Source of the DNA: Clostridiaceae bacterium | Lineage (GTDB): Bacteria > Bacillota > Clostridia > Clostridiales > Clostridiaceae | DNA length: 38,259 nt | Reading direction: 5' to 3' | NCBI GenBank assembly: GCA_029219285.1 | Contig: JAQXTC010000052.1 | Location: 1 to 38,259, forward strand | Shown: positions 1 through 38,259 of the stretch, piece after piece | Layout: each line of letters begins with the position of its first letter | Position numbering within the stretch: position 1 is the stretch's first letter | Position numbers and translations under genes: made by a program | The notes under the pieces: generated by a model | Databases searched by the model: none | The model's input: the letters and a program-made list of their open reading frames with translations, nothing else | Told to the model about the DNA's origin: nothing

Positions 1-279
1 TGATATGTACTCTTCTTTAACACTGTATTTAAAGAAACCTCTTAAATACTTTATAATTGAGTTTATATATACTTCTGATCTTCCAATGGATTGCAGATAG
101 CTTATGTACTGTTTTAAATATATAGGCATCATGTCTTCTATCTCTTCAATTCCAAACTCCCTTTTGCAGTAAGTAAAAAATTTAAGAGATGAATTATAAC
201 AAGTCTTAATAGTTCTTTCACTATAGTTTCTAACCTGCATGTCATACCTATATTCCTTTAATAAATCTTCCAAAATCAA
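1..279 (-). CDS. Tyrosine recombinase/integrase, N-terminal SAM-like domain (3' end outside window)
   Basis: My minus-strand translation from TTG(279): (M)ILEDLLKEYRYDMQVRNYSERTIKTCYNSSLKFFTYCKREFGIEEIEDMMPIYLKQYISYLQSIGRSEVYINSIIKYLRGFFKYSVKEEYIS, open to the window edge. Resembles phage-integrase SAM-like N-terminal domains. RBS GGAGGTG at 286-292. Not in the ORF track. Confidence 0.75.
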   Translation of the reverse strand, partial: MILEDLLKEYRYDMQVRNYSERTIKTCYNSSLKFFTYCKREFGIEEIEDMMPIYLKQYISYLQSIGRSEVYINSIIKYLRGFFKYSVKEEYIS

Positions 280-281
280 AA

Positions 282-334
282 AAGACACCTCCAATATCAA
301 TACACACTATGTATATCAATATTGAAAGTGTCTT
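282..334 (-). terminator. Long hairpin (25 bp stem, 3-nt loop) followed by T-run; likely yebC terminator and/or RBS-sequestering leader of the integrase gene
   Basis: Every position p in 282-306 pairs with 616-p in minus-strand RNA (Watson-Crick or G.U), then UUUUUU. Confidence 0.8.
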
Positions 335-395
335 CAAATAAATTTGTATACCATTATCAAATGATTTTTTCTAGTTCAGAATACCTCTGAACGCC

Positions 396-1133
396 CTATT
401 CTTCCCATCCTTCAGGGAATTCAGCATTGTGGTAAACATTTTGAACGTCATCATCTTCATCAAGTAAGTCTAACATCTTTTGGAACTTCTTAGCATCATC
501 TTCATTAATTGCAGTATATGTATCTGGAATCATCTTAACTGCTGCTTCTAAGAATTCAACTCCTTCTGCTTCTAAAGCTTCTCTAACTGCTGAGAAATCT
601 TCTGGAGTTGTAGTTACAACAAATACTTCATCTTCTGCTTGGAAGTCTTCAGCACCAGCATCTAGAGCCATCATCATCATTTCATCTTCGTCTCTATCTG
701 CTTTTTCTATAACTATTTCACCTTTTTCTTGGAACATGAAGCTAACGCATCCTGAGTTACCCATGTTTCCGCCACCTTTAGTGAATGCATTTCTTACATT
801 GGCAACAGATCTATTTCTATTATCAGTAAGAGTTTCAACAATTACAGCTACTCCACTTGGGCCATAACCTTCATATACAATTGTTTCATAATTTACTGAA
901 TTCATTTCTCCTTCAGCTTTTTTTAATGCTCTAGTAATATTATCATTAGGCATATTGGCTGCTTTAGCTTTTGCAATTACATCTCTAAGTTTTGCATTGT
1001 TTTCTGGCTTAGCTCCACCTTCTTTTATTGCTATAGCTAATTCTTTACCTATTCTAGTAAAGATTTTTCCTCTTTTAGCATCTGCTTTACCTTTTTTGGC
1101 TTGAATGTTATGCCATTTTGAGTGTCCTGACAT
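396..1133 (-). CDS. yebC: YebC/PmpR (TACO1) family protein
   Basis: [32 protein letters not shown] is the family signature; full-length 245 aa. Confidence 0.95.
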
Positions 1134-1208
1134 GTGTATTCCTCCTATTCTTCATTTCTTAAAACTCTTAAAATTATATCACATATAATAAGGAAATAAA
1201 AGACATCT

Positions 1209-1856
1209 TTACATTTCCTTATACAGCCTATTTTCTTCCTTAAAGTAAATCCCTTCATCACTCTTCTCAATAATCACCTTACCATTAGTACATTCAATAG
1301 TTTCTTTTTCAATATTTTCAGCCACTGCTACTTCTGCTAATATAAAAATCCTAACCTTATCTTCATAAACAGTATCTTCAATATGCCATAAATTCTTTGT
1401 ACATATATATTGGATTTTACCTAACAAATCATAATCGATAGTAAGAGATAACTTTAAACCTTCTACTTTCTCAACAACTCCGGCAGCTTTTAATGCTATA
1501 GAGGCACCTTTTGTATAAGCTCTTGTTAGCCCACCAGTTCCAAGTAGTATTCCACCAAAATATCTTGTAACAACAACTACACAATCTGTGATATTACTTT
1601 TCTTCATTACATCAAGAATAGGAATACCTGCTGTACCTTGTGGTTCTCCATCATCAGAATATCTTTGAATTCCCATGTTTTCACCAATTACATAAGCCCA
1701 ACAATTATGTCTCGCTTGTTTATGTCTTGATTTAATTTCATTTATAAATTCTCTAGCTTCCTCATCATTTTCTACTCTTTTTGCATATCCTATAAATTCA
1801 GACTTCTTTTCTTCAAAAGAATCTTCACCATAATTTCTAACTGTTACATATGACAT
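1209..1856 (-). CDS. yigZ: YigZ/IMPACT family protein
   Basis: KKSEFIGYAKRV...SDDGEPQGTAGIPILDVM...VVVVTRYFGGILLGTGGLTRAY is typical of UPF0029/IMPACT. Confidence 0.93.
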   Translation of the reverse strand: MSYVTVRNYGEDSFEEKKSEFIGYAKRVENDEEAREFINEIKSRHKQARHNCWAYVIGENMGIQRYSDDGEPQGTAGIPILDVMKKSNITDCVVVVTRYFGGILLGTGGLTRAYTKGASIALKAAGVVEKVEGLKLSLTIDYDLLGKIQYICTKNLWHIEDTVYEDKVRIFILAEVAVAENIEKETIECTNGKVIIEKSDEGIYFKEENRLYKEM

Positions 1857-3259
1857 TTGTCTAATTCCTCCCTAATTATTTTAATTCCTTTAATTATCTT
1901 GTCTGAATTAGTTTGAGAAAAGCCAATTCTAAAGGTATTTACACCATCTTCCATATTTCTAAAAAATAAAACTCCAGGTGTTATATACACTCCTCTATCA
2001 GCTAATTTAAAAAACAACTCTTCTGATGAAATGTCATTAGATCTTAACTTTAAATAAAAATTCAATCCACCACCTGGCTTATGATATTCAATAAGATTAT
2101 TCAATTCCTTGTCAATACTTTCCATCATGTTATTATACCTTTTTCTATATTCTTCTTTTTGAAAGGCTATATTTTTTCTCCACTTCCCATCAGAAATGTA
2201 CATTTCTAAAGCTCTCTGCATTAAGCTTGATGTTGTTATATCTGTATTTATTTTTGAATTTTGCATACTCTCTTTAAAACATTTAGGTGAAATTATATAA
2301 CCAATTCGTATACCAGGCAAAAATATTTTAGAAAAACTTTTTATATAAATTACTCTATCATTTTTATCTAATGCTCTAAAAGATTTATAATTTACATCCC
2401 TATCATAAATTAATTCCGATAAATAATCATCTTCTATAATATAAAAATCATATTTTTCTGCAAATTCTAAAAGCTTTATTTTCTTTTCATACGAATAACT
2501 AGCCCCTGTTGGATTTTGGAAATAACTCATGGTATAAAAACATTTAATATTATTTTTCTTAATGACTTCTTCAAATACCTCAATGTTAACTCCGTCATCT
2601 TCCATTGGGACTTCAAAAATATTAGCTTTTCTCCACTTAAATACTGAAATTGCTCCACCATAAGTTGGTTTCTCAACAATTACATTATCATTAATATTCA
2701 AAATTGCTTTAGAGGCAACATCAATCCCTTGCTGGGCACCTGACACTATTAGTATATCTTCAACAGCTACTTTATTTTTCCAGAAAACTTTACATATAGT
2801 TTGTCTCAATCCTTCATATCCAAACTGATGTTGAGATATTAATGCCTCAGCTCCATCTCTATCTAAAACACTATTAATAACTTCTTTAAAATCGTCAATA
2901 GGAAATATAACTTCCTTAGTGGTTTCACCAGTAAAATCTATGATATCTTCCATACTCTCAGTTGTAAGCTTTTTAAAAGTCTTAGAATATTTTCTTCTAA
3001 AACTAGATATAATCTCTTTTCTTTTAGCATATGTACCACTACCAACTTTTTGATATGCATAACCATCATTAACAAGCTTTTTATATGCATTTATTATAGT
3101 TATCTTATTTACACATAAAAATTCAGCATAATTCCTTATTGTAGGTAGCTTTTCCTCATCATCAATTATCTTTTTCTCAATTAATAATTTTATATTATTA
3201 GCAATTTGAATATATTTAGGTATGTCACTTTTAAATTTAACATAAAAACACTTATTCAT
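1844..3259 (-). CDS. MocR-type regulator: GntR wHTH fused to PLP-dependent aminotransferase-like domain
   Basis: N-terminal wHTH (LPTIRNYAEFLCVNKITIINAYKKLVNDGY) plus aminotransferase fold I with YIKSFSKIFLPGIRIGY Lys motif. Overlaps the yigZ start by 13 nt. Confidence 0.9.
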   Translation of the reverse strand: MNKCFYVKFKSDIPKYIQIANNIKLLIEKKIIDDEEKLPTIRNYAEFLCVNKITIINAYKKLVNDGYAYQKVGSGTYAKRKEIISSFRRKYSKTFKKLTTESMEDIIDFTGETTKEVIFPIDDFKEVINSVLDRDGAEALISQHQFGYEGLRQTICKVFWKNKVAVEDILIVSGAQQGIDVASKAILNINDNVIVEKPTYGGAISVFKWRKANIFEVPMEDDGVNIEVFEEVIKKNNIKCFYTMSYFQNPTGASYSYEKKIKLLEFAEKYDFYIIEDDYLSELIYDRDVNYKSFRALDKNDRVIYIKSFSKIFLPGIRIGYIISPKCFKESMQNSKINTDITTSSLMQRALEMYISDGKWRKNIAFQKEEYRKRYNNMMESIDKELNNLIEYHKPGGGLNFYLKLRSNDISSEELFFKLADRGVYITPGVLFFRNMEDGVNTFRIGFSQTNSDKIIKGIKIIREELDKCHM

Positions 3260-3278
3260 TTTTCCTCCAATTTTTATG

Positions 3279-4172
3279 TTATCTTAATATAGAATAAACA
3301 TTTTCATCCAATATCTTATTTCCGTCTTCATCTTTAAATGCTCTTTTTTTCTTTACTATTATCTTTCGTCTATATAATTCTTTTAAGATCTGTTCAATCT
3401 TAATGTTAAACTTTTTGAATTCATTATCATTTAAAATTTCAAAAGCACTTACAAAATCACCTTGCTCTCTTAGATAATTTATTAGTATATCAGATGCTAT
3501 AATTATATTCATATCTATATATTTATTTATATAATTAATAGTTTCTTCTATACTTTCCTTAGAAAGGGATTTAGTAAATAAGTTACGAATTACATCCTTA
3601 AATTCACTATTTATATTAGTGGCCATTGTTAATGAATCTTTGGATACAGTATAACCACTTAGATTTATAAGTAATTTTGAAAAACTATCTAACGCTCTTA
3701 TTAAAACTTCATAAGATGTACTAAGTACATTTCTTTGTAAATACTTTTTGCTTATTCCTAAATCTTTTAATAATCTTCCCAAATATACCAAGTTTGTTTT
3801 AGAACTATTTATACCTATGGAATATCTTGCTTTATTATATATATTGCTAATTTCATTATCTCTACAAAAAACCAATTTAGATGAAATTAGTAAATTTCTT
3901 ATTTTAGTATCAATATTTTCATTTAATTTCAAAAATGCATCTCTATCAAGTAACCTTGAATGAACAGCTATTCCTAAAGATTCTGAATATACATCCCTAA
4001 CAATAGGAAAACCATTTTCATAAATTATAAATAAATCTATATCAGACTCTTCCCATATATCCCCTGAAACAATACTTCCAAAAGTAAAAATAGCCAATAC
4101 CCTTCTATTTTTTTGTAAAGAATTCACTATAGATTGAAATGCATTTTGAAGCTCAACAACAGACTTTGACAT
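3279..4172 (-). CDS. Nucleotidyltransferase-domain protein (pol-beta/MNT-like)
   Basis: FTFGSIVSGDIWEESDIDLFIIY matches GS...DxD of the nucleotidyltransferase superfamily; helical C-terminal region. Confidence 0.8.
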   Translation of the reverse strand: MSKSVVELQNAFQSIVNSLQKNRRVLAIFTFGSIVSGDIWEESDIDLFIIYENGFPIVRDVYSESLGIAVHSRLLDRDAFLKLNENIDTKIRNLLISSKLVFCRDNEISNIYNKARYSIGINSSKTNLVYLGRLLKDLGISKKYLQRNVLSTSYEVLIRALDSFSKLLINLSGYTVSKDSLTMATNINSEFKDVIRNLFTKSLSKESIEETINYINKYIDMNIIIASDILINYLREQGDFVSAFEILNDNEFKKFNIKIEQILKELYRRKIIVKKKRAFKDEDGNKILDENVYSILR

Positions 4173-4264
4173 ACATTATCCTCCCGCTCTTATTCATTAT
4201 ATAATTATATCATATAATAATCATTAATATTTGAGAAACACTTTATAGCTATGGTAATAAAAAT

Positions 4265-4287
4265 TCCGCTTGAATTAATCAAGCGGA
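4265..4287 (-). terminator. Rho-independent terminator of hflX
   Basis: TCCGCTTGA-ATTAA-TCAAGCGGA, T-rich on both exits. Confidence 0.85.
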
Positions 4288-4293
4288 GTTTTT

Positions 4294-6090
4294 TTATAAA
4301 TCCTTAATAATAAATTCTTTACTTTTATTATAAGTTTCTTCATCCATTTCTACTTCCATAAAGGTACCTTCATCTTTGTATTCTTCTGCTAATACTCTGC
4401 CATTTCTGTGCAAGAATGATACAATTTCCCCTTTATTATAAGGAATAATGTATTGAGCTTTTTTCATTTTATAAGGAAGTTTATTTTCTATTAAAGCCAA
4501 CAGTTCATCAAGATTAATACCTTCCTTAGCTGATACTTCTATTATCTCATCATAATATTTAATATTATTTTTAAGGTTTTGTATTTCTTGTTCATCTACC
4601 ATATCTACTTTATTTAATACTAATATAGTTTCTTTATCTCTAGCTCCAAGCTCAGCTAATACCTCTTCTACTGCCTTTATGTGTTCTAATGCATTATCAC
4701 TAGAAGCATCAACCACATGACAAAGTAAATCTGAATATATTACTTCTTCTAATGTAGATTTAAATGCTTCAACAAGATCATGAGGAAGTTTTCTTACAAA
4801 ACCAACTGTATCTGTTAATGTTATTAATCCTTTATTTTGAAGTACAATAGCTCTTGTTGTTATGTCTAAAGTTGCAAATAACATATCTGCTTCAAAAACT
4901 TTTTCTTTCAATTTAACTTCTTTGGAAGAAGCAATATCACAAAGGGAATTCCTAAGTGTTGACTTACCAGCATTTGTATAGCCTACTAATGAAACCTTCG
5001 GAATGCTCTCTTTGTTTCTTTTTTCTCTTTGAACTTCTCTATTTTTTTTGATTTTCTTTAATTCATTATTTAAATCATATATAGTTTCATTAATATGCCT
5101 TCTATCTGTTTCTAATTTTTTTTCTCCAGGTCCTCTTGTACCAATTCCACCACCTGTTCTAGATAAAACTGTACCAAGACCTAAAAGTCTGCTCTTTCTA
5201 TATTTTAATTGGGCAAGTTCAACTTGAATTTTTGCTTCTTTACTCTTGGCTCTTCTTGCAAAGATTTCGAGAATTAAAGTTGTTCTATCTATTACTTTAG
5301 CACCAAGTGTATTTTCTAAATTTCTTACCTGTGAACCTGATAGCTCATCATCAAATATTATTACATTTGCTCTACTAGTTTGTCTCAATGAAGCTATTTC
5401 AAGAACTTTTCCTCTACCTATAAAAAACGCAGGATCTATCTTATTTCTACTTTGGAATACTTTTTGTAATACTGGAATATCACAAGCTTTAGCAAGTTCC
5501 TCAAGTTCATCTAAACTTTCCTTAGTATCAGAACCTACAATTATAGCTTTTTCTTCATCATCTTCAACTATATCATTTTCTCTAATTAAACTTTCAATAT
5601 GTCTAGCATTATCTATTATATCTATTGCTAAAAGCTCTTCATATGATAAATTACTTTTTTCTTCATATATTAATACATCATTATAAACATTTAGCATTCC
5701 TAAAGAAAAATCTGTAATTTCCCCTTCATAAATACCAATTGATATGATAGCATCTAATTTTAATTTTAATAATGCAGATAAATCTAAAGCAGATAAATTG
5801 CATAATCCATTTGGATGTGTATGCACTACTCTTATGCCTGAAAGTCTAGCATCTCTTATATCTAATAATGGAAGTTCAACAGATGATGAATCTCCTATTG
5901 CTACTGAATGAACCTTTCCTTTTCTATCTATAGCAACACTTATTTCTCTTTCAATAGCTGCTGAAACTCTAGTCATTATTGAAACTATTTCGTTACTTAC
6001 TGCTTCATCTTTTGGATTTTTTATATTGTATATCTCTTCTAATTCATTTAAGAAACTTTTCTTAATTCCATCTATATTACCATTAATCAT
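4294..6090 (-). CDS. hflX: GTPase HflX with ~180-aa N-terminal extension containing a JAMM/RadC-like motif
   Basis: FIGRGKVLE, GGIGTRGPGEKKLETDRR, GYTNAGKST, DTVGFVRKLPHDLV and NKVD give HflX; N-terminal HTHPNGLCNLSALD fits HxH-x7-S-x2-D. Confidence 0.95.
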   Translation of the reverse strand: MINGNIDGIKKSFLNELEEIYNIKNPKDEAVSNEIVSIMTRVSAAIEREISVAIDRKGKVHSVAIGDSSSVELPLLDIRDARLSGIRVVHTHPNGLCNLSALDLSALLKLKLDAIISIGIYEGEITDFSLGMLNVYNDVLIYEEKSNLSYEELLAIDIIDNARHIESLIRENDIVEDDEEKAIIVGSDTKESLDELEELAKACDIPVLQKVFQSRNKIDPAFFIGRGKVLEIASLRQTSRANVIIFDDELSGSQVRNLENTLGAKVIDRTTLILEIFARRAKSKEAKIQVELAQLKYRKSRLLGLGTVLSRTGGGIGTRGPGEKKLETDRRHINETIYDLNNELKKIKKNREVQREKRNKESIPKVSLVGYTNAGKSTLRNSLCDIASSKEVKLKEKVFEADMLFATLDITTRAIVLQNKGLITLTDTVGFVRKLPHDLVEAFKSTLEEVIYSDLLCHVVDASSDNALEHIKAVEEVLAELGARDKETILVLNKVDMVDEQEIQNLKNNIKYYDEIIEVSAKEGINLDELLALIENKLPYKMKKAQYIIPYNKGEIVSFLHRNGRVLAEEYKDEGTFMEVEMDEETYNKSKEFIIKDL

Positions 6091-6288
6091 AGTTTCACCT
6101 CACATATATACCTATCATTGCAACTTTCAATTAATTTTATACTATATAAAAAATATTGTAAACATTATTATATTTCAGTAATATACTAGAATTAGTTGCA
6201 AGACAAATTAAAAATATGTAATATTATATATATCATATTTTGATTAACTAAACATTACATACAACATGATGTTGGATCGGAGGAAATT

Positions 6289-6816
6289 ATGGAAAATAAG
6301 AAGCGTAATATTCTTTTATCTAAAGAAACTATCGCTAAAAGAATTGAAGAGCTTGGAAAAGAAATAGCAAAAGATTATACTGGAAAGAAATTATATGTTC
6401 TTTCTTTATTAAGAGGAAGCTTTGTTTTTACAGCTGATCTTGTAAGAGCTATTGACTCAAAAGTAATGGTAGGATTTATGACTACTTCAAGCTATGGTAA
6501 TAGTGAAGAAAGTTCTGGAGAAGTTAAAATAGTTAATGATATCCCTGATAATATAGAAGGCTTTGATGTTTTAATTGTTGATGATATAGTTGATACTGGA
6601 TACACTATGGAATTCATTATCAACCATGTAAAAAAACTTGGTGCAGCATCTGTAAAAAGTTGTGTATTATTGGATAAACCTTCAAGAAGAAAGGCCAATG
6701 TAACACCTGACTATTGTTGTTTCCCAATAGATGATGTTTTTGTTGTTGGTTATGGATTAGATTATAATAACTATTATAGAAATGTACCTTATGTTTTTAA
6801 CTGGGAAGATAAATAA
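6289..6816 (+). CDS. hpt: Hypoxanthine(-guanine) phosphoribosyltransferase
   Basis: PRPP loop VLIVDDIVDTGYT; SLLRGSFVFTADL; RBS ggagg. Confidence 0.93.
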   Translation: MENKKRNILLSKETIAKRIEELGKEIAKDYTGKKLYVLSLLRGSFVFTADLVRAIDSKVMVGFMTTSSYGNSEESSGEVKIVNDIPDNIEGFDVLIVDDIVDTGYTMEFIINHVKKLGAASVKSCVLLDKPSRRKANVTPDYCCFPIDDVFVVGYGLDYNNYYRNVPYVFNWEDK

Positions 6817-6830
6817 ATACTTGTATTTTC

Positions 6831-6857
6831 ACCTACATCTTCAATGAAGATGTAGGT
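6831..6857. terminator. Terminator between convergent hpt and yunB
   Basis: ACCTACATCTTC-AAT-GAAGATGTAGGT then ATTTTT. Confidence 0.85.
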
Positions 6858-6883
6858 ATTTTTCGTATATGTACCTTACTTTA

Positions 6884-7534
6884 CTAGTTATTCTTACTTC
6901 CAAAATCAATAGCTGTATCTGGTATTTTACCAACTATAATTGTTTCTGATACTGGTATTTCACAATTCACCTCTATTTCTTCACTATTTAAAGGGACTAA
7001 AATTCTAACCTTTGCATTTACTTTCAAATAAATTTTATGTCTAGTTTGATTAATTCCAGCGCTCTCAAACTTTGAATCATAGGTTACATTCATATTACCA
7101 ACAGGTTCTATCTTTACCTTCATATTTGGACCTAAATTGTAAATTGCACTATTACCACTCATCCATCCTATAGGAACACTGACCCCTATATTCCCCATTT
7201 CCGTTATCTGTTTATTACACTCTATTGCCAATTCAGACGAAAGATAATTTAACTTTACAGTATTTGCTCTAATAAGACTTATATTTCCTTGACTATCTTT
7301 TTCAATATTCACCATCTCATCATAATTGAATTCTTCTTTAAATAAATTAACACTTGTTTGGCTTATAAGTTCAACTGTTTTTGCTTGTACAATATTTTCT
7401 GACTTAAGTAAGACTGCTGGAAACACTCTTTTATCAAAAACATATAAAAAAATATTAAAAATAACTAAAATGGTAAAAATAACCAATAAGTAGGGTTTTA
7501 CTTTAAATTTTCGCCGTTTTACATAGTATTTCAT
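6884..7534 (-). CDS. yunB: Sporulation protein YunB-like
   Basis: N-terminal TM; VSVPIGWMSGN; KVRILVPLNSEEIEVNCEIPVSETIIVGKIPDTAIDF resembles YunB. Confidence 0.88.
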   Translation of the reverse strand: MKYYVKRRKFKVKPYLLVIFTILVIFNIFLYVFDKRVFPAVLLKSENIVQAKTVELISQTSVNLFKEEFNYDEMVNIEKDSQGNISLIRANTVKLNYLSSELAIECNKQITEMGNIGVSVPIGWMSGNSAIYNLGPNMKVKIEPVGNMNVTYDSKFESAGINQTRHKIYLKVNAKVRILVPLNSEEIEVNCEIPVSETIIVGKIPDTAIDFGSKNN

Positions 7535-7630
7535 ATACCACCTTTGTATTGAGTTATTGATTTAATCATATTATAATTATGCTATAATCTAACATGATAT
7601 AATTAAATATATAAAAATAGGAGGAACTTA

Positions 7631-10213
7631 ATGGCTATAGACAAAAATTCAAATAAAAAAGCTAAAGCTAATAAAGCTCCAGCAAAAAATAAGAAAACTC
7701 CCAAAAAAAGTAAACATAAAAATAAGAAAAAAAGAAATAGATTTGGCACTATACTAAAACGTACTTTTTTAACTCTATTATTTTTATGTTTAATTGCAGT
7801 TGTCATTGCTGGTGGTTATATATTTGCTGTAATAAAAAGCACACCTGATTTAGATATAAATGAAGTTACTAATTTAAGTCAACCAACTTCACTTTATGAT
7901 GATAAAGGCGAATTTATGGATACACTCCATTCAGAAATTAATAGAACTGTTGTTGGGTATGATAAAATACCTGATAACTTAAAAAATGCCTATATATCTA
8001 TTGAAGATGAGCGTTTTATGACTCATTCAGGAATAGATATACGAAGAATTGCTGGTTCATTAGTAACTGATATTCAAAAGATATTTGTTGGTCAAACTAA
8101 TTTTCATGGTGGTTCAACTATAACTCAACAATTATTAAAGAATACAATCTTAACAAATGAAAATTCTAATATTGAAAGAAAAATAAAAGAAATATATTAT
8201 GCTCTACAACTTGAGAAACAGTTATCTAAGGACGAAATATTAAATCAATACTTAAATACAATTCCTTTAGGTGGTACTGCATACGGTGTTGAAGCAGCTT
8301 CAAAATTATATTTTGGTAAGTCAGTACAAGATTTAAGCTTAATTGAATGTGCTTATATCGCTGGTATTACTCAAGCACCAACTTATTATAGTGCATATAA
8401 CGAAAAGAACAAAAATGATCCCTCATCTTATATAAATAGAACTAAGACTGTTTTAAGTAAAATGAAAGAACTAAATAAGATTAGTGATGAAGAATATAAT
8501 AAAGCAATTTCAGACATTGATAATGGCGGACTTCAATTTAAATCTGCAAAAGAAGATTATTCTCTACAATACGAATGGTACATTAATCCTGCCATTTCTC
8601 AAGTTAAAGAAGATCTAAAAAAGAAATATAAATATACAGATGAAGAAGTATCAAAACTATTAGCTAATGGCGGATTAAAAATTCATACTAATATGAACAG
8701 AGAACTACAAGATTATACTCAAGATGTTTTAGATAAATATAGTTCAACAAATGTAGGATACCAAGAAACCACTATTGCCGGTACAAATACTCCTGAATTT
8801 CAAGCTTCTGCTACCATTGTAGACTATAAAACAGGTAAAGTACTTGCTATGATTGGAGGAAGAGGACAACATGATGCACTTACAGCTAATAGAGCTTATG
8901 ATGTATTAAAACCTATCGGATCTACTACTAAGCCATTAACTGTATACGGACCAGCAATTAATGAAAAAATATTAACTGCTGCTTCTACCATTGATGACTC
9001 TCCAATTCCTGATAGTATTGCTAAACAATATGGCTATACTAAAAGTTCTGAAACAGGAGAATATTTAAGTAACGATGATAGACAATTCTCTGGAAACATT
9101 GCACTAAGAGATGGATTAAGACAATCGAAAAACGTAGCTTCCGTTTTAGTTGAGAATCAATTAGGTTTAAAAACAGGTGTCTCTTATGGTGAAAAAGTTG
9201 GTTTAAAATATAATGATGTTTCCAAAACTTCAATGTCTGCTGTTGCCTTAGGTGAATTTGATAATGCAAATGGTAGCGATGGTGGTAATACATTTATAAC
9301 ATCATCAGCCTTCGGAATTTTTGGAAACAATGGTCTTTATACAACTCCAAAACTTTATTCTCAAGTTATAGATGCTTCCGGTAATTCAATTTTGGATGCT
9401 GAAGTTGAAACAAAGCAAATTTTATCACCTGAAGCAGCCTATATTACCTATGATATTTTAAAAGGTTCTTGTGAATATACTGGACCAAATGCCAAATGGG
9501 GTTCAATGCCAGTTGCTGGTAAGACTGGTACTACAACTGGAAGGAGAAACCTATGGTTTACAGGAATAACTCCATATCTTTCTGGTTCCATTTGGATTGG
9601 TTATGACACTCCAAAAGAACTGCATACAAGTTCAAATTCAGCTGCTGGATTATGGGGAAAGATTATGGCAAAAGCTCATGAAAATATGGCGGTTACAGAT
9701 ATCGATAAACCTTCTGGAATAGTTGAAGCTGAAGTTTGTAAAGATAGTGGTAAATTAGCTACTGATTTATGTAGAAGCGATGTACGTCCTGACTCTGGAA
9801 GTAGAGTTTACACAGAAATGTTTATTGAAGGTACTGAACCTACTTCTTACTGTGAAAACCATGTTAAAGTTTCAATAAACAGTTCTAATGGAAAACTTGC
9901 TAATGCCAATACTCCAGAAGGACTAAAAGTTGATAGAGTTGCTGTTCAGAAAGCAAATGCAAATAGTAAATGTGCTGATTATAAATATATAGTACCAACA
10001 GAGCAAGATGATATGGTTGCAACTCCATCGGAGTCTACACCTGAAGCTGAAGAGGAAAATCCAGATGGTTCTGATTCAACTGATACATCAAACCAAGATA
10101 ACGATGATAAAAACAATCCTGAAAATCCAGATACTGGTGGTAGTACATCAAAACCTGATAACGATAAAGATGAAGATAAAGACAAAGATAAAGATAAAAA
10201 CAAAAAAGTATAA
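7631..10213 (+). CDS. Class A penicillin-binding protein (PBP1A-type) with charged low-complexity C-tail
   Basis: TM anchor; GT51 motifs EDERFMTHSGID and GGSTITQQLLKN; transpeptidase GSTTKPL, SKN, KTGTT. Confidence 0.95.
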   Translation: MAIDKNSNKKAKANKAPAKNKKTPKKSKHKNKKKRNRFGTILKRTFLTLLFLCLIAVVIAGGYIFAVIKSTPDLDINEVTNLSQPTSLYDDKGEFMDTLHSEINRTVVGYDKIPDNLKNAYISIEDERFMTHSGIDIRRIAGSLVTDIQKIFVGQTNFHGGSTITQQLLKNTILTNENSNIERKIKEIYYALQLEKQLSKDEILNQYLNTIPLGGTAYGVEAASKLYFGKSVQDLSLIECAYIAGITQAPTYYSAYNEKNKNDPSSYINRTKTVLSKMKELNKISDEEYNKAISDIDNGGLQFKSAKEDYSLQYEWYINPAISQVKEDLKKKYKYTDEEVSKLLANGGLKIHTNMNRELQDYTQDVLDKYSSTNVGYQETTIAGTNTPEFQASATIVDYKTGKVLAMIGGRGQHDALTANRAYDVLKPIGSTTKPLTVYGPAINEKILTAASTIDDSPIPDSIAKQYGYTKSSETGEYLSNDDRQFSGNIALRDGLRQSKNVASVLVENQLGLKTGVSYGEKVGLKYNDVSKTSMSAVALGEFDNANGSDGGNTFITSSAFGIFGNNGLYTTPKLYSQVIDASGNSILDAEVETKQILSPEAAYITYDILKGSCEYTGPNAKWGSMPVAGKTGTTTGRRNLWFTGITPYLSGSIWIGYDTPKELHTSSNSAAGLWGKIMAKAHENMAVTDIDKPSGIVEAEVCKDSGKLATDLCRSDVRPDSGSRVYTEMFIEGTEPTSYCENHVKVSINSSNGKLANANTPEGLKVDRVAVQKANANSKCADYKYIVPTEQDDMVATPSESTPEAEEENPDGSDSTDTSNQDNDDKNNPENPDTGGSTSKPDNDKDEDKDKDKDKNKKV

Positions 10214-10234
10214 AAATATAAACTATAAAAAAAT

Positions 10235-10270
10235 AATACTAAATATATTGGAAACAATATATTTAGTATT
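10235..10270 (+). terminator. Terminator after the PBP gene
   Basis: AATACTAAATATATTG-GAAA-CAATATATTTAGTATT then TTTTT. Confidence 0.85.
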
Positions 10271-10495
10271 TTTTTATATTTTGGGATTAGGCATTTTTTA
10301 TAAATGAATTTTAACCAATATTAATTATTCATAAATTCATTTATAAAATTACATTTTTCTTATTTTTAATCACTTTTAGACTCTATTGCCCACAAAGTAT
10401 GAAATATACATCACGATTTCTTGCATTTTATATAATTATATTGTAAAATTATATAAACAAGCATAACTAAAGATTACTTAAGGGGGACTGTTATT

Positions 10496-11899
10496 ATGGA
10501 TTTAATTACAAATCTGCTATCAAATTTTAATGATTTATTATGGACATATATCTTAATAGCATTATTACTTGTACTAGGCTTATATTTTTCTATAAAAACG
10601 AAATTTGTTCAATTCAGATATTTTAAAGAGATGTTTAGATTGATTGGAGATGGTGTCAGCAAAGATAAAAAAGAAGGTTCTGTTTCATCTTTCCAAGCAT
10701 TCTGCATTAGCACAGCTTCTAGAGTTGGAACTGGTAACTTAGCAGGAATTGCCATTGCTTTAAGCATAGGTGGCGCTGGTGCAATATTTTGGATGTGGCT
10801 TATAGCACTTATTGGCTCTTCATCAAGTTTTATTGAATCTACTCTTGCTCAAATTTTTAAAGTTAAAGATGAAAAAACAGGAACATATAGAGGTGGTCCT
10901 GCATACTACATGAAAAAAGGATTAAACAATAAATGGATGGGTATTGCATTTTCAATACTTATAACAATTTGTTTCGGATTAATCTTTAATTCTGTTCAAT
11001 CCAATACAATTGCTTTAGCACTTAATGAAGCCTTTGGATCAAATCAAACTATTATTGGAATTTTACTAGCTGTAATTTCTTCAATAATTATTTTTGGCGG
11101 AGTACATAGAGTCGCTAAAGTTTCAGAAGTTATCGTACCAATTATGGCTTTAGCATACATAGCAGTTGCAATTTTTGTTGTTGTAACTAACTATTCAAAA
11201 ATACCATCAATATTTATTTCAATATTTGAAAGCGCTTTTGGATTTAGGCAAGCTGTAGGAGGTACAATTGGAGGTACTCTTCTTATTGGTATAAAAAGAG
11301 GTTTATTTTCAAATGAAGCTGGAATGGGAAGCGCACCTAATGCAGCTGCAACTGCAGATGTTTCACACCCAGTAAAACAAGGCTTAATTCAAACTCTTGG
11401 AGTTTTTACAGATACTATCATTATTTGTAGTTGTACTGCTTTTATAATTTTATTATCACCTATTGATTTAACTAATACCGAACTAACCGGAATTCAACTT
11501 ACTCAAAATGCATTAAGTTCACAAGTTGGATCTTGGGGAAGTTATTTCATTGCAATTTGTGTCTTACTATTTGCTTTTAGCTCAATCATAGGTAACTACT
11601 ACTATGGAGAATCTAACATAGAGTTTTTAACAACAAAAAGATTCTATTTATCAATATATAGAATCCTGGTAATTACCATGATATTTATAGGTTCAATAGC
11701 CAATTTAAATATTGTATGGACATTAGCTGACATTTTCATGGGAATAATGGCAATTCTAAACTTAGTAGCTATTACTTGCCTTAGTAAAATTGCTATTAAT
11801 GCTTTAATTGATTATACAAAGCAAAAACAAGCTGGTATTAAAGATCCTATTTTCAAAGCAAATTCAATGCCAGAACTATATTTAGATGAATGGAAATAA
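10496..11899 (+). CDS. Na+:alanine/glycine symporter (AGCS family)
   Basis: SRVGTGNLAGIAIAL; RGLFSNEAGMGSAPNAAATADVSHPVKQG; multiple TMs. Confidence 0.93.
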   Translation: MDLITNLLSNFNDLLWTYILIALLLVLGLYFSIKTKFVQFRYFKEMFRLIGDGVSKDKKEGSVSSFQAFCISTASRVGTGNLAGIAIALSIGGAGAIFWMWLIALIGSSSSFIESTLAQIFKVKDEKTGTYRGGPAYYMKKGLNNKWMGIAFSILITICFGLIFNSVQSNTIALALNEAFGSNQTIIGILLAVISSIIIFGGVHRVAKVSEVIVPIMALAYIAVAIFVVVTNYSKIPSIFISIFESAFGFRQAVGGTIGGTLLIGIKRGLFSNEAGMGSAPNAAATADVSHPVKQGLIQTLGVFTDTIIICSCTAFIILLSPIDLTNTELTGIQLTQNALSSQVGSWGSYFIAICVLLFAFSSIIGNYYYGESNIEFLTTKRFYLSIYRILVITMIFIGSIANLNIVWTLADIFMGIMAILNLVAITCLSKIAINALIDYTKQKQAGIKDPIFKANSMPELYLDEWK

Positions 11900-11934
11900 A
11901 AAAGATGCCAAATTAATTTTGGCATCTTTTTTAT
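11900..11934. terminator. Terminator between convergent genes
   Basis: aaaaagatgccaaa-ttaa-ttttggcatctttttt. Confidence 0.85.
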
Positions 11935-12761
11935 GCAATGGTATTACTTACTGTAATTTTTTCATTATTTTTAATTTCACCATTTTCTGTAGAAACAAAA
12001 TATCTCATCTTAATATCATTTTTTTCTTCATCTTTTCCACTTACTTCTATGATATAACATAATTCCATTTGCTTATCATCACTATTACAATAAAAAGCTG
12101 TATCAATTTTGTTCTTAGTACAATCTTTATAACTTGTATTAAATTCTTCAAAAACTTTTTGAAAAGCCTCATCTTTATCTACATTAATTGTTATGTCTCC
12201 TATATCTTTATTAACGTTTGGATTAGCATATCCATCAAGCATTCCTGTTTGTTTATTAATATTTAATGATAAATCATACCCATATAATTGATATCCATTA
12301 GCAAGCTTTGAAAATATTATTGTATAATACGGAGCTTCTTTAGCTTTATCTTGATGATTAACACTATAGAACTCACATTCTCCATCATATATCTTTTCAA
12401 TATAACCTTTAGCTAAAGAAACAGCTTCATCTTCATTAATCCTATTATTTAAAGCACTTGCATTACTATTAGAAAATCCTATTACATTTAAATCTTTATC
12501 TACGCTTATCCCATAACTTCCTATAGTGATACTATAATATGTTTTATGAGTCAAAGGATCACTTTGCTTGGTGACATTACCTAAATCATCTTTGGGATAT
12601 ATATCAATCATACTCTCATTATACAATTTATCTAAGAAGCTTCGTGCTATTTTCTTTTCTTTTGCACCTGCTCTTATATACATGAACATACATATTGCTG
12701 TACATACTAAAAGACATAGAAATATTGAAAATATAATAATATTTTTTTTATTCCACTTCAT
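11931..12761 (-). CDS. Membrane-anchored protein with YcdB/PepSY-like domain
   Basis: Single N-terminal TM then EDEAVSLAKGYIEKIYDGE...YQLYGYDLSLNINKQTGMLDGYANPN, PepSY/YcdB-like. Confidence 0.55.
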   Translation of the reverse strand: MKWNKKNIIIFSIFLCLLVCTAICMFMYIRAGAKEKKIARSFLDKLYNESMIDIYPKDDLGNVTKQSDPLTHKTYYSITIGSYGISVDKDLNVIGFSNSNASALNNRINEDEAVSLAKGYIEKIYDGECEFYSVNHQDKAKEAPYYTIIFSKLANGYQLYGYDLSLNINKQTGMLDGYANPNVNKDIGDITINVDKDEAFQKVFEEFNTSYKDCTKNKIDTAFYCNSDDKQMELCYIIEVSGKDEEKNDIKMRYFVSTENGEIKNNEKITVSNTIA

Positions 12762-12785
12762 ATTATTCCCCCTTTTTATAATTAA

Positions 12786-13865
12786 CTACTTAATCCCAAG
12801 TATATCTCTTAATTTTAAAGATACTTTTTCACCCACCAATTTACAAACCAATGACAATATCATTTGTAATTCTCCGATGTTATTAGCGCTTAATAGAATT
12901 TTCCCATTATCAACAAAATTTCTATTTGAAATCCTATCTTTATATTCATCCAATTCATTTTTATCATCTATTTCAGGTAAAAATATTCCCTCTAAAGCTC
13001 TGCATCTAATTAAAAACTTTATTCCATTTTCTTGAGAACATAAATAATCTAAATCGTTAAAATTCTTCATAATAAATCTAATTATTTCTTTATCTTTCAC
13101 GTTGTCCTCTATATTAACACTTGAAGGAATCACAATTACTTGAGGCTTGTACATCTCATCTACTACCTCTGTATTTATTGTAAAGCCGTTACTTAATAAT
13201 ATTTTATCCTTAAATGCTACCCCTTTTACTTTAAAGACTTCCTTATTTAAAACATTATTGACTACATTTAATGTGTCATGAAATACAGCATAATCTGACA
13301 TATTCATACCATCATACATTAAAATCCCTATCTCATGTTCTTTTTCTTCTATATTGTTTAAAAAATCTTCCTTTGCAAGTTTAACTTTAACTCCTTCCTT
13401 ATATGTGCCTACTTCAGTAAATCCTAATTTTCTGGCAACACTAACACCAGCATCTGTAGGTATACTATCCATCATCATCTCGCCACCATATTCTAAGAAG
13501 TAATATTCAAGCATTAATTTTAAAGCTTCTTCTGCGTATCCTTTGTTTCTATACCTATAATGTATCTTAACATTAAATCTTGCAATTTTAGTAACTGAAT
13601 CATATCCATGGAAACTAACTTCACCAATAGCCTTATCCCTAATAGTATAAACTAAGCAATAAAAATTCTTACCATCAGTAGGAAAAACCATTTTCTTATA
13701 AAACATTTCCCACTTTTCTTCAGTAAAAGCAAAAGTTCCACCTATATCTCTCATGGTCTCTTCATCAGACCATAATCTTTGGACAAAAGCTAAATCTTTA
13801 TATTGCGGTTGTTTTATATATACTTTTTTACCATTTCTTCTATAGTTACCTTTTCCATTTATCAT
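12786..13865 (-). CDS. GNAT-family acetyltransferase fused to a C-terminal DJ-1/PfpI-like domain
   Basis: aa ~14-165: GNAT (RYRNKGYAEEALKLMLEYYF; ARKLGFTEVGTYKEG). aa ~176-357: EIGILMYDGMNMSDYAVFHDTLNVV...PQVIVIPSS...LDYLCSQENGIKFL...RNFVDNGKILLSANNIGELQMILSLVCKLVGE, DJ-1/PfpI-like. Confidence 0.8.
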   Translation of the reverse strand: MINGKGNYRRNGKKVYIKQPQYKDLAFVQRLWSDEETMRDIGGTFAFTEEKWEMFYKKMVFPTDGKNFYCLVYTIRDKAIGEVSFHGYDSVTKIARFNVKIHYRYRNKGYAEEALKLMLEYYFLEYGGEMMMDSIPTDAGVSVARKLGFTEVGTYKEGVKVKLAKEDFLNNIEEKEHEIGILMYDGMNMSDYAVFHDTLNVVNNVLNKEVFKVKGVAFKDKILLSNGFTINTEVVDEMYKPQVIVIPSSVNIEDNVKDKEIIRFIMKNFNDLDYLCSQENGIKFLIRCRALEGIFLPEIDDKNELDEYKDRISNRNFVDNGKILLSANNIGELQMILSLVCKLVGEKVSLKLRDILGIK

Positions 13866-14217
13866 TTATATCACCTGTTAATTTTACTTATTTACATTAA
13901 ATATCTCATATTTGGGCTATATTATCAATAGCCTTTACTTTTGCACTGCTATTTTTTTATATTTATCGAATATTTTTATTAATTATTCACGTCTTAGTAT
14001 TAGTAAACTTTTTTGATTAAAATACTAAACTTAATTCTCTATAAGTTTTCAATATTCTAAAGTAAGAGGCACTATTTAAAAAGATAATTTTTTCATTTTT
14101 TTATCAAAAAATATTGATTTTCTATCAAAATGTTTATATAATATTTTTGTTTGTTTAGTAATTTTAAACCTTTAGTTTAGTATTAGGTTATTTTAATAAA
14201 GATTGTAGGTGTAATAC

Positions 14218-14757
14218 ATGGAAATAGGTGATAAAATTCGAAGACTACGAATTGAAAAACAACTTACTCAAGAAGAACTTGCAAATAGATGCGAATTATC
14301 AAAAGGTTTTATTTCTCAAGTAGAAAACGATCTTACTTCCCCTTCTATAGCAACATTGGTAGATATTCTTGAAATACTCGGAACAAACCTAAAAGAATTC
14401 TTTAATGATAGTGAAGATGAAAGAGTTACATTCAGTCATGAAGATATGTTTGAAACTTCAGATGATGATCTTGGTTATGAACTTATGTGGCTTGTTCCAA
14501 ATGCACAAAAAAACAATATGGAACCTATCATGATAACTTTAAAGACTGATGGTAAATATAAAGAAGAGGAACCTCATGAAGGTGAAGAATTCGGATTTGT
14601 TCTTGCCGGAAGTATTTTTCTCCATATAGGAGATAAAAAATATAAAGTAAAAAAAGGTGAAAGTTTCTACTTCAAACCTAATAGAAATCATTATATTTCT
14701 AATTCAGGGAAAACTACAGCTAAGGTAATATGGATTAGTACTCCACCATCATTTTAG
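14218..14757 (+). CDS. XRE-family regulator with C-terminal cupin (PuuR-like), likely pot operon regulator
   Basis: [83 protein letters not shown] cupin. Confidence 0.92.
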
Positions 14758-14783
14758 ATATACAACGAAAGAGGTGTTTATAT

Positions 14784-15833
14784 ATGGATAACAATATTAT
14801 TGAATTGAAGAATATTAGTAAGACTTATGGGGAGAATACAGTATTAGACAACTTATGTTTAAATATTAAAAGCAATGAATTTTTAACTTTACTTGGTCCA
14901 TCTGGATGTGGTAAAACTACGACCCTTAAAATAATTGCAGGTTTTGAAACTGCTGATTCAGGGAAAGTTTTATTTAACGGAAATGATATTTCTTTACTAC
15001 CACCAAATGAAAGACAATTAAATACTGTGTTCCAAAAGTATGCTCTTTTTCCACATATGAATGTTTATGAAAATATTGCTTTTGGCTTAAAAATAAAAAA
15101 ATTATCCAAAGAAATTATTGATCAAAAAGTAAAAGAAATGCTTAAGATGGTCTCTTTATCTGGTTTTGAAAAGAGAAATATAGAATCTTTAAGTGGCGGA
15201 CAACAGCAGCGTGTTGCCATAGCAAGAGCGCTTGTAAATGAACCAAAAGTTCTACTTCTTGATGAGCCTCTTGCTGCACTTGATTTAAAATTAAGAAAAG
15301 AGATGCAATTAGAACTAAAGAATATTCAACAAAGACTTGGAATAACCTTTATTTTTGTTACACATGATCAAGAAGAAGCATTAACAATGTCAGATACAAT
15401 CGTTGTAATGAATAAAGGTGTAATTCAGCAAATGGGTACTCCAGAAGATATCTATAATGAACCTGCTAACGCTTTTGTAGCTGATTTCATAGGTGAAAGT
15501 AATATCTTAGATGGTGTTATGCTTTCAGATTACAAAGTGAATTTCTGTAATAAAGTATTCGATTGTGTTGATAAAGGCTTTAATACTAATGAAAATATTG
15601 ATGTTGTTATACGTCCTGAAGACATTAAAATTGTAGACGCAGATAAAGGTATGCTTACTGGTGTAGTTAAATCTATAATATTTAAAGGTGTTCATTATGA
15701 AATTGTAATTGAAGAAAACAATAATGAATGGATAGCTCATAACACAAAATTTTATGCTGAAGGAAAACACATAGGATTAGACATATATCCAGAAGACATT
15801 CATATTATGAGAAAGGTGAATGATAATGAGTAA
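14784..15833 (+). CDS. potA: Spermidine/putrescine ABC transporter, ATP-binding protein
   Basis: GPSGCGKTT Walker [28 protein letters not shown]-terminal TOBE-like domain. Confidence 0.95.
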
Positions 15834-16668
15834 AAAAGATAAATCTATATTAGCTTATCCATATATTTTTTGGAGTTGTTTATTTATAGTTATTCCGCTT
15901 CTAATAGTTTTATTCTTTAGCTTAACAGAATCTACAGCTAATGGTTATAGTTTTAGCTTGTACAATTTTAACAAAATACTTAGCCCTGAATATGGTAAAA
16001 TATTTTATCGTTCTATAAAACTAGCTTTATATTCTACTATTGGCTGTTTAATCTTAGGTTATCCCGTAGCATTTTTTATTTCTAAGATTAAAAGTTCAAA
16101 AAGAAATCTTTTAATAATGTTATTTATCCTTCCTATGTGGATGAATTTTTTATTAAGAACTTATGCTTGGATGCCAATACTAGGTAAAAACGGCCTAATT
16201 AACAATTTTTTAAGTAACTTTGGAATTGGACCAATAGGTTTTTTATATAATGATGGCGCTGTATTACTTGGAATGATTTATAACTTTATTCCTTTTATGG
16301 TTTTACCTATATATACTGTACTATCAAAAATGGATCAAAACTTAATTAATGCAGCTAGCGATTTAGGTGCTAGTCGAAAATATATATTCAGAAAAATAAT
16401 TTTCCCACTTAGTCTTCCAGGAGTAATGTCTGGTATAACTATGGTATTTATGCCTGCAGTTTCGACTTTTGTTATATCAAGTCTTTTAGGCGGTGGACAA
16501 TATATGCTTGTGGGTAATCTTATAGAACAACAATATACAACCATGGGAAATTGGAATTTAGGTTCTTCTCTTTCTATAATTATGATGATAATTATATTAA
16601 TTTCTATGGGATTAATGAATAGATTTAGTAGCGATAACGACATAGAAGGGAGCGCTGGTTTATGGTAA
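15820..16668 (+). CDS. potB: Spermidine/putrescine ABC transporter permease
   Basis: Polytopic; [27 protein letters not shown] loop; overlaps potA. Confidence 0.92.
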
Positions 16669-17462
16669 AAAAATTTGAAAATTTCTTCAAAAGATTTTAT
16701 TTACTTATAATTTTCATTTTCCTATATGCTCCTATAATAACTCTTATGATATTTTCATTTAATGATTCAAAGAGTATGGCTCATTGGAATGGTTTCACCC
16801 TTGATTGGTATAAGCAATTATTTAATAACGATGCTCTTATGACAGCACTATACTATACGGTATTAATTGCAATACTATCATCAGTAATTGCAACTATAAT
16901 AGGTACTATAACAGCTATAGGAATATATAATATGAAAAATAGCTTAGGAAAAAAGCTACTGCTTAATGTTAATTATTTGCCTATTTTGAATCCAGATATC
17001 GTTACAGGTATTTCATTAATGTCATTATTTATATTTTTTAATTTAAGTTTTGGCTTTACAACAATGCTTCTTGCTCATATTACTTTTAATATACCTTATG
17101 TAATATTATCAGTACTTCCAAAGTTAAAACAACTTCCAAGTAATACAACAGAAGCAGCACTTGATTTAGGTGCCACTCCAATGTATGCTTTACGAAAAAT
17201 TATATTGCCACAAATAAAACCAGGTATAGTTGCAGGATTTTTAATGGCCTTTACTATGTCCATTGATGACTTTGTAATCTCCTTCTTTACATCAGGAAAT
17301 GGAGTTACAAATCTCTCGATAGAAATTTATTCCATGGCTAGAAGGGGTATTAAGCCAGAAATAAATGCATTATCAACTATAATATTTGTCGTTGTTTTAA
17401 CAATGCTATTAATAGTGAATAAAAAGCAATCTACTGGAGGTGATGATATTGAAATCAATTAG
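16662..17462 (+). CDS. potC: Spermidine/putrescine ABC transporter permease
   Basis: LGATPMYALRKIILPQIKPGIVAGFLMAFTMSIDDFVISFF. Confidence 0.92.
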   Translation: MVKKFENFFKRFYLLIIFIFLYAPIITLMIFSFNDSKSMAHWNGFTLDWYKQLFNNDALMTALYYTVLIAILSSVIATIIGTITAIGIYNMKNSLGKKLLLNVNYLPILNPDIVTGISLMSLFIFFNLSFGFTTMLLAHITFNIPYVILSVLPKLKQLPSNTTEAALDLGATPMYALRKIILPQIKPGIVAGFLMAFTMSIDDFVISFFTSGNGVTNLSIEIYSMARRGIKPEINALSTIIFVVVLTMLLIVNKKQSTGGDDIEIN

Positions 17463-18498
17463 AAAACTAATCGCTTTAATTTCAACATCAATTTTAACTT
17501 TAGGACTTTTTTCAGGTTGTTCTAATAATAGAACAGACTCAAGCAAAGTAATTAATGTATTTAATTGTGCTGATTATATTGATGAAGAATTAATCACAAA
17601 ATTTGAGGAAGAAACAGGCTATATAGTTAAATATTCAACTTATGATACTAATGAGAATATGTATGCAAAACTTACTTCCGGTAGTGCATCTTATGATTTA
17701 ATTTTTCCTTCAGATTATATGATAGAAAAAATGATAAGTGAAAATTTGGTACAAGAAATAAACTATGATAATGTTCCAAATTATAAATATATAGATGAAG
17801 CTTATAAACATCTTTCTTATGATCCAGAAGATAAATATTCGGTACCATATATGTGGGGTACAATTGGAATTTTATATAATCCAGAAAATGTTCCTGATCA
17901 AGTAGATGGCTGGAATATATTATGGAATGATGAATATAAAGATGAAATTGTAATGTTCAACTCTATAAGAGATACTATGGGAATTGCATTAAGAAGACTT
18001 GGTTACTCAATGAATACTACTAATCACCAAGAAATAAAAGAAGCTGCTGATACTTTAATTCAAGAAAAAAAGTTAGCTAGAACATGGGTTGTGGATGAAG
18101 TTAAAGATATGATGATAAGTGGCGAAGTATCAATTGCAACAGTATATTCTGGTGATGCAGCTTATATTCAAGAGGAACATCCAGACCTGGAATATATAGT
18201 CCCTGAAGAAGGATCAAATAAATGGTTTGATGGTATGGTAATTCCAAGATGTGCAACTAATAAAGAGGGTGCAGAAGCTTTTATTAACTTTTTAACTGAT
18301 CCCGATAACGCTAAACAAAATGTTGATTATATTGGATATTATACTCCAAACTTCAAAACTTTTGAGATGTTAGATGAAGAAATACAAGAATCTTATCCAT
18401 CTAAAAAAACATTAGATAATTGCGAAATATTCAAGAATTTAGATAAAGAAACCTTAGATTTTTATAATAGTGAATGGATCAGAATAGCTGGAAACTAA
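17449..18498 (+). CDS. potD: Spermidine/putrescine-binding lipoprotein; TTG(17449) start preferred over track start 17440
   Basis: Lipobox LGLFSGC; NVFNCADYIDEELITKFEEETGY; GGAGG at 17436-17440 overlaps the track start and is correctly spaced from TTG(17449). Confidence 0.9.
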   Translation: MKSIRKLIALISTSILTLGLFSGCSNNRTDSSKVINVFNCADYIDEELITKFEEETGYIVKYSTYDTNENMYAKLTSGSASYDLIFPSDYMIEKMISENLVQEINYDNVPNYKYIDEAYKHLSYDPEDKYSVPYMWGTIGILYNPENVPDQVDGWNILWNDEYKDEIVMFNSIRDTMGIALRRLGYSMNTTNHQEIKEAADTLIQEKKLARTWVVDEVKDMMISGEVSIATVYSGDAAYIQEEHPDLEYIVPEEGSNKWFDGMVIPRCATNKEGAEAFINFLTDPDNAKQNVDYIGYYTPNFKTFEMLDEEIQESYPSKKTLDNCEIFKNLDKETLDFYNSEWIRIAGN

Positions 18499-18503
18499 AA
18501 AAT

Positions 18504-18532
18504 GCCCTTAGAATATCACTTATTCTAAGGGC
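18504..18532. terminator. Terminator after potD
   Basis: GCCCTTAGAATA-TCACT-TATTCTAAGGGC. Confidence 0.88.
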
Positions 18533-18544
18533 TATTTACATATC

Positions 18545-18769
18545 TTAATTAACTATTTTATTAATTTGAAATAATACTATTTCTCTTGAATATTCGCTTT
18601 CATGTTTTTCTTCATACCTATTATCAATAAAGAACATACTATAAGTTGATTTCATTTTCATGTATCTGTGTATTCTTGATACACATCTTGAGATACTTGA
18701 GAAATCTAGCTTTTTATCATTTTTTACTCCTTGGCAACTCATTGGTTTTGAAGCATTCTTATAACTCAT
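18545..18769 (-). CDS. Small uncharacterised protein (74 aa)
   Basis: RBS GGAGGG 7 nt upstream of ATG (MSYKNASKPMSCQGVKND...); the upstream ATG in the track overlaps the RBS. Confidence 0.6.
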   Translation of the reverse strand: MSYKNASKPMSCQGVKNDKKLDFSSISRCVSRIHRYMKMKSTYSMFFIDNRYEEKHESEYSREIVLFQINKIVN

Positions 18770-18992
18770 AATAAAACCCTCCATTCACTGATAAGATCTA
18801 AAAAACTTTCTTCTTACACTATTAATATATATCCTTACGCTATTATTGTAATCTGTTGATATTTATTAATTTGCAAATATTACGATTGTATATTGAGATT
18901 TTATCATTTTAGGAAGGCTTATATCTTGATTTATTAACACTTTACTTTCTTCCATTATTTATTTAGCATTTTTTTACATTTATTAATTATTT

Positions 18993-19403
18993 TTATCTTA
19001 CTTTTCCAAACCATATTTCTATTTCATTTTTAGCATTTTCTTCAGAATCAGAAGCATGTACACAATTTTCTGTAACATTACTACCAAAACATTTTCTAAT
19101 AGTTCCTTCTTCAGCTTTCAAAGGATTTGTATTGCCATTTAATTTTCTGATCTTGGCTATAGCATCTTCTCCTTCTAAGATTAATGCACAAAGAGGTCCC
19201 CCTGTTATAAATTTTATTAAATCACTATAGAAAGGTTTTCCTTTATGAATAGCATAATGCTTACTAGCAATCTCTAGACTAGCAGTTTCCATCTTTAGTG
19301 CAACAATTTTTAAGCCTACATCTTCATAGCAACTTAAAATTTTTCCTATAATATTTTTTTTAACAGCATCTGGCTTTATTAAAACTAAACTTTTCTCTCT
19401 CAT
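18993..19403 (-). CDS. ndk: Nucleoside diphosphate kinase
   Basis: EKSLVLIKPDAVKKNIIGKI...NCVHASDSEENAKNEIEIWF with active-site His. Confidence 0.95.
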   Translation of the reverse strand: MREKSLVLIKPDAVKKNIIGKILSCYEDVGLKIVALKMETASLEIASKHYAIHKGKPFYSDLIKFITGGPLCALILEGEDAIAKIRKLNGNTNPLKAEEGTIRKCFGSNVTENCVHASDSEENAKNEIEIWFGKVR

Positions 19404-19571
19404 AAATTGTCACCTCACAATAAATTATACACTAGATTATATAGAATTTTCTGAATATTATAACTTATTAATTTGATAAAATTTTTAAAATTAATTTTCC
19501 TGTCTTTTCTGTCTCCTAAGTTTTTTTATTTTATGCTATAATTGATCTATTAATAGTAAGGAGGTATTACT

Positions 19572-19844
19572 ATGATTAGATACTTTTTAATATTTTCAGG
19601 CAGAGTTCAAGGTGTAGGTTTCAGATTTTTTGCTCAAACAAACGCTTTAAAATATTCTTTAACTGGTATTGCACGAAATATGAATAATGGAATGGTTGAA
19701 GTCCAAGTTCAAGGAACTGAAGAAAATATAAATAATTTTATCTATACTGTAAAAAAAGGTAATATGTTTATAAGAGTTGATGATGTATCAATCAAAAAAG
19801 TAAATATCAATCCTGACGAAAAAAAATTTAAAATTGTCTATTAA
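19572..19844 (+). CDS. acyP: Acylphosphatase
   Basis: FSGRVQGVGFRFFAQTNA...LTGIARNMNNGMVEVQVQG with catalytic Arg and Asn. Confidence 0.94.
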   Translation: MIRYFLIFSGRVQGVGFRFFAQTNALKYSLTGIARNMNNGMVEVQVQGTEENINNFIYTVKKGNMFIRVDDVSIKKVNINPDEKKFKIVY

Positions 19845-19847
19845 AAA

Positions 19848-19874
19848 AATGAAACCCTAATCTAAGGTTTCATT
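19848..19874. terminator. Terminator between acyP and AGCS symporter
   Basis: AATGAAACC-ctaatctaa-GGTTTCATT; overlaps the symporter stop codon. Confidence 0.7.
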
Positions 19875-21224
19875 ATTTATTACCTGAAAATATTCTTCGG
19901 TTTCACTTATTATCTCTTTTCTAAGTCCTATTATTCCAACAAGATTGGGAATTGCCAAAAGGCCATTAAATATATCTGCTATTATAAATACTGATTCTAA
20001 CGAAATAAATGGTCCTATTGCCACAAGTATTATGTATAATATTTTATATCCTTTTATAGATTTAACTCCCGCTAAGTATTCAACACATTTTTCACCATAA
20101 TAATTCCAACCAATTATAGTTGTAAAAGCAAAAAACATAAGACCTATATTAACAACATATTTAGCTATCCAACTTATTGGTAATCCAATTTCAAAAGCTG
20201 CAGTTGTCAATGCTGCACCTTCTGCACCTGTTGATAAAGCATCTGTTAAAACTATTGCTATTCCTGTCATTGTACATATTATAATTGTATCAAAAAAAGT
20301 ACCTGTCATAGAAATAAGACCTTGCTTCGATGCACTTTTTGTTTTAGCTGCTGCCGCTGCTATAGGTGCACTTCCAAGACCGGCTTCATTAGAAAATATT
20401 CCTCTTCCAATACCTTTTTGCATAGCTATTTGAACTGTTATTCCAAGTGTTCCACCAAGTGCAGCTTCCGGATTAAATGCACTCTTAACAATTAACGATA
20501 TTGCATTAGGTATTGCTGTATAATTAGATATCAAAACTACTAATACTGCTAATATGTACATTCCTGCCATAAACGGAACTATCATTTCAGATACTTTAGA
20601 AATTCTCTTTATTCCACCTAATGTCACAAGTGCCACCAATACTGTCACTATAATAGCTGTAACAATAACAGGCACATTAAAACTTATTGAAGCTGCATCA
20701 GCAATAGATTTAACTTGTGTAAAAGTTCCTATTCCAAGACAAGCAACACATACACCTAAAAAAGCAAATATTTTAGCAAGCCATTTTAACCCTAACCCCC
20801 TTTCTATATAATACATTGGGCCACCTGCCACTTGGCCATTTTTATCTATAGTTCTATACTTAATTGCCAGAACTCCTTCAGCATACTTTGTTGCCATACC
20901 CAAAAAAGCTGCTACCCACATCCACAATAATGCTCCAGGACCGCCAGTTTTTACTGCTGTTGCAACTCCAACTATATTTCCAGTCCCTATGGTTGCTGAT
21001 AAAGCAGTACATAAAGCCCCAAAACTAGAAACATCACCTTCTACACTTAAGTCTTCTGCTTCTTTATCATTCCCAAATACATATTTTAATGATAATGGCA
21101 ACTTAAATATTTGCAAAAACTTTAACCTTAGTGTTAAATAAAGACCTGTTCCTAATAGTAAAATAAGTAATGGTGCCCCCCAAACTATTTCACTAATACT
21201 TTGTAATACTTCTTTTAATTCCAT
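19857..21224 (-). CDS. Na+:alanine/glycine symporter (AGCS family), riboswitch controlled; start MELKEV preferred
   Basis: SATIGTGNIVGVATAV; RGIFSNEAGLGSAPIAAAAAKT; GGGGGA upstream of MELKEVL. Confidence 0.93.
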   Translation of the reverse strand: MELKEVLQSISEIVWGAPLLILLLGTGLYLTLRLKFLQIFKLPLSLKYVFGNDKEAEDLSVEGDVSSFGALCTALSATIGTGNIVGVATAVKTGGPGALLWMWVAAFLGMATKYAEGVLAIKYRTIDKNGQVAGGPMYYIERGLGLKWLAKIFAFLGVCVACLGIGTFTQVKSIADAASISFNVPVIVTAIIVTVLVALVTLGGIKRISKVSEMIVPFMAGMYILAVLVVLISNYTAIPNAISLIVKSAFNPEAALGGTLGITVQIAMQKGIGRGIFSNEAGLGSAPIAAAAAKTKSASKQGLISMTGTFFDTIIICTMTGIAIVLTDALSTGAEGAALTTAAFEIGLPISWIAKYVVNIGLMFFAFTTIIGWNYYGEKCVEYLAGVKSIKGYKILYIILVAIGPFISLESVFIIADIFNGLLAIPNLVGIIGLRKEIISETEEYFQVINNETLD

Positions 21225-21296
21225 AAAAAAAATCCCCCTAAAAATAATTTTAGATAAGGACACACTAAAAATAAACGTCAGAAATAACGCCTATCT

Positions 21297-21470
21297 ATCC
21301 CCTGTCCTTTTACCTGAGAGTTAAGGAAAACTTAATGATCTTCCGTGCTCCTTCGGTGCTCAAAAACTTGAGTCTCTCCAGAGGCCCGTCCAGCAGCGGT
21401 TCTTTTACCTGAAAGATTTACTTCTTCGGTGAATAATCTAATATTTCTCTCCCACTACCTTCAACCGGAC
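21297..21470 (-). promoter_or_regulatory. Tandem glycine riboswitch (gcvT-type)
   Basis: Minus strand shows two aptamers: GGAGAGA...CACCGAAGAAG...CAGGTAAAAGAACC...GGAC, then CTGGAGAGACTC...CACCGAAGGAGC...CTCTCAGGTAAAAGGACAG. Confidence 0.95.
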
Positions 21471-21530
21471 TCTATTCAATTATTACTTATTATATATACA
21501 TATTAATAAAAAAACAAGGGTTAATCCTTC

Positions 21531-22511
21531 TTAATCTTCAATCTTATTCATAAATTCATCCATTATTTGCTCCATAATTCTAATAGCTTCTTCATAATTT
21601 TTTTCATCATATTCAATATAACCTACTGTCATATAATTACCTGTCCTAAAACTTTTTTTATTAAATTTAAAACCTTTTTCCTTACATCTATCACGATAAA
21701 ACTTATTAATATACCACCATATTTCATTATTATACTTTACTCCATGAGTTATCTTTACTGCTATAGTATTATTTTCAATTTGAAGATATATATTATCTAT
21801 GGATCTAGAAAACTTTGTAGCTTTTAATTTTGCTCCCTGATGATACCACCACAAAGCCCAATAATTACCTGATGTTTCTGAAACATACCTCCAGCCAACT
21901 ACATTTTTTATAATATAATCTGAGAGATAAGTAAAAAAACCCATATAACATTTATCATTCCATTCATGAATGGCTAAATGCTTATATTCATTTATTTCTT
22001 CATCTAATCCAATAAAATAATTGGCATAATCCTTATATATATCATTATGAATCTTACCTTCAGTATCTTTTAATAATTCTAATATATCTTTTCTATGAAT
22101 TACTAAATCAGCATGTTTATCCTCGTTAATCTCTTCTATAGCCTTGCAATATACACATATTATGTCTTCTTTTTTGATATCTGAAGGTATATGCTTATAA
22201 TTATTAGAAATAATCTGCTTTTTACATTTAACAATATTTTCATCACTTTGTATTTCAAAAGCTTTATCTTCAATTACTATTACATATTTATCATTAACTA
22301 CCACTACAATATTCATATCATAATAATCTTTATAAACAGCTACATTTTTATACTCACTAATTCTTTTCTCATGTAATATAATATCAAGAATTTTCTTAGC
22401 TTTTAAATATAATTGTTCATCTACCTCTTTATAATTAATCCAATTAATTAACCAACATATAAATGAATCTTGAGATAACTCTCCAGCAGCAAAATTAAAA
22501 ATATTATTCAT
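21531..22511 (-). CDS. PD-(D/E)XK nuclease superfamily-like protein
   Basis: NIFNFAAGELSQDSFICWLINW start, plus KYVIVIEDKAFE resembling the (D/E)xK core. Confidence 0.72.
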   Translation of the reverse strand: MNNIFNFAAGELSQDSFICWLINWINYKEVDEQLYLKAKKILDIILHEKRISEYKNVAVYKDYYDMNIVVVVNDKYVIVIEDKAFEIQSDENIVKCKKQIISNNYKHIPSDIKKEDIICVYCKAIEEINEDKHADLVIHRKDILELLKDTEGKIHNDIYKDYANYFIGLDEEINEYKHLAIHEWNDKCYMGFFTYLSDYIIKNVVGWRYVSETSGNYWALWWYHQGAKLKATKFSRSIDNIYLQIENNTIAVKITHGVKYNNEIWWYINKFYRDRCKEKGFKFNKKSFRTGNYMTVGYIEYDEKNYEEAIRIMEQIMDEFMNKIED

Positions 22512-22604
22512 ATATTTCTCCTCCTACCCCATCATTATATTTAATTATAAATCCTTGAATCTAATTTTAGTATTGTATAAGTTTACAAAAGGATTTTAAC
22601 CTTT

Positions 22605-22913
22605 TTAATAAATAATTAACTCTGATAAAAAAACACTTAAACAAGCAAAAATAGACACCTTAAACAAACTTCCTCCCTTATAAGCAAGGACAATAGCCAC
22701 AATTAAGCCAATAGTTCCAGATATCATACTAGTTGTTGAAGTTAATATTGCTGGAAAAGTCATTACTGCTAAGGTTACATATGGTACATAAAACAAAAAA
22801 GATTTTACTGTTTTGTTTCTAATTTCTTTTCTTATTAAAGTTAATGGCAATGCTCTAATTAGATACGTTACTACCGCCATTACTAATATATAAATATAAA
22901 CATTATTCTTCAT
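22605..22913 (-). CDS. azlD: Branched-chain amino acid transport protein AzlD
   Basis: 102 aa, ~4 TM, overlaps azlC. Confidence 0.88.
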   Translation of the reverse strand: MKNNVYIYILVMAVVTYLIRALPLTLIRKEIRNKTVKSFLFYVPYVTLAVMTFPAILTSTTSMISGTIGLIVAIVLAYKGGSLFKVSIFACLSVFLSELIIY

Positions 22914-23619
22914 TTTGCACCTCCTTAACAGGAAATAATATAGCCGCTATAACTGAAATACTAACCGTTAATATTATAATCTTAAAACCTGAAGATATAT
23001 CCTTTAGCAATGGTGCATATTGAAACACAAAACTTCCGAACATAGAAATTACAATTATAGATGCTAATACTCTATTTTTCCTTGTAGGTGGAATAATTAT
23101 TGCTATAAACATCCCATATAAAGCAATACTCAATGCACTTAATATCCTTGGTGAAATAATTCCACCAGATATTACCCCTAAACATGTTCCGAGTGCCCAA
23201 GCTGGAACAGAGATACTCATAACACCATATGTATAAAATGGATTCAACTTACCTTCTGTAGTTACTGATACTGCAAAAATTTCATCAGTTACATAAGCTG
23301 ATAGAATCATTCGATGTAAAAGTGGTAATTTTGTTTCTATTTTTTGTGATAAAGCACATGACATTAAACAATATCGTATATTTATAATTAATTGTAAAAT
23401 TGCCATTTCTACATATGATGAACCTGATTCAATTAATGCTAATGCTGCAAACTCTCCTGCTGATGTACTATTAGTAATAGACATCACTGTCGCTTGTGAA
23501 GCAGTTAATCCACTATTTTTAGCTGCTATTCCTAAGGAAAATGAAACTGCCAAATATCCTAAAGCAATTGGTATTCCATCTTTTAGCCCCTTTCTAAAAA
23601 ATAGACTTTTATCTTTCAT
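22903..23619 (-). CDS. azlC: Branched-chain amino acid permease AzlC
   Basis: GLKDGIPIALGYLAVSFSLGIAAKNSGLTASQA...INIRYCLMSCALS. Confidence 0.92.
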   Translation of the reverse strand: MKDKSLFFRKGLKDGIPIALGYLAVSFSLGIAAKNSGLTASQATVMSITNSTSAGEFAALALIESGSSYVEMAILQLIINIRYCLMSCALSQKIETKLPLLHRMILSAYVTDEIFAVSVTTEGKLNPFYTYGVMSISVPAWALGTCLGVISGGIISPRILSALSIALYGMFIAIIIPPTRKNRVLASIIVISMFGSFVFQYAPLLKDISSGFKIIILTVSISVIAAILFPVKEVQNEE

Positions 23620-23777
23620 ATAATCGCCCCCAACAATGTGTTAATTTTATCACTTTTGCATAAAATAGTAAATATTTCATTTTCATTCATTTTTATACCT
23701 AAAAATAGGATTGTATTGCTTTTAAATTTTACTATATAATAAAAGATATATCCGAAACTAACGAAAGAGGTGCTAGA

Positions 23778-24578
23778 ATGATAAAACTTATTGCAACAGA
23801 TATGGACGGAACTTTACTAGATAGTAATTCAAAATTACCAGAAAATTTTTATGATACCTATAACAAATTGTATGAAATGGGAATTAAATTTGTAGTTGCT
23901 AGTGGACGACCATACTTAACATTAAGAGAAAATTTTAAACCCATTGCTTCAAAACTGGATTTTATATGTGATAATGGTGCTTATATAGTAGAAAGTGGTA
24001 AAGAACCTAAAATATCAATAATAGAAAAAGCTAAAGTAAATGAACTTATCGAAACATGCAAATCTATTCCAAATACCGAACTACTTTTATGTGGAATAAA
24101 AGGCGCTTACAGAACTAACATTGACCCAAAATTCATCAAGGAAATTGATAAGTACTATGTAAATCAAATAGTTGTTGATGACTTAACAAAGGTAGATGAC
24201 GATATATTCAAAGTTACTGTTTGTGATTTTAACATATCTGCTGAAAATTCCTATAAAGTATTTTACCCAAAATTCAAAAACGAACTAAAGGTAGTTATAT
24301 CTGGGAAGGTTTGGCTAGATATTACTAATATAAATGTTAACAAAGGTGCTGCCCTTTCAAGAATTAAAGATGACTTCAATATCTCTTATGATGAAACTAT
24401 GGCTTTTGGAGATTTCTATAATGATATCGAATTATTAAAAGAAGCTAAATACAGTTTTGTAATGGAAAATGCCAATGATGACATGAAAAAGTATGGCAAT
24501 TATATTGCTAAGAAAAATACAGAGAATGGTGTTGTACAAGCCATTGAAGAATATATCTTTTCAAATCAACAAATTTAG
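23778..24578 (+). CDS. Cof-type HAD-IIB phosphatase
   Basis: IATDMDGTLLDSNSKLPE; VNKGAALSRIKD; AFGDFYNDIELLKEA. Confidence 0.93.
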   Translation: MIKLIATDMDGTLLDSNSKLPENFYDTYNKLYEMGIKFVVASGRPYLTLRENFKPIASKLDFICDNGAYIVESGKEPKISIIEKAKVNELIETCKSIPNTELLLCGIKGAYRTNIDPKFIKEIDKYYVNQIVVDDLTKVDDDIFKVTVCDFNISAENSYKVFYPKFKNELKVVISGKVWLDITNINVNKGAALSRIKDDFNISYDETMAFGDFYNDIELLKEAKYSFVMENANDDMKKYGNYIAKKNTENGVVQAIEEYIFSNQQI

Positions 24579-24616
24579 AAAATTCAAGGGAATCTGTAGT
24601 GATTCCCTTGAATTTT
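24579..24616. terminator. Terminator between convergent genes
   Basis: AAAATTCAAGGGAATC-TGTAGT-GATTCCCTTGAATTTT, 16-bp perfect stem. Confidence 0.9.
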
Positions 24617-24626
24617 TTAATAATAT

Positions 24627-25586
24627 TTATATCTCTACTCTATTTCTCTTTTGGCCTCTATAAAAAGCATATATATTTTCAATTAGATCATTAAATAATC
24701 TTTCTCTTGCTTCTACACTTGCCCAAGCTATATGTGGAGTTAAAACTAAATTTTCTTTATTTTTAACCTTTAATAATGGATTTTCCTCATTCATTGGTTC
24801 CACTGAAAATACATCAAGTGCAGCTCCTGCAATTAAATTTTCATCTATAGCTTTAGCTAAATCTTCATCTACAACTATAGGCCCTCGTCCCATATTTATA
24901 AGAATTGATGATTTTTTCATTTTTCTTATATTTTCGTAATTAAATAATCCCAATGTATTGTCATTTAATGGTGAATGTATTGATATAATATCACATTCTT
25001 TTAATAATTTATCAAGATCAACTCTTTCATAAGTATCATCATTGTGTTTTCCTGATGTAGAGTAATATACAACTTTGCATCCAAAAGCTTCAGCAATTGA
25101 TGCCACCTTTCTTCCTATAGCTCCAAGGCCTACTACTCCCCATACCTTTCCTTCTAAATCATTGAAAGGTTTATTTAAATTTGTAAACACTCCAGATCTC
25201 GCATATTCCTTTGACTTAACAAAATTATCATAATAATTTATCTTGTCATAAAGATGTAAAAGACATGCAAAAGTATGTTGTGCTACTGTAGGTGTTGAAT
25301 ATCCTGCTACATTAGTTACAGCTATATTTTTATTTCTTGCATATTCTAAGTCAATATTATTAAAACCTGTAGCTGTTTCACATATAAGCTCAAGATTTTT
25401 AGCTTCTTTTAAATTCTCAGAATTTAAAACTACTTTATTAGTTAACACTATTGATGCATCCTTAATTCTTTCTGCAACTTCTTCAGGTGCTGTTAAATCA
25501 TAATATTTTACATCACCAAATTCTTTTAATTTATCAAAATCAACATTTCCTAATGTCTTACCATCTAATATTACCACTTGTTTCAT
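24627..25586 (-). CDS. D-2-hydroxyacid dehydrogenase
   Basis: VWGVVGLGAIGRKVASIAEAFGCKVVYY NAD motif; LINMGRGPIVVDEDLAKA; LTPHIAWAS. Confidence 0.93.
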   Translation of the reverse strand: MKQVVILDGKTLGNVDFDKLKEFGDVKYYDLTAPEEVAERIKDASIVLTNKVVLNSENLKEAKNLELICETATGFNNIDLEYARNKNIAVTNVAGYSTPTVAQHTFACLLHLYDKINYYDNFVKSKEYARSGVFTNLNKPFNDLEGKVWGVVGLGAIGRKVASIAEAFGCKVVYYSTSGKHNDDTYERVDLDKLLKECDIISIHSPLNDNTLGLFNYENIRKMKKSSILINMGRGPIVVDEDLAKAIDENLIAGAALDVFSVEPMNEENPLLKVKNKENLVLTPHIAWASVEARERLFNDLIENIYAFYRGQKRNRVEI

Positions 25587-25725
25587 TATCCCGCCTCCAA
25601 ACTTACTTCTATACGCTTAATTATAATTTATCAGTATTTTTTTGTAAATCTACTAACTAATATGACTAAATTAAAATTAATTGCTATAATACAAAATTAA
25701 TACACATAACGAAAGGAGATTTTAT

Positions 25726-26592
25726 ATGTATATAATTTCTTATGAAATACCATTTAAAAAAGTGGAATAAAAAATTGAGGTACTACAAATAAATGATATA
25801 TATGATTGCTATTACGATAGTCCGTTAATAATAACTACTGACGAAAACGGATATGGTTACCAAGAAAAAGAAGTAGAAGATATAACTTTTAATGTAGCAT
25901 TTGAAAGCCAAGACGAAGACTTAGAAGATTTAGAAATATTTATGAACAAAGTTAATTCTCTTATAGGCAAAAAGCCTTTTGATGTTCATGAAGAATTATC
26001 AAACTATGATAATTTTTCAATGCCAGCTATACATATTGATGATAATTGGGTTATCGCTTCCCCTGAAGAAGAATTTGAAGGCAAGAATAAGATTAATTTT
26101 ATTTCACAAGGTGCTTTTGGAACAGGTCTTCACGAAACAACTCAAGACCTTTTAAGAATAATCTTAAATAAGGATTTTACTGGACTAAAAGTTTTAGATA
26201 TCGGAACTGGTTCTGGTATTCTATCTTTAGCTACTGCTATAAAGAATGCAGAAGAGGTTATAGCACTCGATATAAGAGATGTTAAAGATGAAGTGGAACT
26301 TAATGCTTCCCTTAATAATATAACTACAATAAAAACTCTAGTTGGTGATGCTCTTTCTGGTGAAGTTAAAATTCAAGGTAAGTTTGACTGGATATACATA
26401 AATATTGGTGGTGAGGAAACTCATATGTTTATGGATTTAATTAAAAGTCACCTAAAACCTAATGGGCAAATTTTAGTTTCAGGTCTTGTTGAATGGAGTT
26501 TTGATAAAGTTAATACTATGGTTGAAAGCAATGGCTTTAAACTTCAAGAAAAATATCAAACTCATGAATGGATAACTGCTATCTATAAGTAG
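25726..26592 (+). pseudogene. PrmA-like (ribosomal protein L11 methyltransferase family) gene interrupted by an in-frame TAA at codon 15; intact downstream ORF from 25942
   Basis: RBS gaaaggag then ATG(25726): MYIISYEIPFKKVE*KIEVLQINDIYDCYYDSPLIITTDENGYGYQEKEVEDITFNVAFESQDEDLEDLEIF-MNKVNSL..., all one frame. Later GAFGTGLHETTQ and VLDIGTGSGILSLA. Confidence 0.8.
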
Positions 26593-26600
26593 CTCATTAT

Positions 26601-26633
26601 TTAAAAGGCACAGCTTTTAACTGTGCCTTTTAA
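26601..26633. terminator. Terminator between convergent genes
   Basis: TTAAAAGGCACAG-CTTTTAA-CTGTGCCTTTTAA. Confidence 0.88.
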
Positions 26634-27016
26634 ATAACTTTATTTTGTTCTATTTTTCTTTTATATTTCTTTTTCTTCTTATTATTTATCTTCTTTCCAT
26701 GAGCTGACATTTCCGCTTTAAGTCGTCTTTCTTCCATCATCTTATGATACTCTTGAGATTTTTTTTCATCTTGCTTGTCTCTTCTTTTTACAAGTTGAAT
26801 AGACATTATACTCCATACGATAGTCATAATAGTTGCTATAAGCCCTGCTATAACAATACTATTGAATATAGGTTGCTTCTCTATAACAGAAGTTTCTGTA
26901 AATGATGCAGAAAATACCATAAGTCCAAAAATCAATCCAAATTTTGTTGCATTCCACTTATTGACTCTTATACTATCTACGTATCTCTCTATTAAAATAT
27001 TAATAAATTTAATCAT
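26630..27016 (-). CDS. Small membrane protein, two TMs and a Lys-rich C-tail
   Basis: Two hydrophobic segments (FGLIFGLMVFSASF; SIVIAGLIATIMTIVWSIM) then KKINNKKKKKYKRKIEQNK. Confidence 0.6.
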   Translation of the reverse strand: MIKFINILIERYVDSIRVNKWNATKFGLIFGLMVFSASFTETSVIEKQPIFNSIVIAGLIATIMTIVWSIMSIQLVKRRDKQDEKKSQEYHKMMEERRLKAEMSAHGKKINNKKKKKYKRKIEQNKVI

Positions 27017-27123
27017 TGTTTTATCACCTCTGAAAACATCTACATATTGATTATTATATCATCTCATCTATTTTTTGTCATTATAACTTAATTATTCCTC
27101 TTAATAAACTTAATTGAAAAAAG

Positions 27124-27153
27124 AAAAACACTAGGCTATTAACCTAGTGTTTT
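27124..27153 (-). terminator. Terminator downstream of rnpB
   Basis: aaaaacactagg-ctattaa-cctagtgttttt. Confidence 0.85.
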
Positions 27154-27161
27154 TCATGTTA

Positions 27162-27508
27162 CGAGATAAGCCTTAAGCGGGGTTCTGTCAATGGACAATC
27201 ATCTATCTAGACCTATTGTTACCAATAGGCTCAAGCGACACACCCAGAGGCGGAGCGGGCAACTCCTATATGCCTCTCTATTCGGTCTTGCTCCAAGTGG
27301 GGTTTACATAGCCGTGAAGTCGCCATCACGCTGGTGAGCTCTTACCTCACCTTTCCACCCTTACCTAAAGATAAACTTTAGGCGGTATATCTCTGTTGCA
27401 CTATCCTTCAAGTCACCTTGACTGGACGTTATCCAGCACCCTGCCCTACGGAGCCCCGACTTTCCTCTCCTAGTTCAAAGACTAGCAGCGATTGTCTGTC
27501 TCACTCGC
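27162..27508 (-). ncRNA. rnpB: RNase P RNA, type A-like (ends approximate)
   Basis: Minus strand: GAGAGGAAAGTCGGGGCTCCGTAGGGCAGGGTGCTGGATAACGTCCAG...GATAGTGCAACAGAGATATACCGCC...GGTAAGGGTGGAAAGGTGAGGTAAGAGCTCACCAGCG...GATGATTG...GACAGAACCCCGCTTAAGGCTTATCTCG. Confidence 0.95.
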
Positions 27509-27559
27509 AAGGACTATAATAACATATAGCATTGCATAATTCAAGAATCTTTTTTCTTT

Positions 27560-27841
27560 TCATGGCAGAAATATAAATAGTAGAACCAATAAAATCAACA
27601 CTATTATGCCATATAACCCTACTCCACATAAAATCAAAGTTACTAATATAGCACAAAGTGCTACGCATTTAAATGGGCTTATAAACAAAAATATTGGCCA
27701 ATTGGGCAACCAGCTTGGCCCACATTTATTCCAATTTCCAAAATTTTTACAAAACTTTTTAAAAGATTTATTCTTTTTACTTATTTCAAACTCCTCCAAC
27801 CTAATTACTACTAACTTACAATATATAATATCTTTAAACAC
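27560..27841 (-). CDS. Putative small membrane protein (GTG start; start uncertain)
   Basis: Cys/Trp-rich middle then a strongly hydrophobic C-terminus. GGAGGAG occurs inside the ORF, so the real start may lie further in. Confidence 0.4.
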   Translation of the reverse strand: MFKDIIYCKLVVIRLEEFEISKKNKSFKKFCKNFGNWNKCGPSWLPNWPIFLFISPFKCVALCAILVTLILCGVGLYGIIVLILLVLLFIFLP

Positions 27842-27944
27842 AAATAGTTGTTTATTTATTTCACTATTATATTTATTTTTTTAATTTGATTGTATTCACC
27901 TTATATTATATAATTTGTAAATAAGTATATATTAAGGAGAAATT

Positions 27945-29270
27945 ATGAAGAGATTTTTTTACACAGTAACAATTTCAATTAGTTTATTTTTAGTAAGTTG
28001 CAACTCAACTTCTACTACTGTAAAGCAAAATACCAAGGATAAAGTTAACTATTCCGAACTAAAAAATCTAGATATTCCTAAAGATAATATTACACTTATA
28101 ATTGATGGTACTAATTTAGATTTAAAATCACCTATATATTTAAAAAATAATAGATATTACATATGTTTAAACGAATTAGTGGAGCTTCTTAATGGTTCAT
28201 TAAATTCAAATTCTAATTTGATAAATGTAGAAATTAGCAACTTCGTATTTTCTGTAAACCTTTCTACTAATGAACTTATAAAAAATAATCAATCTTTTCC
28301 TCTAAGACAAAATTTAATAACAGAAGATTCATTTTATTATATTGGTTTTTCTGACCTTGCATATGCTATGAATATGAATACCAAATGGGATTCTGAAAGC
28401 AAAACTATCTTCTGCAGAACTAATGATAACACTCTGAATAAACTACCAAAATATCAATCAAAAATTAATCAAGTTGGTTTTTTAAGGTTAGAAGATATTA
28501 CATTAAGTACAGAATCTTTTGATAAAGAATATCTAGAAAAAATCAGAATAATAGGCAATTATCTTAACGAAAGAAATATTCCTTACCATATTGCTTGGAT
28601 TCCAAGATATATTTCGCCTAATAATAAAATTGATAATGATCCTATGAGCCTAAATAATTTTGAAAATGCTGAAATGACATATACTTTAGATTACTTTATT
28701 CACCATAATGGTTCCATAGGTCTACATGGATATACTCATCAAAGAGACAATGAGGTTTCTGCAATAGGATATGAATTTGGTCCAAAATATCCAAGCACAG
28801 ATGAATTTAAATCAAGAATTGAAAAAGCTATTGAAACTGCTAAATATCTAAATATACCTATAGATTTTTTTGAAGTACCTCATTATGCAATTACTCCTGA
28901 GCAAAACATGATAGCATCAGAATATTTTAAAATTTTATATTATCCATTTGAAGACAAGGGGAGAGCTTCTATAGATTTTAGAAAACCTCAATTATCACCG
29001 TATAATAGTATTAGTTACTTTATATCTACCCCTTTGGATTATGTACATGAAGAAAATATTCAAGGTTCTTTAGCTAGAATACAGAACGCAAATCCAAATA
29101 ATATGGGTAGTCTTTTCTACCATCCTAGATTGGATTTTAATTATATCAATATATCAAATGATAACAATATTCCAAGTTATAGTTATGAATCTAATTCACC
29201 ACTGGAACAAATAATTAATTCTTTGCAACAAACTGGATTTAAAATGTCTAAAGTTTCAGATATAAAATAA
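27945..29270 (+). CDS. Lipoprotein with copper-amine-oxidase-N-like stalk domain and DUF2334/polysaccharide-deacetylase-like domain
   Basis: Lipobox LFLVSC; LIIDGTNLDLKSPIYLKNNRYYICLNELVELLNG; FLRLEDI, GLHGYTHQR (HxxxH), FFEVPHYAI. Confidence 0.75.
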   Translation: MKRFFYTVTISISLFLVSCNSTSTTVKQNTKDKVNYSELKNLDIPKDNITLIIDGTNLDLKSPIYLKNNRYYICLNELVELLNGSLNSNSNLINVEISNFVFSVNLSTNELIKNNQSFPLRQNLITEDSFYYIGFSDLAYAMNMNTKWDSESKTIFCRTNDNTLNKLPKYQSKINQVGFLRLEDITLSTESFDKEYLEKIRIIGNYLNERNIPYHIAWIPRYISPNNKIDNDPMSLNNFENAEMTYTLDYFIHHNGSIGLHGYTHQRDNEVSAIGYEFGPKYPSTDEFKSRIEKAIETAKYLNIPIDFFEVPHYAITPEQNMIASEYFKILYYPFEDKGRASIDFRKPQLSPYNSISYFISTPLDYVHEENIQGSLARIQNANPNNMGSLFYHPRLDFNYINISNDNNIPSYSYESNSPLEQIINSLQQTGFKMSKVSDIK

Positions 29271-29293
29271 AAATGTAGCATTTGCTACATTTT
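29268..29293. terminator. Terminator between convergent genes
   Basis: aaaaatgtagca-tt-tgctacattttt. Confidence 0.8.
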
Positions 29294-29905
29294 TATTTTT
29301 GTTATATGTTCAAATATTTCTTTAACTCCAATATCCATCAAAATAATTGAATCCTTATCTTCAAGTACTTGTTCTTTGCTATTAGTTACATAATAAAAAA
29401 GCACTCCAAGTTTTCTTTTAATTATAATATAATCTGTTTCTTTTAATTTAATATAGCTATTTATTATTGCCGTAATTACTTCCTTTACTTCACAAGCACT
29501 TAACTTTCCAGAACATAATAATTCATTATAAATAATAAGGGCAAAAATTTCTTTTTTCAAATATACTTCTATTGCCCCGAAATTTTTTTCAAAACTATTT
29601 ATAATATTCTCTGAAATCAAATTCAATTTAACTAAATCTTCTTTTTTTATGCTAAATTTACTTAAATCACAGGTAAATTGTTCTGCAAGTTCATCTAAGG
29701 AAACATCATCTTTTAATTCTAATATTTTTGTTATTCTATCAATAACTTTTTCTTCCGGAAAAAAAGTTTCTTGTCCTGTACTTACACTTTTCTTTATAAA
29801 CCATTCTTCTGGTATTAATTTTTTTCTTTTCCATCTATATAACTGACCATAGGATATATTCATCTTCTCCAATAAGTTTTTCTTTGAAATTAGTTTTTCT
29901 GACAT
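29285..29905 (-). CDS. DUF4004/YhbD-like protein with MerR-like N-terminal HTH
   Basis: LISKKNLLEKMNISYGQLYRWKRKKLIPEEWF; next to bactofilins as in the B. subtilis yhbDEF region. Confidence 0.75.
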   Translation of the reverse strand: MSEKLISKKNLLEKMNISYGQLYRWKRKKLIPEEWFIKKSVSTGQETFFPEEKVIDRITKILELKDDVSLDELAEQFTCDLSKFSIKKEDLVKLNLISENIINSFEKNFGAIEVYLKKEIFALIIYNELLCSGKLSACEVKEVITAIINSYIKLKETDYIIIKRKLGVLFYYVTNSKEQVLEDKDSIILMDIGVKEIFEHITKIKM

Positions 29906-30393
29906 ACTTCCTCCATAACTTTACTAGATTTATCTACTGATAATGTTCCTGTATATTCAACTTTCTTTATAGAGCAACCACTAAGTATTGTAATGTTTTC
30001 CCCTCTCACTACATCACACTCTGTATCCTGAAGTATTACCTTATCAGCTTCTATACTCTTAGAAGTGACTTTACCACGCTTAAAGCCAAAAAATGATTTA
30101 GACCTCTTTATAATTACTTCACTACCACCAATTTCTTCTATATAACACTTGTCTCTAGGTTCAATATATACTTCATCCCCTGATAACAATCCATTTACAT
30201 TTATCTCTCCATTAACATTTACAGTTCCACTTTCACAATTCTTCTTTACATTTAGGCTACCTTTAACAATAATATCTGTAGCTAATAGATTCCCAGCTAT
30301 ATCACTTTCTCCAAATACTTCAAACTTATTCAGCCTACCATCACCACTGCAGGATAATTGCCCCATAATCTTTATTGAATTCAAGTTTTCCAT
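29890..30393 (-). CDS. Bactofilin-like (polymer-forming cytoskeletal) protein; start MENL preferred
   Basis: Repeating beta pattern: KIMGQLSCSGDGRLNKFEVFGESDIAGNLLATDIIVKGSLNV...GEINVNGLLSGDEVYIEPRDKCYIEEIGGSEVIIKR. Confidence 0.82.
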   Translation of the reverse strand: MENLNSIKIMGQLSCSGDGRLNKFEVFGESDIAGNLLATDIIVKGSLNVKKNCESGTVNVNGEINVNGLLSGDEVYIEPRDKCYIEEIGGSEVIIKRSKSFFGFKRGKVTSKSIEADKVILQDTECDVVRGENITILSGCSIKKVEYTGTLSVDKSSKVMEEVCQKN

Positions 30394-30394
30394 T

Positions 30395-30621
30395 TTACAT
30401 TCCCCTTTTTTCAACATTTTTTACTTGTGAATTACAATCTATGGTTATTTTCTCTCCTCCAATTTCATTAACGTAACTATTACCCCCAAATTCAATTCTT
30501 ATATTATCAGCCGATACTAACCCATTAACTTTTCTGCTCCTTCAATCTGAATGTCCTTACTTTCCAAATCCCCATGAATTTTACCTACACCTTCAAATTT
30601 CATATCATATCTATTATTCAT
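30395..30621 (-). pseudogene. Frameshifted, truncated bactofilin paralogue
   Basis: RBS GGAGG then ATG(30621): MNNRYDMKFEGVGKIHGDLESKDIQIEGAEK; frame +1 then KVNGLVSADNIRIEFGGNSYVNEIGGEKITIDCNSQVKNVEKRGM*. Not in the ORF track. Confidence 0.8.
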
Positions 30622-30666
30622 AATTACCTCCATTACAACATTGTTTTGTGATTTCTCGAGAATTAT

Positions 30667-30705
30667 TTGTTACGTTATTATATATTATATATAATAGCGT
30701 AACAA
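30667..30705. promoter_or_regulatory. 39-nt palindrome over the putative promoter of the bactofilin operon
   Basis: ttgttacgttattatatattatatataatagcgtaacaa, symmetric around 30686 with one T/G non-match at 30675/30697. Minus strand has TTGTTA-17 nt-TATAAT. Confidence 0.7.
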
Positions 30706-30760
30706 TGTTACATTGTAAAGAGTGTTGTGAATTTTTTTGTAATTATTGGGAATAAAGAAA

Positions 30761-30800
30761 ATAGTATGCCTTTATAGAATAAACCATAAAGGCATACTAT
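30761..30800 (-). terminator. Terminator of the nif3-like gene
   Basis: ATAGTATGCCTTTAT-agaataaacc-ATAAAGGCATACTAT. Confidence 0.8.
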
Positions 30801-31594
30801 TAATAAAATGTATACGGATCTTTACTTTCTTGCGAAATTATGAAGTCCACATTTTTAAATTGCTCTTCTATTTTTTTCATTACTTTTAAAAATATATACC
30901 ATTCAGTAGCAAAATGTCCTGCATCAATAATACTTATCCCCATCTCTTTATAATCTGATGCAAAATGATAAGTTGTATCTCCTGTAATTATACAATCCGC
31001 TCCTCTCTGAACAGCTTTTGATATATAATCTTGACCACTACCATTTATTACAGCTATTTTACTAACATTTTTATTACCTTCTACTACGCGTAAACTTTCA
31101 ACACCCAATTTATCTTTAACTAATTGTACTACTTCTTCTAATAACATTTCTTTCTGCAGCTTTACAATTCTGCCAAGGCCACAATCATCATATCCTAAAA
31201 CTCTAACTGGTTCAATTAACTTTCCTTTTTCAAAACCAAGAACTCGTATTATCTCATCATTGATTCCACCCTTTACTGAATCTAGATTAGTATGACTTGA
31301 ATAGAGTGCTATATCACTTTTAATTAAATCAAAAATCTTATTTCCCATTAAATCTTCTTTAACTATTCTACTTGGCTTTCTAAATAACAAAGGATGATGT
31401 GTAATAATCATATCTACACTTTTTTCTTTAGCTTCTTCTATTACTTTTGTAGTACAATCTAAAGCTAATAATACTTTTTTAATTACTTTATCTGTACTTC
31501 CCACCATCAATCCCACATTATCATAACTTTCTTTTAATACTGGCGGTGCTAATATTTCCATGGCTTTAACTATATCTTTAACTTTAGATTCCAC
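30800..31594 (-). CDS. Nif3-like dinuclear metal-centre hexameric protein
   Basis: SYDNVGLMVG, ITHHPLLF, SSHTNLDSVKGGINDEI, GHFATEW. Confidence 0.93.
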   Translation of the reverse strand: MESKVKDIVKAMEILAPPVLKESYDNVGLMVGSTDKVIKKVLLALDCTTKVIEEAKEKSVDMIITHHPLLFRKPSRIVKEDLMGNKIFDLIKSDIALYSSHTNLDSVKGGINDEIIRVLGFEKGKLIEPVRVLGYDDCGLGRIVKLQKEMLLEEVVQLVKDKLGVESLRVVEGNKNVSKIAVINGSGQDYISKAVQRGADCIITGDTTYHFASDYKEMGISIIDAGHFATEWYIFLKVMKKIEEQFKNVDFIISQESKDPYTFY

Positions 31595-32293
31595 TTATTT
31601 CACCTCTTTTTTAAAGCTTTCAATGTAATTAAGTTTGCTTTTAATTTCTTCTTTTCTCTTTATAGCAGAATCTGTATCATCTTTTATAAAGCTTAATATT
31701 TTCTTATATTTAGCTTCTTTACTTTCTAAAAATGGAACTAATAACTGATTTTTTTTCTTTAGCAATAAGGGTGAAAATTCGTAAAAAATGGCATCTAATT
31801 CAGTCTTAACATTAGACTGGGATTTTCTGACCTTGAATAACTCATAATATATTCCTTCATCATAACATATATCTTCATCTATTATCTCATAGGCATTTGT
31901 ATATAAATACTCCCTTAGTACTTCTGGATTTTGTGCAGGCTGAAGAATCATAAATTTAATTAATGGTAGTTTATCTTTATCATGTTCTAAAATATCCCTA
32001 ATAAGATTTCCTCCCATTCCAGCAATAACAACACCTTCTACTTCGCCTTTCTTTACAACTTCAAGGCCACCACCAAGTCTCACATCAATTTTATCTCCTA
32101 ATCCTTCTAATGATGCATTAAGTTGTGCTTTTTTTACTGGATCTTTATTGATATCAGAAGCTATAGCCTGCTCGCAAAGATTATTTTTCACTGCATATAT
32201 TGGAATATACCCATGATCAGTACCTACATCGACTATACACTTACATTTATCAATATAATTTGCAATAAACTTTAGTCTCTTACTTAATTCCAT
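31595..32293 (-). CDS. trmK: tRNA (adenine(22)-N1)-methyltransferase TrmK
   Basis: CIVDVGTDHGYIPIYAV; VIAGMGGNLIRDIL; ILQPAQNPEVLREYL. Confidence 0.93.
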   Translation of the reverse strand: MELSKRLKFIANYIDKCKCIVDVGTDHGYIPIYAVKNNLCEQAIASDINKDPVKKAQLNASLEGLGDKIDVRLGGGLEVVKKGEVEGVVIAGMGGNLIRDILEHDKDKLPLIKFMILQPAQNPEVLREYLYTNAYEIIDEDICYDEGIYYELFKVRKSQSNVKTELDAIFYEFSPLLLKKKNQLLVPFLESKEAKYKKILSFIKDDTDSAIKRKEEIKSKLNYIESFKKEVK

Positions 32294-32344
32294 AATTTTT
32301 TACTCCTTAGCACTTCCGTTTTTTGTATTTTGCTATTATTACAA

Positions 32345-32371
32345 AAAACATCTGCATTAAACAGATGTTTT
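32345..32371 (-). terminator. Terminator downstream of rpoD
   Basis: AAAACATCTG-CATTAAA-CAGATGTTTT with T-run on the minus strand. Confidence 0.8.
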
Positions 32372-32383
32372 CTTAAATATATA

Positions 32384-33487
32384 TTAATCTAAATAGTCTT
32401 TTAATTTCTTACTTCTAGATGGATGTCTTAGCTTTCTTAATGCCTTAGCTTCTATTTGTCTTATTCTTTCTCTAGTTACATTAAACTCTTTACCAACTTC
32501 TTCAAGTGTTCTTGCTCTGCCATCATCAAGACCAAATCTAAGTCTTAAAACTTTCTCTTCTCTTGGAGTTAATGTATCTAAAACATTTATTAATTGTTCT
32601 TTTAGCATTGTAAATGCAGCAGCCTCTGCTGGTGCTGGAGCCTCATCATCTGGTATAAAATCACCTAAGTGACTATCTTCTTCTTCTCCAATAGGTGTTT
32701 CTAATGATACCGGTTCTTGAGCTATTTTTTGAATTTCTCTAACTTTTTCAACTGGTAAATCCATAACTTTAGAAATTTCTTCTGGGAATGGATCACGTCC
32801 AAGTTCTTGAAGTAATTGTCTTTGTACTCTAATTAATTTATTTATTGTCTCAACCATATGAACTGGAATTCTTATTGTTCTTGCTTGGTCTGCTATAGCT
32901 CTTGTTATTGCCTGTCTAATCCACCATGTAGCATAAGTTGAGAATTTATATCCTTTTCTATAATCAAATTTTTCAACAGCTTTTATAAGACCTAAATTAC
33001 CTTCTTGTATTAAATCTAAGAATAACATTCCTCTTCCTACATATCTCTTGGCAATACTTACAACAAGTCTAAGGTTAGCTTCTGCAAGTTTTTTCTTAGC
33101 ACGTTGATCACCAGCTTCAAGTCTTTTAGCAAGATCTATTTCTTCTTCTGATGTTAATAATGGTACTTTACCTATTTCCTTTAGATACATTCTAACGGGA
33201 TCATCTATAGCAATACCTTCTGGTACTGATAAATCAATTTCTTCCTCTTCTTCTTCCTTAACCATATGGTCAGCAGCACCTATTACTTCTATACCCATTG
33301 ATTCTAATAATTCGTAAATTTTTTCAATTTGTTCAGGACTTAATTCTATATGTTCAATTTCATCCATTATTTCTTTATATGTTAAGCTACCATTCTTCTT
33401 TCCTTTTTCGATTAAATTTTTAACAATAGCCATTTTTGCATTTTTATCCATATTATTTGTCGCTTTCTTCTTAGTTGTTTGTTCCAT
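32384..33487 (-). CDS. rpoD: RNA polymerase primary sigma factor
   Basis: [69 protein letters not shown]. Confidence 0.97.
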
Positions 33488-33516
33488 AATTTAATTACCT
33501 CCTTTCGATATGACCA

Positions 33517-35295
33517 TTAAATTTCCCTTTTTTGCTTCTTTAGTTCTTCATTTAGACCCTTTAATTCTATAGCTAGTTTTATAGATTCCTCAATCATACC
33601 TTTTTGTTCCAATATCTTCTGCTCCTTTTTTAGCTCTTGAAGACGCTTTTGTAATTTAAATGTCTTTATTTGTTTTATAAAATCTTCAATTAATTTTTCT
33701 CCATCTTCTGCTGTTAAAACTTTAAGATTTCTGATTTTTACCCATTCTTTTGATGATTCTACATCATCACATCTACTTTCAACATATGTTTCTATATGCT
33801 TTGAATTCTCATTTCTTGAATTTACTATTAGTTTAAATATTTTCTTATGAGCATCTAAATTCAAATCTTCTTCTTTTAGATTTTTTATAATATGCTCATA
33901 ATATTCATTATCTAACATTAATTTTAATAAAGATTTTTCTGCCTTTAAATAACCTGGTTCTACATATAATTTTGTTCCATTTTCTTCCTTTTTATTCATT
34001 AAAGGCTCTTCTTTACTATTTTTAGTCATTGTTAGCAAGTCATACAATGATTGTTCCTTAAGTCCAGTTTCTTCTGCAATTGATTTTATATAAACATCCT
34101 TTTCCACAGGATTTAAATCAGCTAGAATTTCTGTCACTCTCTCACCATATTTAATAAGCGATCTTCCATCTCTAAAATCAATGCCTTCTTTAGCTCTCAT
34201 TAATCTATAGTTGATTAATGGAATAGCATTATCAATTAATTTTAAAAATGCTTCTTTACCATTGGCTCTAACAAATTCATCAGGATCTTTACCTTTGGGA
34301 ACTATAAGAACTCTAACATCAAAACCTGCATCTCTTAAAATTTTAAGTCCTCTAAGAGTTGCTGTTTGACCAGCTGCATCTGCATCATATGAAATAATTA
34401 TTTTATCAGCATATCTTTTTAAAAGTCTTGCTTGATTAACTGTAAGAGCAGTTCCTAAAGATGCTACTGCTTTAGTTATTCCATGCTGATGAAGAGAAAT
34501 ACAATCCATATAACCTTCTACAATTACAAAATATCTACCTTCCATCTCACTTTTTATTGCAAGATTTAACCCATATAAATTAGTACCCTTTTGAAATACT
34601 AAAGTTTCTGGAGAATTTAAATATTTAGGTTTTGAATCATCTAATACTCTGCCTCCAAATCCGATAACTCTTCCTTTAATATCGAATATAGGAAACATTA
34701 CTCTATTTCTAAATCTATCAAATATATTTCCCTTTTTCTCACTCCTTATTACTAATCCTGCGTCAAGCAAAATATCATCCTTAAGGCCCTTTCTTTTTAA
34801 ATGATAAATTAGATTATTCCAGCTATCAGATGCAAATCCAAGACCAAACTTTCTTATTGTAGACTCTTGAATACCTCTATTATAGAAATAGTTTTTTGCG
34901 TTTTCATTTGTCATTAAATTGTTGAAGAAGAATCTTCCTGCTTCAATATTTGCTTTAAATATTAATTCACGCTTTCTTGTAACAGCACTAGGTTCTCCTC
35001 TACCCAAATTTAATGTGATATTGACTCTTTCTGCTAATAACTTCAGTGCTTCAACAAAGTTCAAATTTTTTTGTTTCATAACGAAAGTAATTACATTTCC
35101 TGCTTCACCACATGAAAAGCACTTATAAATTTGCTTATCTTGAGAAACTGAAAATGAAGGTGATTTATCATTATGAAAGGGACAAAGTCCCATATAATTT
35201 CTACCTGATCTTTTTAGTTTAACACTTTCAGATATTACATCTACAATATCATTTTCTTGTTTAATTCTTTCAATAATTTCTTCTGAAATACGCAA
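33517..35295 (-). CDS. dnaG: DNA primase
   Basis: CPFHNDKSPSFSVSQDKQIYKCFSCGEAGN zinc finger; VIVEGYMD toprim. Confidence 0.97.
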   Translation of the reverse strand: MRISEEIIERIKQENDIVDVISESVKLKRSGRNYMGLCPFHNDKSPSFSVSQDKQIYKCFSCGEAGNVITFVMKQKNLNFVEALKLLAERVNITLNLGRGEPSAVTRKRELIFKANIEAGRFFFNNLMTNENAKNYFYNRGIQESTIRKFGLGFASDSWNNLIYHLKRKGLKDDILLDAGLVIRSEKKGNIFDRFRNRVMFPIFDIKGRVIGFGGRVLDDSKPKYLNSPETLVFQKGTNLYGLNLAIKSEMEGRYFVIVEGYMDCISLHQHGITKAVASLGTALTVNQARLLKRYADKIIISYDADAAGQTATLRGLKILRDAGFDVRVLIVPKGKDPDEFVRANGKEAFLKLIDNAIPLINYRLMRAKEGIDFRDGRSLIKYGERVTEILADLNPVEKDVYIKSIAEETGLKEQSLYDLLTMTKNSKEEPLMNKKEENGTKLYVEPGYLKAEKSLLKLMLDNEYYEHIIKNLKEEDLNLDAHKKIFKLIVNSRNENSKHIETYVESRCDDVESSKEWVKIRNLKVLTAEDGEKLIEDFIKQIKTFKLQKRLQELKKEQKILEQKGMIEESIKLAIELKGLNEELKKQKREI

Positions 35296-35572
35296 GGAGA
35301 ATCATCCCCTCCTTACAAAAATTTTTTTCAACAATTTATATTTTATTCGACATTCCTATCGAAATTCCTTCTTAAATTAATATATTTTTTCTCCTCTAAT
35401 TTATCTTTTCTAAAACCATGGTAAATTATTCTTTTTATTGATAAATTACCAGTTTATATACGGATGTTTTGTTAAACAAATTTAGACAATAATCACCATT
35501 CATTTATCAATATAACCATCATTGTGCATTTAAAGAGTTTATTTCTACATTTCAAAATACCATTATACTCTT

Positions 35573-35668
35573 TTAATTAATTCTTTTATCCTTATTTTGA
35601 GGTGATAGGATAGTTTCACTAAGTACTGTCAACCTTTCCTTACTATCAATTTTTTCTCTTACGTTCAT
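35573..35668 (-). other. 31-codon ORF with good RBS, possibly a remnant of the dgt 5' end
   Basis: RBS GAGGTGATGAT then MNVREKIDSKERLTVLSETILSPQNKDKRIN*; REKIDxKE..xLS resembles Dgt N-termini. Confidence 0.4.
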
Positions 35669-35852
35669 ATATCATCACCTCTTTTATATTATTCTATACA
35701 TATCTCTACTATCCTTTATTTATTGTATGTATTTATTATTTGCATAACTTTATATTTTATATATGCTTAAATAAATTTTCAAAATCTAATATATAGTATA
35801 TTTAAGAATATTAATTAATATCATTATAATGAGTAATTTTTTAGGAGGAATA

Positions 35853-36914
35853 ATGAAAATTAACTCTAACAAAAATGTGAATTCTATATTTTCGAAGGAA
35901 AATATTTCGAAAAATATATTACCTTTCTATAATTTAAATAATGCTACTATTACTTTAGTGAAATTCAAAGATACAGATAAGCAACGTGCTGTTTATAAAG
36001 TTGATCATAACAATAAAAGTTATTGCCTAAAAAAAATTTATTTTTCCAAAGAGGATTTATTATATGTTTATTCAGCTGTTGAATGGTTACATAGAAATGG
36101 TATAAATGTCCCTAATTTTATTCCTTCTATAGATAATAATAGATTTGTAGAATATAACAATATGCTATTTATTTTAACACCTTGGATAGAAGGATTTAAA
36201 TGTAATTTTGATGATAATAAACATTTATCTATGTCTATTAAAGAACTATCAAAATTCCACAAAGTAGCCAAAAATTTTTTTCCTATAGATGGTAGTTCAA
36301 ATCGAGTCTCCTTAGAAAATATATATCTCTCTAATACCAAACATCTAGAACAATTATTATTATGTTCAAATATTGCTTGTAAATATAAAGATAGTTTTTC
36401 TAAATCCTTCTTATCAAAATTTGAACTTAATCTAGAACTTGCTAAAATTTCTACTGAAATTTCTAGCGGAATTAATAATACTACTTTGGCAAAATCACTA
36501 TGTCATGGTGATTTTGTTAATAAAAATATCTTAATTGCTCCTGACAACAAAATATGGATAATAGATTTTGATAAATGCAGATATGATTATTGCTCACATG
36601 ATATTGCTTACTTTATGAGAAGACTTTTGAAAAGACAATCCACAAATTGGAATTTAGCATTAACTTTTCAACTTTTAGATGAATATAACTCTATTTCACC
36701 ATTAAATGAATCTGACCTAAAATATATAGTTTCATATATTTCTTTCCCTCAAAAATATTGGAAAGTTTCAAAGGATTATTATAAATCAATACCAAAATCA
36801 AACAAATCATCTTTTGTTACTTTAATTAATAAGGCTAATCTAAACATAGAAAACCACCTGAATTTTTCATATAATCTTGTAAATGAATTAGAAAAATCTA
36901 ATTGGCAACTATAA
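35853..36914 (+). CDS. CotS-family spore coat / APH-like kinase; start MKINSN preferred
   Basis: TTLAKSLCHGDFVNKNILIAPDNKIWIIDFDKCRYDYCSHDIAYFMRR; RBS aggagga before ATG(35853). Confidence 0.82.
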   Translation: MKINSNKNVNSIFSKENISKNILPFYNLNNATITLVKFKDTDKQRAVYKVDHNNKSYCLKKIYFSKEDLLYVYSAVEWLHRNGINVPNFIPSIDNNRFVEYNNMLFILTPWIEGFKCNFDDNKHLSMSIKELSKFHKVAKNFFPIDGSSNRVSLENIYLSNTKHLEQLLLCSNIACKYKDSFSKSFLSKFELNLELAKISTEISSGINNTTLAKSLCHGDFVNKNILIAPDNKIWIIDFDKCRYDYCSHDIAYFMRRLLKRQSTNWNLALTFQLLDEYNSISPLNESDLKYIVSYISFPQKYWKVSKDYYKSIPKSNKSSFVTLINKANLNIENHLNFSYNLVNELEKSNWQL

Positions 36915-36920
36915 AAAAAC

Positions 36921-36948
36921 ACCGTATATCTTTTTTAAGATATACGGT
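36921..36948. terminator. Terminator between cotS-like and ppdK
   Basis: ACCGTATATCTT-TTTT-AAGATATACGGT then ATTTTTG. Confidence 0.85.
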
Positions 36949-36973
36949 ATTTTTGTTTATCTAACTTGTTATA

Positions 36974-38259
36974 TTATCTTTTATTTTTAACTTGTGCTTG
37001 AGCTGCTGCAAGTCTTGCAAGAGGCACTCTAAATGGCGAACATGATACATAATTCAATCCAACATTATGACAGAATTCTACTGATGATGGATCTCCACCA
37101 TGCTCTCCACAAATACCAAGTTTGATATTTGGTCTAGTTGCTTTTCCTTTCTCTACTGCAATCTTAATCAAAGCTCCAACACCTTTTTGGTCAAGTTTTG
37201 CAAATGGATCTTGTTCATAAATCTTATTATCATAATATGAATTTAAGAACTTAGCAGCATCATCTCTTGAGAAACCAAATGTCATTTGAGTTAAATCATT
37301 AGTTCCAAATGAGAAGAATTCGGCTTCTTTAGCTATTTCATCAGCAGTAATTGCTGCTCTTGGTATTTCAATCATTGTACCAATATGATAATCTAATTTA
37401 ACACCTTTTTCATCCATAACTTTTTCAACTGTTTTAACGACTACATCTTTAACGTATTTCAATTCCTTAATTTCTCCAACAAGAGGAATCATTATCTCAG
37501 GAACTATATCATAACCTTCTTCTTGTTTAACTTCTATTGCAGCTTCTATTACAGCTCTTGTTTGCATTTCAGCAATTTCAGGATAAGTCACTGCTAATCT
37601 ACATCCTCTATGACCCATCATTGGATTAAATTCATGTAATCCTTCAATTGTAGCTTTTAATTCAGTAAAATCAATTCCCATTTCTTTTGCTAAATCATTA
37701 ATTTCTTCATCACTATGAGGTACAAATTCATGTAAAGGTGGATCTAAGAATCTTATAGTTGCTGGTCTTCCTTCTAATGCCTTATACATTTCTTTAAAAT
37801 CTTGTTTTTGCATTGGAAGGATTTTAGCTAATGCTTTTCTTCTTTCTTCTTCGTTTTTAGAAACTATCATTTCTCTAACGGCTTTTATCCTATCTTCTGC
37901 AAAAAACATATGCTCAGTTCTGCAAAGTCCAATACCTTCAGCACCAAAATCAACAGCTTGCTTTGTATCTCTTGGAGTATCAGCATTAGTTCTGACTTTT
38001 AACTTTCTAATTTCATCAGCCCATCCCATAAATGTTGCAAAATATCCTGTTATTTCAGGAGAAACGGTTTTAATCTTTCCTACATATATATTTCCTGTAG
38101 ATCCATCTATAGAAATATAATCGTTTTCGCCTAAAGTTTTTCCTTTAACTGAAACGGTTCTAGCTTCCTCATCAACTTGTAATTCACCGCAACCTGCAAC
38201 ACAGCAAGTTCCCATACCTCTAGCAACAACTGCAGCATGTGAAGTCATACCACCTCTAA
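36974..38259 (-). CDS. ppdK: Pyruvate, phosphate dikinase, C-terminal part (5' end outside window)
   Basis: Frame stays open to the window edge (RGGMTSHAAVVARGMGTCCVAG phosphohistidine site); GTNDLTQMTFGFSRDDA; ICGEHGGDPSSVEFCH. Confidence 0.96.
   Translation of the reverse strand, partial: RGGMTSHAAVVARGMGTCCVAGCGELQVDEEARTVSVKGKTLGENDYISIDGSTGNIYVGKIKTVSPEITGYFATFMGWADEIRKLKVRTNADTPRDTKQAVDFGAEGIGLCRTEHMFFAEDRIKAVREMIVSKNEEERRKALAKILPMQKQDFKEMYKALEGRPATIRFLDPPLHEFVPHSDEEINDLAKEMGIDFTELKATIEGLHEFNPMMGHRGCRLAVTYPEIAEMQTRAVIEAAIEVKQEEGYDIVPEIMIPLVGEIKELKYVKDVVVKTVEKVMDEKGVKLDYHIGTMIEIPRAAITADEIAKEAEFFSFGTNDLTQMTFGFSRDDAAKFLNSYYDNKIYEQDPFAKLDQKGVGALIKIAVEKGKATRPNIKLGICGEHGGDPSSVEFCHNVGLNYVSCSPFRVPLARLAAAQAQVKNKR

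Follow-up and report, generated by a model that had tools for sequence, protein, structure and literature searches.

The window, a 38,259-nucleotide stretch of a Clostridiaceae genome (contig JAQXTC010000052.1), carries on its minus strand an hflX gene with a Shine–Dalgarno-like GAGGTG directly 5′ of its ATG. The encoded protein is an HflX by its equivalog model, TIGR03156 (GTP_HflX), which scores 466.7 bits (E 4e-140) over residues 188–538 against a cut-off of 216.75. Pfam divides the same protein into PF13167 (GTP-bdg_N, residues 191–278), PF16360 (GTP-bdg_M, 280–358), PF01926 (MMR_HSR1, 365–494) and HflX_C (507–584). TIGR03156 and PF13167 place the start of the HflX core at residues 188–191, leaving ahead of it the roughly 180 residues that an initial annotation of this DNA, made from its letters alone, had set apart. 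That annotation located the extra domain within nucleotides 5671–6090, which correctly put it at the N terminus; the real domain is wider, spanning about residues 1–172, and gives way to a low-confidence linker (Table 1). At its very start, residues 1–8 (window 6067–6090; MIxGNxxGI) are near-invariant in Clostridiaceae, and G4 is almost so across all families.

Table 1. Features of the JAB-HflX gene and protein in the window.
Feature	Position (nt)	Strand	Description and basis
hflX	4294..6090	minus	598 aa; N-terminal JAB/MPN-like domain and canonical HflX GTPase; open reading frame, TIGR03156
JAB/MPN-like domain	5575..6090	minus	aa 1–172; AlphaFold, Foldseek, profile matches of homologues, conservation
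E49, predicted general acid-base glutamate	5944..5946	minus	precedes core strand 1 (aa 50–55); role by analogy with AfJAMM E22 (PMC300881)
H90-T-H92-x7-S100-x2-D103, predicted JAMM metal-binding motif, HTHPNGLCNLSALD	5782..5823	minus	aa 90–103; alignment and model
Linker between JAB domain and HflX core	5524..5556	minus	aa 179–189; pLDDT <50 (AlphaFold)
HflX core (ND1, helical domain, GTPase)	4477..5529	minus	aa 188–538; Pfam and TIGR03156

The N-terminal region contains HTHPNGLCNLSALD, an HxHx7SxxD pattern lying exactly where the initial annotation had reported it (read on the minus strand, nt 5823..5782). This pattern is expected 0.01 times in shuffled open reading frames of the window and is observed once; HxHPx6SxxD, also observed once, appeared in none of 2000 such shuffles. 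The initial annotation had reasoned that loss of H90, H92 and D103 in most homologues would tell against a metal site, and the opposite is seen: 109 of 121 aligned homologues keep H90, T91, H92, S100 and D103. Across these 109 motif-bearing sequences, drawn from 24 families, each of the five residues is present in every member (109/109), and E49, which turns out to be the upstream glutamate left unspecified in the annotation, is present in 108, with one gap. The six-residue set stays constant down to roughly 26–30% identity. A reduced alignment (A2; 82 sequences, mean column identity 41%) has eight invariant columns, E49, G58, G66, H90, T91, H92, S100 and D103, six of which make up the JAMM motif; the probability that four named positions would all coincide with invariant columns (8 of 185) is 1.5e-6. 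Shuffled-frame expectation and conservation together rule out a chance match. The arrangement E49-x40-H90-T-H92-x7-S100-x2-D103 is that of the JAMM/MPN+ motif, ExnH[S/T]Hx7SxxD (PMC300881). Two basic residues are near-invariant in the same 109 homologues, R56 (105 R, 3 K) and R87 (102 R, 4 K), and would suit RNA or a peptide carboxylate alike.

AlphaFold models of the window domain (pLDDT 87.2, pTM 0.84) and of a homologue with about 29% identity (pLDDT 90.7, pTM 0.85) both show the MPN/JAB arrangement, in which the glutamate lies at strand 1, HxH closes a strand and SxxD opens a helix. In the window model, helices at residues 11–22 and 33–46 are followed by E49, strands 50–55 and 60–65, a strand (86–92) ending in HTH, a helix (101–109) starting with the S..D element, strands 114–121, 124–136 and 139–148, and further helices. 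Searched against the PDB with Foldseek, this model returned only MPN/JAB proteins, or complexes holding them, among its top 20 matches; these included the 26S proteasome, CSN, Rpn8–Rpn11, CSN5, RadC (2qlc), PfJAMM1 and Mov34. For the model of the homologue, RadC took ranks 1–5 and CSN5 rank 6, and RadC-like JAB proteins are among the named hits with probability near 1 in a viral library. A fold unrelated to MPN/JAB, raised in the initial annotation as an outcome that would refute its idea, did not emerge, since MPN/JAMM and RadC proteins are the top solved-structure neighbours of two models. The PDB matches have high rmsd, TM values of 0.2–0.5 and a best E of 2.5e-3, and such low TM values and weak E-values indicate a divergent branch of the MPN fold. 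A cytidine-deaminase-like fold, suggested by weak Foldseek similarity, was rejected on the ground that conservation falls on the JAMM residues.

Single-sequence searches of Pfam, NCBIfam and the PDB with the window domain gave no match, leaving the first ~187 residues covered by no model, and kinship became visible through homologues and profiles. Among the A2 members, 46 of 82 (counted at E up to 1) match Prok-JAB (PF14464; best E 5e-5) and 29 of 82 match RadC (PF04002; best E 0.0039); the next family has 8. On the N-terminal domain every Pfam and NCBIfam model stays below its curated cut-off, and no JAB model matches the window protein at all; among homologues scored singly, none reached the Prok-JAB cut-off, and the best RadC score in ten of them was 15.7 bits against a cut-off of 22.1, which places them outside PF04002. 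Two HflX genes (G157:C7 and G192:C24) also came up when 61 genomes were searched blind with Prok-JAB. With A2 as the profile, a PDB search picked out two AMSH-like proteases, Sst2 (E=0.0012) and a second one (0.0064), and HTHP..S..D is kept in register. Profile–profile alignment with hhalign likewise brought HxHPxG, S and D of A2 into register with clostridial RadC (P=1.7e-4, probability 49%), a match comparable to that between the accepted relatives RadC and Prok-JAB (P 9.7e-5, 58%); A2 against Prok-JAB was weaker (P 0.0046, probability 8%). The JAB/MPN and RadC kinship first read from the motif agrees with the Prok-JAB, RadC and AMSH matches, which are in register in many members; those to Prok-JAB and RadC lie below the curated cut-offs. 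The N-terminal ~180 residues of this HflX are very probably a divergent JAB/MPN domain with a complete JAMM site.

The domain is a regular part of HflX in this family. It is found in 142 of 147 Clostridiaceae genomes, covering 46 of 46 genera, always (among the matches listed) inside an open frame of HflX length. One of the five misses lies at a contig edge; the other four, from one genus, have a plain HflX of 423–453 residues (L216–L219) that branches with another HflX lineage, which includes a second HflX copy of genome G166 (L227), and the absence of JAB-HflX there suggests that transfer or a second paralogue has replaced it. Several Clostridiaceae genomes have two JAB-HflX genes, and in one of them (G013; L043 and L044) the motif is intact in both. 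In a phylum sample the domain occurs in 71 of 399 genomes, spread over 26 families (the window's own and 25 further). It also occurs on a Fusobacterium HflX, 42% identical and bearing the motif HTHPGGNPHLSSVD. The Fusobacteriota genes (L232 and L233) come from records filed as plasmids, and at L233 a shikimate kinase gene lies just upstream and a WYL-domain gene downstream. No stand-alone copy of the domain was seen, the HflX core following it in every locus examined for which the whole frame was available, and phage records held no match to it. Plain HflX, with no JAB domain, works in many genomes.

In AfJAMM, the motif histidines and aspartate bind zinc, the glutamate serves as acid-base and the serine stabilizes the intermediate (PMC300881). 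We infer a similar metal centre and chemistry for the HflX domain: H90, H92 and D103 would coordinate zinc or a similar metal, E49 would activate the metal-bound water, T91 would brace E49, and S100 would stabilize the tetrahedral intermediate. That the site might instead be structural or a sensor, a zinc-binding domain regulating HflX, for example by coupling splitting to zinc supply, with no hydrolysis, agrees with the remodelling of mycobacterial ribosomes under zinc starvation (PMC12493154) and with the survival of the domain after motif loss, described below. A structural site, however, needs neither E49 nor S100, and both, catalytic and non-ligand in AfJAMM (PMC300881), are as invariant here as the ligands; this favours catalysis over structural zinc, and we regard the sensor explanation as improbable. 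The JAMM domain of HflX is predicted, as somewhat more likely than not, to be catalytically active.

Motif loss itself follows a pattern. In one family (f86) the motif has gone as a unit, H90 being replaced by F and H92 by R or K, and in a second group (f47 with f85) it has also been lost as a unit; in both, the domain is kept. The motif-less proteins lacking both metal-binding histidines are L111–L114 and L118 (f47), L220 (f85), and L115–L117 and L119–L122 (f86), and the HflX tree resolves f86 and f47 with f85 as two separate lines. Decay from MPN+ to MPN− is known for Rpn8 and CSN6, and the decay of the motif with the domain retained in two HflX lineages resembles this route to inactive MPN− proteins. 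Because the domain outlives the motif in two lineages, it should have a second, non-catalytic role. A single vertical history of the JAB domain was considered and is not shown, given that its label requires 11 changes on the HflX tree (36 in shuffles), of which well-supported branches force at least three.

HflX pulls stalled ribosomes apart, and active sites of the JAMM kind are also found in ubiquitin-removing proteases. GTP-bound HflX binds vacant or stalled 70S ribosomes, where ND1 pushes H69, and in mycobacteria an N-terminal extension touches uL16 and H38, reaches H69–H71 and disorders H68–H71 (PMC12493154). The core of the clostridial protein, in its GTP form, would dock on the same vacant or stalled 70S ribosomes and split them. 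Because a flexible linker connects the JAB domain to the ND1 that follows, the JAB domain should sit on the 50S intersubunit side; such a tether would place the domain on that face of the large subunit near the site of the mycobacterial extension, at uL16, helix 38 and the H69–H71 junction. The contacts of that extension, and a review that classes clostridial and Paenibacillus extensions together with it (PMC12493154), would fit a domain that is a docking module of the same sort, its metal motif a relic; yet the mycobacterial extension is 39–58 residues long against a folded domain of ~180, and a relic motif would not hold invariant over 24 families at ~30% identity, so that docking as the whole explanation seems very improbable. 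We infer instead a ribosomal location at which the JAMM domain would hydrolyse a bond in a substrate bound there; if active, it is quite likely to act on something at the ribosome.

As for the bond, cleavage of a protein or nascent chain at a peptide or isopeptide linkage is likeliest, and is favoured because the motif is of the AMSH/Rpn11 type, H[S/T]H. A nuclease, which after docking would use the same metal centre to cut the mRNA, tRNA or rRNA of the stalled ribosome, would accord with the proposal that RadC-clade and toxin JAB domains are nucleases (PMC3482391), with RadC being among the closest profile and structural neighbours, with the near-invariant R56 and R87, and with a partner GTPase that acts on an RNA machine. 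That RadC proposal is itself untested, however, and the structural relatives of a RadC-like domain analysed in 2025 included metalloproteases and no nucleases (PMC11981726); the HTH of the HflX domain is moreover that of canonical JAMM peptidases rather than the HNH of RadC. We consider a nuclease unlikely, and peptide rather than nucleic-acid cleavage a fairly likely outcome. Leaving the substrate aside, a JAMM hydrolase domain on HflX is the reading that we moderately favour. The fuller picture, of a widespread ribosome-rescue family in which a splitting GTPase brings its own JAMM hydrolase to cut ribosome-bound protein, nascent chain or RNA, is put forward tentatively, as possible rather than probable.

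The neighbours of hflX point to no substrate. No conserved ubiquitin-like, E1 or conjugation gene was found beside JAB-HflX. Shared neighbours at Clostridium loci are hpt-like, yunB, nucleotidyltransferase, mocR-like, yigZ and yebC genes; at the loci of other families, as assigned by reading the sequences, miaA- and spoVK-like genes commonly lie upstream of hflX and a methionine-gamma-lyase-like gene lies downstream. In the window itself, hflX is followed downstream by a nucleotidyltransferase gene and then, at positions 396–3259, by a MocR-like regulator, yigZ (UPF0029/IMPACT) and yebC (TACO1); related clostridia keep this order in part, and yigZ and yebC are possibly translation-related.

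Work on HflX, a model factor for ribosome splitting and antibiotic tolerance, has dealt mostly with forms without a JAB domain. The literature searched holds no description of a JAB, JAMM, RadC or MPN domain on HflX, the domain databases covered being Pfam and NCBIfam; unnamed automated annotation of the domain may exist in other databases. A 2025 review mentions the clostridial HflX extension only as an ‘NTE’, beside the mycobacterial one (PMC12493154). HflX and JAMM are known separately as building blocks, and their combination is new as far as the literature searched goes. If our reading is true, ribosome rescue in clostridia, Paenibacillus-like bacteria and Fusobacterium has a cutting step that current models have missed, and an undiscovered substrate is predicted. 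It would also mean that common bacteria of gut and soil use a JAB/MPN enzyme in translation quality control, no ubiquitin-like system being evident, and would make JAB-HflX a bacterial counterpart of proteasomal Rpn11, each being a JAMM enzyme built into a molecular machine.

Ordinary HflX proteins, such as those of Escherichia coli and Listeria (HflX/HflXr), have the same core as residues 188–598 but are ~410–450 residues long and have no JAB domain. Mycobacterial HflX shares the presence of extra sequence before ND1, and its short extension differs in kind from the domain described here; the Clostridium and Paenibacillus extensions classed with it (PMC12493154) are, in those examined here, JAB domains. 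The JAMM/MPN+ metalloproteases (AMSH/Sst2, Rpn11, CSN5, AfJAMM and PfJAMM1) share the motif, whose residues are predicted by the models to occupy equivalent structural positions, and they provide both the nearest profile (AMSH Sst2) and the nearest structures (Rpn11, CSN5 and PfJAMM1); the HflX domain differs from them in its TM values of at most 0.5, its lack of a significant single-sequence match and its fusion to a ribosomal GTPase. It resembles Prok-JAB peptidases in the matches of more than half of its homologues, and differs in that no E1 or ubiquitin-like operon partners were seen. With RadC it shares a glutamate before strand 1, HxHPxG and S..D at a helix start, in the same order, as well as the 2qlc match; unlike RadC, it has HTH in place of HNH and lacks the VHPREIF segment that follows strand 2 and precedes the motif, and the genome that carries this JAB-HflX has a true RadC as well, at another locus. 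A further architectural likeness is to RadC-like DinG, in which a JAB domain is also fused to a nucleic-acid machine and in which the RadC-like domain, modelled with zinc, has an order of elements close to that of the HflX domain (PMC11981726).
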